This document shows positions 1 through 64,000 of a stretch of DNA of 64,000 bases, piece after piece. The DNA is from Micromonospora echinofusca. Its GTDB lineage: Bacteria; Actinomycetota; Actinomycetes; Mycobacteriales; Micromonosporaceae. The stretch's first letter is position 1. Every line of letters starts with the position of its first letter. The position numbers and the translations under genes are program-made. The stretch covers positions 5,607,001-5,671,000 of the forward strand of contig NZ_LT607733.1 of NCBI RefSeq assembly GCF_900091445.1, in the 5' to 3' direction. Under the pieces are notes generated by a model. It was not told the origin of the DNA. It saw only the letters and a list, made by a program, of their open reading frames with translations, and ran no database searches.

Positions 1-59
1 CGGGCCCGGCCCACCCTCGCCAGAGCGCCGTTGCTGTGCCGCGCTGCTCCACAAGATCG

Positions 60-91
60 AAAAGGCCGTCTCCGACTGGCGGAAACGGCCT
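60..91 (-). terminator. Intrinsic terminator of tRNA-Ala
   Basis: On the minus strand, 8 nt after the tRNA 3' end, a 12-bp stem (arms 63-74 and 80-91, one G-T mismatch) with a 5-nt loop is followed by a run of four T. This is a classical hairpin plus U-tract terminator for the tRNA transcript. Confidence 0.7.
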
Positions 92-99
92 GAACTGGG

Positions 100-173
100 T
101 GGAGTTGAGGGGATTCGAACCCCTGACCCCCTCGATGCGAACGAGGTGCGCTACCGGACTGCGCCACAACCCC
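100..173 (-). tRNA. tRNA-Ala (anticodon CGC)
   Basis: The minus strand folds as a complete 74-nt cloverleaf: 7-bp acceptor stem, D stem GCGC/GCGC, anticodon stem CCTCG/CGAGG with loop TTCGCAT (anticodon CGC, reading GCG), 5-nt variable loop, T stem AGGGG/CCCCT with TTCGAAT loop, and discriminator A. The G3-U70 wobble pair, the identity element of alanine tRNA, is present. CCA is not encoded. There is no integrase or duplicated 3' end nearby, so it is not visibly used as an integration site. Confidence 0.95.
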
Positions 174-379
174 TCCGCCGGCGGACCGGCATCGGTCCCA
201 CCCGGCTTTCACCGGGCGGGCCGGCGCCAAGGTTAACAGGTTCACCGCCCCTGCCGCGAACCCACCCCCCGCGCGCCGCTTCGCCGGGCCAGACCGGCCG
301 CCGGCCACGCTGACGCACGGCACGCCGCATCCAGGCGAGAACGGTCAGCGGGCCGGAGCCGACGCGGCCCGCCCGTCGG

Positions 380-1165
380 TCAGGCCGAGTGGGAGCCGCG
401 ACCGGACTGGTAGGGGCGGCCGCGCAGGCCGCCCGAGCGGCGGTAGGAGACGGAGCCGCCGTTGGCCGCCGCCGGCAGGTCCGCCGGCCGGTCGAGGCCC
501 ATCGCGGCGCGGCGTACCACCTCGCGCTGGGCCGCCAGGCGGCGCTGCGCCTCCCGGCGGGCCGCCGCGCGCCGAGCCTGCTCGCGCCGCACCTCGGCCT
601 GCCGGGCGGCCAGCCACGCCGCCTCCCGGGCCCGGGCCCGCCGCCGCCGGCGATCGGCCACGGCGAGTCTGCGCAGGTGTACGACGTACGCGACCAGCAG
701 GGTGGCGGTGACCCCGAAACCGATCCAGAAGCCGGGGCTGACCACGACCACGCCGATCAGCTCGACGAAGTTGAGCAGCAGCAGCGCGGCGAGCACCCGG
801 CGGCGCCGGTAGACGGCGGGGGCGTGCTGTCGGCGGGGCGACGGCCGACGGCGGCCCTTGCGGGGGGCCGACGGCACGGCGCGCAGCCGCTTCGACCGGC
901 GCGCGACGGGGGGCGCGGAAACGGGCGCGGAGAGCCCACCGGTGCTCGCATCCTCGCTGAGGGTGATGACGAGGCTACGGGGCGGATGCACCGGGCGGCG
1001 CCCCGGCACAGTACGGCGCCGCCGGCGGCGCTGGAGCACCCGCGCCGTCGACTGCGCCCGCTCCGCCACCAGCCGCTCGGTGGCGTCGTACCGGCGAACC
1101 AGCGCCGGGGCGAGGGCGAGCAGGCCGGCGGCGGCGAGGACGGCGAGGAGCACCGAGGTCGGCAC
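380..1165 (-). CDS. glpR: GlpR/SepX-type divisome-associated membrane protein
   Basis: A 261-aa membrane protein with one helix at residues ~5-22 followed by the motif RRYDATERL, a long Arg/Pro-rich linker, two adjacent helices (~124-142 and 145-164) and a strongly charged Arg/Ala/Gln stretch. This layout, and its place downstream of galU, glp and a GNAT gene, match the gephyrin-like molybdotransferase receptor GlpR of corynebacteria and SepX of streptomycetes, which acts with Glp at the division septum (known for the family, not visible here). GTG 1165 is chosen because GGAGG lies 7 nt upstream. GTG 1171 is in frame but falls inside that Shine-Dalgarno spacing. Confidence 0.75.
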   Translation of the reverse strand: MPTSVLLAVLAAAGLLALAPALVRRYDATERLVAERAQSTARVLQRRRRRRTVPGRRPVHPPRSLVITLSEDASTGGLSAPVSAPPVARRSKRLRAVPSAPRKGRRRPSPRRQHAPAVYRRRRVLAALLLLNFVELIGVVVVSPGFWIGFGVTATLLVAYVVHLRRLAVADRRRRRARAREAAWLAARQAEVRREQARRAAARREAQRRLAAQREVVRRAAMGLDRPADLPAAANGGSVSYRRSGGLRGRPYQSGRGSHSA

Positions 1166-1349
1166 CCTCACCCCTCCCGTCACCGAATTCGGAGCAACCA
1201 CCGCCCGGCCGCAGGATCTTCCACCGATGGTGGTCGGATGCGCGGATCGTACGGATGGAGCAGCGCTTGCCACAGCTTGCAGTTACTTGAGGTTACGGGC
1301 CGTGGACGCGGATGCTGACACGCCGCGCCGATCCCGTGCGTGGGACGGC

Positions 1350-2000
1350 TCACCCCGTGGTGGCGCGGACCCGGTGCCAGCGGGCCAGCAGCCCTCCCTC
1401 GGCGGCGACCTCCTCGCTGGTCATCGCGTATCCGATGTGGTCCCGCCACGCACCGTCGATGTGCATGTAGCGCACGTGGTACGACTCCTCGCGGAAACCC
1501 AGCTTCTCCACCACCCGCCGGGACGGCCGGTTCTCGGGGCGGATGTTCACCTCGACCCGGTGCAGCCCGCCCTCGCCGAACGCGTGGTCGACCGCGAGCG
1601 CCAGCGCGGTGGGGATGACGCCGCGACCGGCCACCCGGGAGTCCACCCAGTAGCCCACGTACGCCGAGCAGAACGCCCGCCGCACGATGCTGCCCACGTT
1701 GAGGTGGCCGACCAGCCGCTCCCGGCCGCCCTCGCGCAGGCAGACGGCGAACGGCATCCCCTCGCCGATGCGCGCCGAGCGGCGCTGGTCGCGGTACACC
1801 CAGCGGAACGCGGCCGGCGAGTTCAGCTCGTGCCAACTGCCGGGGATGGACGACTCCCACGGCGCCAGCCACTCCCGGTTGGCGCGACGCACCTCCGACC
1901 AGGCGGCGGCGTCCGAACGCCGGTAGGGCCGCAGCAGCACCGGCCCGTCGGTCAGCACCGCCGGCCACCCCGGCGCCCGCCCGACCCCGAACAGACTCAC
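1350..2000 (-). CDS. GNAT N-acetyltransferase, RimJ/RimL-like
   Basis: A 216-aa single-domain GNAT protein. It has the RimJ/RimL layout: LRPYRRSDAAAW near residue 22, then a GYWVDSRVAGRGVIPTAL acetyl-CoA loop at ~135-152 and a late ENRPSRRVVEKLGF segment at ~175-188. The family acetylates protein N-termini or small amines; the substrate cannot be read from sequence. It lies between glp and glpR on the same strand, the order conserved around Glp in other actinobacteria, about 100 bp after glp. It probably belongs to the same transcription unit. Confidence 0.85.
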   Translation of the reverse strand: MSLFGVGRAPGWPAVLTDGPVLLRPYRRSDAAAWSEVRRANREWLAPWESSIPGSWHELNSPAAFRWVYRDQRRSARIGEGMPFAVCLREGGRERLVGHLNVGSIVRRAFCSAYVGYWVDSRVAGRGVIPTALALAVDHAFGEGGLHRVEVNIRPENRPSRRVVEKLGFREESYHVRYMHIDGAWRDHIGYAMTSEEVAAEGGLLARWHRVRATTG

Positions 2001-2097
2001 GGACCAGACCTTCCGCTCGCGATCGAACCCACCGATGCCCGGGCGACCCCCGCCGGGCCACCCCTTCCGCTCGCGGCCGAGCGCGCGCTCCGCGCGC

Positions 2098-3411
2098 TCA
2101 CCGGCGCCGGTCCAGCAGGAGGACGTCCACCGTGGAGCCGGCCGCCGCGGTGGTCACCCGCTCGCCGAGCACCATCAGCCCGTTCGCCTCCGCCAGCCCC
2201 GAGAGGGTGTACGGGCCACCGTTGAGCGGCTGCACCGTGTAGCCGCCGCCACGCCGCTCGGCGACGTGCGCGGGACGGAACTCGCGCAGCCCCACCGGGG
2301 ACGAGATCGTCTCCAGCAGATGCGCGCGGACGCTGGGCCGGAACACCGGTTCCGCCCCGGCCAGCAGGTTGATCGCCGGACGGGCCAGCACCTCGAAGCC
2401 GATCAGGGCCGAGCCCGTGTCGCCGGGCAGGCACACCACCGGCACCTCCTCGGCGCCGACCGTGCCGAAGCCGAGCGAGGTGCCGGGATAGAGCGCGACC
2501 TCGGTGAAGGTGACGGGGCCGGCCCGGCTGCCCTCCCGGCGGGAGAGGATCCGCCGCACCATGTCGCCCGGCCCGGTGCCGGTGCCCCCCGTGGTGATGA
2601 TCAGGTCGGCGCGCAGCGTCTGGTCCTCCAGCAGCCCGCGCAGCCCCTCCGGATCGTCGTCGCAGATGCCCACCCGGTACGCCAGCGCCCCCACCTCGGC
2701 CGCGGCGGCCGTCAGCGCGTGCGAGTTGGCGTCGACGGTCTGGCCGGGCTGGCTGCCCCGGCCCACGTCGACCAGCTCGTCGCCGGTGGCCACGATGACC
2801 ACCCGGGGGCTGGGCCGGACCACGACGTGCCCGATGCCGGTGGCGGCGAAGACGGCCACCAGCGCCGGCGACACGTAGGTGCCGGCCCGGGCCAGCAGGG
2901 TGCCGGCGGGCAGCTCCTCGCCGGCCCGGCGCACCCCGTACCCCCGTTTGGGGACGCGGAAGATCTCCACCGCGGCCATGCCCTGGTCGGTCCACTCGAC
3001 CGGGACGACCACGTCCGCGGCGAGCGGCAGCGGCGCCCCGGCGGCGACGGAGAAGCAGGCGCCCGGGGTGAGCCGGACCGGCCGCCAACTCGCCGCGCCG
3101 AGGTCGCCGACGACGTTGAGCCGGACGGTGCGCCCGCCCGGCCCGCCCGACTGGGACGGGACGTAGCCCACGCCCCGGCCCCCTCCGGAGATGTCCTCCC
3201 AGCGCGCCGCGTACCCGTCCACGGCCGCCTGGTCGAAGGCCGGGAAGGAGTGCGGCGCCACGACGTCCTCGGCGAGGACGTTGCCGTGCGCCTGGGTGAG
3301 GTCGAGGTCGAGCGGAGGCAGCGCGCGTAACCTGCGCAGCACGCTGCCCAGGTAGTCGGCGAGCGGCGTCAACTCGTTCGCGGCCGCCTCGGCGTCGGCC
3401 GACGCTGTCAT
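2098..3411 (-). CDS. glp: Gephyrin-like molybdopterin molybdotransferase Glp (MoeA family)
   Basis: A 437-aa MoeA/gephyrin-family protein. The first ~170 residues form the MoeA N-terminal region. The MPT-binding core begins with VVIVATGDELVDVG (~190) and contains TTGGTGTGPGD (~250). The C-terminal domain IV ends about residue 437. MoeA inserts molybdate into adenylylated molybdopterin; the actinobacterial Glp paralogue also links to FtsZ through GlpR. The ATG at 3411 overlaps the galU stop by 4 nt (ATGA), so translation is coupled to galU. An upstream in-frame start at 3459 would lie inside galU and is not used here. Confidence 0.9.
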   Translation of the reverse strand: MTASADAEAAANELTPLADYLGSVLRRLRALPPLDLDLTQAHGNVLAEDVVAPHSFPAFDQAAVDGYAARWEDISGGGRGVGYVPSQSGGPGGRTVRLNVVGDLGAASWRPVRLTPGACFSVAAGAPLPLAADVVVPVEWTDQGMAAVEIFRVPKRGYGVRRAGEELPAGTLLARAGTYVSPALVAVFAATGIGHVVVRPSPRVVIVATGDELVDVGRGSQPGQTVDANSHALTAAAAEVGALAYRVGICDDDPEGLRGLLEDQTLRADLIITTGGTGTGPGDMVRRILSRREGSRAGPVTFTEVALYPGTSLGFGTVGAEEVPVVCLPGDTGSALIGFEVLARPAINLLAGAEPVFRPSVRAHLLETISSPVGLREFRPAHVAERRGGGYTVQPLNGGPYTLSGLAEANGLMVLGERVTTAAAGSTVDVLLLDRRR

Positions 3412-4370
3412 GTACCAGTCACGCCCGACGCGTCGGTGTTGACGAACTCGGCCAGCCACTTGCGGAACTCGGCGCCGAGGTCGTCGCGCTCGGCGGCGAT
3501 CTGCACCACGGTCTGGAGGTAGCCCAGCGGCATGCCGGTGTCGTAGCGGGTGCCCCGGTAGACGATCGCGTGCACCGGTGTGCCCTCGTTGCGCAGCAAC
3601 TCCATCGCGTCGGTGAGCTGGATCTCCCCGCCGCTGCCCGGCTCCGTCCGCCGGATCGCGTCGAAGATGCTGGCCGGCAGCACGTAGCGGCCCAGCACCG
3701 CGAGGTTGCTCGGCGCGTCCTCCGGCTTGGGCTTCTCCACCATGCCGGTGACCCGGACGACCTCGCCGATGTCGGTCAGCTCCGCCTCCGCCGGCTCCAC
3801 CGAGGCGATGCCGTAGCGCTTCGTCTCGGCCGGGTCGACCTCGAAGAAGGCCAGCACCACGCCGCCGGTGCGCGCCTGGAGCTCCAGCATGGCCGGCAGC
3901 AGCGGCTCGGCGGGCTTGACGAACTCGTCGCCCAGCAGCACCGCGAAAGGCTGGTCGCCGACGTGCGACTCGGCGTAGCCGACGGCGTGGCCCAGGCCGA
4001 GCTGCTCGGGCTGGCGGCAGGTGTAGATCTCGGCGAGCTCGCTCGGGCCGCGTACGGCGGCCAGGCGCTCGGTGTCGCCCTTCGCCTCCAGCCGCGCCTC
4101 CAGGTCGGGGCGGCGGTCGAAGTGGTCGACCATCGAGGTCTTGCCCCGACCCGTGATCAGCAGCACGTCACCGATGCCGGCCTGGGTGGCCTCCTCGACG
4201 ATGTACTGCAGCACCGGGCGGTCGACCACCGGGAGCAGCTCCTTGGGCACCGCCTTCGTGGCCGGCAGGAACCGGGTGGCCAGACCGGCCGCCGGGATGA
4301 CGGCCTTGACCGCGCGGGAGCGACCGGTTGCGGCGGTCGCCGTTGAGGGGTTCGCTGAGTGCTCCGACAT
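3408..4370 (-). CDS. galU: UTP--glucose-1-phosphate uridylyltransferase
   Basis: A 320-aa enzyme making UDP-glucose from glucose-1-phosphate and UTP. The nucleotidyltransferase signature VIPAAGLATRFLPATKAVPK is at ~25-44, followed by ELLPVVDRPVLQY. VEKP (~190) and the usual C-terminal RYDTGMPLGYL segment are present. The length is normal for bacterial GalU. A -10-like TAGTCT on the minus strand (4377-4382) sits 6 nt before the ATG, so the mRNA is probably leaderless. The -10 overlaps the stop codon of the upstream diguanylate cyclase gene. It heads the galU-glp-GNAT-glpR cluster. Confidence 0.93.
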   Translation of the reverse strand: MSEHSANPSTATAATGRSRAVKAVIPAAGLATRFLPATKAVPKELLPVVDRPVLQYIVEEATQAGIGDVLLITGRGKTSMVDHFDRRPDLEARLEAKGDTERLAAVRGPSELAEIYTCRQPEQLGLGHAVGYAESHVGDQPFAVLLGDEFVKPAEPLLPAMLELQARTGGVVLAFFEVDPAETKRYGIASVEPAEAELTDIGEVVRVTGMVEKPKPEDAPSNLAVLGRYVLPASIFDAIRRTEPGSGGEIQLTDAMELLRNEGTPVHAIVYRGTRYDTGMPLGYLQTVVQIAAERDDLGAEFRKWLAEFVNTDASGVTGT

Positions 4371-4379
4371 GTCGCGAGA

Positions 4380-6638
4380 CTATCGGCCACGGCTCTGTCG
4401 TGGAGGGTGAGGACCGGAAGACGCGCCGCCGCAGGGACCGGGCCGCACCGGGTCGGGCGCGGCCGGCTCGCTGCCCGCGGTGGTGTCGGCGGGATCGGCC
4501 GGTTCGGGGTGGGCCCGCACCGGCTGGCGGGGGGCGCCGGCGCGCGGCATGCCGTCCTCGGGGGTCACCGCCGCGGCCGGGACGGGGATCTCCCGCGCCG
4601 GCGGACCCGCCCGCTCCTCGGCGATGCGCCAGGTGTCCCGGCCGGCCGCCTTCGCGGCGTAGAGCGCGTCGTCGGCGGCGTCCAGCACCTGCTGGCCGGT
4701 GCCGCCGTGGTCCGGGTGCACGGCGATGCCGATGGAGACGGTGACTCCGATGGCAACGGCCGCGCCGCCGTGCCCGCCGGCGGCGATCGGGGCGTCGCGG
4801 ACCGCCGCGCCGAGCCGCTCCGCGACGATCGCCGCGCCCCGGGCGTCGGTCTCCGGCAGCAGCAGCACGAACTCCTCGCCGCCCTGCCGGAAGGCGAGGT
4901 CGACCTCGCGGATCTCGCCGCGCACCCGTCGGGCGAACTCGGCCAGCACGGCGTCGCCGGCCGCGTGCCCGTAGGTGTCGTTGACGGCCTTGAACCGGTC
5001 CAGGTCGAGGGCGAGGACGCTCAGCATCCGGCCGAACCGGGTCGCCCGCTCGACCTCCCGGCGGATCGACTCCCGCAGGTAGCGGTAGTTCCACAGCCCG
5101 GTGAGCGGATCGGTCAGCGAGAGCCGCTGCGCCTCCTCGTGCACCCGGACGTTGTCGACCGCCACGGCGGCGTGACCGGCGAAGGTGCGCAGCGTGACGA
5201 GGTCGTCGTCGTCGAACTCGTCCGCGCCGAGCCGGTCGTAGAGGGCCAGCACGCCGAGCGCACCGGTGGGGACGGCGGGCTCCGGTCCGGGGCGGAGGGC
5301 CGACCCGTCGCGGGCGGTCGCGTCGGTCGGGCCGGGGGCGGCGAACGGCACCGCGATGTACGTGCGGCAGACCGGCTCCCCGGGCGGCGCGGCGGAGGGC
5401 TCCACCCGGCCCCGGCGCGGCTCCCCGGTGGCCGCGACCGCGCCCACCACGCCGCTGCCCAGCGGCACCCGCAACGGCCCCGACCCCTCGTCCGCCGCCC
5501 CGGCCTCCGCCAGCCCCTCGGTGCACTGCGCGACGAGCACCCCGCCGTCGTCGACGAGCAGCACCGCGCCGGCCCGGGCGCCGGTCGCGGCGATCGCGCT
5601 GTGCAGGATCACCCGCAGGATGCGTTGCAGGTCGTGCGTGCTGGCGAGGGTGTCCCCCAGCACGGCGAGGTGCCCGCGCAGCTGGTCCCGGCTGCTGGTC
5701 AGCGCCGCCACGTAGGTGCCCGTCTCGCGGGTCATCCGGTTGAAGGCGCCGGCCAGCCGGCCGATCTCGTCCCGGCTGCGCACCGGCACCCGGGCGGTCA
5801 GGTCGCCGCGCGCCACCCGGTCCACCGCGCCCGCCAGCTCGACCAGCGGGCGGGTCGTCACCCGGGCCAGCCGCCAGGCGACCACCAGGGCCAGCAGGGT
5901 GGCCACCAGCACCGCCGAGCCCAGTGCGACGTACAGGCCGCGGGGGCGTTCGCTGGGCACCGAGAGCACCAGCGGCAGGGGTTGCCCGGAGGACGGGCCG
6001 ACCCGGCGGACGTACCGGCCGTCGGGCGTCTCGGTGACCCGCTCGCCGTGCAGCGTGCCGGCCGCGGCGAGCACGGCGTCGCGTACGGCGGTCGACTCGG
6101 TGCTGTGGGCGAGCCGGACGGGCGCCGAGGCGTCGTCGAGCAGGGTGACCGCCACCCCCGTCACGGCCGCGAGGCGCGCCACGAACGCCGGGTCGACCGG
6201 CTGCGCGGCGGTGACCGCGCCCAGCAGCCCGCCGGCCCGGTCGTGCAGGTCGGCCCGGGCCGCGAGCGCCCGCACCGGCCCGGCGACCGGTGGGCCGGCG
6301 CAGTCGCGCCACGGCTCGGCGGGGCCGCCGGGCGTGGCGTAGGTGACCCGGCCGGCGACGTCGGTGACCCGCACGGCGGCGGCCAGGTTGCGGCGGACGG
6401 CCTGGGTCGCGGCGGCCGGACGGTCACTGGTCAGGGCGACCGCGTCGGCGGCGGCCCGCAACTGCTGGCAGAGGGCCGCGACGGAGGTGCGCACGGTCGC
6501 GGCGGCCACCGCCAGCCGCTCGGTCGAGCGGCTGGAGTCGACCGCCGCCACGGTCGCCCCGACGAACATCACCCCGAGCACCACCGGGCCGAGCGCCACC
6601 GCCAGGAAGGCTGTGGTCAACCGCCCGCGTAGCGTCAC
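4380..6638 (-). CDS. Membrane diguanylate cyclase (sensor-HAMP-GAF-GGDEF)
   Basis: A 752-aa receptor-type protein. It has an N-terminal helix (~8-30), an extracytoplasmic sensor region, a second helix (~210-230), a HAMP domain starting at VTTRPLVELAG, a GAF domain (~310-500) and a C-terminal GGDEF domain. The active site reads GGEEF, which is catalytically competent. An RxxD inhibitory site (REVD) lies exactly five residues before it, so it should make c-di-GMP and be product-inhibited. The GTG at 6638 is preceded by a GGGGGG Shine-Dalgarno; an in-frame ATG at 6692 would add a basic, poorly supported extension. The gene ends 10 nt before galU, but galU has its own -10 box. Confidence 0.9.
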   Translation of the reverse strand: MTLRGRLTTAFLAVALGPVVLGVMFVGATVAAVDSSRSTERLAVAAATVRTSVAALCQQLRAAADAVALTSDRPAAATQAVRRNLAAAVRVTDVAGRVTYATPGGPAEPWRDCAGPPVAGPVRALAARADLHDRAGGLLGAVTAAQPVDPAFVARLAAVTGVAVTLLDDASAPVRLAHSTESTAVRDAVLAAAGTLHGERVTETPDGRYVRRVGPSSGQPLPLVLSVPSERPRGLYVALGSAVLVATLLALVVAWRLARVTTRPLVELAGAVDRVARGDLTARVPVRSRDEIGRLAGAFNRMTRETGTYVAALTSSRDQLRGHLAVLGDTLASTHDLQRILRVILHSAIAATGARAGAVLLVDDGGVLVAQCTEGLAEAGAADEGSGPLRVPLGSGVVGAVAATGEPRRGRVEPSAAPPGEPVCRTYIAVPFAAPGPTDATARDGSALRPGPEPAVPTGALGVLALYDRLGADEFDDDDLVTLRTFAGHAAVAVDNVRVHEEAQRLSLTDPLTGLWNYRYLRESIRREVERATRFGRMLSVLALDLDRFKAVNDTYGHAAGDAVLAEFARRVRGEIREVDLAFRQGGEEFVLLLPETDARGAAIVAERLGAAVRDAPIAAGGHGGAAVAIGVTVSIGIAVHPDHGGTGQQVLDAADDALYAAKAAGRDTWRIAEERAGPPAREIPVPAAAVTPEDGMPRAGAPRQPVRAHPEPADPADTTAGSEPAAPDPVRPGPCGGASSGPHPPRQSRGR

Positions 6639-6723
6639 TCGGTCCCCCCGGAAGTTCCGCCGCCGTTGCTTGCGATGCTGACACAGAGCCACCAGGGGAC
6701 AAGCGTTGCGTCAGGAGTGTTGC

Positions 6724-7380
6724 GTGCCCGATTTTTCTCATGGAGCGGAAGAGGCGAAGCGGGATGCGCGCGCCGCCGTGCTCGCCCGCCGCCGGGCGCT
6801 GGGCGCGCCGCAGCGGGCCGACGCCGCCGGGCGCGTACAGGCCGAGCTGGTGGCTCTCGTACGCCGGCTGCGCCCACCGAGGATGACGGCGTACGTGCCG
6901 GTCGGCTCCGAGCCGGGCGGGCCCGACCTGCCGGCGGTGCTGCACGCGGCGCTGCCGCCGGGTGGGGAGCTGCTGCTGCCGGTGCTCCGCGACGACCTCG
7001 ACCTCGACTGGGCGGCCTGGAGCGGGGCGGACGACCTGGTGGCCGCCGGGCGGGGGATGCGCGAGCCGGCGGGGCCGCGACTGGGGCGGGCGGCGGTCGC
7101 CGGGGCGGCGCTGGTGGTGGTGCCGGCGCTTGCCGTGGACCGCCGGGGGCGGCGGCTGGGCCGGGGCGGCGGCTCGTACGACCGGGCGCTGGCCCGGGTG
7201 CCGGCGGCGACCCTGACCGTGGTGCCGCTGCACGACGGCGAGCTGGTGGCGGCGCTGCCCGCCGAGCCGCACGACCGGCCGGTGCGCGCGGTCGTCACGC
7301 CCGCCGAGGGGCTGCGTACGCTGGACGCCGCCCCGGGTGTCACGGACCACACTTCCGCTGGACGAATCCGGGGGCGATGA
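6724..7380 (+). CDS. 5-formyltetrahydrofolate cyclo-ligase
   Basis: A 218-aa enzyme converting 5-formyl-THF to 5,10-methenyl-THF with ATP. It shows the family features: an N-terminal EAKRDARAAVLARRRAL helix, YVPVGSEP (substrate loop, ~55-62) and the signature GRRLGRGGGSYDRAL (~140-154). GTG 6724 is favoured because AGGAG stands 6 nt upstream; a TTG further upstream would encode an unlikely Cys-rich start. It is divergent from the diguanylate cyclase and 62 bp ahead of the FmdB gene, probably in one transcript. Confidence 0.9.
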   Translation: MPDFSHGAEEAKRDARAAVLARRRALGAPQRADAAGRVQAELVALVRRLRPPRMTAYVPVGSEPGGPDLPAVLHAALPPGGELLLPVLRDDLDLDWAAWSGADDLVAAGRGMREPAGPRLGRAAVAGAALVVVPALAVDRRGRRLGRGGGSYDRALARVPAATLTVVPLHDGELVAALPAEPHDRPVRAVVTPAEGLRTLDAAPGVTDHTSAGRIRGR

Positions 7381-7442
7381 CGCACCATTGGCACTCGAAT
7401 ACGTCGAGTGCCAACCGGCCGTGCCCAGATCCGGAGGAGAAC

Positions 7443-7814
7443 GTGCCCACGTACCAGTACGCCTGCACCGCGTGCGGTCACCAGCTCGAGGCGGTGCAGT
7501 CCTTCTCCGACTCGCCGCTGACCGAGTGCCCGGCGTGTGAGGGACGGCTGCGGAAGGTCTTCAACTCCGTCGGCATCGTGTTCAAGGGGTCGGGCTTCTA
7601 CCGTACGGACTCGCGCTCGTCCGGCTCGGACACCGCGAACAGCGGCGCCGCCGCCAAGCCGGCGAAGTCGGAATCGTCCTCCGGCGGCGACTCCGGCTCG
7701 ACCGGCTCGTCGTCGGCGGGTTCGTCCTCGTCCTCGGCGGGTTCGTCCTCGTCGGCGGGCGCGGGCGGCTCCTCCGGCGGCGGGGGCAAGACCCCGGCCG
7801 CCAGCACTTCCTGA
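7443..7814 (+). CDS. FmdB-family zinc-ribbon protein with Ser/Gly tail
   Basis: A 123-aa protein. Residues 1-45 form an FmdB-type regulatory zinc ribbon with two CxxC knuckles (CTAC and CPAC) and the family phrase KVFNSVGIVFKGSGFY. The remaining ~65 residues are a low-complexity Ser/Gly/Ala tail. The GTG start is fixed by GGAGGAGA immediately upstream. Family function is poorly defined. The order cyclo-ligase then FmdB is common in actinobacteria. Confidence 0.85.
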   Translation: MPTYQYACTACGHQLEAVQSFSDSPLTECPACEGRLRKVFNSVGIVFKGSGFYRTDSRSSGSDTANSGAAAKPAKSESSSGGDSGSTGSSSAGSSSSSAGSSSSAGAGGSSGGGGKTPAASTS

Positions 7815-7840
7815 CCCACCCCACGGGCGGGCCGGGTCAG
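7811..7840. terminator. Dyad carrying the stop codons of two convergent genes
   Basis: CTGACCC (7811-7817) pairs with GGGTCAG (7834-7840) around a GC-rich 16-nt loop. The arms contain the stop codons of the FmdB gene and of the opposite small gene. No U-tract follows. It is a possible weak bidirectional terminator. Confidence 0.35.
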
Positions 7841-8022
7841 TCCCAGTGCGGGGGGCGCTCCGCGAGCAGCCAGTCGTCGTTGCCGCCGGAGCGCTCGCCC
7901 CACCCCCGGTCGGTGTCGTCGGCGGTCTGCTCGGGCAGCACCACGAAGTCGTCGCTGAGGTCGACCGTGCGGTCGTCGTCGCCGCGTACCGCCGGGGTGC
8001 CCGGATCCTCGGTGATGCTCAC
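7837..8022 (-). CDS. Small acidic protein of unknown function
   Basis: A 61-aa acidic protein, rich in Asp and Trp near its end (DRGWGERSGGNDDWLLAERP). I do not recognise a domain. The GTG 8022 start lies 8 nt after TAGTCT, the same leaderless layout as several neighbours. Coding is supported by the strong codon bias of the C-terminal frame and by its clean fit between convergent FmdB and the divergent gene at 8128. Function unknown. Confidence 0.6.
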   Translation of the reverse strand: MSITEDPGTPAVRGDDDRTVDLSDDFVVLPEQTADDTDRGWGERSGGNDDWLLAERPPHWD

Positions 8023-8127
8023 GAGCGGCAAGACTAGCGCAGCCGCCACCGGCGGGACCGGCGACGAACCGCCGGGCCGACGCGTCCGGCCGGTCGGCGG
8101 GCCACGGCGTTGGTAGCGTCGGACGGC

Positions 8128-8466
8128 GTGACGACCCCCACCTCCGGCGGCGCCCCGGACGAATACTGGCGGCGCCCCGACGCCTCGCCCGAGCGGCCCA
8201 CGGGCGCGCCGGCGGGGTCGGCCGCGTCGCCCCCGGTGCCGGGGAGCGGCTACGCGGGCCCGCCCGCGACCACCCCGCCCCCGGCCGGGTGGCGCCCGCC
8301 GGTGCACCTGCGACCGCCACCGCCCCGGCGACTGCCGCCGCAGGACATGGCGGAGATCGACGCGGCCGAGCAGCGGGCCCAGCGGCTCACGTACGGCGTG
8401 GGCACGGTGGCCGTCGTGGTGCTGGTGATCCTCGTCTGCGTGCTCTGCTCCCGGCTCGTGTCCTGA
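8128..8466 (+). CDS. Small membrane protein with Pro-rich cytoplasmic region
   Basis: A 112-aa protein. A Pro/Ala-rich N-terminal half (to ~70) is followed by a short amphipathic segment (QDMAEIDAAEQRAQRLTYGV) and one C-terminal helix (~90-108, very Val-rich, ending VCVLCSRLVS). It looks tail-anchored. The GTG at 8128 lies 8 nt after TAGCGT (8114-8119), so the mRNA is probably leaderless. It is divergent from the 61-aa gene. No function can be assigned. Confidence 0.65.
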   Translation: MTTPTSGGAPDEYWRRPDASPERPTGAPAGSAASPPVPGSGYAGPPATTPPPAGWRPPVHLRPPPPRRLPPQDMAEIDAAEQRAQRLTYGVGTVAVVVLVILVCVLCSRLVS

Positions 8467-8497
8467 CCAGGTACGGGCCGCCGCCGTCGGCGGGACG

Positions 8498-8980
8498 TCA
8501 GAGGGTGTTGCCCCAGACCGCCTCGGCCCCGGAGTGCCCGGTCAGATAGACGTAGACGAGGCTGACGACGCCGAGCGCCACCACCACGACCGACAGCGCC
8601 GGGGTCACCCAGGACGGCAGCTTCGGCACCCGCCGGTGCCCGCTCGTCACGAACAGCAGCAGCAACGACGCCACGGCCAGCGGCAGCACCCAGCGGAACA
8701 GGATGTCGCCGTAGCGCGAGTGCGTGAAGATCTGCTCCACGATCGGGCCCTGCATGCCCCGGGCGACGAACGCGTCGGTCAGCTCCTCCCCCGACTCGAC
8801 GGCGACGAAGGCCGACACCGGCGCCACCACGGCGAGGATCGCCACCGCCCAGTCCAGCCGCGTCCGGAACCGGGGCAGCGCCACGTACGCGGCGGAGAGC
8901 AGGGCCAGCAGCGGCACGAGCACGACGACCGCGTGCACCACCAGCACGTGGGCCGGCAGACCCAGGATCTCCTTGAACAT
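8498..8980 (-). CDS. DUF2231-type membrane protein
   Basis: A 160-aa protein with four predicted helices (about 10-32, 42-62, 95-112 and 122-145), starting MFKEILGLPAHVLVVHAVVV. The family phrase GLPAHxLxVH is typical of DUF2231 proteins, whose role is unknown. ATG 8980 has GGAGGT five nt upstream. The longer in-frame start at 9091 would add a non-hydrophobic, Arg/Pro-rich segment and is less likely. Convergent with the gene at 8128. Confidence 0.8.
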   Translation of the reverse strand: MFKEILGLPAHVLVVHAVVVLVPLLALLSAAYVALPRFRTRLDWAVAILAVVAPVSAFVAVESGEELTDAFVARGMQGPIVEQIFTHSRYGDILFRWVLPLAVASLLLLFVTSGHRRVPKLPSWVTPALSVVVVALGVVSLVYVYLTGHSGAEAVWGNTL

Positions 8981-9219
8981 CCACACCTCCGGCGGTACGC
9001 GGTCGCGGGCTGCCAGCGTACGGTGCGCCGGCGGGCCCGCCCAGATCGTCTCGACCGGGAACACGCGCCCGGGGCCGGTCCGGTTCACCACTGCCGCACG
9101 GCCCAGCCCGGACGGCGACGCCCCGCCCGGTGCGGCCTGCCGGCGACCGGGCTGTGGCCGGCGCCACGCTGCCGCGGAGGCCGGTTGTCGCTCTCCGGGC
9201 CGCGTGCTGTCATTGGCAG

Positions 9220-9648
9220 ATGCCCGGTGGTGAGGAACTGCTCCGGTCGAGGGGCCTGCGGGTCACCCGGCCGCGCCTCGCCGTGCTCGACGTGCTGGCC
9301 GCCGGCGGTCACCTGGAGGTCGACGAGATCACCCGCCGGGTCCGCCAACGCCTCGACTCGGTCTCCACCCAGGCGGTCTACGACGTGCTGGGTGCCCTGT
9401 CGCGGGCCGGGCTGTCCCGCCGCATCGAGCCGGCCGGCAGCCCCGCCCGCTACGAGGCCCGGGCCGGGGACAACCACCACCACGTCGTCTGCCGGGGCTG
9501 CGGCGAGATCGCCGACATCGACTGCGCGGTCGGCAGCGCGCCCTGCCTGGACCCGGACATCGCCCACGGGTTCGAGGTCGACGAGGCGGAAGTGACGTTC
9601 TGGGGCCTCTGCCCCACCTGCCAGGCCCGCCGCTCCGCCGACGACTGA
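9220..9648 (+). CDS. Fur-family metalloregulator
   Basis: A 142-aa Fur/PerR-family repressor. The N-terminal winged helix includes RGLRVTRPRLAVLDVL and the recognition region SVSTQAVYDVLGALSRAGL (~47-65). Next come the regulatory HHHVVCRGCGEIADID segment (~88-103) and the structural-zinc pairs CxxC (CRGC) and CPTC near the C terminus. FurA/CatR-like repressors often control katG, but the next gene here is an MpaB-like oxygenase, so the target is unclear. No strong Shine-Dalgarno precedes ATG 9220, so the start is the least certain part. Confidence 0.85.
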   Translation: MPGGEELLRSRGLRVTRPRLAVLDVLAAGGHLEVDEITRRVRQRLDSVSTQAVYDVLGALSRAGLSRRIEPAGSPARYEARAGDNHHHVVCRGCGEIADIDCAVGSAPCLDPDIAHGFEVDEAEVTFWGLCPTCQARRSADD

Positions 9649-9703
9649 CGCCCGACGGGCCTCCGCGCGGGCGGGCGGCGGCGGGGCGTGGCACGCTTGG
9701 CCG

Positions 9704-10561
9704 GTGGACTCCGATGACCTCGGCCTCTTCGGTCCGGGTTCGGTCACGTGGAAGGTGCACGAGGAGCCGATCCTGATCGTCGCCGGCCTGCGTTCTCTCT
9801 ATCTCCAGTCGCTGCATCCCCGGGCCATGGCCGGGGTCGCCCAGAACAGCAACTACCGCTCCGACGCCTGGGGCCGCCTGGTGCGCACCGCCACCTACGT
9901 GGGCACCACCATCTACGGCACCACCGCCGAGGCGGAGGCCGCCGGGCTGCGCGTACGCCGCCGGCACGCCCGCCTGCGGGCCACCGACCTGTTCACCGGG
10001 GAGGAGTTCCGCGTCGACGACCCCGACCTGCTGCGCTGGGTGCACGTCACCGAGGTCGAGTCGTTCCTCGACACGGCCCGCCGGGCCGGGCTGCCGTTGA
10101 CCGCCGACGAGGTCGACGGCTACTACACCGAGCAGCGGCGCTCGGCCGCCCTGGTCGGCCTCGACCCGGAGACCGTCCCCGGCACCGCCGCCGAGGTGGC
10201 CGACTACTACCGGCGGGTCCGCCCCGAACTGCGGATGACCCGCGAGGCGGCCGAGACGGCGCTCTTCCTCACCGCGCCACCGATCCCGTGGAAGCTCAGC
10301 CTGCCCGCCCGGATCGGGCTCAACCTCGGGCCGCCCCGCTGGGCGTACTTCGGCATCGCCGGCACCGCCCTCGCGCTGCTGCCGGCCTGGGCCCGGCGGA
10401 TGTACGGCGGGCTGGGCCTGCCCACGACCGCGCTCTCCGCCGACCTGAGCGTCCGGGCGCTGCGGCTGACCCTCGCCACGTTGCCCCGCCGGTGGCGGGA
10501 GGGCCCGTTGCAGCAGGCCGCCAAGGAACGCGCCGCCCGGCTCACCGGCACGCCGGTCTGA
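9704..10561 (+). CDS. MpaB/latex-clearing-like oxygenase (DUF2236)
   Basis: A 285-aa protein of the DUF2236 (ER-bound oxygenase MpaB / rubber oxygenase) superfamily. Visible motifs are FGPGSVTWKVHEEP near the start, LHPRAMAGV (~38-46) and WVHVTEVESF (~112). Conserved His and Arg residues in these segments are expected to hold a heme or metal in the family. The substrate is unknown. It starts with GTG 55 bp after the Fur-family gene on the same strand, so joint transcription is plausible. Confidence 0.8.
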   Translation: MDSDDLGLFGPGSVTWKVHEEPILIVAGLRSLYLQSLHPRAMAGVAQNSNYRSDAWGRLVRTATYVGTTIYGTTAEAEAAGLRVRRRHARLRATDLFTGEEFRVDDPDLLRWVHVTEVESFLDTARRAGLPLTADEVDGYYTEQRRSAALVGLDPETVPGTAAEVADYYRRVRPELRMTREAAETALFLTAPPIPWKLSLPARIGLNLGPPRWAYFGIAGTALALLPAWARRMYGGLGLPTTALSADLSVRALRLTLATLPRRWREGPLQQAAKERAARLTGTPV

Positions 10562-10604
10562 GGGCAACGGCTGGACGGCTGCCGACTCGGGCGTGCCGGG
10601 CCGC

Positions 10605-11543
10605 TCAGTCCTGGCCGGGCACCGGCTCGGTGACGCGCTCGACGGCCGCCCACGGCTCCTTGCCCGGGGCCTGCGCCCCCACCGGGCAGGTGCGCCGGTA
10701 GTCGCACCAGCCGCAGCGTGGGCCGGGCGTGGTCGGGAACGCCTCGTCGGGGTCCTCCCCGTCGGCCACCGCCCGCTCGGCGGCCATGATGTCGCGGGCG
10801 GTCTCCTCCGCCCGGGTGAGCTGCCGGGCCAGGGACTCCACGGTGTGCTCGTGCGCGGCCACGGTGCCCGTCGGCAGGTGGTGCAGCTCCACCCGGCGGC
10901 ACGGCCGGCGGAACACCCGCTCGGCGGCGTACGCGTAGAGCGCCAGCGCCTGCGAGCCGCGCGCGTCGTCGGCGTCCAGCCCGGTGCGGCCCGTCTTGTA
11001 GTCGACGATCACCAGCTCCGGGCCGTCGGGCCCGGGGCGGGAGTCGATCCGGTCGGCCCGGCCGTTGAAGGCCAGCACGGCGGTCTTGACCGCCACGACG
11101 CGCTCCACGCCGAGCGGGTCGACGCCGGGCTCCAGGGTCTCGACGTAGGACTCCAGCCAGCCCAGGGCCCGGCGGTAGGCCGCCCGCTCCTGCTCGTCGT
11201 CGCGGTAGCCCTCACGCACCCAGGTGCCCTTGAGCAACGCGGCGAGGGCCTCCGGCCGGCGCCGCTCGGGGCTCAGCGCGTACCAGTTCTTCAGGGCGGT
11301 GTGCACGCTCGCGCCGAGGGAGTTGTGCGCCCACGGCGGGCCCTTCTGCGGGGCCGGACGGTCGACGTAGGAGTAGCGGTAGCGCCGGGGACAGTCGGCG
11401 TAGGCGCCCAGCTTGCTGGGGGTGCAGACGAAGAGCCGTTCCGGCATGCCCTCGAAGCCGAGCTGCTCGGACTGCTCGCCGCGCTGCCGGGGCGCCCGGC
11501 CGCCGCCGGTGGAGGACCGTCCCGCTGAAGAGGCTCGTCGCAC
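10605..11543 (-). CDS. RecB-like PD-(D/E)XK nuclease with Fe-S cysteines
   Basis: A 312-aa single-domain RecB-family exonuclease. The nuclease core is seen in NGRADRID (~160) and ELVIVDYKTG (~178-187). A Cys in the N-terminal YADCPRRYRYSY (~49-60) and a C-terminal triad CGWCDYRRTCPVG resemble the 4Fe-4S staple of AddB/RecB-type nucleases. GTG 11543 has AGGA eight nt upstream. An internal ATG at 11447 (MPERLFVCTP), where similarity to the family begins, is an equally possible start. Convergent with the MpaB-like gene. Confidence 0.85.
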   Translation of the reverse strand: MRRASSAGRSSTGGGRAPRQRGEQSEQLGFEGMPERLFVCTPSKLGAYADCPRRYRYSYVDRPAPQKGPPWAHNSLGASVHTALKNWYALSPERRRPEALAALLKGTWVREGYRDDEQERAAYRRALGWLESYVETLEPGVDPLGVERVVAVKTAVLAFNGRADRIDSRPGPDGPELVIVDYKTGRTGLDADDARGSQALALYAYAAERVFRRPCRRVELHHLPTGTVAAHEHTVESLARQLTRAEETARDIMAAERAVADGEDPDEAFPTTPGPRCGWCDYRRTCPVGAQAPGKEPWAAVERVTEPVPGQD

Positions 11544-11585
11544 ACCGCGATCCTGCCATCCACCCCCGACAGAACCGGCCGCCGG

Positions 11586-12200
11586 TCAGGTCATGTTGGC
11601 GTACTGGGTCACGAACGCGGCCACCGCGTCCGCGATGAGCTGCACCGCGATGGCGGCCAGCAGCAGACCGGCGATCCGGGTCAGCACCTCGATCCCGCCG
11701 GGACGCAGGATCTTGACGATCCCGCCGGAGAACCGGAGCACGACCCACACGGCGAGCATCACGGCCACGATCGCGGCGGCGATGGCCGTGACGTCCGCCC
11801 CGCCGTCGGCCTGCTGGACGAAGAGCATGGTGGCCACGATGGCGCCGGGACCGGCCAGCAGCGGCGTACCCAGCGGCACCAGGGCGATGTTCGAGGTGAC
11901 CTGCTGGCTCGGGTCGTCGGCCTTGCCGGTCAGCAGTTCCAGCGCCACCAGGATGAGCAGCAACCCGCCGGCGGCCTGGAGGGCCGGCAGGTCCACGTGC
12001 AGGTAGTCGAGCAGCGTCTGCCCCGCCACCGCGAAGATCACGATCACGCCCAGTGCCAGGGCGACGGCCTGCCAGGCCGCCCGGTTGCGGTCCCGCGCCG
12101 TCAGGGGGCCGGTCAGCGCCAGGAAGATGGGCATCATGCCCGGTGGGTCGACGATCACCAGCAGGGTCACGAAGACCTCGCCGAACAGCTTGGCATCCAC
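11586..12200 (-). CDS. MarC-family integral membrane protein
   Basis: A 204-aa protein with six hydrophobic helices starting FGEVFVTLLVIVDPPGMMPI. The early P-P-G and the two internal halves are typical of the MarC/YchE family (UPF0056), membrane proteins of unresolved transport function. Start GTG 12200. It is separated by 42 bp from the RecB-like gene and lies 40 bp downstream of the PHP gene on the same strand, so the three minus-strand genes may be co-transcribed. Confidence 0.88.
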   Translation of the reverse strand: MDAKLFGEVFVTLLVIVDPPGMMPIFLALTGPLTARDRNRAAWQAVALALGVIVIFAVAGQTLLDYLHVDLPALQAAGGLLLILVALELLTGKADDPSQQVTSNIALVPLGTPLLAGPGAIVATMLFVQQADGGADVTAIAAAIVAVMLAVWVVLRFSGGIVKILRPGGIEVLTRIAGLLLAAIAVQLIADAVAAFVTQYANMT

Positions 12201-12240
12201 GTGATCAACGTAGCCGCGCGGCCGGAGACGGAAATGCGGA

Positions 12241-13107
12241 TCAGCCGGAAGCGACCTCGGTCACCCCGCGCGCCTCGGCGACGATCCGCTCGTACGCCTC
12301 CGGTTCGGTGGTGAACGCGCCGAGCCGGACGGTCTTGTGCGTGCCGTGGAAGTCCGACGAGCCGGTCACCAGCAGGCCCAGCTCGTCGGCCAGGGCCCGG
12401 ACGTGCGCCCGTTCGGCCGGCGAGTGGTCCTCGTGGTCGGCCTCCAGCCCCGCCAGCCCGATCGCGGCCAGGTCGGCGATCAGCTCGTCGGGCACGATCC
12501 GCCCCCGCCGGCTGGCCCTGGGGTGGGCGAACACGGGCACGCCGCCCGCCGCGCGCACGAGCCGGACCGCGCGGAAGACGTCGATGTCCTCCTTGGGCAG
12601 CCGGTAGCGCTCGCCCAGCCAGTCCGGCCCGAACGCCTCCGTCGTCGTGGTCACCAGGCCGGCCCGGATCAGCGCCTGCGCGATGTGCGGCCGGCCCACG
12701 GTCCCGCCGGCCGCGCCGGCCAGGATCTCGGGCCAGCTCACGTCGATCCCGTCGGCCCGCAGCAGCGCCACGATCCGCTCGCCCCGCTCCTTCCGGGCGG
12801 CCCGCACCCGGGCCAGCTCCGCCACGAGTTCCGGTGCGTCCGGATCGAACAGGTACGCCAGCAGGTGCAGCGGCACCGGGGGTTCCTCGCCGTACCAGCG
12901 GCAGGAGAGTTCCGCGCCCCGGACCAGGCTGAGCCCGGCCGGCAGCGCCGCCAGTGCGGGCGCCCAGCCGGCCGTGGTGTCGTGGTCGGTGATCGCCACC
13001 ACGTCCAGCCCCGACTCGGCCGCCGCCCGTACCAGCTCGGCCGGGCCGAGCGTGCCGTCGCTGGCGGTGGAGTGGGTGTGCAGGTCGATCCGCGGTGCCG
13101 CGCTCAT
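12241..13107 (-). CDS. PHP-domain phosphoesterase
   Basis: A 288-aa PHP-domain hydrolase of the nucleoside 3',5'-bisphosphate phosphatase (RNase AM/YciV) type. The metal-binding motifs are IDLHTHSTASDG (7-18), VVAITDHDT (~35-43), a central HPRASRRG and the terminal GSSDFHGTHK. The start lies 7 nt after a minus-strand TAGCGT (13115-13120), indicating a leaderless transcript. The family recycles pAp or trims small nucleotides; the exact substrate here is inferred only from family. Confidence 0.88.
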   Translation of the reverse strand: MSAAPRIDLHTHSTASDGTLGPAELVRAAAESGLDVVAITDHDTTAGWAPALAALPAGLSLVRGAELSCRWYGEEPPVPLHLLAYLFDPDAPELVAELARVRAARKERGERIVALLRADGIDVSWPEILAGAAGGTVGRPHIAQALIRAGLVTTTTEAFGPDWLGERYRLPKEDIDVFRAVRLVRAAGGVPVFAHPRASRRGRIVPDELIADLAAIGLAGLEADHEDHSPAERAHVRALADELGLLVTGSSDFHGTHKTVRLGAFTTEPEAYERIVAEARGVTEVASG

Positions 13108-13143
13108 CGGCCCGACGCTACCGCCCGGGGCGCGCGGGCGCGC

Positions 13144-14418
13144 TCAGGAGGTGCCCTCGCCGCCCACCGGCACCGGGCGTCCCCCGGCGGGCAGGCCGGT
13201 CACGGGCGCGGGCAGGGCCGCCTCGCCGTCGAGCACCCGGCCCACCTCGACCCGCACCAGGGCGCCGGAGGTGTCGGAGTAGTGGGCCGTGCCCTGCGGC
13301 GTCCAGACCACCGGCCCGGCAGCGAGCGGACCGGCGGGGCGGGCCGCCGGTGCGGCGAGCCGGTCCAGGTCGACCAGCAACGCCCGGTCCCGCCCGCCCG
13401 CCCGGCCGTTGGCCAGGAGCCACCGCCCGTCGGCGGAGACCGCGCCGGCGCCGGCGACGGTCAGCGTCGGCCCGCAGCCCGTCCGTACCGGCGCGAGGTC
13501 GCGGGCCGGGTCGAGCAGGGCCAGGCAGGGCCGGCGGGGGGTTCCGGCGGACACCAGCGCGACCGCCAGGCCGTCGGGGCGCGTCGCGTAGACGTGCAGG
13601 GCGGCGTCGCCCGCCCCGCGCGGCGGGCCCGCCGCCGGGCGCCACAGGGCGTGGCCGGCGCGCGCCGGGTCGAGGCGGACCAGGACGGCGTCGCCGGCGA
13701 AGCCGACCGGCACCGCGGTGCTGGGCACCGGGGTCCGGGCGGCGGCGACGACCTGGGTGCCGACGATGCCCGCGGCGACCAGATCCGTCCCCTCCCGCCA
13801 GGCGACCTGCCGCCCGTCGGGGCTGAGGACGATGTCCCGCGCCCCGGCCAGGAGCAGGTGTGCCGCGCCCTGCGGCTGCACGACCCACAGCGAGCGGCCG
13901 GCCGCCGTCGGCGCGCCCACCACCGCCCAGCCGGCCCGGTCGGGCAGCCGCTGGGCGCGCTCGGCTGCCCGGCCCACGTCGGGCAGGGCGAGCCGCTGCC
14001 CGTCGGCGGTGACCAGGACGTCGGCGAGGATGAGATCCACCTCGCCGCGCCCCACGTCGGGCTGCGGGGCGGCCGAGAGCTGCGGGGTCGGGTCCGCCAG
14101 CGGCGAGGCGTACGGGTCGCCGAGCACCACGGTGGGGTGGGTGGGCCGCCCGGGCTGCTGCCCCAGCTGCGCCATCCCGGCGCTGACCGTCACGGTGGCC
14201 ACGGCGGCGAGGGCGATCCCGGTCAGCGTCCGCCGGCGCCGGGACCGGTCGGCCCGCCGGATCGCCAGCCCCGCCGGATCGGCGACGAGCGGGCGCGCGA
14301 CGGCCACCTGGCGGGCGAACGCCTCCCGTACCGCCTGCTCCAGCTCGTCCTGGGTCACGGCGAATGGACGCGTCGGGCCGTCGGTCCGGTTGTCACCATG
14401 GCCGGCCGGACGGCTCAC
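13144..14418 (-). CDS. Membrane-anchored beta-propeller-like partner of the sigma factor
   Basis: A 424-aa protein. An N-terminal cytoplasmic segment (DELEQAVREAFARQ) is followed by a basic stretch, one helix (~64-86, LTGIALAAVATVTVSAGM) and a C-terminal exterior region with TolB/WD-like repeats (LSPDGRQVAWR, VSADGRWLLANG). GTG 14418 overlaps the sigma-factor stop by 4 nt (GTGA) and has GGAG 7 nt upstream; GTG 14358 in the same frame lacks a Shine-Dalgarno. In SigE-type pairs the downstream membrane protein is often a sigma modulator; here that is inferred from coupling and topology alone, and no zinc-binding anti-sigma motif is visible. Confidence 0.7.
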   Translation of the reverse strand: MSRPAGHGDNRTDGPTRPFAVTQDELEQAVREAFARQVAVARPLVADPAGLAIRRADRSRRRRTLTGIALAAVATVTVSAGMAQLGQQPGRPTHPTVVLGDPYASPLADPTPQLSAAPQPDVGRGEVDLILADVLVTADGQRLALPDVGRAAERAQRLPDRAGWAVVGAPTAAGRSLWVVQPQGAAHLLLAGARDIVLSPDGRQVAWREGTDLVAAGIVGTQVVAAARTPVPSTAVPVGFAGDAVLVRLDPARAGHALWRPAAGPPRGAGDAALHVYATRPDGLAVALVSAGTPRRPCLALLDPARDLAPVRTGCGPTLTVAGAGAVSADGRWLLANGRAGGRDRALLVDLDRLAAPAARPAGPLAAGPVVWTPQGTAHYSDTSGALVRVEVGRVLDGEAALPAPVTGLPAGGRPVPVGGEGTS

Positions 14419-15692
14419 CGGTGCTCTCCGGAGCCGGTGCGGGCCGCTTGTCGCCCGTGTCGCCCCTCGCCGCCCGTACGCGGCGCCGGCCCGGCACCGG
14501 CCCGCGCCCCCGAGGCCACGGGCACCGGATCGCCCGCCGACTCGTCGGCCGGTTCGGCGGGCGGCGGGCCGTCCGAGGCGGGACCGGCGGCCCGGATCGG
14601 AAGGCCGGTCGCGGCGTCCGGGGCGGCGGGCCCGGCGGCCCGGACTGGAAGGCCGGTCGCGGGACCGTCGGGGACGGCGGGTTTGGCGCTGCCCGTCCGG
14701 CCCGGGGCGGCGGCGTCGGGGCCGCCCACGGTGGCCGGTGCGACGAGCGGCGGGGCGTTCGTCGCCGCGACCACGGCCGCCGCGTCCTCCCCCACCACCA
14801 TCGTCGGCGCCCCGTAGGGCGTCGACGGGCGGATCGGCGCGCCACCCCGGACCGGCGCGACCCGGCCGGCACCCTCGCGGACGAGGGCGGAACGGTCGGC
14901 GCCCCCGGGGACGGGGGCGGAACTGTCGGCGCCCCCGGGGACCGGCACGGAATGGTCGGCGCCCCCGTGCGCCGGGGCGAGACGGTCGGCGCCGCCGTGG
15001 ACGGGCGCGGGACGGCCGGCTCCGCCGTGCGCCGGGACGCGACCGGTCCCGCCGGTGGCGGGGGCGGCAGGTTCCAGGTCGCCGGGCGCCGGGACGGGAC
15101 GACCGGCGCCGCCGGGGACGGGACGACCGGTGCCGCCGGGGGCGGACGCGTGCGTGCCGTCGTGGCGGGCCGGGTCGGTCCCGGCGGGCAGGTCGAGGAC
15201 GGCCTCGGCGCCCATCCGGCGGCGCAGGGTGCCCAGGGCGCGCGAGGTCTGGCTCTTGACCGTGCCCGGCGAGATGCCGAGCAGGGCGGCGGTCTGCGCC
15301 TCGGACATGTCCTCGTAGAAGCGCAGCACGAGCACCGCCCGCTGCCGGCTGGGCAGCGCGCTCAGGTGGCGCCAGAGCAGGTCCCGGTCGAGCTGCTGCT
15401 CGATCTCGTCGACCCCGGCCCGCTCGGGCAGCACCTCGGTGGGGCGTTCGCCGTGCCAGCGCCGGCGCCACCAGCTCGTCGATGTGTTGATCATGACCCG
15501 GCGGGCGTACGGCTCGATCGCCTCGATCCCGCCGAGCCGCTTCCACGCCAGGTACGTCTTCGTCAACGAGGTCTGCAACAGGTCCTCGGCGGTGGCCCAG
15601 TCACCGCTGAGCAGGTAGGCGGTGCGCAGCAGGGCGCTGGAGCGGGCCGCGACGAAGTCGCGGAACTCCTCCTCCAGGGGATCCCTGCTCAC
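14415..15692 (-). CDS. SigE-family ECF sigma factor with long repetitive tail
   Basis: A 425-aa protein. Residues ~5-75 are sigma region 2 (EEEFRDFVAARSSALLRTAY and ATAEDLLQTSLTKTYLAW). Region 4 (~105-160) contains LPSRQRAVLVLRFYEDMSE and SPGTVKSQTSRAL. This completes the usual ~170-aa SigE-family protein. About 250 further residues are Gly/Ala/Pro-rich, with roughly 10-residue repeats of the GGADRxAPV type. Start GTG 15692 has GGAGG 9 nt upstream; GTG 15695 directly before it is an alternative. It is coupled by GTGA to the membrane protein downstream. Confidence 0.85.
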   Translation of the reverse strand: MSRDPLEEEFRDFVAARSSALLRTAYLLSGDWATAEDLLQTSLTKTYLAWKRLGGIEAIEPYARRVMINTSTSWWRRRWHGERPTEVLPERAGVDEIEQQLDRDLLWRHLSALPSRQRAVLVLRFYEDMSEAQTAALLGISPGTVKSQTSRALGTLRRRMGAEAVLDLPAGTDPARHDGTHASAPGGTGRPVPGGAGRPVPAPGDLEPAAPATGGTGRVPAHGGAGRPAPVHGGADRLAPAHGGADHSVPVPGGADSSAPVPGGADRSALVREGAGRVAPVRGGAPIRPSTPYGAPTMVVGEDAAAVVAATNAPPLVAPATVGGPDAAAPGRTGSAKPAVPDGPATGLPVRAAGPAAPDAATGLPIRAAGPASDGPPPAEPADESAGDPVPVASGARAGAGPAPRTGGEGRHGRQAARTGSGEHR

Positions 15693-15797
15693 CACCGGCC
15701 ACCTCCGCGCCCCGTTCCCCTGGCAGGTTGCCACGCCCGGGGCGGTCGGGTCGACGGCGAACGGTGCGCAGTTCCTCCGATGTTCGGACGAAAAGTT

Positions 15798-16673
15798 TCA
15801 CGCCCCGTCGTCGGCCTTGGCCTCGTCGGCCTCCTTGCCCAGCCGCGCCTCGACCGCCTGCGGCTCGTACATCTCCTCGACGACGCGCAGGTAGAGCTCG
15901 TTCGGGTTGGGAAGGTTCTTGATCTCGCGCAGCGCCTGCTCCTGGCCGGCGGACTCCAGCACGAACGTGCCGTAGTTGAGCGCACGGCCGGTCGGGCTCT
16001 GCTCGTACTTCATGTCGGTGACCCGGGTCAGCGGCATCATCGCGACCTTCCGGGTGATGATGCCGTTGACCACCATCACCCGCTTGTTGGTCAGGATGAA
16101 GCGGTCGTACCACCAGTCGGCGACCTTCCACGCCACCCAGCCCATCACGGCGAACCAGAGCAGCACGGCGATGGTGGTGAGCGCGCCCACGTCCTGCCCG
16201 GCGAGGAAGCCGGAGAGGTAGCCGAGCACGAAGGTGGCGGCCACGCCGACCAGCAGCGGGGTGGTGAGGTGCACCCAGTGCCGCTTCCACTCACCCCGGT
16301 AGCGCTCGGTCGGGAAGAGGTAGCGCGCCACCAGCGAGCTGGGCTCGTCCTCCAGCGGCAGCACCCGGCGCGGCGCCGCGCCGGCGGCGTCGGCCCGCAG
16401 ACCGGCCAGCTCGTCCTCGGAGATCTGGGGCGGCTGGTAGCCGGCCTCCGGGTCCCGGATCCAGGCCCGGCCGGAGCGCTCCGAACCCCCGTACGGCGAC
16501 GGGTCGCCGTAGCCGGCATCGTCCGAAAAGGAGGGGCCGCCGGAAGGGCCCGGACCGGTGCCGTAGCCCGGCCCGTCGTCGGGGCCGAGCCGGGGGATCG
16601 GCTCCGTGTCTCGCTCCCGGCGCTCCCGATCGGGATCGTCGGGATCGAAGGGTGGACCGGAGGGGTTTCCCAT
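15798..16673 (-). CDS. PH-domain (bPH2/DUF304) membrane protein
   Basis: A 291-aa protein. Residues ~1-110 are acidic and Pro/Gly-rich. Two helices follow (~132-155 and 160-178), then a bacterial PH domain (~180-275) beginning WYDRFILTNKRVMVVNGIIT and containing MPLTRVTDMKYEQS. The C terminus is charged. Family proteins sit in the cytoplasmic membrane; their ligand is unknown. It is separated from the small membrane protein gene upstream by only 6 bp, so the pair is probably one transcript. Confidence 0.82.
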   Translation of the reverse strand: MGNPSGPPFDPDDPDRERRERDTEPIPRLGPDDGPGYGTGPGPSGGPSFSDDAGYGDPSPYGGSERSGRAWIRDPEAGYQPPQISEDELAGLRADAAGAAPRRVLPLEDEPSSLVARYLFPTERYRGEWKRHWVHLTTPLLVGVAATFVLGYLSGFLAGQDVGALTTIAVLLWFAVMGWVAWKVADWWYDRFILTNKRVMVVNGIITRKVAMMPLTRVTDMKYEQSPTGRALNYGTFVLESAGQEQALREIKNLPNPNELYLRVVEEMYEPQAVEARLGKEADEAKADDGA

Positions 16674-16679
16674 CGGTGG

Positions 16680-16838
16680 CTAGGCGACGAGGCTGGTGAA
16701 GAAGTCGCCGAACCCCTGAGCGATGTCCATGATCCCGCCGCCCAGCGACTTGAACACATCCGCCGCAGAATTTGGCCGATAGGCGACGAAGAAGATCAAG
16801 AATGCGATTCCGGCCCAGGTGAGGACCTTCTTGACCAT
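16680..16838 (-). CDS. 52-aa single-pass membrane protein
   Basis: A short ORF (ATG 16838 to TAG 16680) starting MVKKVLTWAGIAFLIFFVAY and ending in a Gly/Phe-rich tail (GQFGD-like, reading AQGFGDFFTSLVA). It has one N-terminal helix (~5-20). GAGAGGA stands about 9 nt upstream. A good -35/-10 pair lies 45-75 bp upstream, and the stop is 6 bp from the PH-domain gene, so it looks like the first gene of a two-gene operon. Function unknown. Confidence 0.7.
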   Translation of the reverse strand: MVKKVLTWAGIAFLIFFVAYRPNSAADVFKSLGGGIMDIAQGFGDFFTSLVA

Positions 16839-16889
16839 GGCGGGCCATCCTCTCGCGCGGCGCCGGGTCCCATTACCGCAGCGGCACCC

Positions 16890-16918
16890 AGAGTATCAGT
16901 GTGGTGTCGTACAGTGAA
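16890..16918 (-). promoter_or_regulatory. Candidate sigma70-type promoter for the 52-aa protein operon
   Basis: On the minus strand TTCACT (16913-16918) and TACTCT (16890-16895) are separated by exactly 17 nt. A start site near 16883 would give a 45-nt leader before ATG 16838. Confidence 0.45.
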
Positions 16919-16971
16919 TATCTGCGTCCGTTCTCCGACATTCCGGGTTGCCTGTCAAGCCCTGGGGCTCG

Positions 16972-17673
16972 TCAAGCCTTCCCGTGCAGATACGGAGAGG
17001 GTGCGCCGTACACGAGTTCGGGCGGTGTCCACTCGGTCAGGTCGTGCAAGACGACGTCTTCCGCGAGGAGGTGACCCGCACTCGCCGGCCAGGCTATCGC
17101 ATGGAGCCACAATCCCCGAGCCTCGCCGGCGTACGCGCTTCGATCCGTCGGCGAGTTCACGAGCCACAGTGGAGTGGGATGACCGGCCACCTTGATCCTG
17201 GCCTGCCCCACATGCTCCGGATGCCCCGGCCCGGGATCGGTCAGCGCCTGCGCGAGTTCCGGGCCCGGGTCCGGGCCGACCAGCCCCGCGAAGCGGGTGC
17301 CCAGGCCGACGCCCGGCTCCTCGGCCACGAAGACCAGATCCGCGGGGCCCTCGCCGAGCGGCGCCGGCCCGGCGCAGGCGACCGCCGTGGCGCGCACCCC
17401 GGTGCGGTCGTCGCCGGCGTACGCCACGCCGGTCATGGTCCAACCGGTCGGCAGCGGCCACGGGCACCACAGCGGCGCCCTCGGCCGGGCCGGCGGCTCG
17501 GCGGCGCCGGCGATCCGCGCCACAACGCTGGCCACGATCTCGGCCCCGATGTGCTCGGGGACGTGCAGTGGGGGAACCGGCCCGCAGTCCAGGCAGCGCG
17601 ACTCGGTGTGCATCAGGTCCGGCGCCCGTACCGGCCCACCACATTTGGGGCAACTCACCGCGACACTCACCAT
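16972..17673 (-). CDS. DUF6758 family protein
   Basis: A 233-aa protein starting with a small zinc-ribbon-like segment (SCPKCGGPVRAP, then CLDCG), followed by the family core LWCPWPLPTGWTMTGVAYAG (~75-94) and phrases such as TAVACAGPAPLG and GVGLGTRFAGLVGPDPGP. The same order of motifs occurs in Streptomyces DUF6758 proteins; the function is unknown. ATG 17673 is preceded by GGTGGG. Confidence 0.8.
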   Translation of the reverse strand: MVSVAVSCPKCGGPVRAPDLMHTESRCLDCGPVPPLHVPEHIGAEIVASVVARIAGAAEPPARPRAPLWCPWPLPTGWTMTGVAYAGDDRTGVRATAVACAGPAPLGEGPADLVFVAEEPGVGLGTRFAGLVGPDPGPELAQALTDPGPGHPEHVGQARIKVAGHPTPLWLVNSPTDRSAYAGEARGLWLHAIAWPASAGHLLAEDVVLHDLTEWTPPELVYGAPSPYLHGKA

Positions 17674-17751
17674 CCCACCGTCACCCCGTCGCGCCGCCCC
17701 GTCAAGCGGAGCGCCGGTTTCGGTGCCGCCGGAGGCCACCGGGGCGGGCGC

Positions 17752-18375
17752 TCAGCCCGGCGGCGGCCCGGCGTGCGTACGGATCCAGGCGTGCATGGCG
17801 ATGCCGCTGGCCACGCCGGCGTTGATCGACCGGGTGGAGCCGTACTGGGCGATGGAGAAGAGCTGGTCGCAGGCGGCCCGCGCCGGCCCGGAGAGGCCCG
17901 GCCCCTCCTGCCCGAACAGCAGGACGCAACGGCGGGGCAGGGTGGTGGTCTCCAGCGGCCGGGAGCCGGGCAGGTTGTCGATGCCGACGACGGGCAGCCC
18001 TTGCCCGGCCGCCCAGGCGACGAACTCCTCGATGGTCTCGTGGTGCCGGACGTGCTGGTAGCGGTCGGTCACCATGGCGCCCCGCCGGTTCCACCGCCGG
18101 CGGCCCACGACGTGCACCTCGGCGGCGAGGAAGGCGTTGGCGTTGCGGACGACCGTGCCGATGTTGAAGTCGTGCTGCCAGTTCTCGATCGCCACGTGGA
18201 AGTCGTGCCGCCGCCGGTCCAGGTCGGCCACCACGGCCTCCCGCCGCCAGTAGCGGTAGCGGTCGACGACGTTGCGCCGGTCGCCCTCGGCGAGCAGCTC
18301 GGGGTCGTAGCGCGGGTCGTCCGGCGGGTCACCGGGCCACGGTCCCACGCCGACGTCGAGCTGGTCTCCGGTCAC
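17752..18375 (-). CDS. SpoU/TrmH-family RNA 2'-O-methyltransferase
   Basis: A 207-aa SPOUT methyltransferase. All three motifs are visible: motif 1 NIGTVVRNANAF (~75-86), motif 2 VLLFGQEGPGLS (~150-161) and motif 3 SIAQYGSTRSINAGVASGIA (~175-194), which form the SAM knot. It methylates tRNA or rRNA riboses; the target is not deducible. GTG 18375 is chosen because the region before it is Arg/Gly/Pro low-complexity sequence without a family match. Confidence 0.9.
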   Translation of the reverse strand: MTGDQLDVGVGPWPGDPPDDPRYDPELLAEGDRRNVVDRYRYWRREAVVADLDRRRHDFHVAIENWQHDFNIGTVVRNANAFLAAEVHVVGRRRWNRRGAMVTDRYQHVRHHETIEEFVAWAAGQGLPVVGIDNLPGSRPLETTTLPRRCVLLFGQEGPGLSGPARAACDQLFSIAQYGSTRSINAGVASGIAMHAWIRTHAGPPPG

Positions 18376-18516
18376 GATCCCGCAGGGTACGGCCCGCGAA
18401 CCCCGCCCCGGGCCGCGCCCCCGGCCCCGCCCGGGCACCGGCCCCCGCACCTCCAGCGGCAGCGGCAGCCGCACCGGTCCCCGCATCGGCAGCGGCAACG
18501 GGTGGGGCGGAGCGGT

Positions 18517-19023
18517 TCAGCGCAGCGCCAACGCGACGCCGAGCCGGTCGAGGAAGCGGCGGTCGGCGGGGTCCGGCGGCAGCGCCGGCGCGCCGGTCGT
18601 CGTCGCCCCGCACACCCGGGCCGCCACCGACTGCACCCACTGCCGGTACGCCGCCGAGTCGGCGGGATCCGCCCGTCGCCGCAGCACCCGCGTCGCGGCC
18701 CGGCAGGCGGCGAGCAGGTCCACCACGTCGGTGAGGCGGTCGACGGGTTCGCCCGCCCCGTCGTGCCGGGCGTAGATGGCGACGACCACCGCGCGTACGA
18801 GATCGCTGTCGAAGGCCCGGCCGGCGGCGACCGCGTCCAGGCCGGCGAGCCCGGCGGCGACGGTACGGCGGGGCCGCCCGGTGCCGGGCGCGGCGGCGGC
18901 CACGATCACGCGGCCGGGCAGGCTGGTCAGCAGATCCCACTCGGCGGCGGAGTAGACGGCGGTGGTCAGCGGTGCGGCGCGGCGGCCGGCAGAGGACGGC
19001 TCTCCGGCGACGGAGTGGCTCAT
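18517..19023 (-). CDS. Hypothetical protein
   Basis: A 168-aa mostly helical, Ala/Arg-rich protein with no domain I recognise. ATG 19023 is preceded by GGAGGT with a 4-nt spacer, and codon usage is typical of the genome, so it is very likely a real gene. It lacks a signal peptide or transmembrane segment. A rho-independent terminator of the preceding MaoC gene lies just upstream, so it should have its own promoter. Confidence 0.7.
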   Translation of the reverse strand: MSHSVAGEPSSAGRRAAPLTTAVYSAAEWDLLTSLPGRVIVAAAAPGTGRPRRTVAAGLAGLDAVAAGRAFDSDLVRAVVVAIYARHDGAGEPVDRLTDVVDLLAACRAATRVLRRRADPADSAAYRQWVQSVAARVCGATTTGAPALPPDPADRRFLDRLGVALALR

Positions 19024-19058
19024 GGGGACCTCCGGCGCCAGCATATGCCCCGGATCGG

Positions 19059-19101
19059 AAAAAGGGCCCCTACCACCCGGAACCCGGATGAGAAGGGGCC
19101 C
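19059..19101 (-). terminator. Intrinsic terminator of the MaoC gene
   Basis: On the minus strand, directly after the MaoC stop, GGGCCCCT (19094-19101) pairs with AGGGGCCC (19064-19071) across a 22-nt loop and is followed by five T (19059-19063). Confidence 0.65.
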
Positions 19102-19106
19102 GTCGG

Positions 19107-19622
19107 TCAGCGCGGCTCGGGGAAGCTGGGCCGTTCCGGGTCGACGCCCTCGGGCACGGCCGTCGCGGCGTACTCCTTCTTGGGGACCATCACCCGACGG
19201 CGGAAGACGCAGACCAGGGTGCCGTCCTGGTTGTAGCCCCGGGTCTCCACGGAGACCACGCCCCGGTCGGGCTTGGAGGACGACTCGCGCTTGTCCAGCA
19301 CGGTGGTCTCGCCGTAGATCGTGTCGCCGTGGAAGGTGGGCGCCACGTGCCGCAGGGACTCGACCTCGAGGTTGGCGATGGCCTTGCCGCTGACGTCGGG
19401 CACCGACATGCCCAGCAGCAGCGAGTAGATGTAGTTGCCGACCACCACGTTGCGCTTGAACTGGCTCGCCGTCTCGGCGTAGTGCGCGTCCATGTGCAGC
19501 GGGTGGTGGTTCATGGTGAGCAGGCAGAAGAGGTGGTCGTCGTACTCGGTGACCGTCTTGCCGGGCCAGTGGCGGTAGACCGCGCCGACCTCGAACTCCT
19601 CGTAGTAGCGGCCGAACTGCAT
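19107..19622 (-). CDS. MaoC-family enoyl-CoA hydratase, probable mesaconyl-CoA hydratase
   Basis: A 171-aa hot-dog-fold hydratase. It starts MQFGRYYEEFEVG and contains TMNHHPLHMDAHYAET (~36-51), with the hydratase Asp/His region shifted as in mesaconyl-CoA hydratases, then GNYIYSLLLGMSV and a RGYNQDGTLVCVFRR strand. This family converts mesaconyl-CoA and beta-methylmalyl-CoA in the ethylmalonyl-CoA pathway. The assignment is supported by an acyl-CoA dehydrogenase (24298) and a CoA-ester lyase (27852) of matching type on the same strand within 9 kb. No ccr or meaA is in the window. Confidence 0.8.
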   Translation of the reverse strand: MQFGRYYEEFEVGAVYRHWPGKTVTEYDDHLFCLLTMNHHPLHMDAHYAETASQFKRNVVVGNYIYSLLLGMSVPDVSGKAIANLEVESLRHVAPTFHGDTIYGETTVLDKRESSSKPDRGVVSVETRGYNQDGTLVCVFRRRVMVPKKEYAATAVPEGVDPERPSFPEPR

Positions 19623-20105
19623 CCTTGTCCCCTTCGACGGGCGGCGATGGAGTTCGGCACAGCATGCCTTATGGAGTGTTAAGGCGATGCGCGGGGCGCG
19701 TGGCGTGCGGAAATGTCACACCACCGCAACCGGGGGGAGACGCAATGAGCGGCGGGGCCCTCCCCGGCACCCGCCGCCCACGCTCTGATGCGGAAGATTC
19801 TGCCGTACGACAAGGCACACCGAACAGAGACGGAGGTCACATTTACCTTTTCGTAACATTACTGTGCGTGCTCGATCGACCGAGCGTCGACGCTCTCCGC
19901 ACGCCAGATAGCCGCTTGTCAACCGCCTGATTGCTCATTCGCGCCGGCCAATCGTGTCGATCTCCATGGAAACGCTCCCATCACGTCCGGTCACGCAAAT
20001 GCGTCGTGCACTTGCGTAACGCAACGGCCGGCGGGAACAACCACCATCGATGGGAGCGCGACCCGGGCAGCGCCGCGACGAGCACGTTTCGGCGGAGACG
20101 GGCCG
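19623..20105. other. Gene-free region between MaoC and thioredoxin genes
   Basis: About 550 bp separate the divergent MaoC and thioredoxin genes. I see no convincing ORF in either strand, and the composition is more AT-rich than the flanks around 19840-19970. Two dyads (19993-20004 and 20012-20024) and a SigR-type promoter occupy the thioredoxin-proximal end. Confidence 0.5.
19993..20024. promoter_or_regulatory. Two adjacent dyads upstream of thioredoxin
   Basis: ACGCAAATGCGT (19993-20004, 5-bp arms) and TTGCGTAACGCAA (20012-20024, perfect 6-bp arms around one A) share the half-site TGCGT/ACGCA. They resemble a tandem operator for a dimeric regulator. Confidence 0.4.
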
Positions 20106-20131
20106 GGAATTCCACGCGGTACGCCCTGGTT
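20106..20131 (+). promoter_or_regulatory. SigR/SigH-type promoter of the thioredoxin gene
   Basis: GGAAT (20106-20110), exactly 18 nt, then GTT (20129-20131). This is the published consensus of actinobacterial disulfide-stress sigma factor SigR. It lies 39 bp before the thioredoxin ATG, and thioredoxin genes are classical SigR targets. Confidence 0.65.
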
Positions 20132-20170
20132 CCACCTGACGTAGCTATTCCGCGCCGATCGGAGACATTC

Positions 20171-20533
20171 ATGGCAACCGTAGAGCTGACCACGGCAAAC
20201 TTCGACGAGGTGACCGGCAGCGACGGCATCGTGCTCGTCGACTTCTGGGCCGAGTGGTGCGGCCCGTGCAAGCGGTTCGCCCCGGTCTACGAGCGCTCCT
20301 CCGAGAAGCACTCCGAGATCGTGTTCGGCAAGGTCGACACCGAGGCGCAGCAGGAGCTGGCCGCCAAGTTCGACATCCGGTCGATCCCGACCATCATGGC
20401 GATCCGCGACGGCGTCATCGTCTTCGCCCAGCCCGGCGCCCTGCCCGAGTCCGCCCTGGAGAACCTGATCGAGCAGGTCCAGGCCCTCGACATGGACGAC
20501 GTACGCCAGAAGCTGGCCGGGCACAGCCACTGA
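20171..20533 (+). CDS. Thioredoxin
   Basis: A 120-aa thioredoxin with the redox motif WCGPC (C30, C33), preceded by VLVDFWAEW and followed by KFDIRSIPTIMAI with the cis-Pro loop (SIPT). It reduces protein disulfides in the cytoplasm; there is no signal peptide. GGAGA stands 5 nt upstream of ATG 20171. A perfect SigR-type promoter precedes it, so induction by thiol oxidation is expected. No thioredoxin reductase gene is in the window. Confidence 0.93.
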   Translation: MATVELTTANFDEVTGSDGIVLVDFWAEWCGPCKRFAPVYERSSEKHSEIVFGKVDTEAQQELAAKFDIRSIPTIMAIRDGVIVFAQPGALPESALENLIEQVQALDMDDVRQKLAGHSH

Positions 20534-20689
20534 GCCGCAGCGCCGCACGACGGCCGGGTCCCGAGGGCCCGGCCGTCGTCGTCTCCCCGCCGACCGGCGG
20601 GGACGGGGCCGCACTGGCCCTCCGGCCAGCGGTTCGTGGCCGGCGGAGGGAGCCGGTGCGGGCGGTACATCCCGTATCGTCACGACCCG

Positions 20690-21130
20690 ATGGAAACCTT
20701 GACCACCCGCGGTCGCGCCGCCCGGCTCGCCGCCACCGCCCTCGGCCTGGCCGTCCTGCTGGCCGGCACCGTCTGGGGCACCGACGACCACTTCCCGTTC
20801 GGCCCGTTCCGGATGTACTCCACGTCCAACCCGCCGAACTCCCCCGCCCCGGACACCCGCGTCGAGGGCGTCGACAGCAGCGGAGCGGTCGTCGACCTGG
20901 GCGAGAGCGCCACGGGCATCCGCCGGGCCGAGATCGAGGGCCAGCAGAGCCGCTACGCCGCCGACCCCGCGCGGCTCGCCGAGGTCGCCGACGCGTACGC
21001 CGAACGCCACCCGGACGCGGCGGAGCTGGTGGAGGTCCGCATCGTCGTCCGCTGGCACGGCATCCGCGACGGGCGGCCCACCGGCCGCTGGACCGACGAG
21101 ACCGTGGTCGCCTGGCGGGCGGACCGATGA
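20690..21130 (+). CDS. Secreted/anchored protein of unknown function, paired with HTTM protein
   Basis: A 146-aa protein with an N-terminal hydrophobic segment (~12-28, AATALGLAVLLAGTVWG), a likely signal anchor, followed by FPFGPFRMYSTSNPP and a small exterior domain. The phrase FPFSxFxMYS is common in proteins paired with HTTM (vitamin K-dependent carboxylase-like) membrane proteins. Its last codons overlap the next gene by 4 nt (ATGA), so the two are coupled. Function unknown. Confidence 0.75.
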   Translation: METLTTRGRAARLAATALGLAVLLAGTVWGTDDHFPFGPFRMYSTSNPPNSPAPDTRVEGVDSSGAVVDLGESATGIRRAEIEGQQSRYAADPARLAEVADAYAERHPDAAELVEVRIVVRWHGIRDGRPTGRWTDETVVAWRADR

Positions 21131-22035
21131 GCCGCTGGTTGACCGAGGCCGTGCCGCGCGGGCGGGTGGCCGCCTTCCGCACGCTGATCTACCTCTTCGT
21201 CGCCGCCGACCTGGTCGTCTTCACCCCGTGGGTGCGCACCCGCGTGGCGGTGCCCGGCGAGCTCTACCAACCGCTGCTGGTCGGCCGCCTGCTGCCGCTG
21301 CCCACGCCGACCCCGGCGGTGGTCGCCGCGCTCTTCTGGGCCCTGCTGCTGCTCGCCCTGCTCGCCGCGACCGGCCGGGGGCCCCGGCTGCTCGGCTGGG
21401 CGGTCTTCGCGCTCTACTTCGAGTGGATGATCGTCGCGATGAGCTACGGCAAGGTCGACCACGACCGGTTCGGCCTGCTCGTCGCGCTGGCCGTGCTGCC
21501 CACGGCGGGCCGCGCCCGGCACGGCGACCCCACCCGCAGCGAGGCGGGCGGCTGGGCCCTGCGGGTCACCCAGATCGCCGTCATCTGCACGTACTTCCTG
21601 GCCGCCTGGGCCAAGCTGCGCTTCGGCGGGCTCGACTGGCTCACCGGCTCGGTGCTGGCGCGGGCCATCATCCGGCGCGGCACCGAGCTGGCCGACCTGA
21701 TCGCCTCGGTGCCGTACCTGCTGCTCGTCGCCCAGTTCGGCATCGTCGCGTTCGAGCTGCTCAGCCCGGTGGTCTTCCTGCTCAGGGAGCGCTGGCGCCT
21801 GGCCACGGTGGGCTTCTTCTACTCGTTCCACCTGGTCACCATGGCGACCATCACGATCTCGTTCGCCCCGCACCTCGCCGCGATGACCGCCTTCCTCCCG
21901 CTGGAGCGCGTCCGGCCGGTGGTCTGGGCCCGCCGGCTCTTCAGCCGCCGGGGGCGCGACGCCACGAGGCCCGCCGGCGCCGCGCCGGCACTCGCGGGTC
22001 AGGCGTCCGCGGCCGGGCGACCGGACGGCCCGTAG
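21127..22035 (+). CDS. HTTM-domain (VKG-carboxylase-like) membrane protein
   Basis: A 302-aa polytopic protein with about six helices (residues ~18-34, 60-82, 88-105, 150-168, 195-222, 232-260). It shows the HTTM-type order and conserved FEWMIVAMSYGKVDHDRFG (~100-118) and YFLAAWAKLRFGGLDWL segments. HTTM proteins are related to the membrane part of vitamin K-dependent gamma-carboxylase; bacterial functions are largely unknown. ATG 21127 overlaps the preceding stop. Its 3' end overlaps the convergent DCC gene by 37 bp. Confidence 0.8.
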   Translation: MSRWLTEAVPRGRVAAFRTLIYLFVAADLVVFTPWVRTRVAVPGELYQPLLVGRLLPLPTPTPAVVAALFWALLLLALLAATGRGPRLLGWAVFALYFEWMIVAMSYGKVDHDRFGLLVALAVLPTAGRARHGDPTRSEAGGWALRVTQIAVICTYFLAAWAKLRFGGLDWLTGSVLARAIIRRGTELADLIASVPYLLLVAQFGIVAFELLSPVVFLLRERWRLATVGFFYSFHLVTMATITISFAPHLAAMTAFLPLERVRPVVWARRLFSRRGRDATRPAGAAPALAGQASAAGRPDGP

Positions 22036-22418
22036 AGGCGCTCCCGCGCCTCCTGGGGCAGCGCACACGCGGCCGTGCCGCCGGGCAACCGGTGCCGGTT
22101 GCGGGCCACCCAGCGGTACGCGGGCCAGGCGGCGGCGCGTACCGGGGCGAACCGGAGGCCGGCGCCCGCGACCCGCCAGAGCGGACCACTGTCGCCGAGC
22201 AGCCGCGCGATCGCGTCCGGGCCGGCCGCGCGGGAGCCGTCCGCGCCCACCCACTGCACCGCCTCCTCGCACTCGGCCTCGCTCAGGCCCAGCGCGTCGA
22301 GGTCGGCGAACTGCCACGGCACCACGCGGACGCCGGTCGGGATGCGCCGGTCGATGAACTCGGCGCACCGGGTGCAGAACGCGCAGTCCCCGTCGTAGAC
22401 GAACGTCGACCTCTCCAT
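21999..22418 (-). CDS. DCC-family thiol-disulfide oxidoreductase-like protein
   Basis: A 139-aa protein opening with the family signature FVYDGDCAFCTRCAEF (C12, C15, CxxC). It continues with VVPWQFADLDALGLSEAECEE, the usual DCC layout (DUF393, thioredoxin-like fold). DCC proteins frequently lie beside HTTM proteins, as here. ATG 22418 has GGAGGA 7 nt upstream. The last 12 codons are antisense to the end of the HTTM gene. Confidence 0.85.
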   Translation of the reverse strand: MERSTFVYDGDCAFCTRCAEFIDRRIPTGVRVVPWQFADLDALGLSEAECEEAVQWVGADGSRAAGPDAIARLLGDSGPLWRVAGAGLRFAPVRAAAWPAYRWVARNRHRLPGGTAACALPQEARERLYGPSGRPAADA

Positions 22419-22494
22419 GCCTCCATCCTCCACCCGCCGACCGCGCCCGGTGCGGCGAGGTGGGCGGGAACACGGCGGGTCGCTTGCGTTGCGC

Positions 22495-22510
22495 TCGTAC
22501 GCGTGTTCGA
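22495..22510. promoter_or_regulatory. Probable LexA (SOS) box
   Basis: TCGTACGCGTGTTCGA matches the mycobacterial SOS box TCGAACACATGTTCGA at 13 of 16 positions, with the right half perfect and one change in the left CGAAC. It lies 9 bp before the start of the radical SAM gene, whose M. tuberculosis homologue Rv2578c I recall as LexA-associated. Confidence 0.55.
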
Positions 22511-22519
22511 ATGTTGGCC

Positions 22520-23569
22520 ATGCGCTGGGACAACCTCGCCGCTCCCCCGGAGGAGGGGGTCCCGGGTCGGGCAGCGCCGGCGACACCACCCCTGCCGCTG
22601 GCGCTGCCCGGCGCCGTCGCCCGCACCTTCGACACGCCGGGCTTCGCCGGCATGACGTTCTACGAGGTGCAGGCGAAGTCCATCATCAACAAGGTGCCCG
22701 GCACGTCCCGCGTCCCGTTCCAGTGGACGATCAACCCCTACCGGGGCTGCAGTCATGCATGCAAATACTGCTTCGCACGCAACACGCACACCTACCTCGA
22801 CCTCGACGCCGGGGCGGACTTCGACCGGAAGGTCATCGTCAAGGTCAACGCCGGTGAGCTGGTCCGGCGGGAGCTGGCCGCGCCGCGCTGGCGGGGCGCG
22901 CACGTCGCGATGGGCACCAACGTCGACTGCTACCAGCGGGCCGAGGGTCGCTACCAGCTCATGCCGCAGATCATCGCGGCCCTGCGCGACTTCGCGAACC
23001 CGTTCTCGATCCTCACCAAGGGCACGCTGATCCTGCGTGACCTGCCGCTGCTGCGCCAGGCCGCCGAGGTCACCCGGGTCGGCGTGTCGTACTCGGTGGG
23101 CTTCGTCGACGAGCACCTCTGGCGCGCGGTGGAGCCGGGCACCCCCAGCCCGAGGCGGCGGCTGGACGCCGTACGGGCGCTGGCCGACGCCGGCTTCGAC
23201 GTCGGCGTGCTGATGGCGCCGATCCTGCCCGGGCTCAGCGACGACGACGCGTCGATCGACGCGACCGTGGCGGCCATCGCCGCAGCCGGGGCGAGCAGCG
23301 TGACGCCGCTGGCGCTGCACCTGCGGCCGGGCGCCCGGGAGTGGTACGCGCGCTGGCTCGGCCGCGAGTTCCCACACCTGGTCCCCCGCTACCGCGAGCT
23401 CTACCGCTCCGGCGCGTACGCCCCGCAGCCCTACCAGCGGGAGCTGACGGCCCGGGTACGCATCGCGGCCCGCCGGCACGGGCTGCACCGGGGCGAGCGC
23501 GGCGACGACCGCCGCCCACCCGACCCGGCACCCGCGCCGCCGCCCGCCGAGCAGCTCACTCTCCTGTAG
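22520..23569 (+). CDS. Radical SAM protein, Rv2578c family
   Basis: A 349-aa protein. The radical SAM cluster motif is CSHACKYCFA (Cx3Cx2C), preceded by NPYRG, a SplB/Rv2578c-type arrangement. Further family phrases are GTNVDCYQRAEGRYQLMPQI, FSILTKGTLILRDLPLL and LAPILPGLSD-like (APILPGLSDDD). It ends in QLTLL. The reaction is unknown; DNA-repair links for the family rest on homology to spore photoproduct lyase-like proteins and SOS control. ATG 22520 matches the Rv2578c start MRW; ATG 22511 is an alternative. Confidence 0.85.
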   Translation: MRWDNLAAPPEEGVPGRAAPATPPLPLALPGAVARTFDTPGFAGMTFYEVQAKSIINKVPGTSRVPFQWTINPYRGCSHACKYCFARNTHTYLDLDAGADFDRKVIVKVNAGELVRRELAAPRWRGAHVAMGTNVDCYQRAEGRYQLMPQIIAALRDFANPFSILTKGTLILRDLPLLRQAAEVTRVGVSYSVGFVDEHLWRAVEPGTPSPRRRLDAVRALADAGFDVGVLMAPILPGLSDDDASIDATVAAIAAAGASSVTPLALHLRPGAREWYARWLGREFPHLVPRYRELYRSGAYAPQPYQRELTARVRIAARRHGLHRGERGDDRRPPDPAPAPPPAEQLTLL

Positions 23570-23642
23570 CCGTCGCAGGAGCACGCCCGGCTGCGCAGCG
23601 CGCTCGCGGGCGGGGGCTGAGCGGCGGGGTTAGAGTCGGCGG

Positions 23643-24050
23643 GTGCGCTCCGCTCAGCAGATCCTCGCCGACTCCGCCGTGATCGCCGTCGTGGGCGCGT
23701 CCCGCGACCCCCGCAAGGCCGCGCACAGCGTGCCGTTGCAGATGCAGCGGTACGGCTGGCGGATCATCCCGGTCAACCCGACGGCCGACGAGCTCTTCGG
23801 TGAGCGGGTCTACCGGTCCCTGGCCGACATCCCGCACCCGGTCGACCTGGTCGACGTGTTCCGGCCCGCCGACGACGCGGTCGACGTGGTACGCGAGGCG
23901 GTGGCGATCGGCGCCCCGGCGGTCTGGCTGCAGCTCGGCATCGTCTCGGCCGAGGCGCGGCGGATCGCCACGGAGGCGGGCGTCGACTACGTCGAAGACC
24001 GCTGCCTGATCGTCGAGCGCGCCGCCGCCGGCCTGACCAGGCTGGGCTGA
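23643..24050 (+). CDS. CoA-binding protein (YccU-like Rossmann protein)
   Basis: A 135-aa single Rossmann domain: AVIAVVGASRDPRKAAHSVP at 12-31, RIIPVNPTADELFGERVYRS at ~40-59, then LQLGIVSAEA and DYVEDRCLIVE. It matches the CoA-binding domain family (pfam CoA_binding_2). The role is unknown. GTG 23643 lies 6 nt after TAGAGT (23631-23636), a leaderless start. Confidence 0.88.
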   Translation: MRSAQQILADSAVIAVVGASRDPRKAAHSVPLQMQRYGWRIIPVNPTADELFGERVYRSLADIPHPVDLVDVFRPADDAVDVVREAVAIGAPAVWLQLGIVSAEARRIATEAGVDYVEDRCLIVERAAAGLTRLG

Positions 24051-24297
24051 TCGGGCGTACGGCGGGCGGCGTCCGTGCCGTCGGACCGGCCCTGTCGAGC
24101 TGATGTCGTGAACGACTCACGGTCGCACGGGCCGGGTGATGTCGTGGGCGCCCACCTCCGCTGACGCGCGGCACCCGTGTCCGCACGGCCGCTGATGTCG
24201 TATCCGACTCAGCTCGACAGGGGCCGGCGGGCGACACCGGCAACGTGCCGGTGCCGCCCGGGCGGCGGAGACGGGGACGGCGGTGCCGCCGAAGACG
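24051..24297. repeat. Palindromic repeat cluster between convergent genes
   Basis: CCCTGTCGAGCTGA (24090-24103) and its exact reverse complement (24209-24222) flank about 105 bp containing three copies of TGATGTCGT (24101, 24138 and 24193). Each is followed by a small dyad: GTCGTGAACGAC, the perfect palindrome GTGGGCGCCCAC, and GTCGTATCCGAC. Left and right halves look like pieces of one longer palindrome. It sits between two convergent genes and could terminate transcription from both sides. Confidence 0.6.
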
Positions 24298-25494
24298 TCA
24301 GAGCTTGTACTGCTTGAGCAGGCCCCGGGAGATGATCGTCTTCTGGATCTCCGAGGTGCCCTCGCCGATGAGCAGGAACGGCGCCTCGCGCATCAGGCGC
24401 TCGATCTCGTACTCCTTGGAGTAGCCGTAGCCGCCGTGGATGCGGAACGCCTCCTGGACGACCTCGGCGCAGTACTCCGAGGCGAGCAGCTTGGCCATGC
24501 CGGCCTCGACGTCGTTGCGCTGGCCGGCGTCCTTGAGCCGGGCGGCGTTGACCATGAGCGCGTGGGCGGCCTCGATCTTGGTGCCCATCTCGGCGAGCTT
24601 GAAGGCGACGGCCTGGTGCTTGGCGAGCGGCTGGCCGAAGGTGTGGCGCTGCTGGGCGTACGCGACGGCCAGCTCGAAGGCGCGGATGGAGATGCCACAG
24701 GCGCGGGCCGCCACGTTGACGCGGCCGACCTCGATGCCGTCCATCATCTGGTAGAAGCCGCGGCCGACCATCTCCGCGCCGCCGAGGACGGTGGACGCGT
24801 CGACGGTCACGCCGTCGAGCACCATCTCGGTGGTCTCGACGCCCTTGTAGCCCATCTTGTCGATCTTGCCGGGGATGGTCAGGCCGGGGGCGGTCTCGCC
24901 GAAGCCGGGCTCCTTCTCCAGCAGGAAGGTGCTCATGTTGCCGTAGACGGAGTCGGCGCCGGTGTCGGTCTTCACCAGGGTCGCCACCACCGACGAGTAC
25001 GCCCCGTTGGTCAGCCACATCTTCTGGCCGTTGATCACGTACCGGTCGCCGTCGCGGACGGCCTTCGACTTGATCGCGGAGACGTCGGAGCCGCACTCCG
25101 GCTCGGACATGGAGAAGGCGCCGCGCACCTCGCCGGTCGCCATCCTCGGCAGCAGCCGGGCCTTCTGCTCGGCGGAGCCGTGCTGGGAGATCAGGTACGC
25201 GACGATGAAGTGGGTGTTGACGATGCCGGAGATCGACATCCAGCCCCGCGACAGCTCCTCGACCACCAGCGCGTAGGTCAGCAGGGACTCGCCGAGCCCG
25301 CCGTACTCCTCGTCGATGGTCAGACCGAAGAGGCCCATCTCACGCATCCCGTCGAGGATGTCGCTCGGGTACTCGTCGGCGTGCTCCAGCCGCTGCGCGT
25401 GCGGAATGATCTCCTTGTCGGCGAACTCCCGGACGGTTTCCAGGATCGACCGCTGCACATCGGTCAGGCCGGGCGTCTGGGCGAGTCTGGCCAT
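24298..25494 (-). CDS. Acyl-CoA dehydrogenase, possible methylsuccinyl-CoA dehydrogenase
   Basis: A 398-aa FAD enzyme of normal length. ACAD signatures include AFSMSEPECGSDVSAIKSKA (~130-149), KMWLTNGAYSS, the late R-IHGGYGYSKEYEIERLMRE and the C-terminal EGTSEIQKTIISRGLL. The catalytic Glu is the one in YEIERLMRE or nearby, as in the family. ATG 25494 has GGAGG five nt upstream. Proximity to mesaconyl-CoA hydratase and CoA-ester lyase genes suggests it oxidises methylsuccinyl-CoA in the ethylmalonyl-CoA pathway; a general short-chain role cannot be excluded. Confidence 0.85.
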   Translation of the reverse strand: MARLAQTPGLTDVQRSILETVREFADKEIIPHAQRLEHADEYPSDILDGMREMGLFGLTIDEEYGGLGESLLTYALVVEELSRGWMSISGIVNTHFIVAYLISQHGSAEQKARLLPRMATGEVRGAFSMSEPECGSDVSAIKSKAVRDGDRYVINGQKMWLTNGAYSSVVATLVKTDTGADSVYGNMSTFLLEKEPGFGETAPGLTIPGKIDKMGYKGVETTEMVLDGVTVDASTVLGGAEMVGRGFYQMMDGIEVGRVNVAARACGISIRAFELAVAYAQQRHTFGQPLAKHQAVAFKLAEMGTKIEAAHALMVNAARLKDAGQRNDVEAGMAKLLASEYCAEVVQEAFRIHGGYGYSKEYEIERLMREAPFLLIGEGTSEIQKTIISRGLLKQYKL

Positions 25495-25517
25495 CTCAGC
25501 CTCCGGGGGTCGGCGCC

Positions 25518-25574
25518 TTACTCATGGGTAACTGAACGCTCCGTCAGTATTGGTCGCACGGCCGTCGAGGCCAA
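25518..25574 (-). promoter_or_regulatory. Promoter with overlapping operators for acyl-CoA dehydrogenase
   Basis: On the minus strand TTGGCC (25569-25574) and AATACT (25546-25551) are spaced 17 nt. The dyad ACTGA-N8-TCAGT (25531-25548) overlaps the -10 and start site. A second dyad, TTACTCATGGGTAA (25518-25531), follows. The arrangement suggests repression by a TetR-type acyl-CoA regulator. Confidence 0.5.
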
Positions 25575-25668
25575 GGTGACCAGTCCACACAACCGCTGTG
25601 AAAAGGTTCACCGCTGCGGGTAGCGTCCGGCAAGAGGGGACGCGATCCGCCACCGGCAGGAGGAGACC

Positions 25669-26223
25669 GTGAGCCAGCCACCGTCGTCGGGCCCACCAGA
25701 TCCGGACCGGTCGTCGTCGCCCTGGGAGCCCCCGCCGGGGCACGACCCGTCACGGTACGAGCCGTCCGCCGAGCCGCCGCCCGCCCCCGAGCCGCCGTCG
25801 TACGGCCCACCCGCCCACGAGCAGCGCGGCTACGAGCAGCCCGGCTACGAGCAGCAGCCCGCGTACGGGCAGCCCAGCTACGAGCGGCCCGGCGAGCCGC
25901 CGCCGGGGCAGCAGTGGGGGCACCAGCCCCCGTACACCCCGCAGGTGCCCTACGGGCAGTACGGCCCGCCGTCCGGTCCCCGGCCCGGCGGGACGAACGT
26001 GCTGGCCATCCTCTCGCTGGTCTTCGCGTTCGTCTTCTCCCCGGTCGGCATCGTCCTCGGGCACCTGGCCAAGCGGCAGATCCGCACGTCGGGCGAGGAG
26101 GGCGACCAACTCGCCACGTGGGGGCTCATCCTCAGCTACGTCATCACCGGGCTCGGGCTGCTGGCCTGCTGCGGCTGGATCGTGCTGATCGTCGCCGCCG
26201 GCAACAGCGGCCCCAACTACTGA
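25669..26223 (+). CDS. DUF4190 membrane protein with Pro/Tyr-rich N terminus
   Basis: A 184-aa protein. Residues 1-105 are Pro/Tyr/Gln-rich with GYEQPGYEQQPAYGQPSYE-like repeats. The DUF4190 domain with two helices follows (~110-130 and 150-175), containing SPVGIVLGHLAKRQIRTSGEEGD. The GTG start has AGGAGGAGA upstream. A paralogue lies at 27261, on the other side of an SDR gene. Role unknown; this domain is frequent in actinobacterial membrane proteins. Confidence 0.8.
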   Translation: MSQPPSSGPPDPDRSSSPWEPPPGHDPSRYEPSAEPPPAPEPPSYGPPAHEQRGYEQPGYEQQPAYGQPSYERPGEPPPGQQWGHQPPYTPQVPYGQYGPPSGPRPGGTNVLAILSLVFAFVFSPVGIVLGHLAKRQIRTSGEEGDQLATWGLILSYVITGLGLLACCGWIVLIVAAGNSGPNY

Positions 26224-26233
26224 GGCCGCGCAA

Positions 26234-26989
26234 TCAGCGGAACTGGGCCTCCCGGACGCTGTTGCCGCCGTCCACCACCAGCATCTGCCCGGTGATGTAC
26301 GAGGCGGCCGGCGAGCAGAGGAAGGCGATCGCCGCCGCCACCTCGTCCGGCGTGCCGGGTCGGCCGACCGGGGTGCCGAGCCCCTGCCTGATCTCCGCCA
26401 CCGTGGAGGCGGCGGTGTGGATGGTGCCCGGCGCGACCGCGTTGACGGTCACCCCGTCGGCGATCATCTCCATCGCCAGCGCCCGGGTCAGCCCGACCAC
26501 GCCCGCCTTGGCCGCCGCGTAGGCCGCCTCGGTGGGCAGGGCGTTGACCGGCCCGGCAGTCGCGGCCAGGTTGACGATCCGGCCCCAGCCCCGCTCCGCC
26601 ATGCCGCCGATGAAGGCCCGGCTGCACAGGAACGCGGTGGTGAGGTTGCGGTCGATCTCGCCGTGCCACTCGTCGTAGCTGAGCTGGGCGACCGGGCGCA
26701 GCACCTCGGGGCTGGCCCGGCTGGCCAGGCCGGCGTTGTTGACGAGCACCTCGACGTCGCCGAGCTGCTCGGTGACCGCGTCGGCGAGCGCGCCCACCTC
26801 CGACTCGTCGGTGAGGTCGGCGACGAAGCCGGTGACGCCCAGCTCGCCGGCCCGCTCGTGGATGCGTCGGGTGGTGGAGACGATGGCCACCCGGGCGCCG
26901 AGGTCGGCCAGGCGGCGGGCCGTCGCGTACCCGATGCCGTCCGGGCTGCCCGCCCCGGTGACCAGGGCGACCTTTCCGTCGAGCCGCAT
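26234..26989 (-). CDS. SDR-family NAD(P)-dependent oxidoreductase
   Basis: A 251-aa short-chain dehydrogenase. The cofactor motif is [10 protein letters not shown] (TGxxxGxG variant, ~10-19); NNAG is near 85; catalytic Ser is replaced in the usual position by the ATAG segment (LAATAGPV, ~140); YAAAKAG supplies Tyr and Lys (~153-159); and the C terminus [11 protein letters not shown] is typical. The start is uncertain: ATG 26989 gives the standard SDR N terminus [10 protein letters not shown] 27139, with AGGA eight nt upstream, would add 50 Arg/Ala/Pro-rich residues. Confidence 0.82.
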
Positions 26990-27260
26990 GGTCACCGGGT
27001 CCGGCAGGGCCGCGGGTTCGTCGGTGCCGGCGGTGCCCGGCGGGGCGGCGGCGCGGGTGCGCCGGGCCAGGCCGGGGCGGCTCGCGTCCCGTCTCGGTCG
27101 GCTGCCGGAGCGGTCCGCGGCTCGCGCGTCAATCACCATGCCGAGATCCTGCCCGCTGGAGGGAGCGCGGGCAACGCGGCACACCCGGTGGCGACGCCCC
27201 GGCGTCTGGGCAGGGCTGACTACCCTGACGGGCGCACCCCGCACCCAACGGAGCTGACGA

Positions 27261-27794
27261 ATGACATATCCCCCGCCCTCCGGCGGCTGGAACGACCCGG
27301 CGTGGTCGGGCCAGCAGTCGAGCCCGCCCGCCGACCCCGCCCGCCCGGTGAGCGGCAATCCCGTCCCCACCCAGCCCACGGGCAGCGACCCGTACGCGCC
27401 GGCCGACCCGTACGCCGCGGACCCGTACGCGGGCGGCGACCCGTACGCCGGGATGAAGCACGCCTCCGGGCAGCCCGGACCCGCCGCCTACCCGCCGGCG
27501 TACCCGAACTACGGCTACGCCCCTGCGATGAGGACCAACGGCCTCGCCATCGCCGCCCTGGTGCTCGCCCTGGTCGGCATCGGTTCCTGCATCACCGCGC
27601 CGATCGGCGCGATCCTCGGCCACGTCGCGCAGAAGCAGATCCGGGAGACCGGCGAGGGCGGCGAGGGCATGGCGAAGGCCGGCATCATCGTCGGCTGGAT
27701 CGTCACCGGCCTGTACCTGCTGGTGGTCCTCTTCTACGTGGCGATCATCATCTTCGCGATCAGCCAGGCCGACACCAGCGGCACCGGCTACTGA
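27261..27794 (+). CDS. DUF4190 membrane protein with DPYA repeats
   Basis: A 177-aa paralogue of the protein at 25669. The N-terminal ~90 residues contain repeated DPYA units ([21 protein letters not shown]). A DUF4190 domain with two helices follows (~95-115 and 143-168), containing [25 protein letters not shown] precedes ATG 27261. It ends at a strong convergent terminator. Confidence 0.8.
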
Positions 27795-27801
27795 ACCGAC
27801 G

Positions 27802-27831
27802 GTGCCGCCCCGGCCTGGACCGGGGCGGCAC
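27802..27831. terminator. Bidirectional hairpin between convergent genes
   Basis: A perfect 12-bp stem, GTGCCGCCCCGG (27802-27813) with CCGGGGCGGCAC (27820-27831), and a 6-nt loop, lies between the DUF4190 gene and the CoA-ester lyase gene. There is no U-tract. Confidence 0.6.
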
Positions 27832-27851
27832 GGATCGTCGGAAGGGCGGAC

Positions 27852-28808
27852 CTACTCCGCGGGCGGGGTGAAGGACGAGGTGCGGGTCATGCCCGCGGCC
27901 CGGCCCTTCGCCGCCACCACGAGGGCCATCTTGCGGGACGCCTCGTCGATCATCTCGTCGCCGAGCATCACCGCGCCGAGCCGGCCGCCCGCCTCCGAGG
28001 TGTAGTGCTCGTACGCGTCGAGGATCAGCTCGGCGTGGTCGTAGTCGGCCTGGGCCGGCGAGTAGACCTCGTTCGCGGCGTCGATCTGGCCCGGGTGCAG
28101 CACCCACTTGCCGTCGAAGCCGAGCGCCGCCGAGCGCTTGGCCACCTCGCGGAACCCGTCCACGTCGCGGATCTGGAGGAACGGGCCGTCGATGGCCTGC
28201 TTGTCGTGCATCCGGGCCGCCATCAGGATGCGCATGAGGATGTAGTGGTAGGGGTCGCCCGGGTAGTCCGGGATGAGCGCGCCGACCACCAGGGACTTCA
28301 TGTTGATCGAGGCCATGAAGTCGGCCGGGCCGAAGATGATGGTCTCGACCCGGGGCGAGGCGGCCGCGATGGCATCGATGTTGACCAGGCCGGCCGCGTT
28401 CTCGATCTGCGCCTCGATGCCGATCCGGCCGACCTCCAGGCCGAGCGTCCGCTCCAGCTGGGTCAGCGTCATGTCGAGCCACTGCACCTGGGCCGCGTTC
28501 TGCACCTTCGGCAGCATGATGCAGTCGAGGTTGGCGCCGGCGCCCTCCACCACGTCGATGACGTCGCGGTAGGTCCACGGGGTGGTGAGGTCGTTGACCC
28601 GTACGACGCGGGTCTTGCCCGACCAGTCGCCCTCGTTCAGGGCCGCGACGATGTTCTTGCGGGCGTCGGGCTTGGCGAGCGGGGCGACCGCGTCCTCCAG
28701 GTCGAGGAAGACCTGGTCGGCGGGGAGCCCCTGGGCCTTGCCGAGCATCTTGACGCTGGAGCCGGGTACCGCGAGGCAGGACCGGCGGGGGCGACCGACT
28801 GCGGCCAT
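27852..28808 (-). CDS. HpcH/HpaI-family CoA-ester lyase (beta-methylmalyl-CoA lyase type)
   Basis: A 318-aa citrate lyase beta-like/malyl-CoA lyase protein. Motifs seen are RRSCLAVPGSS (~8-18), VFLDLEDAVAPLAK (~33-46, metal/CoA loop), IMLPKVQNAAQV (~95), GIEAQIENAAGLVN (catalytic Arg/Glu region, ~125) and FGPADFMASI (~150). Such enzymes cleave L-malyl-CoA and beta-methylmalyl-CoA to glyoxylate plus acetyl- or propionyl-CoA. AAGGAG lies 8 nt before ATG 28808. Together with the MaoC hydratase (19107) and acyl-CoA dehydrogenase (24298) it points to the ethylmalonyl-CoA pathway. Confidence 0.86.
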   Translation of the reverse strand: MAAVGRPRRSCLAVPGSSVKMLGKAQGLPADQVFLDLEDAVAPLAKPDARKNIVAALNEGDWSGKTRVVRVNDLTTPWTYRDVIDVVEGAGANLDCIMLPKVQNAAQVQWLDMTLTQLERTLGLEVGRIGIEAQIENAAGLVNIDAIAAASPRVETIIFGPADFMASINMKSLVVGALIPDYPGDPYHYILMRILMAARMHDKQAIDGPFLQIRDVDGFREVAKRSAALGFDGKWVLHPGQIDAANEVYSPAQADYDHAELILDAYEHYTSEAGGRLGAVMLGDEMIDEASRKMALVVAAKGRAAGMTRTSSFTPPAE

Positions 28809-28914
28809 GGATGCGCTCCTTCCAGCGTGCGGAGGGCACGCCGACGTCACGTGGCGGAAATGCGAGGGCCGGACGATGCCGAGGGCCTTTGTGACGCCAC
28901 GGTAACCTCGTGCC

Positions 28915-29760
28915 GTGACCGGGGTGAATGGACCTGTGGAAGATCTCACTGGGCGTCGACTCGTGGTGGTGACCGGGGCCAGTTCCGGTATCGGCCTGGC
29001 GGCCGCCGTGGACCTGGCGCGCCGCGGTGACCAGGTGGTACTCGTCGGCCGGGACCCGGCCCGGCTCCAGGCCGCGGCGGAACAGGTGCGGGAGGCGTCC
29101 GGCGAACGACCGGAACTCTTCCGCGCCGACTTCGCGGTGCTCGACGACGTCCGCGGGCTGGCTGCCAGACTGCGCGAGGCGTACGACCGGATCGACGTGC
29201 TCGCCAACAACGCCGGGGCGATCGCCCTGCAGCCCCTCACCACCGTCGACGGCTTCGAGCTGTCGATCCAGGCCAACCACCTGGCCCCCTTCCTGCTCAG
29301 CAGCCTGCTGCGGGACCGGATCGGCCGGATGGTGGTCACCGCCTCCGGCGCGCACCGCAGCGGCGTGCTCGACCCGGCCGACCTGAACGCCCCGCTGCGC
29401 CGCTACCGGCCGATGCAGGCGTACGGCACCAGCAAGCAGGCGAACATCCTCTTCACGGCCGAGGCGGCCCGACGCTGGCCGGAGATCCCCGCGTACTCCT
29501 TCCACCCGGGGGTGGTGCGCAGCCGGTTCGGCAACGACAGCCGGCTGGTCGCCCTGGGCATGCGGCTCCTGCCGTTCCGCAGCCCGGAGAAGGGCGCTGA
29601 GACGCTGGTCTGGCTGGCCAACCAGGCCCCCGAGCGGCTCATCACGGGCGGCTACTACATCGACCGGCGGCTGCGCCGGCCGCTGCCCAGGGCGGCCGAC
29701 CCGCAGCTGGCCGCCCGACTCTGGACGGCCAGCGCAGAGGCGGTCGGCCTCGCCGGATGA
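28915..29760 (+). CDS. SDR-family oxidoreductase, retinol dehydrogenase-like
   Basis: A 281-aa classical/extended SDR: TGASSGIG (~19-26), NNAGAIAL (~95), VVTASGAHRSG with the catalytic Ser (~140), and YGTSKQANI with Tyr and Lys (~165-173). The long C terminus and the HRSG and FHPGVVRS phrases are typical of retinol dehydrogenase-like SDRs acting on lipophilic alcohols or ketones. GTG 28915 lies 6 nt after TAACCT (28903-28908), so leaderless. It is divergent from the lyase gene. Confidence 0.86.
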   Translation: MTGVNGPVEDLTGRRLVVVTGASSGIGLAAAVDLARRGDQVVLVGRDPARLQAAAEQVREASGERPELFRADFAVLDDVRGLAARLREAYDRIDVLANNAGAIALQPLTTVDGFELSIQANHLAPFLLSSLLRDRIGRMVVTASGAHRSGVLDPADLNAPLRRYRPMQAYGTSKQANILFTAEAARRWPEIPAYSFHPGVVRSRFGNDSRLVALGMRLLPFRSPEKGAETLVWLANQAPERLITGGYYIDRRLRRPLPRAADPQLAARLWTASAEAVGLAG

Positions 29761-29800
29761 CGATGTCGCCCGCCGCCGGGACGCTGCCATACTCCGCCGC

Positions 29801-30532
29801 ATGACGACGGGGAACGACATCGGCGGGGGCGACATCCTGCGGGTGCTCGGCGAGGACGGGGAACTGCGGGCGCGGCTCGACGCCGAGCTGACCGCCTTCA
29901 ACAACCGGGCGACCGGCGCGGACGACGAGGCCGGCCTCTGCGTCCGGGTCGACGACGCCGACGGCGGGCTGGTCGCCGGCCTGACCGGGTGGACCTGGGG
30001 CGGCTGCGCCGGGATCGACATGGTGTGGGTGCGCGAGGACCGCCGTGGCGAGGGCTGGGGCGGCCGGCTGCTGCGCGCCGCCGAGGAGGAGGCCCGCCGG
30101 CGCGGCTGCACGGAGGTCTCGGTCGCCTCGTTCTCGTTCCAGGCGCCGGAGTTCTACCGCCGGCACGGCTACCTCGACACGGGTCGCCGGGAGGGCATCC
30201 CCGGGGGCCACGTCGACCACCACTTCTTCAAGTCGCTGGTCACCGACCCCGCCGCCGCCGTGCGCCTGGTGGCGCTGGTGGAGTTGGCCGCCGACGCGGT
30301 GGACGCCGGCCGGCGGTACGAGGACGCGGCGCTCGGGCTGCTCGGGCGGCACGGCGGCCGGCTGGAGCGCCGGCTGCGCACCGGCGACGGGCGTACGGAG
30401 GTGCATCTGATCCGGTTCGACACGCGCGACGGCTACGCCGGCTTCCTCGCCGACCCGCAGCGGGTGGCGCTCCGCGGCGAGCTGGGCGGGGCCGCCCCGA
30501 CCGCCCGGGTGCTGGAGGTCCACGAGGTCTGA
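29801..30532 (+). CDS. GNAT acetyltransferase fused to a C-terminal dimeric-barrel-like segment
   Basis: A 243-aa protein. Residues ~10-145 form a GNAT domain with the acetyl-CoA loop VREDRRGEGWGGRLL (~72-86) and FQAPEFYRRHGY (~112). The last ~90 residues, ending GFLADPQRVALRGELGG and VLEVHEV, resemble a DUF1330/EthD-type ferredoxin-like fold. The pairing is uncommon. The start is 7 nt after CATACT, a leaderless arrangement. It lies just upstream of the peptide operon on the same strand, with 111 bp between, and is probably not part of it. Confidence 0.75.
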   Translation: MTTGNDIGGGDILRVLGEDGELRARLDAELTAFNNRATGADDEAGLCVRVDDADGGLVAGLTGWTWGGCAGIDMVWVREDRRGEGWGGRLLRAAEEEARRRGCTEVSVASFSFQAPEFYRRHGYLDTGRREGIPGGHVDHHFFKSLVTDPAAAVRLVALVELAADAVDAGRRYEDAALGLLGRHGGRLERRLRTGDGRTEVHLIRFDTRDGYAGFLADPQRVALRGELGGAAPTARVLEVHEV

Positions 30533-30643
30533 ACCGGCGCGGGAGCGAACCGACCCGCTCCGCTCCACGGGGTGTGTTCACTGTGGACGCTCTGCTACGG
30601 TGCTTCGCAGTGATCAACGCCGATTAGTGAGGGGAGCTCCCGC

Positions 30644-30733
30644 ATGACCGAGCAGATCGAGGCCTTCGAGCCGGTGGCGTCCGACGACTACGACCAGGAA
30701 CTGACGTGCCTGGAGCCTCCGGTCGAGGCCTGA
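30644..30733 (+). CDS. 29-aa candidate RiPP precursor peptide
   Basis: A short ORF of 29 residues starting MTEQIEAFEPVASDDYDQE and ending LTCLEPPVEA. It is highly acidic, with a single Cys and a Thr-Cys pair near the C terminus. GGGGAG lies 7 nt upstream of ATG 30644, an excellent ribosome site, and the gene is the first of a co-directional operon 21 bp before a SagB-type peptide dehydrogenase. These features fit a ribosomal precursor: acidic leader, short C-terminal core. No known precursor family was recognised. It is not detectable by length-filtered gene callers. Confidence 0.65.
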   Translation: MTEQIEAFEPVASDDYDQELTCLEPPVEA

Positions 30734-30748
30734 CCGGTCGAAGCCTGA
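30719..30748 (+). repeat. 15-bp tandem duplication at the end of the peptide gene
   Basis: CCGGTCGAGGCCTGA (30719-30733), coding for the last residues PVEA and the stop, is followed immediately by CCGGTCGAAGCCTGA (30734-30748), one base different. Confidence 0.8.
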
Positions 30749-30754
30749 GTAGTC

Positions 30755-31849
30755 ATGCGCGTCCGTGTGTCGCGGCTGGTCGTCTTCCTGTGGCGTGACG
30801 GCCAACTGGTCTGCGACGACCCGCTGCGGCACCGGCAGTTCGCGTTGACTGTCGAGGCGGAGAGGCTGCTGCGCGGCTACGCCGACTGGGCCGAGCTCGA
30901 CGGCCGGCTCGCGCAGCAGCTCCTCGACGCCCACGTCCTCGTCGCCGAGGGTTCGCCCGAACACGACCGGGAGGAACGCCTCGGCGCCTGGCGCGACCTG
31001 GGGCCGGCGGCCACCTACTACCACCTGGCCAGCCGTACGCTCGGCAGCGACGTCTTCCGCTCGGCGGCGCAGGACGCGGCGGTGCTGCGCGCCAAGAGCG
31101 GCCAGCCCGCGCCGGTCAAGGAGCACGACGGTCCCCGGATCGCCCTGCCCCCCACCGACCCGCCCCCGGTCGACTTCACCACGGTCCTCGCGGCCCGGCG
31201 GTCGACGCGGTGGTTCGACCCGGACGACCCGGTGCCGCTGCCGGCGTTCGCCGCCCTGCTGCGCTGGACGGCCGGGGTCCGCCGCGAGGTGGACGTCTCC
31301 GGAGTCGGCACGGCGCTGCTCAAGACCGCCCCCTCCGGCGGGGCCCGCCACCCGGTCGAGGTCTACCCGGTGGTCCGCGACGTGGAGGGGCTGGAGCCCG
31401 GGATCTACCACTACGCGGTGCGCCGCCACGAGCTGGTGCGGCTCGCGCCCGCGCCCGGCGGGGACCGGCTGCGCGAGTGGTGCGGCGGGCAGCCGCACGC
31501 CGCCCAGGCCGGCTTCCTGCTGATGTACGCGGCGGTGCTCGACCGCACCGTGTGGAAGTACCCGGCGGCCCGCGCCTACCGCGCGCTCCTGCTCGACGTC
31601 GGTCACCTGAGCCAGACCGTCTACCTCACCGCGACGGCGCTCGGGCTCGGGACGTTCTTCACCGCCGCCACCCGCGACGCCCCCGTCGAGGACGCCCTCG
31701 GCCTGTCCTGGCCGGACGAGGTCTTCCTCGGCGTCTCCGGCGTCGGCGTGCCGCACCCCGCCGAGCGGGACCGCCAGGCGGCGATGCTCGCGGGCGGCGA
31801 CGCGGCGTTCTCCTTCCCCCCGGACGCCTGGCACGGACGCGGCGAATGA
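30755..31849 (+). CDS. SagB-type FMN peptide dehydrogenase
   Basis: A 364-aa nitroreductase-fold protein. Residues ~1-95 form a small winged-helix-like N-terminal segment (RVSRLVVFLWRDGQ then LTVEAERLLRGYADW), often present before stand-alone SagB domains and possibly a leader-binding module (inference). The FMN domain (~140-355) shows RRSTRWFDP, TAPSGGARHPVEVYPV and YRALLLDVGHLSQTVYLTA. A Lys-Tyr pair (K268-Y269, in WKYPAARAYR) matches the pair reported as important in azoline-oxidising SagB/McbC enzymes. No cyclodehydratase is adjacent, so its substrate is unclear. It overlaps the next gene by 4 nt. Confidence 0.85.
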   Translation: MRVRVSRLVVFLWRDGQLVCDDPLRHRQFALTVEAERLLRGYADWAELDGRLAQQLLDAHVLVAEGSPEHDREERLGAWRDLGPAATYYHLASRTLGSDVFRSAAQDAAVLRAKSGQPAPVKEHDGPRIALPPTDPPPVDFTTVLAARRSTRWFDPDDPVPLPAFAALLRWTAGVRREVDVSGVGTALLKTAPSGGARHPVEVYPVVRDVEGLEPGIYHYAVRRHELVRLAPAPGGDRLREWCGGQPHAAQAGFLLMYAAVLDRTVWKYPAARAYRALLLDVGHLSQTVYLTATALGLGTFFTAATRDAPVEDALGLSWPDEVFLGVSGVGVPHPAERDRQAAMLAGGDAAFSFPPDAWHGRGE

Positions 31850-32865
31850 CGCCGAGGGTGACCGTCGACCTGGCCCGGCTGGACGCGAACATCGCGCGCT
31901 GCACCGGACGCGCGGCCGAGGCCGGGGTGGCCTTACGGGCACACGTCAAGGGGCACCGGAGCCCCGAGATCGCCGCCCGGCAGGTGGCCGCCGGCGCGGT
32001 GGGCGTCGCCGTCCACTCGGCGGCCGAGGCCGAGGCCTACGTCGCGGTGGGCGTGCCGGACGTGACGGTGGCGTGGCCGTGGCGCGACACGTGGCGGTGG
32101 AGCAGGTTCGCCCGGCTCGCGCGGCACTGCGCGGTGACGGTGCACGTGGACCACCCCGACGCGGTGACCGGGCTCGGCGCGGCGGCCGAGGCCCACGGCG
32201 TCGAACTCGGCGTACGGATCGAGGTCGACACGGGCCTGCACCGCGTCGGCGTCGACCCCGACGCGGCCGGGGAGCTGGCCGCCACGATCGCCAGGACCGG
32301 TGGGCTGCGCCTGTCGGGCGTGACCGGCTACGTGGGGATCACCGGCCCCGACGACGCCCGCGACCGGGTCGAGCTGGGCCGCAGCCGGGCACGCCTGCTG
32401 GTGTCCGTCGCGGAGCGCATCCGCGCGACCGGGACGCCCTGCCCGCAGGTGAGCGTCGGGGGCACCCCGACCCTCGCCGGGGCGCTGGACGTGGCCGGCG
32501 TGACCGAGGTGTGCGCCGGCGCGTACGCGCTGCTCGACGGCGGGCTGGCCCGGCTGGGCGAGTGCGACCCGGCGGCGGTCGCGATCGCCGTCACCACCAC
32601 CGTCACCGGCACCGACGGGCAGGCGCTGCGCACCGACGCCGACGAGCTGCTGGCGGGCGCCGACCAGACCTGGATGAGCGGTGTCGTGCTGACCGCGCCC
32701 GACGGCGCGCCGGTCCGCCCGGAGTCGGTGTCGGTGGGCGACGAGCTGCGGGTGCTGCCCGGGCACGTGTGCCCGGTGGTGGCCCGCCGACCGCTGCTGC
32801 ACGTGCTCGACGCCGGCGAACCGGTGGCCCGATGGCAGGCACTGGTGCTCCCGGACCGGGCATGA
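31846..32865 (+). CDS. Type III-fold PLP enzyme, D-serine dehydratase/D-threonine aldolase-like
   Basis: A 339-aa protein of the alanine racemase-fold DSD1/DTA family. The PLP lysine lies in RAHVKGHRSPEIA (~26-38). The barrel contains VHSAAEAEAYV and GVRIEVDTGLHRVG (~115-128). The C-terminal beta domain carries VLPGHVCPVVA, whose H-x-C fits the zinc site of eukaryotic-type D-serine dehydratase rather than the H-x-D of D-threonine aldolase. It should act on a D- or beta-hydroxy amino acid. ATG 31846 overlaps the SagB stop and its own stop overlaps the MFS start, so translation is coupled at both ends. Confidence 0.82.
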   Translation: MTPRVTVDLARLDANIARCTGRAAEAGVALRAHVKGHRSPEIAARQVAAGAVGVAVHSAAEAEAYVAVGVPDVTVAWPWRDTWRWSRFARLARHCAVTVHVDHPDAVTGLGAAAEAHGVELGVRIEVDTGLHRVGVDPDAAGELAATIARTGGLRLSGVTGYVGITGPDDARDRVELGRSRARLLVSVAERIRATGTPCPQVSVGGTPTLAGALDVAGVTEVCAGAYALLDGGLARLGECDPAAVAIAVTTTVTGTDGQALRTDADELLAGADQTWMSGVVLTAPDGAPVRPESVSVGDELRVLPGHVCPVVARRPLLHVLDAGEPVARWQALVLPDRA

Positions 32866-34109
32866 CCCAGGCGGTCGCGCCCCTGGACCGTCCGGCCGAC
32901 CCGCTGCGCGAGCGCCGGTTCGTCCTGTTCGCCACGGCCAGGACGATCTCCGTCTTCGGCAACGCGGTCGGCCCGCTCGCGCTGACCTTCGCCGTGCTGG
33001 ACCTTCCCGGCTCCTCGCCCCCGGCGCTGTCGCTCGTGCTCGCCGCGATCTCGGTGCCCCGGATCGCGCTGATGCTGCTCGGCGGCGTCATCGGCGACCG
33101 GCTGCCCCGGCACCGCGTACTCGTGGCGGCGGAGCTGATGTGCGGCAGCGCGTACGGCGCGATGACCCTCCTCGTGCTGACCGGGCGGGCGAGCGTCGCC
33201 GCCCTCGCCGTCTGCGCGGCCGTCGCCGGCACCGCCTCCGCGCTGCTGCTGCCGTCGCTGAACGGGCTGACCGCCGAGCTGGTCGCGCCGCAGGCGCGGC
33301 AGCGCGGCAACGCTCTGCTGCGGCTGGGTACGAACACCGCCACGGTGGCGGGCTTCGCTGCGGGCGGCGCGCTGATCACCTGGCTCGGGCCGGGTTGGGC
33401 CCTGGCCCTCGACGCGGCCACGTTCGCCGTCGCCGCCGGCCTTCTCGCGCGGCTGCGCCTCGCCGGGACGGCCCGGACGACCAGGCGGAACCTGCCGGCC
33501 GAGCTGCGCGACGGCTGGCGGGAGTTCGTCCGGCGGCGCTGGCTGTGGCAGATCGTGCTCGCCGCAGCCGTGATCAACGCCGCCGTCGGGGTCACCTTCG
33601 GGCTCGCCGGGCCACTGCTCGCCAGGGCGCACCTGGGCGGTGCGGGCGCCTGGTCCGGCGTCCTCGCCGGGTACGCGGTGGGCATGTTCGCCGGCGTGCT
33701 CGTCGCGATGCGGATCAGGACGACCCGCCCCCTGCGCACGGCCGTACTCGCCGTGTCGATGCTGGGGCTGCCGGCGCTGCTGCTCGGCTCCGGCGCCGCC
33801 CTGCCGTTCGTGATCCTCGCCGCCGTGCTGGCCGGGGTGGCCTTCGACGTCTTCGGGGTGCTGTGGGAGACGACCGTCCAGTCCGAGGTGCCGACGGAGG
33901 CCATGTCCCGCGTGAGCGCGTACGAGTGGCTGGGGGCGGTGGGGCTGGGACCGCCGGTCATGATCGCCGCCGGCTTCGTCGTGCCCGGGATCGGCGTGCG
34001 GACCACCCTGCTCGGCCTGGCCGCGGTGATCGCCGTCGCCGCGCTCGTCCCGTTGGCCAGTTCCTCTGTCCGGCACTACGAAAGGCAACCCGATGGCCGA
34101 GTACGTTGA
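32862..34109 (+). CDS. MFS transporter (exporter type)
   Basis: A 415-aa major facilitator protein with 10-12 helices. It has ARTISVFGNAVGPLALTFAV in helix 1, the loop motif GGVIGDRLPRHRVL (~66-79, the MFS motif A region) and LRLGTNTATVAGFAAGGAL in helix 5. The MFS_3/enterobactin-exporter-like layout suggests small-molecule efflux. It starts by ATGA overlap with the PLP enzyme and ends 17 nt inside the methyltransferase gene, so it belongs to the peptide operon and is the natural candidate for product export or self-resistance. Confidence 0.88.
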   Translation: MTQAVAPLDRPADPLRERRFVLFATARTISVFGNAVGPLALTFAVLDLPGSSPPALSLVLAAISVPRIALMLLGGVIGDRLPRHRVLVAAELMCGSAYGAMTLLVLTGRASVAALAVCAAVAGTASALLLPSLNGLTAELVAPQARQRGNALLRLGTNTATVAGFAAGGALITWLGPGWALALDAATFAVAAGLLARLRLAGTARTTRRNLPAELRDGWREFVRRRWLWQIVLAAAVINAAVGVTFGLAGPLLARAHLGGAGAWSGVLAGYAVGMFAGVLVAMRIRTTRPLRTAVLAVSMLGLPALLLGSGAALPFVILAAVLAGVAFDVFGVLWETTVQSEVPTEAMSRVSAYEWLGAVGLGPPVMIAAGFVVPGIGVRTTLLGLAAVIAVAALVPLASSSVRHYERQPDGRVR

Positions 34110-34836
34110 CGCCTTCGTCACGGCGTATGACCGCTTCTGGGCGCCGTACCCGCAGCGGATGGGTGACGCGTGGCTGCGCCTGCACGGGCACGTGGCACCA
34201 GGAGCCGAGCGGAGCGTGCTCGACGTCGGCTGCGGCACCGGCATCGTGGCCGCCCGGTTCGCCTCCGTCGGCTACCGGGTCGTCGGGGTCGACGTCTCCG
34301 AGGCGATGATCGCCCGCGCCCGCGTACGGCTGGCCGGCACCGACGCGGTGCTGATCGCCGCGGACGCCGCGGACTTCGAGGTGCCGGTCCCCTGCGCGTT
34401 CGCGGTCTCCACGTACGACGTCCTCAACCACGTCGGCGGGATCGACCGGGTCCGCGCCTACCTGCGCTGCGTGCATGGGGCGGTCGCGCCGGGCGGCTGG
34501 TTCGGCTTCGACATGTCCACGGTCAAGGGCCTCCTCGCCGAGGTGCCGCCCGTCGCCCGGCAGGACGGGACCGTCTCGGTCGAGGTCGCGCGGGGCCCGC
34601 TCGACGGCGACCGCCGCCCGCTGCACGTCACCGGTGAGCTACGCACCGACGACGGCCACGCGACCCCCTTCTCCACGACGATCACCAACACCGCCCATCC
34701 GGTCGCCGACGTGCTCTCCGCCCTGGCGGACGCCGGCTGGGTGACGAGTCACGTCGCGGCCGTCGACGACCTGCTCACCCCGGTACCGGACCCGGAGGCA
34801 CTGCCCCGGGTCGCCGTGCTCGCCCGACGCCCCTGA
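34093..34836 (+). CDS. Class I SAM-dependent methyltransferase
   Basis: A 247-aa methyltransferase with a Rossmann core: motif I LDVGCGTGIVAARF (~42-55), VVGVDVSEAMIARARVRL (~60-77), the acidic VSTYDVLNHVGG (~100) and WFGFDMSTVKGL post-motif (~138). It is related to bacterial small-molecule methyltransferases; the acceptor is unknown. It overlaps the MFS gene by 17 nt and is the last gene of the operon. A perfect palindrome (34849-34864) follows. Confidence 0.88.
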   Translation: MAEYVDAFVTAYDRFWAPYPQRMGDAWLRLHGHVAPGAERSVLDVGCGTGIVAARFASVGYRVVGVDVSEAMIARARVRLAGTDAVLIAADAADFEVPVPCAFAVSTYDVLNHVGGIDRVRAYLRCVHGAVAPGGWFGFDMSTVKGLLAEVPPVARQDGTVSVEVARGPLDGDRRPLHVTGELRTDDGHATPFSTTITNTAHPVADVLSALADAGWVTSHVAAVDDLLTPVPDPEALPRVAVLARRP

Positions 34837-34848
34837 CGGCGGGCCGAT

Positions 34849-34864
34849 CCGGCTGATCAGCCGG
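34849..34864. terminator. Palindrome at the convergent gene end
   Basis: CCGGCTGATCAGCCGG is a perfect 16-bp palindrome that includes the stop codon of the opposite EamA gene. It may act as a compact transcription stop between the methyltransferase and EamA genes; there is no U-tract. Confidence 0.35.
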
Positions 34865-35819
34865 GCGGCGGGCCCGCGTCGGCGGGGACGGTGGTGGCGA
34901 CCGGGCGGACGCGACGGGCCGCCCGGGCACCGCCGAGCACCACCACCGCGACGCCGGCCAGCAGCAGCGCCAGCCCGGCCAGGGCGGTCACCCCGGGCAG
35001 CTGCCCCAGCCAGGCCCAGCCGATCAGGGCCGCGCCCGGGGCCTCCAGCAGGGCCAGCACGCTGACCGTGGTCGCCGAGACCCGCTTCAGCGCGTAGTTG
35101 AACATCGAGTGCCCGAGCAGTTGGGCGCCGGCCACCAGGGCCAGCACGACGAGCCAGGTGCCGGTGTCGAAGCCGGTGAGCGGCACCCGGCCGACCAGGC
35201 AGACCACGAGCAGCACCAGCGCGCACACCCCGTAGCAGATGGTGGTGTAGGTGGTCGTGCTGATCGTCGTACGGGCCCGCTCGCCCAGCGCGGTGTAGAC
35301 CGCCGCGAAGAGACCCCCGGCCACCGCGAGCAGGTCGCCGGCGACGGCCCGACCGGAGACGGCGAAGTCGGCGCCGGTCGCCACGGCCGCCCCCGCGACC
35401 GCCACCCCGATGCCGAGCCAGACGACGCCCGGCAGCCGACGCCCCTGGGCCCGGGCGATCAGCCCCTGCCAGACCGGCTGGGTGGCGCACAGCGCGGTCG
35501 CCGCGGCGACCGAGGTGAGCTTCGTGCTGGGCATCCAGGTGGCGAAGTGCGCGGCGAGCGCGACCCCCGACAGTACGCAGTAGACGCCCTCGCGCCGGCC
35601 GGCGCCGACCGTCAGCGACCGGAACTCGGCACGCCGCCGGGCCGCCGAGAACGGGCCGAGCGCGGCCACCGAGAGCAGGTTGCGCCAGAACGCGACGGCT
35701 AGCGCTGGCGCCGCCGCGAAGGCCACCAGCGGCGCGGACGACGAGACGGCGACGACGGCCAGCACGACCGCCCCGGTGGTCACCGGGTCGAACGGGGGGC
35801 GGTGCGCTGCGGGGGACAC
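34857..35819 (-). CDS. EamA-family (DMT superfamily) transporter
   Basis: A 320-aa protein with ten hydrophobic helices in two EamA repeats. The first repeat has AFWRNLLSVAALGP (~45) and SGVALAAHFATWMPSTKLTS (~83); the second has GYTxxLGERAR-like YTALGERARTT (~180). Family members export amino acids or metabolites. GTG 35819 is chosen over the TTG at 35828 because GAGGA sits 8-9 nt upstream. It is convergent with the peptide operon and could be unrelated. Confidence 0.85.
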   Translation of the reverse strand: MSPAAHRPPFDPVTTGAVVLAVVAVSSSAPLVAFAAAPALAVAFWRNLLSVAALGPFSAARRRAEFRSLTVGAGRREGVYCVLSGVALAAHFATWMPSTKLTSVAAATALCATQPVWQGLIARAQGRRLPGVVWLGIGVAVAGAAVATGADFAVSGRAVAGDLLAVAGGLFAAVYTALGERARTTISTTTYTTICYGVCALVLLVVCLVGRVPLTGFDTGTWLVVLALVAGAQLLGHSMFNYALKRVSATTVSVLALLEAPGAALIGWAWLGQLPGVTALAGLALLLAGVAVVVLGGARAARRVRPVATTVPADAGPPPG

Positions 35820-35925
35820 GAGGTGCAATCCTCACACGCCACGGGCCACCACGTACCGTCAGCACTCCGTTACGATCATGCCTGTCCGCGCCGGCGATTC
35901 CCCTACCGCCCGGAGGCGCTCCCCC

Positions 35926-36693
35926 ATGCCCACGTACCAGGCGGTCCTGTTCGACTTCTTCGGCACGCTGACCTGTTCCGTCCAGCGGGGCGCGGCCCAC
36001 CGGTCGACCGCCGAGCTGCTCGGCTGCGCACCGCACACGCTCGTCGACGTGCTCGACCGCACCTACTACGAACGGGCCTGCGGGCGGCTGGGCGACGCCG
36101 AGGCGACCCTGCGCTGGGTCTGCCAGCAGGCCGGCGTGCACCCGTCCGAGGACGCGATCCGCTCGGCGGTCGCCTCCCACCACCGGGCCGTACGCGCCGA
36201 CACCCGGCTGCGGGACGAGGCGGTGCCGACGCTGACCGCGCTGCGCGGGCTCGGCCTGCGTACGGGGGTGATCAGCGACTGCACGCACGAGCTGCCGGCG
36301 TTCCTGCCGCAGTTGCCGATCGCCCCGCTGCTCGACGTGCGGGTCTTCTCCGTGCAGGTGGGGCGCTGCAAGCCCGACCCGGCGCTCTACCAGGCGGCGT
36401 GCCGGCGGCTCGACCTGGCGCCGGCGGACTGCCTCTACGTCGGCGACGGCGGCAGTCAGGAGCTGACCGGGGCGGAGCGGGCCGGGATGACCGCCGTACG
36501 GCTGGCGGCCCCGGACCTGGCCGGCCACATGGTGTTCAACGCCGACGCCGCCTGGAGCGGGCCGGCGCTGCGCTCCCTCGACGAGGTGGTCCACCTCGTC
36601 GAGCGGGTGCCCGAACGGGCGGACGTGCTCCCCCCGGCGGACGTCCCCGTGCCGGCGGGCGCAGGCGTGCCGGCGGGCTGCTCCCCGGTGTGA
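35926..36693 (+). CDS. HAD-family hydrolase
   Basis: A 255-aa phosphatase-like protein. Motif I is VLFDFFGTLT (nucleophile Asp at 10), motif II Ser lies in GVISDCTHEL (~107), motif III Lys in GRCKPDPALY (~145), and motif IV is LYVGDGGSQEL (~170). A helical cap lies between motifs I and II. The second catalytic Asp (DxD) is replaced by Phe-Gly (DFFGT), common in haloacid dehalogenase/phosphatase subfamily IA members. GGAGG lies 9 nt before ATG 35926. The substrate is unknown. The Pro/Ala-rich C terminus after ~235 is probably disordered. Confidence 0.85.
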   Translation: MPTYQAVLFDFFGTLTCSVQRGAAHRSTAELLGCAPHTLVDVLDRTYYERACGRLGDAEATLRWVCQQAGVHPSEDAIRSAVASHHRAVRADTRLRDEAVPTLTALRGLGLRTGVISDCTHELPAFLPQLPIAPLLDVRVFSVQVGRCKPDPALYQAACRRLDLAPADCLYVGDGGSQELTGAERAGMTAVRLAAPDLAGHMVFNADAAWSGPALRSLDEVVHLVERVPERADVLPPADVPVPAGAGVPAGCSPV

Positions 36694-36777
36694 GCCCGGG
36701 GCTCCCCGGTCACCCGCGCCGCCGGCGTGTCCGGCGGCGGGCGGGCGGGTGGGCGGCGCGGCCGTCGGACGGGCGCC

Positions 36778-37287
36778 TCAGCGGCGGCGGACCCGGTGCA
36801 AACGGAACGGCTTGCGGACCGTCCGCACCGCCGGCGTCTCCCGGGGCACCTCGGCCAGCGAGTCCGTGGGCAACCCGGTGCCGGCGACGGGCTCGCCGGC
36901 CGGGGCCAGCCGGTTCACCGCGCAGCCGTCGGCCGCCCAGCGCTCCACCAGCTCGGCGGCGGGCCCGGGCGCGTTCAGCCGCTTCGCGGCCACGAGGGGC
37001 GCGACGGTCTCCCAGTGCTCGGTGCCGGGCGTCACGCGGCTCACCCGGGCCGGCCAGGTGACGATGCGCCCGCCGTGGTCACCGCGCAGGGTGACCTGCG
37101 CCTCGGTCGCGTCGGCCAGCCCCGGGGCGGACTGCTCCCCCGGGCCGCTGACCACGAAGAGCGCCCCCTCCAGGGGCAGGCACCACAGCGCCAGCGCCGG
37201 CCCGCCGGCCACGCTCACCCAGGCCACGGCGGCCTTCTTCACAGCCTCGTCGACCAGCGGCGTGCTGGCCCGCTCCGCGTCGGTCAC
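36778..37287 (-). CDS. Hypothetical protein
   Basis: A 169-aa soluble protein with two small hydrophobic beta segments (AVAWVSVAGGPALALWCLP and GALFVVSGPGEQS) and an Arg-rich end (RKPFRLHRVRRR). I recognise no domain. GTG 37287 is fixed by GGGAGGA 8 nt upstream. Four perfect 18-bp repeats lie 45 bp upstream. Good codon bias supports a real gene; function unknown. Confidence 0.72.
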   Translation of the reverse strand: MTDAERASTPLVDEAVKKAAVAWVSVAGGPALALWCLPLEGALFVVSGPGEQSAPGLADATEAQVTLRGDHGGRIVTWPARVSRVTPGTEHWETVAPLVAAKRLNAPGPAAELVERWAADGCAVNRLAPAGEPVAGTGLPTDSLAEVPRETPAVRTVRKPFRLHRVRRR

Positions 37288-37331
37288 CCCGGCATCCTCC
37301 CGCATCCGCCCCCGTCCCGTCAGCGCCACCC

Positions 37332-37403
37332 GGGGTCCGCCGAGGGGCCGGGGTCCGCCGAGGGGCCGGGGTCCGCCGAGGGGCCGGGGTCCGCCGAGGG
37401 GCC
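37332..37403. repeat. Four perfect 18-bp tandem repeats
   Basis: GGGGTCCGCCGAGGGGCC is repeated four times head to tail with no mismatch, between the PhzF gene end and the start of the hypothetical gene at 37287. Read on the minus strand it would give repeated GPSADP, but it lies outside both genes. Confidence 0.9.
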
Positions 37404-37486
37404 GGCCGCGCCGACGTCCGTCGACGTCGACCGGGTCCGGCCACGCGCCCGGAGGCGCGGTGGCTCGGAGACGCGGACCGGCCCGG

Positions 37487-38356
37487 TCAGCCGACGAACG
37501 GCGGGACCATGATCTCGCCCCGGGCGACCGGCATGACGTGGCCGGCCACGGTGGCGCCCACCGCCTGGCCCTCGGCGGCGGTCACCGTGCAGGCCAGCTC
37601 GGACGGCCGATTGATCTCGATGCCCTGGTGGACGGTGTACTCCGCGCGCCCGTCGGCCGGCAGCAGGCCGCTGGCGACCAGCCACACCCCGAGGCCGAGG
37701 GCGGCCGAGCCGGTGGCCGGATCCTCCGGCACGCCCAGCCCCGGGACGAAGACCCGGGCGTGGGCGGTTTGCGCGGCGGCGTCCCAGGAGAAGACGCTGA
37801 CGTGCTCCACTCCGTACCGCTGTGCCGCCGCCGCGTTGACCCGGGCGCGGGCCACCGCGTCCGGGCGGACCGGAAGGTAGGGGAACTCCAGCCCGCACCC
37901 GGCCACCCGCGGCGCCGGACCGACGTGGTCGTCGGCGCTCAGGCCGGCCATCTCGAGCAGCGGCTCCGGGTCCAGCTCGGGGCCGAGGGTGGGTACGCCG
38001 CCGGTGAGCGTGGCCCCGGTCGCGGTCACCTCGATCGGCAGCACGCCCGCGCCGCACTCCTGAGTGACCTGCCCCACACCGAACATGCCCCGACGGCTCG
38101 CGGTCACCGCCGCGCCGACGCTGGGATGCCCGGCGAACGGCAGTTCCTCGACCGGGGTGAAGATCCGGGCGCGGTAGGTGGCGCCGACCTGGGTGGGCGG
38201 GAGCACGAACACCGTCTCGGAGAGGTTGAACTCACACGCGAGCGCCTGCATCTGCTCGGTGGCCAGCGCTTCGGCGCCGAACACGACGGCCAGCGGGTTG
38301 CCGGCGAACGGGCGGTCCGTGAAGACGTCCACGATCTCGTAGGCCAAGGTCGACAT
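37487..38356 (-). CDS. PhzF-family isomerase-like protein
   Basis: A 289-aa protein with two diaminopimelate epimerase-like halves. The first has FTDRPFAGNPLAVVF (~12-26) and FNLSETVFVLPP with the family Glu (~45); RIFTPVEELPFAGHPSVGAA (~68-87) is a PhzF hallmark. The second half has PEDPATGSAALGLGVWL. PhzF proper isomerises DHHA in phenazine synthesis, but single homologues in core genomes act on unknown metabolites. No phenazine genes are nearby. Start ATG 38356. It is divergent from the CBS gene. Confidence 0.85.
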   Translation of the reverse strand: MSTLAYEIVDVFTDRPFAGNPLAVVFGAEALATEQMQALACEFNLSETVFVLPPTQVGATYRARIFTPVEELPFAGHPSVGAAVTASRRGMFGVGQVTQECGAGVLPIEVTATGATLTGGVPTLGPELDPEPLLEMAGLSADDHVGPAPRVAGCGLEFPYLPVRPDAVARARVNAAAAQRYGVEHVSVFSWDAAAQTAHARVFVPGLGVPEDPATGSAALGLGVWLVASGLLPADGRAEYTVHQGIEINRPSELACTVTAAEGQAVGATVAGHVMPVARGEIMVPPFVG

Positions 38357-38389
38357 GTTGATAAACACTAGGCGCTTAGGCTGGTGCCC

Positions 38390-39676
38390 GTGAGCACGCC
38401 GACCCGGATCTACATCGCCCGGCTCGCCGGGGTCGCCGTCTTCGACCCCAACGGCGACCAGGTGGGCCGGGTCCGCGACGCGGTGGCCCGGCTCCGGCCG
38501 ACGCAGCGTCCGCCGGAGGTGGTCGGCCTGGTCGCCGAGATGCCGATGCGCCGGCGCATCTTCCTGTCCATCAACCGGATCACCTCCATCGACGCCGACG
38601 CGGTCGTGCTCGGCAGCGGCACGCTCAACCTGCGGCGCTTCGAGAAGCGCCCGAACGAGTTGCTCGTGCTCCAGGAGCTGCTGGACCGTCGGGTGCAGCT
38701 CGACCCCGGCGGGCAGGCGGGTTCCGTGGTCGACGTGGCGATGGAGTGCAGCCGGGGCGGCGAGTGGTCGCTGGCCCGGGTCGCCGTACGCGAGCACACC
38801 GGCCGGCTGACCCGCCGGGGCCACCTGCACCAGGTCGAATGGGAGCGGGTACGCGGGCTCAGCGGCATCGCCGACAGCCGGGGCACGGCCAACCTGCTCT
38901 CGGTGCTGGAGGACATGCGCCCCGCCGACCTCGCCAACGCCCTCCAGGACCTCCCCGACGCCCGGCGCAACGAGGTCGCCGCCGCGCTGGACGACGAGCG
39001 CCTGGCCGACGTGCTCAGCGAGCTGCCGGAGCACGACCAGGTGGAGATCCTGGCCGCGCTGGACCGGGAGCGGGCCGCCGACGTGCTGGAGGAGATGGAC
39101 CCGGACGACGCCGCCGACCTGCTCAGCGAGCTGCCCCCGCCCGAGCAGGACGTGCTGCTCGACCTGATGCAGCCCGACGAGGCCGACCCCGTACGTCAGC
39201 TGCTCAAGTACACGCCGGGCACCGCGGGCAGCGTGATGACCTCCGAGCCGGTCATCCTGCCGCCGGACGCCACCGTCGCCGAGGCCCTGGCCCGGATCCG
39301 GGAACCGCAGCTCTCGCCCGCGATCGCCGCGCAGGTGTTCGTGTCCCGGGCGCCGATGACCACGCCGACCGGCCGCTACCTCGGCATGGTGCACTTCCAG
39401 CGGCTGCTGCGCGAGCCGCCGGCCGACCTGCTCGGCGGCATCGTGGTCAACGACATCGACCCGCTGCGGCCGACCACCCCGCTGCCGGAGATCACCCGCC
39501 GGATGGCCACGTACGACCTGGTCGCCATGCCCGTGATCGACCGCAACAACCGGCTGGTCGGCGCGGTCACCGTCGACGACGTGCTGGACCACCTCCTGCC
39601 CCGCGACTGGCGGGACCGGGACGCCGCCGGGCGCCCGGTCCCCGCCGAGCCGACGCTGGACGGCGCGAATGGCTGA
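38390..39676 (+). CDS. MgtE_N/CBS-domain protein
   Basis: A 428-aa protein. The N-terminal ~150 residues have a PRC-barrel-like start (IYIARLAGVAVFDPNGDQVG). An MgtE N-terminal helical repeat domain follows (~165-275: LPDARRNEVAAAL, LSELPEHDQVEIL, LSELPPPEQ), then two CBS domains (~285-405), with SVMTSEPVILPPDATVAEAL. No membrane domain is present, so it is a cytosolic relative of the MgtE regulatory region. GTG 38390 lies 7 nt after TAGGCT (38377-38382). Rv1232c of M. tuberculosis has the same neighbours. Confidence 0.85.
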   Translation: MSTPTRIYIARLAGVAVFDPNGDQVGRVRDAVARLRPTQRPPEVVGLVAEMPMRRRIFLSINRITSIDADAVVLGSGTLNLRRFEKRPNELLVLQELLDRRVQLDPGGQAGSVVDVAMECSRGGEWSLARVAVREHTGRLTRRGHLHQVEWERVRGLSGIADSRGTANLLSVLEDMRPADLANALQDLPDARRNEVAAALDDERLADVLSELPEHDQVEILAALDRERAADVLEEMDPDDAADLLSELPPPEQDVLLDLMQPDEADPVRQLLKYTPGTAGSVMTSEPVILPPDATVAEALARIREPQLSPAIAAQVFVSRAPMTTPTGRYLGMVHFQRLLREPPADLLGGIVVNDIDPLRPTTPLPEITRRMATYDLVAMPVIDRNNRLVGAVTVDDVLDHLLPRDWRDRDAAGRPVPAEPTLDGANG

Positions 39677-40289
39677 GCAGCGACGGCCGCCGCGGCTCGA
39701 CCAGCCGCGCGAGCCCCGGGGCGTCAAGCTGCCCCGGTTCGACCCGGAGGCCTTCGGCCGCTGGTCCGAGGGGATCGCCCGGGGGATGGGCACCGCGAAC
39801 TTCATCGTCTACATGACGATCGTGATCGCGCTGTGGTTCGTCTGGAACACCCTGGCCCCGGCGGACCTGCGCTTCGACCCGTACACCTTCACGTTCCTGA
39901 CCCTGGTGCTGTCCCTTCAGGCCAGCTACGCGGCCCCGCTGATCCTGCTGGCGCAGAACCGGCAGGCCGACCGGGACCGGGTCTCGCTGGAGGAGGACCG
40001 CCGGCGGGCGACCATGCAGAAGGCCGACACGGAGTACCTGACCCGGGAGATCGCCGCGCTGCGCAACGCGATGGGCGAGGTGGCGACCCGGGACTTCCTC
40101 CGTTCGGAGCTGGCCAGGCTCGCCGAGGAGCTGGACGAGGCGGGCCGCCGCCGGCAGCGGCTGGAGCGCCGGCAGCAGGAGAAGATCCCGCCCCACGGCG
40201 ACGGGCTGGAGGAGCCCCGCGACGACCTGGACGACGACCGGGTCCGGGACGGCCAGCCGGAGGCCCGCAGCCGGGAGCCCGAGGGCTGA
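39669..40289 (+). CDS. DUF1003 membrane protein
   Basis: A 206-aa protein with two helices (~45-62, FIVYMTIVIALWFVWNTL, and ~75-95, FLTLVLSLQASYAAPLILL), followed by the family motif QNRQADRDRVSLEED and a charged coiled-coil tail (~110-165). It is the usual partner of the CBS/MgtE_N gene, whose stop it overlaps by 8 nt (ATGGCTGA), so the two are translationally coupled. Role unknown; a link to Mg2+ handling is inferred only from the neighbour. Confidence 0.85.
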   Translation: MAEQRRPPRLDQPREPRGVKLPRFDPEAFGRWSEGIARGMGTANFIVYMTIVIALWFVWNTLAPADLRFDPYTFTFLTLVLSLQASYAAPLILLAQNRQADRDRVSLEEDRRRATMQKADTEYLTREIAALRNAMGEVATRDFLRSELARLAEELDEAGRRRQRLERRQQEKIPPHGDGLEEPRDDLDDDRVRDGQPEARSREPEG

Positions 40290-40487
40290 GCCCGGGTGGG
40301 GCCGCGCGAGCGGCGCGGCCGACGACGCCGGGCGGAACCGGGCGGGCGTGCCCCGGCGGCGGGCGAGGCCCACTCGATCGTCCCGTTTCGCCCGGTACGG
40401 CGCCCGGCCCAGCCGTCGCCATCGATTCGCTCACACCGGCCCCCGCTGGCGGCGGTGGGGCAGAGCCGCCGACGTAGCATTGCGGGC

Positions 40488-41636
40488 ATGTCAGCTCCCG
40501 TCAGCACCGTCTCCGACGCGATCCAGGCCGCGCTGGCCACCGTCAACGACCCGGAGATCCGCCGGCCCATCACCGAACTCGGCATGGTCCGCTCCGCCGA
40601 GGTCGGCGACGACGGCGTCGTACGGGTCGAGCTGCTGCTCACCGTCGCCGGCTGCCCGCTGAAGGACAAGCTGCGCTCCGACATCACGGCCGCCGTCGGC
40701 GCGGTGCCCGGCGTGACCGGCGTGACGATCGAGTTCGGCGTGATGAGCCCCGAGCAGCGCCAGGAGCTCCAGGCGAAGCTGCGCGGCGGCGGTGCCTCCC
40801 AGGAACCGGTCATCCCGTTCGCCCAGCCGGGCTCCCGCACCCGCGTGTACGCGGTGGCCAGCGGCAAGGGCGGCGTCGGCAAGTCCAGCGTCACGGTCAA
40901 CCTGGCCGCCGCGCTGGCCGCCCGCGGGCTCTCCGTCGGCGTGGTCGACGCGGACATCTACGGCCACTCGGTGCCCCGGATGCTCGGCGCCGACGGGCGC
41001 CCCACCCGCGTCGAGGACATGATCATGCCGCCGCAGTCGCACGGCGTGAAGGTCATCTCGATCGGCATGTTCACCGCCGGCAACGCCGCCGTGGTGTGGC
41101 GCGGCCCGATGCTGCACCGGGCGTTGCAGCAGTTCCTCGCCGACGTCTACTGGGGCGAGCTGGACGTGCTCCTGCTCGACCTGCCCCCGGGCACCGGCGA
41201 CGTGGCCATCTCCCTGGCCCAGCTGCTGCCCAACTCCGAGATCCTGATCGTCACCACCCCGCAGGCCGCCGCCGCCGAGGTGGCGGAGCGGGCCGGCGCG
41301 ATCGCGTTGCAGACCCACCAGCGCGTGGTCGGCGTCATCGAGAACATGTCCTGGCTGGAGCTGCCGGACGGCTCCCGGATGGAGGTCTTCGGCGCGGGCG
41401 GCGGTCAGGCGGTCGCCGAGTCGCTGACGAAGACCATCGGCGCGCAGGTGCCGCTGCTCGGGCAGGTGCCGCTCGACACCCGGGTCCGCGAGGCCGGCGA
41501 CGTGGGCACCCCGATCGTGCTGGCCGAGCCGGAGTCGCCGGCCGCGAAGGCGCTGGGCCAGGTCGCCGACCGGCTCGCCGTACGGCGGGAGTCGCTGCTC
41601 GGCAAGCCGCTGGGCCTCAAGCCGGCCGGCCGCTGA
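40488..41636 (+). CDS. mrp: Mrp/ApbC Fe-S cluster carrier ATPase
   Basis: A 382-aa P-loop protein. The N-terminal MIP18-like domain (~1-90: TVNDPEIRRPITELGMV) is followed by the deviant Walker A GKGGVGKSSVTVNLA (~124-138), switch I DADIYGHSVPRMLG and Walker B DVLLLDLPPGTGD (~227-239). The C-terminal CxxC of many Mrp proteins is not seen; the NMSWLELPDG segment stands in its place. Fe-S carriers of this family deliver clusters to apoproteins. ATG 40488 lies 7 nt after TAGCAT (40475-40480), so leaderless. Confidence 0.9.
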   Translation: MSAPVSTVSDAIQAALATVNDPEIRRPITELGMVRSAEVGDDGVVRVELLLTVAGCPLKDKLRSDITAAVGAVPGVTGVTIEFGVMSPEQRQELQAKLRGGGASQEPVIPFAQPGSRTRVYAVASGKGGVGKSSVTVNLAAALAARGLSVGVVDADIYGHSVPRMLGADGRPTRVEDMIMPPQSHGVKVISIGMFTAGNAAVVWRGPMLHRALQQFLADVYWGELDVLLLDLPPGTGDVAISLAQLLPNSEILIVTTPQAAAAEVAERAGAIALQTHQRVVGVIENMSWLELPDGSRMEVFGAGGGQAVAESLTKTIGAQVPLLGQVPLDTRVREAGDVGTPIVLAEPESPAAKALGQVADRLAVRRESLLGKPLGLKPAGR

Positions 41637-41676
41637 CCGTGGGCCGGCCGTGGGCCGGCACCGTCGCCACCCGCGC

Positions 41677-41707
41677 GGGGCGGCGTTCCCCCGGGGAGCG
41701 CCGCCCC
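41677..41707. terminator. Hairpin between convergent mrp and tatB
   Basis: Arms 41677-41691 and 41693-41707 (15 bp, one G-T pair) form a very strong GC hairpin between the 3' ends of mrp and tatB. There is no T-run; probably a bidirectional stop. Confidence 0.5.
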
Positions 41708-41741
41708 CGTCGCCGTCTCCGGCGCGGTACGGCGGGCGGGG

Positions 41742-42161
41742 TCAGGTCGCGTCGTCGTAGCTGACCCGGGGGGCGGGGGCCGGGGCGGCACCGGTGGCGG
41801 TGGCCGGGCGGCCGCCCGCGCGCAGGTCGGCGGCGGAGGCCACGTCCTTCAGCTCGTTGTGCACGCCGGTCACGTCCGCCCGCAGGTTGTCGTAGACGCC
41901 CTGCAACGGCTTCCGGATCGCCTGCTCGTCCTCCTCGCTGAGCAGGTGCTTGCGGATGAACGCCTTCGGGTGCAGGTCCTCCAGCTGGATGTCGGTGCCC
42001 AGCTCGCGACTGAGGTCGGTGGTGGCGTTGCTGGCCATGGCGCGCAGGTTGCGCACCATGCGCAGCCCGTCGCTGATCACTGCGGGCAGCCGGTCACCGA
42101 AGATCAGCAGCGCCAGGAGCAGCAGCGCACCGATCTCCCACCAGTTCAGGTTCTCGAACAC
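41742..42161 (-). CDS. tatB: Sec-independent translocase component TatB
   Basis: A 139-aa protein: short N terminus, one helix (~5-22, NWWEIGALLLLALLIFG), a hinge DRLP and a long amphipathic helix (ISDGLRMVRNLRAMASNA), then a hydrophilic tail. This is the TatA/B fold with TatB length, in the tatB position next to htrA as in other actinobacteria. Start GTG 42161 has AAGGAGG 8 nt upstream; the ATG at 42191 has no such site. It is 73 bp downstream of htrA, presumably in one operon. Confidence 0.85.
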   Translation of the reverse strand: MFENLNWWEIGALLLLALLIFGDRLPAVISDGLRMVRNLRAMASNATTDLSRELGTDIQLEDLHPKAFIRKHLLSEEDEQAIRKPLQGVYDNLRADVTGVHNELKDVASAADLRAGGRPATATGAAPAPAPRVSYDDAT

Positions 42162-42234
42162 TGCGCGGGCCTCCTTCGGCGTCAGCAGCAAGACTACGCA
42201 CGTCGGGCGCCGCCCGGGGAGAGGTGGTGGGACC

Positions 42235-43557
42235 CTACTTCGCGTCTGCGGCCAGCGTCACGGAGGCGTTCTGCCGGTTGGCGCCCCGGCGGTACTCCAC
42301 GGTCACCACCGCGCCGGGCGCGAACTTGCGGACCAGCGCGATGAGGTCGGTCGGCTCGGTCATCGGCCGCCCGGCGAGCTTGAGGATCACGTCACCGGCC
42401 TTCAGCCCCGCGCCGGCCGCCGGGCCCGACGGCTCCACCGCCGCCAGGCGTACGCCGGTTCCTCCGGTGCCCGCGCCGGCCCCGCCGACCTGGGCGCCGA
42501 TCACCGTGCGCCGGGCCTTGCCGGTGCCGATGATGTCCTGCGTGATCCGCTTGGCCTGGTTGATCGGGATGGCGAAGGCGAGGCCGATGTTGCCCGCCTC
42601 CTGCCCGTCGGAGACCAGCGACTTGATGGTCGAGTTGACCCCGATCACCCGACCCGCGCCGTCGACCAGCGGGCCGCCCGAGTTGCCGTGGTTGACGGCC
42701 GCGTCGGTCTGGATCGCCGCGTAGTAGCGCGTGGGACCGCCCGGCTCGCCGGCCCGCATCGTGCGGTCCAGGGCGCTGACGATGCCGGCCGTGACCGTGT
42801 TGGCCAGCGAGAGCGGCGAGCCCATGGCCAGCACCGGGTCACCCACGGCCAGCGCGTCGGAGTCGCCGAACTCGACCGGCCGCAGGCCCGTCCGGGAGAC
42901 CTTGATCACCGCGATGTCGGACTCCGGGTCCTGCCCGACGACGGTCGCCGGGGCGGAACTGCCGTCGTTGAAGACCACCGACGCCTTGCCGGTCGCCCCC
43001 GCCACCACGTGGTCGTTGGTAATGACGTGCCCGTCGGCGCTGGCGATGAAGCCCGAGCCCTCGCTCGTGCCGCCGAGGCTCGCCACCCGGACGGTCACCA
43101 CGCTGGGCAGCACCCGCTCGGCGACCCCGGCCAGCGACTCGGGCCTGCGCTGGGCCAGGCCGGGCGCCTGCGGGTCCGCGCCGAGCACCGTGTTGGCCAC
43201 GGCGCCCCCGCGCACCGCGAAGGCGTACCCGAGCGCGCCGCCCAGGCTGCCCGCGAGCAGCGCGGTGATCAACGGGATGAGCAGCAGCTGCCGCAGCGTC
43301 GGCCGGCCCGGGGCGTCCGGGTCGAGGACCCGCTCCGGCTCGGTGCCGGGGCTCGGCGCGGCCGGCAGCACCACGGCGGTCGGCGCCGTCGGGTCGCGCC
43401 ACGGGTCGGCCAGCGCGTCGGACCACCAGGGCGAAGTCGTGCCGGCCCCGCCGCCCTGAGGCGTCGGCGGCCGGCCCACCGGCGGGTGTCCGGGCAGCGG
43501 CGGTCGCGCCGGTGCCGGAGTTCCCCCGGGCTGGCGCCAGTCCCAGCCGTCGGTCAC
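42235..43557 (-). CDS. HtrA/DegP-type membrane serine protease with PDZ domain
   Basis: A 440-aa protein. The cytoplasmic Pro-rich region (~1-88) is followed by one helix (~90-114) and an exterior trypsin-like domain with the triad H183 (TNDHVV), D214 (SDIAVI) and S293 (GNSGGP). A PDZ domain follows at ~345-435 (SGPAAGAGLKAGDVILKLAG). This is the topology of actinobacterial HtrA1/PepD involved in envelope stress. In M. tuberculosis sigE and rseA lie directly upstream of htrA; here they are absent and an O-methyltransferase is divergent instead. Confidence 0.92.
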   Translation of the reverse strand: MTDGWDWRQPGGTPAPARPPLPGHPPVGRPPTPQGGGAGTTSPWWSDALADPWRDPTAPTAVVLPAAPSPGTEPERVLDPDAPGRPTLRQLLLIPLITALLAGSLGGALGYAFAVRGGAVANTVLGADPQAPGLAQRRPESLAGVAERVLPSVVTVRVASLGGTSEGSGFIASADGHVITNDHVVAGATGKASVVFNDGSSAPATVVGQDPESDIAVIKVSRTGLRPVEFGDSDALAVGDPVLAMGSPLSLANTVTAGIVSALDRTMRAGEPGGPTRYYAAIQTDAAVNHGNSGGPLVDGAGRVIGVNSTIKSLVSDGQEAGNIGLAFAIPINQAKRITQDIIGTGKARRTVIGAQVGGAGAGTGGTGVRLAAVEPSGPAAGAGLKAGDVILKLAGRPMTEPTDLIALVRKFAPGAVVTVEYRRGANRQNASVTLAADAK

Positions 43558-43749
43558 GTCGGTGCCCTCCCAGTCCGTCCCCGGGTCCCGCGCTCGACGG
43601 ACCCGGCGACAGCGTCGCCCGGTCGCGCTCGCCGGAACACCGCTTCCAGGATTACACGGATGCGGCGGATGGAGTCACCGGTTGCCGACCGTGATCGTCG
43701 GGTGGCGGACGCGCGGCTGCGCCCGTTCGACGTCGCCTCTAGGCTCACA

Positions 43750-44445
43750 GTGCCCACCCGCCCCCGCACCACGCTTGCCGCCCGGAGGTGTCCCATCGCC
43801 ACGGTCGCCGGTTCCGGCACTTCGACGGCCCAGACCCTGCACTTCGCCGAGTCGTACGTGACCGAGGATCTCGTCCTGCGCACCGCCCGCAGCCTGGCCC
43901 ACGAGGTCGGCCTCGAGGCGGTGACCCCCGGCGCCGGCGCGGCGCTGCGGCTGCTCGCCGCCGCCGGCAGCGCCCGGGCGGTGGTGGAGATCGGCACCGG
44001 CACGGGCGTCAGCGGCGTCTGGCTGCTGCGCGGGATGCGCGCCGACGGCGTACTCACCACCATCGACGTCGAGGTCGAGCACCAGCGGATCGCCCGGCGG
44101 ATCTTCACCGAGGCGGGCTTCGCCGCAGGCCGCACCCGGATCATCACCGGCCGGGCGCTGGACGTGCTCCCCCGGCTCGCCGACGGCGCGTACGACCTGG
44201 TCTTCGTGGACGCCGAGGCGACCGGATTCGCCGCCTGCGTCGACGCCGCGCTGCGGCTGCTGCGCCCGGGCGGCGTGGTCGCGCTCAACGGCACACTGGC
44301 CGGCGGCCGGATCGGTGACCCGGCCGCCCGCGACGTGGAGACGGTGACCGTCCGCGAGGCCATCAAGGCGATCCGGGAGTCCGAGCACTGGATCCCGGCG
44401 CTGCTGCCGGTCGGCCACGGGCTGCTCGCCGCCGTCAAGTGCTGA
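43750..44445 (+). CDS. O-methyltransferase (Rv1220c-like)
   Basis: A 231-aa SAM enzyme. VVEIGTGTGVSGVWLL is motif I (~80-95), followed by LTTIDVEVEHQRIARRIF, YDLVFVDAEATGF (~157) and LLRPGGVVALNGTL. It is of the catechol O-methyltransferase-like family 3, and the substrate is unknown. The first plausible start is GTG 43750, shortly after TAGGCT. The best Shine-Dalgarno (GGAGGTG, 43784-43790) instead precedes an ATC codon at 43795, 15 codons later. It is divergent from htrA, as Rv1220c is from sigE-rseA-htrA. Confidence 0.85.
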   Translation: MPTRPRTTLAARRCPIATVAGSGTSTAQTLHFAESYVTEDLVLRTARSLAHEVGLEAVTPGAGAALRLLAAAGSARAVVEIGTGTGVSGVWLLRGMRADGVLTTIDVEVEHQRIARRIFTEAGFAAGRTRIITGRALDVLPRLADGAYDLVFVDAEATGFAACVDAALRLLRPGGVVALNGTLAGGRIGDPAARDVETVTVREAIKAIRESEHWIPALLPVGHGLLAAVKC

Positions 44446-44491
44446 CCCGCCGCTGACCGGGGGCCCGCCGGGGGCGGGCGCCGCCCGGCGG

Positions 44492-45958
44492 TCAAGCCAG
44501 CGAGCCCAGCCAGCGCAGCAGCGAGCGTACGCCCCAGCCGGTCGCGCCCCGGGTCAGCTCCGCGTCGTCGCCGTCGGCCCAGGACGGCGCGGACATGTCC
44601 ACGTGCAGCCACCGGTCGCACAGCTCGCCGGTGAACTCCCGCAGGTAGAGCGCCGCCATCACCGACCCGGCGCCCCGGTCCGGCGAGCTGTGCAGGTCGG
44701 CCAGCTCGCTGCCGAGGTGCTCGGCGTAGTCGGCGGGCAGCGGCATCCGCCAGGCGGCCTCGCCGGCGGCGGCGATCGCGGCCAGCACGTCCGCCGCGAG
44801 GGCGTCGTTGTCGCTGTAGAGGGCGCCGGTGCGCTTGCCCAGCGCCACCGCGTTCGCCCCGGTGAGCGTGGCGAGGTCGACCAGCAGGTCGGGCCGCAGC
44901 TCGGCGACGGCGTACGCGAGGGCGTCGGCCAGCACGAGCCGGCCCTCGGCGTCGGAGTTGGTGGTCTCGCTGGTGGTGCCGCCGTAGTGGCGGATGATGT
45001 CGCCGGGGCGGAACGCCGACCCGCTGAGCATGTTCTCCGCCAGCGGCGCGAGCGTGGTGACCCGGACCGGCAGGCGCAGGGACGCCGCGCCGAGGGTCGC
45101 CGCGACCACCGCCGCCGCCCCGGCCATGTCCTTGCGCATCAGCTTCATCGCCGCCACCGGCTTGATCGAGATGCCGCCGGTGTCGAACGTGATCCCCTTG
45201 CCGACCAGCACCACGTGGGTACGCGCGTCGGCCGGCCGCCAGTCCAGCTCCAGCAGGCGTGGGCCGCTCGCGGAGCCGCCCCCGACGGCGAGGATCCCGC
45301 CGAAGCCCTCGGCCGCCAGCTCGTCCGGGCCGCGTACGCGCAGGTGCAGGTCGGGCACGTCGGCGGCGAGGGCAGCGACCTGCTCGGCGAACCACTGCGG
45401 GTTCTTGACCGACGAGGGGGTGTTGGTGAGATCGCGGGCGAAGCGGGTCATCCGGGCCGTCGTCCGGGCCGCCTCGACGGTCGCGGTGTGCGCGCCCGGG
45501 TCGGCCACCAGCACGTCGACCTCCGCCAGGGCGGGGGCGGCGCCGGCGTCGGTCAGCCGGAACCGGTACGAGGCCAGCAGCAGCCCCTCGACGAGTCCGC
45601 GTACGGCCGCCGGCGTGGCGTCGGCCGGCATCGCCAACGTGACGTGTATCTCATCCTTCCCGGCGCGGGCCAGGGCCGCCCCAGCCGCCCGCCAGCCCGC
45701 CTCGTCGCCCTCGCCGACGCCGAGCAGCAGCAGCCGGCCCGGATCCCGCCCGGGTCGCAGCTGCGACTGGACCTCGCCGGGGCGCCCGGTCAGCCGGGCC
45801 GCCGGCGCCAGGGCGGCGGCCTCCTCGGTCACGCCGTCGGGCAGCGCCGACGCGGTCGGGGCCGGACGGGCCGGGTCGCCGTCGGCCGGGCCGGGCCGGA
45901 CGGGCAGAACGAGCGTGTCGAGCCGGTCGGGCTCGGCGAGCAGACGGATGGCGAGCAC
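44492..45958 (-). CDS. pepA: Leucyl aminopeptidase (M17)
   Basis: A 488-aa cytosolic metallo-aminopeptidase. The C-terminal catalytic domain contains VLVGKGITFDTGGISIKP (~235-252, metal Lys and Asp), MRKDMAGAAAVVAA and the family signature TTNSDAEGRLVLADAL (~325-340; NSDAEGRL instead of NTDAEGRL). It releases N-terminal residues from peptides. GTG 45958 starts the family-like sequence; GGAGGT lies 10 nt upstream. Two hairpins (45982-46006 and 46014-46046) lie in the interval before it. Confidence 0.93.
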   Translation of the reverse strand: MLAIRLLAEPDRLDTLVLPVRPGPADGDPARPAPTASALPDGVTEEAAALAPAARLTGRPGEVQSQLRPGRDPGRLLLLGVGEGDEAGWRAAGAALARAGKDEIHVTLAMPADATPAAVRGLVEGLLLASYRFRLTDAGAAPALAEVDVLVADPGAHTATVEAARTTARMTRFARDLTNTPSSVKNPQWFAEQVAALAADVPDLHLRVRGPDELAAEGFGGILAVGGGSASGPRLLELDWRPADARTHVVLVGKGITFDTGGISIKPVAAMKLMRKDMAGAAAVVAATLGAASLRLPVRVTTLAPLAENMLSGSAFRPGDIIRHYGGTTSETTNSDAEGRLVLADALAYAVAELRPDLLVDLATLTGANAVALGKRTGALYSDNDALAADVLAAIAAAGEAAWRMPLPADYAEHLGSELADLHSSPDRGAGSVMAALYLREFTGELCDRWLHVDMSAPSWADGDDAELTRGATGWGVRSLLRWLGSLA

Positions 45959-46013
45959 GCGGAGCCGTACCTCCAGGGAAGCTCGCGGAGCGCGGCTCCG
46001 CGGGAGATGAAGA

Positions 46014-46046
46014 CCCTGAGCCACCGGCGGGGCCGGTGGCTCAGGG
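46014..46046 (-). terminator. Perfect 15-bp hairpin upstream of pepA
   Basis: CCCTGAGCCACCGGC (46014-46028) and its exact reverse complement (46032-46046) flank a 3-nt loop, 42 bp after the DUF3117 stop on the minus strand and 56 bp before the pepA start. It is most likely the DUF3117 terminator; there is no U-tract. Confidence 0.55.
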
Positions 46047-46087
46047 GTTGACGAATGGCCCGCGCGGGCGCGCGGACCGTTCCTCGG

Positions 46088-46255
46088 TCAGCCGGCGGCT
46101 GCCTTCAGTGCGTCGCCGAGTGCGTTGGCCTCGTCGGGAGTCATCTCGACGACGAGCCGGCCACCACCCTCCAGCGGGACGCGCATGACGATGCCCCGGC
46201 CCTCCTTGGTGACTTCCAGCGGACCGTCGCCCGTCCGCGGCTTCATCGCCGCCAT
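46088..46255 (-). CDS. DUF3117 small protein
   Basis: A 55-aa protein matching the actinobacterial DUF3117 family (Rv1211 type): MAAMKPRTGDGPLEVTKEGR, then GIVMRVPLEGGGRLVVEMTP and EANALGDALKAA. Function unknown. GGGGAGA stands 6 nt upstream of ATG 46255. In M. tuberculosis Rv1211 neighbours tagA and folP2; here these are 3-6 kb away, separated by the paaX-like pair. Confidence 0.9.
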   Translation of the reverse strand: MAAMKPRTGDGPLEVTKEGRGIVMRVPLEGGGRLVVEMTPDEANALGDALKAAAG

Positions 46256-46445
46256 GTTGTCTCCCCTCAGACCTACACCAGGGTCGGTGGGTTGCCCCAC
46301 AGCCACTTCGTCTTGACCACCCGCAACCTATGCGGGGGTGTCGACCAACGATTTTCCCTGATGAACACCGCCGGACCCAAACCGAAGCAGCATTGATGTA
46401 ACAGCATCTAGCTTATCCCGAGAAGGCCTGTCACAATGTGCGGTC

Positions 46446-47264
46446 ATGCAGGCACGGTCGGCACTCTTCGACCTGTACGGCGACCACCTCCGGGCGAGGG
46501 GCGGCCGGGCACCCGTCGCCGCCCTGGTCAGGCTGCTGGCGCCGCTCGGGATCGCCCCGCCCGCCGTGCGCACGGCGGTCTCCAGGATGGTCCGCCAGGG
46601 GTGGCTCGACCCGTGCCGGCTGACCTCCGGGCCGGGATATTCGATCACACCGAAAGCCGCCCGCCGGTTGGACGAGGCGGCGGCGCGGATCTACCGGACC
46701 GGCCGGATCACCTGGGACGGACGGTTCGACCTGCTGGTGCTGGAGGCCCCCCTGTCGCGCCGGGACCGGCAACGGCTCGCCGCCAACCTGACGTTCCTCG
46801 GCTACGGCGCCCTGGACGAGTGCACGTGGGTGGCGACCCGGCCGGGCGAGGACGTGGACGTGCTGCTCGACGAGGCGGGCGTGCGCTACGAGCGGTTCAC
46901 CGCCGCGCACACCGCCGGCACCCCCGGCGCAATGGGCGTCGTGCGCCGGGCCTGGGACCTCGCGGAGATCGGCCAGGCGTACGAGCAGTTCGTCGCCGAG
47001 CAGCGGCCGTTGCTGGCCGGGGTCACGGTGCGCAGCCTCGACGAGGAGGCGTACGCCGCTCGGTTCCGGCTCGTGCACGCGTGGCGTACCTTCCTGTTCC
47101 GGGACCCGCAGCTGCCCCCGGCGCTGCTCCCCGAGCGCTGGCCCGGCACCGCCGCGGCCAGTTTCTTCGACCGGCACGCGGCCCGGCTGCGGCCGGCCGC
47201 CGACCGGTACGTCGAGCAGTGCCTCGACTCCGGCAACCGCATCGCCCGACAGAAGGGTCGTTAG
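46446..47264 (+). CDS. PaaX-family transcriptional repressor
   Basis: A 272-aa protein: N-terminal winged helix (~1-75: VAALVRLLAPLGIAPPAVRT and RTAVSRMVRQGWL), then the PaaX effector domain (~90-270), with RYERFTAAHTAG and FRDPQLPPALLPERWPG, a PaaX C-terminal hallmark. PaaX repressors sense phenylacetyl-CoA. The gene overlaps no other but is 2 bp from an enoyl-CoA hydratase/PaaG-like gene, which is its probable target and operon partner. Confidence 0.88.
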   Translation: MQARSALFDLYGDHLRARGGRAPVAALVRLLAPLGIAPPAVRTAVSRMVRQGWLDPCRLTSGPGYSITPKAARRLDEAAARIYRTGRITWDGRFDLLVLEAPLSRRDRQRLAANLTFLGYGALDECTWVATRPGEDVDVLLDEAGVRYERFTAAHTAGTPGAMGVVRRAWDLAEIGQAYEQFVAEQRPLLAGVTVRSLDEEAYAARFRLVHAWRTFLFRDPQLPPALLPERWPGTAAASFFDRHAARLRPAADRYVEQCLDSGNRIARQKGR

Positions 47265-47266
47265 AA

Positions 47267-48058
47267 GTGACCGAGCCGCTGCTCGTCGACCGCACCGACG
47301 CCGTCGTCACCCTGACGCTGAACCGCCCGACGGCGATGAACGCGCTGGACGTGGCGCTCAAGGAGGCGCTGCGGGACACCCTGGCCGAGCTGGAGACCGA
47401 CCGGTCCTGCCGCGCGGTGGTGCTCGCGGGCGCGGGCCGGTCGTTCAGCGCCGGGCAGGACCTGCGCGAGCACGTGCAGGCCCTGGAGTCCACCGACGGC
47501 AACCCGCTGGACACCGTGCGCGCGCACTACAACCCGATCGCCGCCCGGCTGGCCAACCTGCCCAAGCCGGTGGTCGCCGCCGTGCGGGGGATGGCCGCCG
47601 GGGCGGGCGCCTCGCTGACGTTCCTCGCCGACATCCGCATCGGCGGGCCGTCGACCAGCTTCCTGATGGCGTTCGCCAAGGTCGGGCTCGCCGCCGACAC
47701 CGGCGCCTCCTGGACGCTGCCCCGGTTGGTCGGCCACGCCAAGGCCATCGAGCTGCTGATGCTGGCCGAGCCCGTGCACGCGGCGGACGCCTGCCAGCTC
47801 GGGCTGCTCAACCGCCTGGTGGAGGACGACGAGCAGGTGCTGCCGACCGCGCAGGAGCTGGCCGCCCGGCTGGCCGCCGGCCCGACCGTCGCGTACGGGG
47901 CGATCAAGCGGCAGCTCTCCATCGCCGACGCGGGCACGCTGGCCGACGCCCTGGCCGCCGAGGCGCAGGCGCAGTCGATCTGCGGGGGCACCGCCGACCA
48001 CCGCGCCGCCACCCAGGCCTTCGTCAACAAGCAGAAGCCGGTCTACGAGGGCCGCTGA
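47267..48058 (+). CDS. Enoyl-CoA hydratase/isomerase, PaaG-like
   Basis: A 263-aa crotonase. LNRPTAMNALD (~18-28), the oxyanion-hole segment RSFSAGQDLREH (~63-74) with Asp after the GQ as in PaaG, and AAGAGASLTFLADIRIG (~110-126) are visible. The GADTG-like region reads AADTGASWTLPRLVG. PaaG isomerises ring-epoxyphenylacetyl-CoA to the oxepin; the PaaX-type regulator directly upstream supports that role. No other paa genes are in the window. GTG 47267 follows the paaX stop by 2 nt. Confidence 0.85.
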   Translation: MTEPLLVDRTDAVVTLTLNRPTAMNALDVALKEALRDTLAELETDRSCRAVVLAGAGRSFSAGQDLREHVQALESTDGNPLDTVRAHYNPIAARLANLPKPVVAAVRGMAAGAGASLTFLADIRIGGPSTSFLMAFAKVGLAADTGASWTLPRLVGHAKAIELLMLAEPVHAADACQLGLLNRLVEDDEQVLPTAQELAARLAAGPTVAYGAIKRQLSIADAGTLADALAAEAQAQSICGGTADHRAATQAFVNKQKPVYEGR

Positions 48059-48196
48059 CGCCCTCCCGGACCGGCCGGCCCCCCGCAACCCCCCGCAGGC
48101 GGCCGGTCGCGCCTGGAAGGGCTCGTGAGCCGGCGCGTACGGCGATCACCGACGGCAGCCACCAGGGCGTCGGCGCGCGGACGCCGCCGGAGCGGA

Positions 48197-48820
48197 TCAG
48201 TCGTCCTCCTCCGGGTCCTGGTTGGCCTCCGCGCCGAGCACGAACGCCTGCATGGCCAACTCGTCGCCCGAGGGCGAGACGAACGCGGGCAGCTCGCGGG
48301 GGCCCAGCTCCTGCACGTACGCCCAGAACAGGCGGACCGCCTCGGCGGGCGACGCGGCCTCGATCGGCAGGTCGAGGCTGACCAGCCAGGTGCGTCGTCG
48401 TGGTGGCGGGCCCAACCGGTCGGCCAGCTCCTGGAAGGCCGACGGGTCCAGCGCGGTCACCGGCCCGTCGAGCGCCAGCGCGTCGGCCGGCACCGGCTCG
48501 TCGAAGGCCCGCCGGGTGTACGCGACCACCAGCGGCGCCTCGACCCGCTCGGACTGCGGATCGTCCGGGTCCTCCCGCTCCTGGCCGGCCGCCGCGGCGA
48601 CCCGGCCCAGCGCCACCAGCCGGGGCGGCGCGTCGACCAGCACGGCCACCCGGTCGCCGGGGCGGGGCCCGGAGTCGTCGGTCAGGCCGGTCAACTCGAG
48701 CATGTCGTGGTGGACGAGCCGCTCGGCCTCGTAGCGCCCGGTGGGCAGCAGCACCGCCCAGGCGCCCGTGCCGTCGGCGGGGCCGGCCCCGTCCACCCGG
48801 TGCGCGGTGTCGGTCGTCAT
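48197..48820 (-). CDS. Hypothetical protein
   Basis: A 207-aa acidic protein. It has a beta-rich first half (AWAVLLPTGRYEAERLVHHD, RPGDRVAVLVDAPPRLVALGRV) suggesting a PUA/EVE-like small-molecule domain, then an acidic second half ending NQDPEEDD. No family was recognised with confidence. ATG 48820 and ATG 48829 are both possible. It follows tag by 13 bp on the same strand and is probably co-transcribed. Confidence 0.7.
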   Translation of the reverse strand: MTTDTAHRVDGAGPADGTGAWAVLLPTGRYEAERLVHHDMLELTGLTDDSGPRPGDRVAVLVDAPPRLVALGRVAAAAGQEREDPDDPQSERVEAPLVVAYTRRAFDEPVPADALALDGPVTALDPSAFQELADRLGPPPRRRTWLVSLDLPIEAASPAEAVRLFWAYVQELGPRELPAFVSPSGDELAMQAFVLGAEANQDPEEDD

Positions 48821-48833
48821 GGCCTCCATCCCA

Positions 48834-49415
48834 TCACGCCGCTTGCGCCGCCACGACGTGGCAGCCCGCAAGGTGGTCGTCGACCATCCCGGTGGCCTGC
48901 ATGAGCGCGTAGGCCGTGGTCGGGCCGACGAAGCGGAAGCCCCGCTTCTTGAGCGCCTTGGCCATCGCCGTGGACTCGGCCGTCAGCGCCGGCACCTCCG
49001 CGAACGACGCGGGTCGGGCCGGCCGGGGCGGCGGGGCGAAGGACCAGAGCAGCGCGGAGAGCCCTTCCGGAAGCTCCAGCGCCGCCCGGGCGTTGGCGAT
49101 CGCCGCCTCGATCTTCGCCCGGTTGCGGACGATGCCGGCGTCGGCGAGCAGCCGGGCGACGTCGGCGTCGCCGTAGCCGGCCACGGCCTCGATGCGGAAC
49201 TCGTCGAAGGCCAGCCGGAAGGCGGGACGTTTGCGGAGGATGGTCAGCCAGGACAGCCCCGACTGGAACGCCTCCAGCGTGAGCCGCTCATAGAGCGCGT
49301 CGTCGCCACGCAGGGGGCGGCCCCACTCGGTGTCGTGGTAGGCGGCGTAGTCGGGGGTGCTGTGCCCCCAGCCGCATCGCGGCAGCCCGTCGGTGCCGAT
49401 CACCAGGTCAGTCAC
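48834..49415 (-). CDS. tag: DNA-3-methyladenine glycosylase I
   Basis: A 193-aa base-excision repair glycosylase. RCGWG with the zinc Cys (~C14), YAAYHDTEWGRPL (zinc His), FQSGLSWLTILRKRPAFR (~50-67, substrate pocket), ALKKRGFRFVGPTTAYALMQ (~155-174) and the C-terminal DDHLAGCH, completing the zinc site, all match Tag. GTG 49415 lies 6 nt after a minus-strand TAGCGT (49422-49427). Its neighbourhood with the DivIVA-like and folP-like genes is the Rv1207-Rv1210 order, with an SRPBCC gene inserted. Confidence 0.93.
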   Translation of the reverse strand: MTDLVIGTDGLPRCGWGHSTPDYAAYHDTEWGRPLRGDDALYERLTLEAFQSGLSWLTILRKRPAFRLAFDEFRIEAVAGYGDADVARLLADAGIVRNRAKIEAAIANARAALELPEGLSALLWSFAPPPRPARPASFAEVPALTAESTAMAKALKKRGFRFVGPTTAYALMQATGMVDDHLAGCHVVAAQAA

Positions 49416-49607
49416 GCGTCCACGCTAGGACACCGTACCGACGGGCCCGCGCCCCACGGTGCCGCGTCGCGCCTCGGTCGACGGGCCCGTACCGCCCGGG
49501 GTCGGCGACATCGGGGGGTCCCGGGCGGGCCGACACCCCGACGTCGGCAACGTCGAGTCGATCAGGGGAAGCCGCTCGACGAGGCACGCGAACCGGCCCG
49601 CCCACAG

Positions 49608-50105
49608 TCAGGGCAGCCGGCCCTGCTCCACCAGCCGGCCGAACCTCTTCAACGCCTGGGTCAGGCTGAACTTCGACCCGGGCCAGAGCACCGGCCAGGC
49701 CACCCGGCCCGCCGGGCCGCCCGGCAGGTGGAACCACTCGTGCCAGACGACCTGGGTGCGGTCGCGCTCCAGCGGCGTGCAACGCAGCACGCCGGGGCCG
49801 CGCAGCAGCTTCCCGCAGTGCACCACACCCACCTCGTAGGGCGCGTCCACCCGCACCACGCGCATCTCGTCGCGCAGCACGGCGGGACCGAACGCCGTGA
49901 CCGCCTCGACCAGGCTGCCCTCGCCGCCGTCGCCCTCGACCACCCGGACGGTGGTGAACGGGATCCAGTCCGACTGCCGTTCCCAGGCCGTCAGCGCCGC
50001 GAAGACCCGGTCCGCCGGCGCGTCGACGATCACCGTGGCGGTGACCTCGCCCGCGCCGGGCTGCGTCACGTCGCGCAGGTCGTCGCCGGGTTCCGGCCCG
50101 GTCAC
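49608..50105 (-). CDS. SRPBCC-family (polyketide cyclase/START-like) protein
   Basis: A 165-aa helix-grip protein: EVTATVIVDAPADRVFAALT (~18-37), W..DWIPFTTVRVVEG, then VVWHEWFHLPGGPAGRVAW and a C-terminal long helix (FSLTQALKRFGRLVEQG). The family binds hydrophobic ligands; the ligand is unknown. GTG 50105 overlaps the stop of the DivIVA-like gene by 4 nt (GTGA), indicating translational coupling. Confidence 0.85.
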   Translation of the reverse strand: MTGPEPGDDLRDVTQPGAGEVTATVIVDAPADRVFAALTAWERQSDWIPFTTVRVVEGDGGEGSLVEAVTAFGPAVLRDEMRVVRVDAPYEVGVVHCGKLLRGPGVLRCTPLERDRTQVVWHEWFHLPGGPAGRVAWPVLWPGSKFSLTQALKRFGRLVEQGRLP

Positions 50106-50746
50106 TTCGACTCCGACCCGACCACCGGGCCGGGACCGGTCGCGTCGCCCGCCGTCCGCGTCGGGCCGTCGTCGCCCGCCCCGGTCCGGGCCGGGGCACG
50201 GTCGGCTGCCTCGGACCGGTCCACGGTGTCGTCGCCCGCCTCGGGCCGGCCGGCGGTGTCGTCGCCCGCCTCGGCGGTCGGGCCCACGAACGCGGGAATC
50301 GGCTCGACGACCACGTCGGTGTCCCCCGCCGCGTCCGGCCGGTCGGCCCCGACCGGCACCGTCCCCCGGGCCGCCGCCGACGGCTCGGCGGCTGCCTGCT
50401 CCCGCGCCTTGCGCAGGGCGTCGGCGTCCGCCGTCCGGCCCTCGCGCAGCGCGGCGACCTCCGCCTCCAGCACGCCGATCAGCTCGGACTTGTAGCCGAT
50501 GTCGTAGGCCGCCCGGCGCATCGCGTGGTCGACCTGGGCCATGCGGTAGCCGCGCAGCGCGGTGTCGAACCGGACCTCGCCCACGTCGGACTCGCGCAGC
50601 GGCCGGGCCGCCGGCAACGGCACGGCCCGCCCGTCCGGCTCGGCGGGTGCCAGGCCGGGATCCCGGCCGGAGACCAGCACCGTCACCCCGAACACGACCG
50701 CCGCGACGGTCAACGCCACGACCAGCAGGAGCAGAACCTGACCCAT
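50102..50746 (-). CDS. DivIVA-domain membrane protein (Rv1209-like)
   Basis: A 214-aa protein. The N-terminal helix (~4-25, LLLLVVALTVAAVVFGVTV) is followed by a short linker and a DivIVA-type segment (~55-100: VRFDTALRGYRMAQVDHAMR, then a coiled-coil IGYKSELIGVLEAEVAALR), and an acidic disordered tail. DivIVA domains target curved membrane or cell poles. Synteny with folP-like and tag genes matches Rv1209. It is coupled by GTGA to the SRPBCC gene. Confidence 0.82.
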   Translation of the reverse strand: MGQVLLLLVVALTVAAVVFGVTVLVSGRDPGLAPAEPDGRAVPLPAARPLRESDVGEVRFDTALRGYRMAQVDHAMRRAAYDIGYKSELIGVLEAEVAALREGRTADADALRKAREQAAAEPSAAARGTVPVGADRPDAAGDTDVVVEPIPAFVGPTAEAGDDTAGRPEAGDDTVDRSEAADRAPARTGAGDDGPTRTAGDATGPGPVVGSESK

Positions 50747-50924
50747 GCACAGATCGTGGCACGTCGAACCGCCCGGAGCGACCCCACCACCCGCAGCGGC
50801 CCGGATCCGCGGCACAGGAGCCGTCCCCGGCGCCCGCTGCGGGCGCGCCGCGCCGCCCCGGGGCCGCGAAGCCGATCGTCCTGCTCAGGGGAGTCGGTGG
50901 GGGACCGTTCCCGCCGAAACGCTG

Positions 50925-50958
50925 ATACCTGGGTGGCATAAAAATACCTGCGTGGTAT
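50925..50958. promoter_or_regulatory. Pair of ATACC/GGTAT dyads
   Basis: ATACC-TGGGT-GGCAT (50925-50939) and ATACC-TGCGT-GGTAT (50944-50958; perfect) are separated by 4 nt, placing their centres 19 bp apart. The local A-run and symmetry make an operator likely. Confidence 0.45.
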
Positions 50959-50983
50959 CAGACGAGGGGACTACACCGCCGCC

Positions 50984-51069
50984 CGTCGAGGCCCGGCGCA
51001 GCCAGGGCACGGTCTGCGAAGCCGCGCGTCGAGGCCCGGCGCAGCCGGGGCACGGCCTGCGAAACCAAC
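50984..51069. repeat. 43-bp direct repeat, two copies
   Basis: Copies start at 50984 and 51027 and share the first 20 bases exactly, with scattered transitions afterwards. They lie in the gene-free region before the DHPS-like gene. Confidence 0.75.
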
Positions 51070-51216
51070 CGTGGGCCCCGCGCCGGCCGCGGCCGGAGGT
51101 GCCGTCGCGGTCGTCGGGCCGCCTGACCGGCGGGGCCCGGCCCGGGCCGACCGGCTAGCGTCGTGACCGGCCGGCGGCGGGCACGGGTCGGCGGCGGTGG
51201 ACCTTCAGGAGGCGGC

Positions 51217-52086
51217 ATGGCCGGGGCGCTTCGGCTCGGTGGGCGCACGTTCGGCCCCGACGAGCTGGTGGTGATGGCGATCGTCAACCGCACGCCGGAC
51301 TCGTTCTTCGACCGTGGCGCGACCTTCGCCCAGGACAGCGCGCTGCGCGCCGTGGAGCGGGCGGTCGGGGAGGGCGCCGAGATCATCGACATCGGCGGGG
51401 TCAAGGCCGGTCCGGGCGCCGAGGTCGACGTGACCGAGGAGATCCGCCGCACGGTGGAGACCATCGCCGCCGTCCGGGCCGCCTTCCCCGACGTGGTGAT
51501 CTCGATCGACACCTGGAGGGCCGAGGTGGCGGTGGAGGCGGTGGCGGCGGGCGCCGACCTGCTCAACGACACCTGGTCCGGCGCGGACCCGGCCCTGGCC
51601 GAGGTGGCGGCGCGCACCGGCGCCGGGCTGGTCTGCTCGCACGCCGGCGGGCTGGCGCCCCGCACCCGCCCGCACCGCGCGGCCTTCCCCGACGTGGTCA
51701 CCGACGTGCTCACGACCGTGACCGGGCTCGCCGAACGGGCGGTCGCGCTGGGCGTACGCGCCGACGGGATCCTGATCGACCCGGCGCACGACTTCGGCAA
51801 GAACACCCGCCACTCCCTGGAGATCACCCGCCGGCTCGGCGAGCTCTCCGGCACCGGCTGGCCGCTGCTGGTGGCCCTGTCCAACAAGGACTTCATCGGC
51901 GAGACGCTGGACCTGCCCGTGGCCGAGCGGCTGGAGGGGACGCTGGCGGCCACCGCGGTCTCGGCCTGGCTGGGCGCCCGGGTGTTCCGCGCGCACCAGG
52001 TGCGCCCCACCCGCCGGGTGCTCGACATGGTCGCCTCGATCCGGGGCGACCGCCCGCCGACGCTGACCCGGCGGGGCCTCGCCTGA
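51217..52086 (+). CDS. Dihydropteroate synthase-like protein (FolP2 type)
   Basis: A 289-aa TIM-barrel pterin-binding protein. MAIVNRTPDSFFDRG (~20-34), GAEIIDIGGVKAGPG (~53-67), VVISIDTWRAEVAVEA and the Asn/Asp positions of the pterin pocket are recognisable. The second sulfonamide-site loop (RPG in FolP) is altered to KAGPG, as in FolP2, which does not make dihydropteroate in mycobacteria. Synteny (DivIVA-like and tag divergent) matches Rv1207. AGGAGG lies 5 nt before ATG 51217. Its true substrate is unknown. Confidence 0.85.
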   Translation: MAGALRLGGRTFGPDELVVMAIVNRTPDSFFDRGATFAQDSALRAVERAVGEGAEIIDIGGVKAGPGAEVDVTEEIRRTVETIAAVRAAFPDVVISIDTWRAEVAVEAVAAGADLLNDTWSGADPALAEVAARTGAGLVCSHAGGLAPRTRPHRAAFPDVVTDVLTTVTGLAERAVALGVRADGILIDPAHDFGKNTRHSLEITRRLGELSGTGWPLLVALSNKDFIGETLDLPVAERLEGTLAATAVSAWLGARVFRAHQVRPTRRVLDMVASIRGDRPPTLTRRGLA

Positions 52087-52136
52087 CCGTCGCCGCACGG
52101 GGGGTGGCAGGCCGACCCTCGACCGCCCGGGGACGG

Positions 52137-52514
52137 TCAGGACCAGCGCAGGATGTTCTTACGCCAGGCGTAGAGGATGCCGAGCGCCAGCACCGCGACG
52201 AAGACCGCCATCTCCACGACGGTGACCATGCCGAAGCCCGGCCGGTCGAAGACGACCGCCCAGGGGAAGAGGAACACCGACTCGACGGCGAACAGCACGT
52301 ACAGGTACGCGTACACGTAGTAGCGGATCTGCATCTGCGCCCAGTCGGCGCCGACGGGGTCGAGGCCGCACTCGTAGGTGGCGCGCTTGCCGAAGGGATC
52401 CGCCGGTCGGGCGGGACGTAACACCCGGTTGGCTGAGAACGCCGTAACGAAGAAGAGGACGCTGGCGAGCAGGAGCAGCCCGAGCGTCGCGTACGAGCCC
52501 AGGTAACCGGTCAC
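52137..52514 (-). CDS. nuoA: NADH-quinone oxidoreductase subunit A
   Basis: A 125-aa complex I subunit with three helices (~8-28, 66-86, 95-115). The conserved loop KRATYECGLDPVG (~43-55, with the family Cys) and MQIRYYVYAYLYVLFAVESV (~60-79) are diagnostic of NuoA/ND3. Start GTG 52514. No other nuo gene is adjacent on either side, so it is an isolated copy; the main nuo operon must be elsewhere if complete. Confidence 0.92.
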   Translation of the reverse strand: MTGYLGSYATLGLLLLASVLFFVTAFSANRVLRPARPADPFGKRATYECGLDPVGADWAQMQIRYYVYAYLYVLFAVESVFLFPWAVVFDRPGFGMVTVVEMAVFVAVLALGILYAWRKNILRWS

Positions 52515-52645
52515 GGTCGCCGAGCCTACCGGTCCTCGGCGCCGCCCGGGACGAACCCGTTACGGATTTGTTTCCCGCGGGGACTAGTGCCGCTTGGCAA
52601 CAATTGTCGAATATTGGGATCTCACTCATCGTCACCGGAGGACAG

Positions 52646-54055
52646 ATGGCGCGCGTGGACGTACGGCCCGGCCGGCGGGCGCGTGACCGACGCGCCGTAC
52701 CCCTGCTGGTGATCGGCCTCGCGGTCGGGCTGACCGTCACGGCGACGCCCGGCTGGGCGACCGCCGCGCCCGCCGTCGCCCGGGCCGCCTCGCCCGCGCC
52801 CGAGCCGGCCGAGGAGCCGGGCGGGGACCCGCCCACGGCGGATCCGACCGAACCCGGACCGGTCCCCACCGAGGCGCCCTCCACCACGGCGCCGCCGCCC
52901 GAGAGCCCGCCCCCGCCCGCCACGACCGAGCCCGCCCCGACCACGGCGGCCCCGGAACAGCCCCTGCCGACCACCGCGGCGCCCACCACCGGCGCGCCGC
53001 CCCCGGCGCCGTCCGTGCCGCCGGTGCGGCCCTCCGCGCCCGCCCCCACCCAGCCGGCGCCCGCGGCGGGAGTCAGCGTCACGACCGACGACGTCACCCT
53101 TGCCGCCGGCTACTGGAACGCGCCGAGCACGGTGACCACGCTGCGGGTGACCATCACGAACACGGGCGCCACCCCCGCCCGGATCCGGCTCGCCTACACG
53201 CTCCCGGCGGGACTGACCGACGCCGGTACGGGGGGCTGCGCCCCGGTCGCCGGCGGAGAGCACCGCTGCGGCGAGTGGGCGAGCGCGCCCGGCGCCCGGT
53301 TCAGCACCCTGCTCCGCGTACGGGTCGACGGCGACGCGTGGAAGCGGATGCCGCTCAGCGGCTCCGTACGGGTCATCGCGACCACGCCCGGCGTGGCCGG
53401 CACCGTGGGCGACGACGAGGGCTTCGCGGTGCTCTTCCCGCCCGGCCCGCCGGTGCCGGGGATCAGGCTGGACGCCGGGGCGGTCTCCTTCGACATCAGC
53501 GGCGGGTCGAGCGGGCTCGACGTACGCCTGGGCAACACCGGCCGGGTGGACGCCGAGGGCCGCGTCGAGGTGGTCCTGCCGGCCGGGGTGACCGTGCCGG
53601 CTCCCCCGGCCGGCTGCACCACGGTCGACCCCACCCGTACGCGCTGCGAGCTGGGCGCCCTCGCCGCCGGCCGGACCGCGCAACTGCGGCTGCCGGTCTC
53701 GGCGACCGCCGAGGCACAGCGGCAGGCCCCGCTGGCCGGCGCGGTGCTCGGACAGCTCGACCCGCGCAGCGGCCGGGCGAAGAAGGTGCAGATGAGCTTC
53801 CGGATCACCGCCGCCGCCGCGCTGGCGACCCCGGTGGCCTCGCCGCCCGCGCCGACCGGGTCGCAGGGCGTGCTGGCCGCCGACGTCCCGGCCGTCAGCG
53901 ACGGCGGCGGAGGCGGCTCGGTGCGGCGTACGGCGATCCTGCTGATCGTGATCTCCACGCTGCTGGTGGTGTTCGCCCTCGCGTTGGCGACCACGTCGCT
54001 GCGGCGGCGGATGGCCGCCCCGGCGGCCGGACCGTCCACGGCGCCGACGGAGTGA
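52646..54055 (+). CDS. Secreted, C-terminally membrane-anchored surface protein
   Basis: A 469-aa protein. It has a basic N terminus with a signal sequence (~17-40), a Pro/Thr/Ala-rich stalk (~45-135), two beta-sandwich-like segments (~140-260 and 270-385: RVTITNTGATPARIRLAYTL, DVRLGNTGRVDAEGRVEVVL) with a Cys pair each, and a C-terminal helix (~435-455) followed by RRR. There is no LPXTG. It resembles actinobacterial wall-spanning adhesin or CARDB-like proteins; the ligand is unknown. GGAGGA stands 4 nt before ATG 52646. Confidence 0.75.
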   Translation: MARVDVRPGRRARDRRAVPLLVIGLAVGLTVTATPGWATAAPAVARAASPAPEPAEEPGGDPPTADPTEPGPVPTEAPSTTAPPPESPPPPATTEPAPTTAAPEQPLPTTAAPTTGAPPPAPSVPPVRPSAPAPTQPAPAAGVSVTTDDVTLAAGYWNAPSTVTTLRVTITNTGATPARIRLAYTLPAGLTDAGTGGCAPVAGGEHRCGEWASAPGARFSTLLRVRVDGDAWKRMPLSGSVRVIATTPGVAGTVGDDEGFAVLFPPGPPVPGIRLDAGAVSFDISGGSSGLDVRLGNTGRVDAEGRVEVVLPAGVTVPAPPAGCTTVDPTRTRCELGALAAGRTAQLRLPVSATAEAQRQAPLAGAVLGQLDPRSGRAKKVQMSFRITAAAALATPVASPPAPTGSQGVLAADVPAVSDGGGGGSVRRTAILLIVISTLLVVFALALATTSLRRRMAAPAAGPSTAPTE

Positions 54056-54294
54056 CCCGGACGGCCCCGACGACGCCGGCTCGGCGTCCCCACCGCCGCG
54101 CCACCGGTGATCTGGATTACGGCGGGCGGATGGAAACACCTCAAATCGGGGTGGAATCTCGCTGGATCGCATCCCACAGGGCGGCCTCCGAGAAGGTTGG
54201 GGCGGCGATTCGACGTAGGCTCTCAGGTGAGGTAACTACAGCGGACCGGGCCCGCCTCCGCGGGTCTGGTGCAGCGGTGCGTCAAGGAGGTCAC

Positions 54295-54372
54295 GTGGCC
54301 GGGCAAGGCGAGGTCACCATCATGTTCAGCCGCCCGCGCGACCGCGCCCAGCGAAGCGAGGTGCAGGCGTGA
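54295..54372 (+). CDS. 25-aa leader ORF coupled to korA
   Basis: GTG 54295 is preceded by AAGGAGG with a 4-nt spacer, among the best ribosome sites of the window. It encodes MAGQGEVTIMFSRPRDRAQR and five more residues, and its TGA overlaps the korA GTG (GTGA). It is probably a leader peptide or a translational coupling device for korAB. It has no similarity that I recognise. Confidence 0.5.
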   Translation: MAGQGEVTIMFSRPRDRAQRSEVQA

Positions 54373-56216
54373 CCAAGCAGATCCGTCAACTGGACCGGGT
54401 GGTCATCCGCTTCGCCGGTGACTCCGGCGACGGCATGCAGCTCACCGGCGACCGGTTCACCTCGGAGACCGCGCAGCTGGGCAACGACATCTCCACGTTG
54501 CCGAACTTCCCGGCCGAGATCCGGGCCCCCGCCGGCACCCTGCCGGGCGTGTCGAGCTTCCAGGTGCACTTCGCCGACTACGACATCCTGACCCCCGGCG
54601 ACTCGCCCAACGTGCTGGTGGCGATGAACCCGGCGGCGCTCAAGGCGAACCTGGCCGACCTGCCGCGGGGCGCGGACATCATCGTCAACACCGACGAGTT
54701 CACCAAGCGCAACCTGGCCAAGGTCGGCTACCAGTCGAGCCCGCTCGAGGACGACTCCCTCGCCGGCTACGTGGTGCACCCGGTGGCGCTGACCTCGATG
54801 ACGGTCGGCGCGCTCGCCGAGCAGGCGGTGTCGAAGAAGGACGCCGAACGGGCCAAGAACATGTTCGCCCTCGGCCTGCTCTCCTGGATGTACAACCGGC
54901 CCTACGAGTCGACGCTGCGCTTCCTGGAGCGCAAGTTCGCCGCCCGCCCCGAACTGGTCGCGGCGAACGTCGCGGCGTTCCGCGCCGGCTGGAACTTCGG
55001 CGAGACCACCGAGGACTTCGCGGTCCGCTACGAGGTCAAGCCGGCGAAGATGCGGCCGGGCACCTACCGCAACATCACCGGCAACGCGGCCCTGTCGCTC
55101 GGCCTGGTGGCCGCCGGCGTCCGCTCGGGGCTGCCGGTCTTCCTGGGCGCCTACCCGATCACCCCGGCGTCGGACATCCTGCACGAGCTGAGCAAGCACA
55201 AGCGCTTCGGCGTGCTCACCATGCAGGCCGAGGACGAGATCGCCGCCGTCGGCGCGGCGCTGGGCGCGTCGTACGGCGGTTCGCTGGGCGTCACCACCAC
55301 CAGCGGCCCGGGCGTGGCGCTCAAGAGCGAGACGATCTCCCTCGCGGTCGCGTTGGAGCTGCCGCTTGTCATCGTCGACGTGCAGCGGGCCGGCCCCTCG
55401 ACGGGCATGCCCACCAAGACCGAGCAGGCCGACCTCAACATGGCGCTCTACGGCCGCCACGGCGAGGCCCCGGTCGCGGTGATCGCGCCGAAGTCGCCGT
55501 CGGACTGCTTCCACGCGGCCCTCGAGGCGGCCCGGATCGCGCTGACCTACCGCACGCCGGTCATCCTGCTGTCCGACAACTACGTCGCCAACGGCTCCGA
55601 GCCGTGGCTGCTGCCCGACGTCGAGTCGCTGCCCGACCTGCGGGTCGAGTTCGCCACGAAGCCCAACGGCGACGACGGCACCACGTTCCTGCCCTACCTG
55701 CGCGACCCGCAGACCCTGGCCCGGCCGTGGGCCGTGCCGGGCACCGCCGGGCTCGAGCACCGCATCGGTGGGCTGGAGAAGGCCGACAAGACCGGCGACA
55801 TCTCGTACGACCCGGCGAACCACGACTTCATGGTGCGTACCCGGGCGGCCCGGATCGAGACGATCCCGGTGCCGGACGTCGAGGTCGAGGACCCGGACGG
55901 CGACGCCCGGGTGCTGGTGCTCGGCTGGGGCTCCACGTACGGGCCGATCGGCGCGGCGTGCCGGGGCCTGCGCCAGCGGGGCCACGCCATCGCGCAGGCG
56001 CACCTGCGGCACCTCGCCCCGATGCCGGCCAACCTCGGCGAGGTGCTGCGCTCCTACGACCGCGTGGTCATCCCCGAGATGAACCTCGGCCAGCTCGCCC
56101 ACGTGATCCGGGCCAAGTACCTGGTCGACGCGATCGGCTACAACCAGGTCCGCGGCCTGCCGTTCACCGCCGCCGAGCTGGAGACGATGCTGGAAGAGGT
56201 CCTGAAGAATGTCTGA
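54369..56216 (+). CDS. korA: 2-oxoglutarate:ferredoxin oxidoreductase alpha subunit (gamma-alpha fusion)
   Basis: A 615-aa protein. The N-terminal gamma-type domain (~1-190) begins RFAGDSGDGMQLTGDRF. The alpha/pyrimidine domain (~230-480) has GLPVFLGAYPITPASDILHE and VTTTSGPGVALKSETISLAV, and the C-terminal domain contains VLVLGWGSTYGPIGAACR. With KorB it oxidatively decarboxylates 2-oxoglutarate (or another 2-oxoacid) to acyl-CoA using ferredoxin, as KorAB of mycobacteria and other actinobacteria. It starts within the stop of a small leader ORF and overlaps korB by 8 nt. Confidence 0.92.
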   Translation: MTKQIRQLDRVVIRFAGDSGDGMQLTGDRFTSETAQLGNDISTLPNFPAEIRAPAGTLPGVSSFQVHFADYDILTPGDSPNVLVAMNPAALKANLADLPRGADIIVNTDEFTKRNLAKVGYQSSPLEDDSLAGYVVHPVALTSMTVGALAEQAVSKKDAERAKNMFALGLLSWMYNRPYESTLRFLERKFAARPELVAANVAAFRAGWNFGETTEDFAVRYEVKPAKMRPGTYRNITGNAALSLGLVAAGVRSGLPVFLGAYPITPASDILHELSKHKRFGVLTMQAEDEIAAVGAALGASYGGSLGVTTTSGPGVALKSETISLAVALELPLVIVDVQRAGPSTGMPTKTEQADLNMALYGRHGEAPVAVIAPKSPSDCFHAALEAARIALTYRTPVILLSDNYVANGSEPWLLPDVESLPDLRVEFATKPNGDDGTTFLPYLRDPQTLARPWAVPGTAGLEHRIGGLEKADKTGDISYDPANHDFMVRTRAARIETIPVPDVEVEDPDGDARVLVLGWGSTYGPIGAACRGLRQRGHAIAQAHLRHLAPMPANLGEVLRSYDRVVIPEMNLGQLAHVIRAKYLVDAIGYNQVRGLPFTAAELETMLEEVLKNV

Positions 56217-57243
56217 GCCCGTCGCCCTCAAGCTCACCGCCAAGGACTTCAAGTCCGACCAGGAGGTGCGCTGGTGCCCCGGCTGCGGCGACTACGCGAT
56301 CCTCGCCGCGATCCAGCAGTTCATGCCGGAGCTGAACATCCCGCGCGAGCGGATCGTCTTCGTCTCCGGCATCGGCTGCTCGTCGCGCTTCCCGTACTAC
56401 ATGAACACCTACGGGATGCACTCGATCCACGGCCGCGCCCCGGCGATCGCCACCGGCCTGTCGGCCAGCCGGCCCGACCTGTCGGTCTGGGTCGTCACCG
56501 GTGACGGTGACGCGCTCTCCATCGGCGGCAACCACCTGATCCACGCGCTGCGCCGCAACGTCAACCTGAAGATCCTGCTGTTCAACAACCGGATCTACGG
56601 CCTGACCAAGGGGCAGTACTCCCCGACCTCCGAGGTCGGCAAGGTCACGAAGTCGACGCCGGCCGGCTCGGCCGACGCGCCGTTCAACCCGCTGTCGCTC
56701 GCCCTCGGGGCCGAGGCCACCTTCGTGGGGCGCACCATCGACTCCGACCGCAAGCACCTCCAGTCGGTGCTGCGGGCCGCCGCGGAGCACCAGGGCTCGG
56801 CGTTCGTGGAGATCTACCAGAACTGCAACATCTTCAACGACGGTGCGTTCGACCAGCTCAAGGAGCCGGCCACCCGCGACGACTTCCTGATCCGGCTGGA
56901 GCACGGGCAGCCCATCACGTTCGGCAAGGACGGGCAGTTCTGCGTCGTGCACCCGCCCGGCGGGTTCGGCCTGGAGGTCCGGGAGACCGCGTCGGTCAGC
57001 CCGGGCGAGATCGTCGTGCACGACGCGACGGTCACCGACCCGGCGTACGCCTTCGCGCTGTCCCGACTGCCCGGCCTGGACCTGCGGAACACCCCGATCG
57101 GCGTGTTCCGCTCGGTGGACCGTCCGTCGTACGACAGCGTGGTGCAGGAGCAGCTCGCCGAGGCGAAGGCGAAGGTCACCGAGACGCCCGAGCAGCAGCT
57201 CGCCGGCCTCCTCGCCAGCGGGGACACCTGGACCATCCTCTGA
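56209..57243 (+). CDS. korB: 2-oxoglutarate:ferredoxin oxidoreductase beta subunit
   Basis: A 344-aa thiamine-diphosphate subunit. The 4Fe-4S/TPP start WCPGCGDYAIL (C23, C26), GIGCSSRFPYYM (further cluster Cys), and the TPP-Mg motif VTGDGDALSIGGNHL with FNNRIYGLTKGQYSPTS are intact. It is 8 nt overlapped by korA, so subunits are made together. A strong hairpin terminator lies 65 bp after the stop. Confidence 0.93.
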   Translation: MSEPVALKLTAKDFKSDQEVRWCPGCGDYAILAAIQQFMPELNIPRERIVFVSGIGCSSRFPYYMNTYGMHSIHGRAPAIATGLSASRPDLSVWVVTGDGDALSIGGNHLIHALRRNVNLKILLFNNRIYGLTKGQYSPTSEVGKVTKSTPAGSADAPFNPLSLALGAEATFVGRTIDSDRKHLQSVLRAAAEHQGSAFVEIYQNCNIFNDGAFDQLKEPATRDDFLIRLEHGQPITFGKDGQFCVVHPPGGFGLEVRETASVSPGEIVVHDATVTDPAYAFALSRLPGLDLRNTPIGVFRSVDRPSYDSVVQEQLAEAKAKVTETPEQQLAGLLASGDTWTIL

Positions 57244-57307
57244 CCGACGCGGCCTACCGCCTCTGATCGAGAGCCGGGGAGGCGCACCGCCGAGTTGCCG
57301 GAACGAC

Positions 57308-57347
57308 AGGAGGGCCCGCAACCCGTTCCCGGGTTGCGGGCCCTCCT
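57308..57347 (+). terminator. Terminator of the korAB operon
   Basis: A perfect 17-bp stem (57308-57324 with 57331-57347) with a 6-nt loop lies 65 bp after korB. It lacks a T-run, common for very GC-rich actinobacterial terminators. Confidence 0.65.
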
Positions 57348-58096
57348 CGCTCACGTGTGGCCCTCTCCACCGGGTCGCCTCGGGACCTGAGCCGGTCGAT
57401 CACCCGCTCCGGCCAGGAGAGCCGGGATGCTCATCGCCGCCGGTCGCCCATCCGGCGGGAACGTCGGCCATCCCGGCACGCCCCCGGCTGCCGCACCTCC
57501 CACCGGCCCGCCCGTCGACGCCTTGTGTCCGGCGAACAGCTCACTGTCGGCCCTTCACCCACTTTGGAACACGCAACCGGTGCAACCACCGACGCCCCCC
57601 GGCGCGCTCCTGCGGCGTCCTCGGCCTGGTCACGGTAAGCAACGGGACCCGCCGCTCCGCCACCTACTACGGTGAGTGACGATTCCCTCTGCGCGGCGAG
57701 GGCGGGCATCCGCCATCTTCGACGCAGAAAGTCCGTGACCAGCACCTTCAGCGAAGGCTGCCCTCGGCACCGACCAACCCCCGCGCGCCCTTTGCTCTGC
57801 ATCCTCATAGGCAACAGGCACTCAGGGTCACTGGTGCGTAGAAGGATGCAGAGCAAAGCGTCCGGAGGGCGATGGGCGTCGGCTACAGACCGAGCACTGA
57901 GCGTGACGGTGCTGGCCCGGCGCGCATGCTGCGCATGTCGCTGTGCGCCCGTTGTGCTGTGCCGCACCGGGCGGGCGCCGGGCCCGACGCGCGAGGGACC
58001 CGCAGCCGGCACCTGCGCCAGCGAGGCGTCGCAACGGCACCGGCCCGGTCGGACGGCAGCCAGGACGGCCCCGCCAGAACCGTGGTGGTCAGGGCG
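57348..58096. other. 750-bp gene-free stretch
   Basis: No ORF here has convincing start, ribosome site and codon bias on either strand. The notable content is a 16-bp inverted repeat (57790-57858). The region separates the korAB terminator from the 3' end of the K+ channel gene, so it lies between convergent genes. Confidence 0.5.
57790..57858. repeat. 16-bp perfect inverted repeat with 37-nt loop
   Basis: CTTTGCTCTGCATCCT (57790-57805) and its exact complement AGGATGCAGAGCAAAG (57843-57858) flank a 37-nt loop. Arms are less GC-rich than the surroundings. It looks like an extragenic palindromic element. Confidence 0.75.
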
Positions 58097-58156
58097 GGCT
58101 GCCGGTCAGGGGGCTGCCGATCAGAGGGGCGCCGGTCAGAGGGCTGCCGGTCAGGG
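58097..58156. repeat. Four 15-bp tandem repeats overlapping the K+ channel stop
   Basis: Imperfect units of GGCTGCCGGTCAGGG begin at 58097, 58112, 58127 and 58142. The last unit contains the stop codon (58151-58153) of the channel gene, so the array extends from the gene end into the spacer. Confidence 0.75.
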
Positions 58157-59164
58157 GGCCGCCGTCGCCTGGGGGCGGTCGTCGCGTACGTGCACCAGCA
58201 TGTCGCCGGTCTCGATGACCGCGCCGGCCTTGTCCGCCAGGGTGACCACCTTGCCCCGCCGGACCAGCGCGATGACCAGCGAGTCCAGCTCGCGGGGGGA
58301 GCGGCCCACCTCGGAGCGCTCGGCGGAACGCATCGCCAGCGCCATACCCTGGCCGGGGGTGAGCAGGTCCTCCACCACGTCGATCAGCGGCGGCGCCGAG
58401 GTGGACAGGCCCAGCAGCCGGCCGGCGGTGGCCGAGGAGACGATCACGTGGTGGGCACCGCTCTGCTTGAGCAGCGGGGCGTTCTCCGCCTCGCGGGCGG
58501 CGGCGATGATCCGTACCTGCCCGGCGGTGAGCTGCCGTACGGTCAGGGCCACCAGGACCGAGGCGTCGTCGCTGTCCGTCGCGATGATCACCGCCTTGGC
58601 GTTGCGGACGTGCGCCTCGTTGAGCACCGACGAGCGGGTCGCCGAGCCCTCGATCGCCACCAGGCCGGCCGAGGTGGCCTGCCGCAGCGCGGGACCGCTG
58701 CGCTCCACCACCACGATCCGGGACTTGTCGAGCCCGTTCTCCAGCAGGGCGGAGACCGCGCTGCGGCCCTTCGTGCCGTAGCCGCAGATGATGACGTGGT
58801 CCTTCACGGCTCTCCTCCACCGCGACAGGCGACGCCCGGTGCGGTACTGCTCGGTCAGCACTTCCAGGGTGGTGCCGACCAGGATGATCAGGAAGATCAC
58901 CCGGGCCGGCGTGATGTAGACGACGTTGATCAGCCGGGCGCTCTGGCTGACCGGGGCGATGTCCCCGTAGCCCGTGGTCGAGAGGGTGACCACCGTGTAG
59001 TAGAAGCAGTCGAGGAGGGTCATCCCGTCACCGTTGACGTCGCGGTAGCCGGCGCGGTCGAGGTAGACCACGGCGACGGTGGCGAAGACCAGACCGATGG
59101 CGGCGGCGAGCCGGAGACTCAGCGCGCTCAGGGGGCCCCGTCGCTGCGCGGGAAAGTGGATCAC
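58151..59164 (-). CDS. Two-helix potassium channel with RCK (TrkA-N) domain
   Basis: A 337-aa protein. Helix 1 is at ~15-35; the pore helix and selectivity filter TVVTLSTTGYGDIAP has TTGYGD at 63-68; helix 2 is at ~80-100. The cytoplasmic RCK_N domain starts HVIICGYGTKGRSAV (~117-131), and an RCK_C/TrkA-C segment ends the chain. A cytosolic-ring-gated K+ channel of the Kch/MthK type. The Rossmann motif G-x-G-x-x-G is intact (GYGTKG), so it may sense a nucleotide. The start is GTG 59164. Confidence 0.9.
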   Translation of the reverse strand: MIHFPAQRRGPLSALSLRLAAAIGLVFATVAVVYLDRAGYRDVNGDGMTLLDCFYYTVVTLSTTGYGDIAPVSQSARLINVVYITPARVIFLIILVGTTLEVLTEQYRTGRRLSRWRRAVKDHVIICGYGTKGRSAVSALLENGLDKSRIVVVERSGPALRQATSAGLVAIEGSATRSSVLNEAHVRNAKAVIIATDSDDASVLVALTVRQLTAGQVRIIAAAREAENAPLLKQSGAHHVIVSSATAGRLLGLSTSAPPLIDVVEDLLTPGQGMALAMRSAERSEVGRSPRELDSLVIALVRRGKVVTLADKAGAVIETGDMLVHVRDDRPQATAAP

Positions 59165-59263
59165 GTGAGGGCCCGCCCCGGCCCTGTCGTCGCCTGCACG
59201 ACCACAACATAGCGGCCCGCGCGGATCTCGCACGGCGAGGTCGCCCACCGGGGGTCACGCCCC

Positions 59264-59322
59264 TCGGGTCGACCCGACGATGGTCGTGCCCGCAGCCGGG
59301 GACATCCGGCTGCGGGCACGAC
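59264..59322. promoter_or_regulatory. Palindrome and long hairpin in the channel-clgR divergent region
   Basis: TCGGGTCGACCCGA (59264-59277) is a perfect 14-bp palindrome. It is followed by a perfect 17-bp inverted repeat (59283-59299 with 59306-59322, 6-nt loop), ending 40 bp before the clgR start. The location between two gene starts argues against a simple terminator and suggests regulation of clgR. Confidence 0.5.
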
Positions 59323-59362
59323 GCGCGGCAGGACGGGACGACCCGCGCACCCGACAGGGGGC

Positions 59363-59905
59363 ATGATGAAATCGTCCCTGGACGACGAGCCCGAGAGCGA
59401 GGCCCGCATGTCGTTGCTGCGACGAGTGATCGGCGGGGTGCTGCGTCGGTTGCGGCTGCGGCAGGGCCGCACGCTGCGCGAGGTGGCCGAGGCGGCCGGG
59501 GTCTCGGTGCCCTACCTGTCCGAGGTCGAACGCGGCCGCAAGGAGGCCTCCTCGGAGGTGCTGGCGGCGATCTGCCGGGCGCTCGGCATCCACCTGTCCG
59601 ACCTGCTCGAGGAGGCGCGCGACGACCTGCGCCGCGTCGAGCCGCGCATTCCGTCCGCGCCCCGGGCCGGCCTGTCCCGGCTGGAGCGGGCGGAGGGTGG
59701 CCGGCCCGACGCCACCACCCCCGTCGCGTGGGTCGGCCCCCGCACCGGCGGCCCGCTGCTGCACCTGGCCCCACGCACGGGCGGTCCGACCCTCCGGGTC
59801 GGCCAGCCCGCCTCCGCCGTCGGCGGTCGCCGCGGTCCGCGTACCCGTGTCGCGCTCGGCTGCGCGCGGACGCGGGCGGGCGCGCGGGCATCGACCCTCG
59901 TCTAG
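59363..59905 (+). CDS. clgR: ClgR-type XRE transcriptional regulator
   Basis: A 180-aa protein. The XRE helix-turn-helix (~30-85) reads RQGRTLREVAEAAGVSVPYL then SEVERGRKEASSEVLAAICR, nearly the ClgR/PopR sequence; the remaining ~95 residues are Pro/Arg/Gly-rich. ClgR activates clp protease genes in actinobacteria, and clpP follows here 138 bp downstream, so that target is likely. ATG 59366 (next codon) and ATG 59408 are alternative starts. The long disordered tail differs from short mycobacterial ClgR. Confidence 0.82.
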   Translation: MMKSSLDDEPESEARMSLLRRVIGGVLRRLRLRQGRTLREVAEAAGVSVPYLSEVERGRKEASSEVLAAICRALGIHLSDLLEEARDDLRRVEPRIPSAPRAGLSRLERAEGGRPDATTPVAWVGPRTGGPLLHLAPRTGGPTLRVGQPASAVGGRRGPRTRVALGCARTRAGARASTLV

Positions 59906-59914
59906 GCCGGCCGG

Positions 59915-59946
59915 TTCTGCCGCAGGCTGATCTGCCGCAGGCAGAA
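59915..59946 (+). promoter_or_regulatory. Repeated element before clpP
   Basis: TCTGCCGCAGGC occurs twice (59916-59927 and 59931-59942), and the whole block is bounded by the inverted pair TTCTGCC (59915-59921) and GGCAGAA (59940-59946). It sits 98 bp before clpP, downstream of clgR, where an activator site would be expected. Confidence 0.4.
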
Positions 59947-60043
59947 TCGTTGGCTCCGCGTGGGCCGCTCCGCGCAGGCTGGAGGGGCCGGTCCCCCGGG
60001 CGTCCTCCGGTCGCCCGCCGGCACTGTCGGAAGGGCGGACGCG

Positions 60044-60643
60044 ATGATCGGTCTCGACGTGCGGATGCTGGACGGTGGACAGCCGTCCTTCGGTGACCAG
60101 GTGTTCGATCGGCTGCTGAAGGAGCGGATCATCTTTCTCGGCACCGAGGTGACCGACGCCTCGGCGAACCAGATCTGCGCGCAGATGCTGCTGCTCGCCG
60201 CCGAGGACCCGGAGCGGGACATCGTGCTCTACATCAACTCGCCGGGCGGCTCGGTGAGCGCGGGCATGGCCGTCTACGACACGATGCGGTTCGTCCGCAA
60301 CGACGTGGCCACGGTCGCGCTGGGCTTCGCCGGCTCGATGGGGCAGTTCCTGCTCTGCGCGGGCACGGCCGGCAAGCGTTACGCATTGCCCCACTCGCGG
60401 ATCATGATGCACCAGCCCTCCGGCGGGATGGGCGGCACCGCCGCCGACATCACCATCCAGGCGGAGAACATGCTGCACGTGAAGCGGACCATGCAGGAGC
60501 TGATCGCCCGGCACAGCGGGCGCAGCCTGGAGGAGATCCAGCGGGACTGGGACCGCGACCGGTGGTTCACCGCCGAGGAGGCCCGCGAGTACGGCCTGAT
60601 CGACCGGGTGGTCACGAAGGCCGAGCAGCTTCCGGCGAGCTGA
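60044..60643 (+). CDS. clpP: ATP-dependent Clp protease proteolytic subunit
   Basis: A 199-aa serine peptidase. The triad is S98 (GFAGSMGQF), H123 (MMHQP) and D172 (RDRW), in the family order; YINSPGGSVSAGMAVYDTM (~63-81) is the substrate strand region. The usual GxAASM is GFAGSM here, a small deviation next to the nucleophile. It is a single clpP beside clgR rather than a clpP1P2 pair, so probably an accessory ClpP of the PopR/ClgR-regulated type. Start ATG 60044 (GGAAGGG upstream). Confidence 0.92.
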   Translation: MIGLDVRMLDGGQPSFGDQVFDRLLKERIIFLGTEVTDASANQICAQMLLLAAEDPERDIVLYINSPGGSVSAGMAVYDTMRFVRNDVATVALGFAGSMGQFLLCAGTAGKRYALPHSRIMMHQPSGGMGGTAADITIQAENMLHVKRTMQELIARHSGRSLEEIQRDWDRDRWFTAEEAREYGLIDRVVTKAEQLPAS

Positions 60644-61013
60644 CGGGCCCGGGCCGCGACGGGGGCGGTCCCGGGCAGCGTCAGGTCACACCGGCGTCGG
60701 ACGCGCCCCCTCGATCCGCGTCCGACCCCCCGGTACGCGAGGGCCGCCGCTGTGCCGGCCGTCGATACGGGGAGCCTATTGCGGCCGCTGGGATTCCGCG
60801 CGGATCGCGGGGCACAGCGTCTTGCCGACGAATCTCGTTACATCAGGCGGAGGCGGGGCAGGGAGGGTTGGACCGGGCCCCGGGCCGGGTACCAGAAAGA
60901 GGCCGGAACGACGCGCTCCCGGTCCGACCGGGATCGGGAACCCCGGGACGACCTTTAGACTAAGGTCACAGTCCGTAATCCGGATTCCCCCGGACAATCG
61001 GAAGGACTTCACC
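60644..61013. other. Region between clpP and ridA
   Basis: 370 bp without a convincing gene. Near its end are a -10-like TAGACT (60956-60961) and the perfect palindrome AATCCGGATT (60977-60986), which would fit a promoter and operator for the ridA gene. A weak GC hairpin follows the clpP stop. Confidence 0.45.
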
Positions 61014-61409
61014 GTGATCGAGACCATGCAGATGAGGCCGATCAACCCCGAGTCGGTGCCGGAGGCCACGGGCGGTTACCACAACGCGCTGGAGGTCCAG
61101 ACCGCCGGACGGATGCTGTTCATCAGCGGGCAGATCCCCCAGACCCGGGACGGCCACGTCCCGGCCGGCCCCGAGGCCCAGTGCCGACTGGTCTGGGACA
61201 ACATCCGGGCCGTGCTCGCCGATGCGGGCATGGGCGTCGATAACCTGGTCAAGGTCACCACCTTCCTGGCCGACCGCCGGCACGCCGACGTCAACACCAA
61301 GGTCCGCAACGAGGTGCTCGGCGCGCACCGCCCGGCCCTGACGGTGATCGTCACCGGGATCTTCGACCCGGAGTGGATCATCGAGATCGAGGCGATCGCC
61401 GTCGCCTGA
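61014..61409 (+). CDS. RidA-family enamine/imine deaminase
   Basis: A 131-aa YjgF/RidA protein: MLFISGQIPQTRDG (~34-47), CRLVWDNIRAVLADAG (~58-73), LVKVTTFLADRRHADVN and the active-site Arg region AHRPALTVIV (~105-114). RidA hydrolyses reactive enamines from PLP dehydratases. GTG 61014 has GGAAGGA about 7 nt upstream. It is monocistronic in this window. Confidence 0.88.
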   Translation: MIETMQMRPINPESVPEATGGYHNALEVQTAGRMLFISGQIPQTRDGHVPAGPEAQCRLVWDNIRAVLADAGMGVDNLVKVTTFLADRRHADVNTKVRNEVLGAHRPALTVIVTGIFDPEWIIEIEAIAVA

Positions 61410-61444
61410 CCGACGGCCGACATCCGGGCCGCCGCACCGCGGGC

Positions 61445-61530
61445 CGTCACCACCGCCGTGGGCCGTTCATCGGCCCGCGTCGCCACCGCCGTGGGCCGTT
61501 CGACGCCCGCGTCACCACCGCCGCAGCCCG
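61445..61530. repeat. 32/33-bp tandem repeat, about 2.6 copies
   Basis: Units starting CGTC(A/G)CCACCGCCG begin at 61445, 61478 and 61510, in the spacer between the convergent ridA and SARP genes. The third copy is partial. Confidence 0.75.
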
Positions 61531-61540
61531 CTGCGCCGGC

Positions 61541-63418
61541 TCACCGTTGCGGCCGGGCGGTCGTGGTGGGCAGTCGGGCGTTCAGGGCGACGACCTGGTC
61601 GCACTCCGGGCTGCGGCCCAGCTCGCGCACGTGGGCCCGGACGAGTTCGGGGATGCGGTAGCGGCCGTCCGGCAGCGCCTCGGCGAGGCCCGCGTCGACC
61701 AGACGTTCGGCGGCGACCTCGGCGGCGACCGGCGGCTGGCCCGACAGCGCGGCGAGGTTCGACACGCTGACCGTGCCCCGGTCCAGCCGGCTGAGCAGGC
61801 TCAGCGCCCGCAGCGCCAGGCCGTCACCGTCGCCGTCGCCGTACCGGGACAGCACCCGCACCGCGCCGGCGAGGCAGTCCCGCATGGTCATCGACTCGCA
61901 GGCCAGGGCGTCGAGGCGGCCGGCGGGATCGGCTAGCCGGGCGGCGAAGGCGGCGAGGGACCAGTTCTGCCGGGTCGCCAGCCGGGCGGCCGCGATCCGC
62001 AGGGCCAGGGGCAGCGCGTCGCAGCGCTGCACCAGCGTCCGCGCCGCCTCGGGCTCGGCGTCCACCCGCTCGGAGCCGAGGTGGTAGCGCAGCACGTCGA
62101 GCGCGTCCTCGGTGTCCAGCGCACCGACCGAGACCCGGGCGGCGCCGTCGAGGGTGGTCATCCCGGACCGCGAGGTGACGATCAGGGCGCTGCCGGCGGG
62201 CACCGGCCCGAGGACGCGTACCTGCGCGGCGGTCGCCACGTCGTCGAGGACGACCAGGACCCGGCGGCCGGGCGGCAGGGTCGACCAGCCCGACACGGGG
62301 TGGTCGCTCGTCGGCGACGCTCCGAGCGCCTCGGCCAGGACCCGCACCGCCCGGGCGGCCTCCGCCGGCCCGTCGGACGTCCCCCCGCCCATGGGTACGA
62401 ACACCGACCCGCCCGGGTACTCCGCGGCCAGCTCGTGGGCGGCGCGTACGGCCAGGGCGGTCTTCCCGGCGCCGGCCAGGCCCTGGACCACGCCCAGCCG
62501 CCCGGACCGCACCCCGCTAACCAGCCGCGCTAGCTCGGCGCCCCGCCCGTGCAGGATCACCGGGTCGGCGGGGAACCGGGAGGCTGGCGGACTCGACGTG
62601 GTGACCCGGGCGGGTGGACGGGCCTCGGGGCGGTGCAGCCGCAGCGACGGGTCGTTGCGCAGGATCCGCTGTTCCAGCTCCCGCAGCGACTGGCTCGGTT
62701 CGATGCCCAACTCGTCGACCAGCAGCCGCCGCAGGTCCCGGTACGCGCCCAGGGCGACCGCCTGCTGCCCGTCGCGGTAGAGGGCGGTCATCAGGTGGGC
62801 GTGCAGGCGCTCCCGCAGGGGGTGCTGGCTGACGAGCACCTTCAGTTCCGGCAGCAGCATGCTGTGCCGGCCCAGCTCCAGCTCGGCGCCGATGCGCGCC
62901 TCGACCGTCGCGATCCGGGTCTCCTCCAGTCGGGCCACCTCGGCCATCACCAGCGGGGTCGGCCGGACGTCGGCCAGCGGGACGCCGCGCCACAGCGCCA
63001 GCGCCGCGTCGAACCCCTCGACGGCGGCCTTCGGCAGGCCGGCCGCGAGATCGGCGTGGGCCTGCCGGATCAGCCGCTCGCACTCGCCGATGTCGATCAT
63101 CTCCGGGGCGACCACCAGCCGGTAGCCGGGGCTGCGGGTGGTCAGGACCTGACCGTCGCGGTCGTCGAGGGCGCGGCGCAGCCGCCACGCGTATCCGGCG
63201 ACGAGGCCGCTGGCCGAGGCCGGCGGGTGGTCGTCCCAGAGTTCGGCGACCAGTTGTTCGAGCGAGACCACCTGGTCGGCCTTGAGCAGCAGCATCGCCA
63301 GCAGGGCGCGTTGTTTCGCCGAACCGATCCCCCGCCACTGGACACCGTCGTGGAACTCCACCGGCCCCATCAACCGGAAACGCAGGCGGGCGGGTGGTGC
63401 TTGCCGCGGGATGGGCAT
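61541..63418 (-). CDS. SARP-family (AfsR/DnrI-type) transcriptional activator with NB-ARC domain
   Basis: A 625-aa pathway-specific activator. It has an N-terminal OmpR-type winged helix (~12-105: GIGSAKQRALLAMLLLKADQ and TRSPGYRLVV), a BTAD domain (~112-255), and an NB-ARC NTPase (~285-500) with Walker A GLAGAGKTAL and Walker B VLVVLDDVAT, followed by a helical region. There are no TPR repeats at the end, so it is of medium length. SARPs switch on antibiotic clusters. It lies 41 bp after the adenylation gene on the same strand, so it belongs to a cluster to the right. Confidence 0.9.
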   Translation of the reverse strand: MPIPRQAPPARLRFRLMGPVEFHDGVQWRGIGSAKQRALLAMLLLKADQVVSLEQLVAELWDDHPPASASGLVAGYAWRLRRALDDRDGQVLTTRSPGYRLVVAPEMIDIGECERLIRQAHADLAAGLPKAAVEGFDAALALWRGVPLADVRPTPLVMAEVARLEETRIATVEARIGAELELGRHSMLLPELKVLVSQHPLRERLHAHLMTALYRDGQQAVALGAYRDLRRLLVDELGIEPSQSLRELEQRILRNDPSLRLHRPEARPPARVTTSSPPASRFPADPVILHGRGAELARLVSGVRSGRLGVVQGLAGAGKTALAVRAAHELAAEYPGGSVFVPMGGGTSDGPAEAARAVRVLAEALGASPTSDHPVSGWSTLPPGRRVLVVLDDVATAAQVRVLGPVPAGSALIVTSRSGMTTLDGAARVSVGALDTEDALDVLRYHLGSERVDAEPEAARTLVQRCDALPLALRIAAARLATRQNWSLAAFAARLADPAGRLDALACESMTMRDCLAGAVRVLSRYGDGDGDGLALRALSLLSRLDRGTVSVSNLAALSGQPPVAAEVAAERLVDAGLAEALPDGRYRIPELVRAHVRELGRSPECDQVVALNARLPTTTARPQR

Positions 63419-63459
63419 CTCTGCTCTCGATTCCTGAGCGTGGTGGGGGTCGCTGCCGC

Positions 63460-64000
63460 TCAGACCAGCCCGACGTCGGCTGCGAGCCGCCGGCGGTCGA
63501 CCTTGCCGTTCGCGTTGACCGGGAAGAACTCGACCCGGTGGTAGCGCGCAGGCGCCATGTAGGGCGGCAGGTGGTCGGCCACCAGCACGGCCAACGCCGG
63601 CTCCGCCACCGTGTCGCAGGTGTAGAGCGCGTGCAGCTCGACCTCCCCGGCCCCGGCGGGCAGCGCCAGGACGACGACGTCGTGCACCCCCGGATGTCGG
63701 CGCAGGACGGACTCGATCTCGCCCAGCTCGATCCGGTATCCGTGGATCTTGACCTGGTCGTCGAGCCGGCCCAGGTGGACCAGTTCGCCGTCCTCCCGTC
63801 GGACCCGGTCCCCCGTCCGGTACCAGCTCGCCGGGCCGGGCGGGCCGTCGACCGGCGTCGTCCGGCGGCCGTCGTGGTCGACGAACCGGCCGTGGTTCTG
63901 CGCGGGGTCGAGGTAGCCGTCGAACCGCTGGCTGCCCCGTACGCAGAGCTCGCCGTCGTCCCCGGCGACCCCGTCGGCCGCCAGCAGGACCCCCTCCAGG
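63460..64000 (-). CDS. NRPS-type adenylation enzyme, C-terminal part (runs off the window)
   Basis: The last 179 residues of an acyl-adenylate-forming enzyme; the start lies beyond the window edge. Core motifs are clear: [17 protein letters not shown] (A6), WYRTGDRV (A7), [20 protein letters not shown] (A8) and [12 protein letters not shown] (A10, catalytic Lys). The chain stops 12 residues after A10 with no carrier (PCP) domain, so it is a stand-alone adenylation enzyme acting with a separate carrier protein, or the last domain of a longer protein. The substrate code is not in the window. Confidence 0.88.

What the first reader, a model, noticed from the sequence alone, without database searches (positions are those of the whole stretch)
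30644..34836. Candidate minimal RiPP-like operon: 29-aa peptide, SagB dehydrogenase, DSD/DTA-type PLP enzyme, exporter, methyltransferase
Seen: a 29-aa ORF with an excellent ribosome site, then four genes joined by a 21-bp gap, ATGA, ATGA and a 17-nt overlap. Known: SagB-type FMN enzymes oxidise azolines on RiPP precursors, normally with a YcaO cyclodehydratase; stand-alone SagB genes beside short peptides are poorly described. Inference: the peptide (acidic, one Cys in a Thr-Cys pair) is the substrate or scaffold of the SagB enzyme, the PLP enzyme acts on an amino acid attached to or released from it, the methyltransferase tailors the product and the MFS exports it. The combination of SagB with a type III PLP enzyme and no YcaO, LanB or radical SAM partner matches no RiPP class that I know.
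Basis: partly seen in the sequence, partly recalled or inferred. Interest (0 to 1): 0.88.

Follow-up and report, generated by a model that had tools for sequence, protein, structure and literature searches.

The report
YcaO-free SagB–PLP peptide cassette
A small Micromonospora gene set looks like a new kind of modified-peptide pathway: a conserved 29-residue peptide gene sits in front of a flavin oxidase, an unusual vitamin-B6 enzyme, an exporter and a methyltransferase, and two distant relatives without the oxidase carry only the last 8 or so residues of the peptide, as a 10-11 residue minigene.

Summary
The same 29-aa ORF precedes SagB-PLP-MFS-MT in all five Micromonospora genomes found, with mostly third-position changes. 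Three of four SagB-PLP-MFS cassettes outside the genus carry a diverged peptide with the frame F-E-x4-D-[DE]-Y-x4-[ST]-C and other tails (CLKPAF, CMIPCAS, CKIALIVAPS). Two SagB-less loci in two families (PLP-MFS-MT) have a minigene instead: MRCLEPPVES and MEPCLDPPEDV, i.e. the CLEPPVE tail alone. So the N-terminal part travels with SagB and the tail with PLP and MT: leader and core of a RiPP-type precursor. Looser leaders precede some more distant SagB relatives, one beside YcaO and TfuA. SagB models like the azoline oxidase ThcOx; the PLP enzyme keeps the PLP-Lys and metal ligands of D-hydroxyaspartate/D-serine dehydratases but differs at two otherwise constant positions. Best reading: a YcaO-free SagB/PLP RiPP family with leader-dependent and leaderless branches. 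The chemistry is unproven; a regulatory upstream peptide is the main rival. Against: tethered AlphaFold did not dock the peptide, and one cassette (Streptomyces-like) has no recognisable peptide.

The parts
30563..30643 (+). conserved 5' region, presumed promoter, and ribosome site (AGGGGAG 30630-30636)
   Evidence: start of the block shared with M. orduensis; alignment of five Micromonospora loci; promoter not tested
30644..30733 (+). 29-aa precursor-like peptide ORF; F8 E9 D14 Y16 C22 invariant, T21 Ser/Thr
30707..30730 (+). tail CLEPPVEA, the only part kept as a 10-11 aa minigene in SagB-less loci (MRCLEPPVES, MEPCLDPPEDV)
30719..30748 (+). 15-bp tandem duplication (CCGGTCGAGGCCTGA / CCGGTCGAAGCCTGA) across the peptide stop; explains the 21-bp gap against 6 bp in M. 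orduensis and G1427
30755..31849 (+). SagB-like FMN oxidoreductase with N-terminal winged-helix (RRE-like) domain
31846..32865 (+). type III PLP enzyme, short relative of D-threo-3-hydroxyaspartate / D-serine dehydratase; Lys35, His307, Cys309 kept
32862..34109 (+). MFS exporter, present in all eleven cassettes of the set
34093..34836 (+). SAM methyltransferase; homologue adjacent only in loci whose peptide tail is CL[DE]PP

Best explanation
A RiPP-type (ribosomally made, then modified) peptide cassette without a cyclodehydratase. Shown: a conserved peptide with a leader-like N-terminus found only with SagB and a tail found with PLP and MFS, with or without SagB. Inferred: SagB's N-terminal RRE-like domain binds the F-E-x4-D-[DE]-Y leader, and its FMN domain dehydrogenates the tail at or near the [ST]-Cys pair (an azoline-free oxidation, or of an azoline made by some other means). 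An unidentified peptidase then frees the tail. The PLP enzyme, which needs a free alpha-amine, acts on it; the most economical guess is the exposed N-terminal Cys (elimination or epimerisation). The methyltransferase alkylates tails of type CL[DE]PPx[ED], perhaps on an acidic residue, and the MFS exports the product. SagB-less loci make the tail directly as a 10-11 aa minigene.
For: Peptide kept with mostly synonymous change in five Micromonospora and as diverged leader-bearing forms upstream of SagB in three other genera. SagB-less loci L033 and L067 have PLP-MFS-MT preceded by MRCLEPPVES and MEPCLDPPEDV, with ribosome sites; G017 has no close SagB anywhere (best 3.6e-14); L067 has none in 19 kb, and G1204, which by its handle number was in the sample, none at 1e-68. 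An adjacent MT homologue occurs in 7 of 7 loci with a CL[DE]PP tail and 0 of 4 without. Looser leaders precede distant SagB genes: Nonomuraea beside YcaO and TfuA, Microbispora-like with three leader-like repeats, Priestia SagB-MFS. SagB model matches the azoline oxidase ThcOx through both domains. Lys268 in 53 of 62 aligned rows (Arg in 9), Tyr269 in 62 of 62 (60 of the 120 listed hits were aligned). PLP-Lys, His and Cys ligands kept in 20 of 20 clade rows (25 of 68 PLP hits plus 3 loci aligned).
Against: No product, no expression data. AlphaFold of the peptide tethered to SagB left residues 1-26 under pLDDT 50, so leader binding is not supported by the model. The L039 cassette has no peptide with the leader frame; its candidates (e.g. 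MTSYDGVEQTRLVPTTIWRD, no clear ribosome site) are weak. The MT link rests on three lineages, and L029 and L042 have other methyltransferase-like genes 1-2 kb beyond the cassette. No peptidase is seen in the conserved set. SagB is normally an azoline oxidase and no YcaO is in the cassette. The PLP enzyme might act on a free amino acid. Only two SagB-less loci could be read at DNA level.
Confidence: 0.67

Rival explanations
1. The peptide is a regulatory upstream ORF: the ribosome pauses on it (Pro-Pro near the stop) and so controls an efflux/methyltransferase operon by attenuation.
For: Short ORF at the operon start; PP in the CL[DE]PP tails; stable stem-loops between peptide and next gene in L033, L067, L029, L042 (z -1.9 to -2.6).
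Against: Other tails have no PP (CLKPAF, CMIPCAS, CKIALIVAPS); the N-terminal frame tracks SagB; a Microbispora-like relative has leader-like repeats; a similar leader precedes SagB-YcaO-TfuA; the window and L043 have no unusual stem-loop (z 0.25, -1.3). A hairpin after a precursor gene is also known from microcin C (PMC6495379, passages).
Confidence: 0.15
2. An ordinary azole peptide: a YcaO elsewhere in the genome makes a thiazoline at Thr-Cys and this SagB oxidises it.
For: Two YcaO genes in the genome; SagB closest in fold to ThcOx and keeps Lys-Tyr; leader kin beside YcaO in Nonomuraea.
Against: Both YcaO lie over 0.5 Mb away, each near another SagB-like gene; no YcaO was noticed beside the other cassettes, though their neighbours were not all scanned; SagB-less loci keep the Cys tail.
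Confidence: 0.1
3. The peptide is a scaffold, as in pearlin pathways (recalled): a residue is built on its C-terminus and released as a small molecule.
For: Last residue varies (A/S/V); a PLP enzyme of a free-amino-acid family is present.
Against: None of the four cassette genes is of the aminoacyl-adding LanB type; the conserved part is the internal CL[DE]PP, not the end.
Confidence: 0.05

Closest known systems
Linear azol(in)e peptides / TOMMs with SagB-McbC-ThcOx oxidases
   Same: SagB-type oxidase, short leader-core peptide with Cys next to Ser/Thr, RRE-like domain
   Different: no YcaO cyclodehydratase in the cassette; PLP enzyme instead; leaderless branch without SagB
Graspetide branch 6 clusters with SagB-like enzyme (PMC8939145, passage)
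   Same: SagB-like enzyme beside a short precursor, YcaO not mentioned in that passage
   Different: ATP-grasp ligase there, none among the cassette genes here
Microcin C and biarylitides (minigene RiPPs; PMC6495379, PMC12951456, passages)
   Same: precursor of 5-7 residues with little or no leader; hairpin after mccA as after the L033/L067 minigenes
   Different: other modifying enzymes (P450 in biarylitides; MccB in microcin C, recalled); PLP enzyme and methyltransferase here
D-threo-3-hydroxyaspartate dehydratase / D-serine dehydratase / D-threonine aldolase
   Same: fold and PLP-Lys; H-x-C metal ligands as in the dehydratases
   Different: short C-terminal domain; Tyr162 where DSD-like rows have His (20 of 20 against 8 of 8), Cys, Val or Gly at 223 where they have Arg

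Membership tests
SagB family peptide dehydrogenase (TIGR03605) | score over NCBIfam cut-off 78.4 | tested here: met
   115.9 bits
Putative peptide maturation dehydrogenase (TIGR04511) | score over cut-off 240 | tested here: not met
   190.7 bits
Linear azol(in)e peptide / TOMM | YcaO cyclodehydratase in the cluster | tested here: not met
   YcaO only at C1:5070102 and 6933958, cassette at about 5637644-5641836
Linear azol(in)e peptide / TOMM | leader-core precursor with Cys/Ser/Thr core | tested here: met
   sequence pattern only
Linear azol(in)e peptide / TOMM | azole or azoline in the product | not testable with these tools
   no product data
RiPP (broad) | ribosomal precursor linked to modification enzymes across genera | tested here: met
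   one of eleven cassettes (L039) lacks a recognisable peptide
RiPP (broad) | RRE-type domain binds the leader | tested here: inconclusive
   N-terminal domain of strands then helices, but peptide not docked
RiPP (broad) | peptide is covalently modified | not testable with these tools
   needs mass spectrometry
D-serine dehydratase / BhcC / DTHADH | PLP-Lys and His/Cys metal ligands | tested here: met
   K35, H307, C309 in 20 of 20 clade rows
D-serine dehydratase / BhcC / DTHADH | equivalog score (BhcC cut-off 690) | tested here: not met
   119 bits; clade-wide changes at 162 and 223
Daptide methyltransferase (NF041820) | score over cut-off 175 | tested here: not met
   38.8 bits

The most novel reading that the evidence does not exclude
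A new RiPP class in which a type III fold PLP enzyme works on a ribosomal peptide, with SagB oxidising a peptide without any cyclodehydratase, and with natural leader-dependent and leaderless branches sharing the tail CL[DE]PPx[ED]: gain or loss of the leader together with gain or loss of the leader-reading oxidase.
Probability: 0.4. Interest if true: 0.87.

Novelty: new variant of a known kind. Interest (0 to 1): 0.74.

Why it matters
If true it adds a peptide class that cluster finders keyed on YcaO, LanB or radical SAM would not look for, and 10-11 codon minigenes that gene callers usually skip. It gives a natural experiment for what a RiPP leader is for: the same tail with leader plus SagB, and without either. 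It makes testable whether SagB oxidases work without an azoline and whether a DSD-like PLP enzyme can use a peptide.

Tried and rejected
Tethered AlphaFold of peptide plus SagB to see leader docking: peptide disordered, so not used as support. PLP hits L034-L036, L068, L069 (40-42% identity) look like ordinary DSD-like genes without the cassette and were left out of the cassette counts. Plasmid search with PLP: no match. SagB loci L030 (beside an ATP-grasp gene) and L032 (behind a 34-aa ORF, MNMSATDHVVVELSDDHLPAEVLNAWVERTSDID) show no leader-frame peptide; distant loci L015-L024 were only motif-scanned, without a leader-frame hit (L015's upstream stretch also read). That the peptide is a chance ORF is rejected. 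The VIA-align list is filled by the FMN domain, so absence of PqqD-type chains there says nothing.
Full report
1. Observation. The window lies in a 7.0-Mb genome at C1:5607001-5671000. It is a Micromonospora: SagB is 88% identical to that of M. orduensis, and its PLP enzyme is 97% identical to one named M. echinofusca.

2. Is the peptide real? Of 160 Micromonospora genomes searched with the PLP enzyme at 1e-45, 5 hit, the window's own included. All five carry peptide-SagB-PLP-MFS-MT. Peptide differences are few and mostly third-position (window to M. orduensis 2/0/6, to G1427 1/0/5). Flanking genes are largely shared among the five, so these five are not independent. The window and two relatives carry a 15-bp duplication at the peptide stop.

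3. Outside the genus. SagB searches found the SagB-PLP-MFS cassette in G354, G1086 and G1097 (family f19; 3 of 297 at 1e-68) and G918 (1 of 392 at 1e-60 in the chaplin-rich genus taken to be Streptomyces); 0 of 111 in a sample of that family at 1e-60. In the class sample 5 of 394 hit at 1e-50: own, G354, and G315, G429, G604, the last three without PLP within the 19 kb fetched. Peptides: L042 MSAAETSKSETPLVAFEELGEDEYSAPQTCLKPAF, L043 MNTTESDLPIFEPIIEDEYDAPQSCMIPCAS, L029 (GTG start) VPVAEHNDVPAFEAPYEDDYAMPESCKIALIVAPS. Aligned with the Micromonospora forms, F8, E9, D14, Y16 and C22 are invariant (6 rows, 3 of them Micromonospora). L039 (G918) has no such peptide.

4. SagB-less loci. In 300 Micromonosporaceae genomes the PLP query at 1e-40 hit 6: own, G173 (M. 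orduensis), G017, and three with ordinary DSD-like genes. In 256 genomes of f19 at 1e-38 it hit 6: the three cassettes above, G1204, and two ordinary DSD-like genes. G017 (L033) and G1204 (L067) have PLP-MFS-MT, no SagB in the stretch, and a short ORF with a ribosome site before PLP: MRCLEPPVES and MEPCLDPPEDV. A longer GTG start for the L033 ORF is possible but has no clear ribosome site and no leader frame. In a tree of 36 PLP rows these two fall in one clade of 14 with support 100/100; the DNA of the other 12 was not available, so whether they too lack SagB is unknown.

5. What the split says. Leader frame with SagB, tail with PLP/MFS/MT. A homologue of this MT adjacent to the MFS occurs in 7 of 7 loci with a CL[DE]PP tail and 0 of 4 without; five of the seven are Micromonospora, so three lineages, and L029 and L042 have other methyltransferase-like genes 1-2 kb beyond the cassette. 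A search for CL[DE]PP before a stop in 722 kb of fetched loci, overlaps included, in six frames found nothing outside these cassettes; the looser C[LM]xP-stop form had six hits elsewhere.

6. Wider kin. Some more distant SagB relatives have short peptides of similar frame: Nonomuraea gerenzanensis with YcaO and TfuA, a Microbispora-like locus with three repeats, a Priestia plasmid SagB-MFS pair. These frames are looser (F to Y one residue closer; Lys for Glu in Priestia) and were noticed by eye or by a regex fitted after seeing the first peptides. L030, L032 and the distant loci L015-L024 have none.

7. Enzymes. SagB fusion model pLDDT 89.6, peptide part disordered; best chains ThcOx 5lq4 and 8pz5; sequence kin ThcOx/CyaGox, McbC, BmdC. 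Its N-terminal elements run strands (39-68) then helices (70-111, with a short strand at 99-101), as the RRE definition in PMC12710340 (passages) implies. The importance of the Lys-Tyr pair in azoline dehydrogenases is recalled (Melby and colleagues), not from a call. Known leader-RRE contacts use a Phe and acidic residues (TclE) or FxxxB (PMC10634744, passages); the leader here has Phe and acids but not a strict FxxxB. PLP model pLDDT 95.9, best D-threo-3-hydroxyaspartate dehydratase.

8. Hairpins. Spacer after the peptide: L033 z -2.64, L067 -1.93, L029 -2.50, L042 -2.57, L043 -1.30, window 0.25. Microcin C has a terminator between mccA and mccB that keeps the peptide in excess (PMC6495379, passages), so hairpins fit both a precursor and an attenuator.

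9. Literature. Searches (open-access PMC library only, exact terms) listed no paper that I recognised as joining SagB with a DSD/DTA-type PLP enzyme in a RiPP setting; only passages of six papers were read, and subscription papers are not covered.

10. Verdict. Peptide and cassette are real; RiPP-type pathway likely; exact chemistry open.

Noticed in passing
L031 7846-8172 (G315): Precursor-like ORF with leader-like repeats (FEVHQDDYTQPESA twice, FETHEDAYSEPHA once) and NHNE segments, then a TPR protein, then a SagB relative; looks like a multi-core peptide.
   Followed up: partly
L070 5782-9525 (Nonomuraea gerenzanensis): 42-aa leader-frame peptide, SagB, YcaO, TfuA: a likely modified-peptide cluster; no feature is listed there in the collection's (incomplete) gene table.
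   Followed up: partly
L071 4500-7336 (Priestia sp. J2 plasmid): 26-aa ORF MTVFKPCENEYKIRVNLEHGETSPSK before SagB-MFS, not in the collection's gene table; possible Bacillota member.
   Followed up: partly
L050 5764-8500 (G000:C1 near 2160174): Second SagB-MFS pair in the host genome behind a 20-aa ORF MAFDIVIVETNEEVLNHGAA with good ribosome site, near an AMP-ligase and a reductase.
   Followed up: partly
L030 9904-12104 (G604): ATP-grasp (RimK-like) gene directly before a SagB relative, reminiscent of graspetide branch 6.
   Followed up: partly
L033 12421-13083 and L067 5972-6613: LysE-type exporter gene close to both SagB-less cassettes; named by eye only.
   Followed up: no
window 29801-30532; L014; L049: GNAT gene before the peptide is absent from that place in M. 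orduensis (L014) and G1427 (L049) but present in L047 and L048; a piece of it lies after MT in L014.
   Followed up: partly
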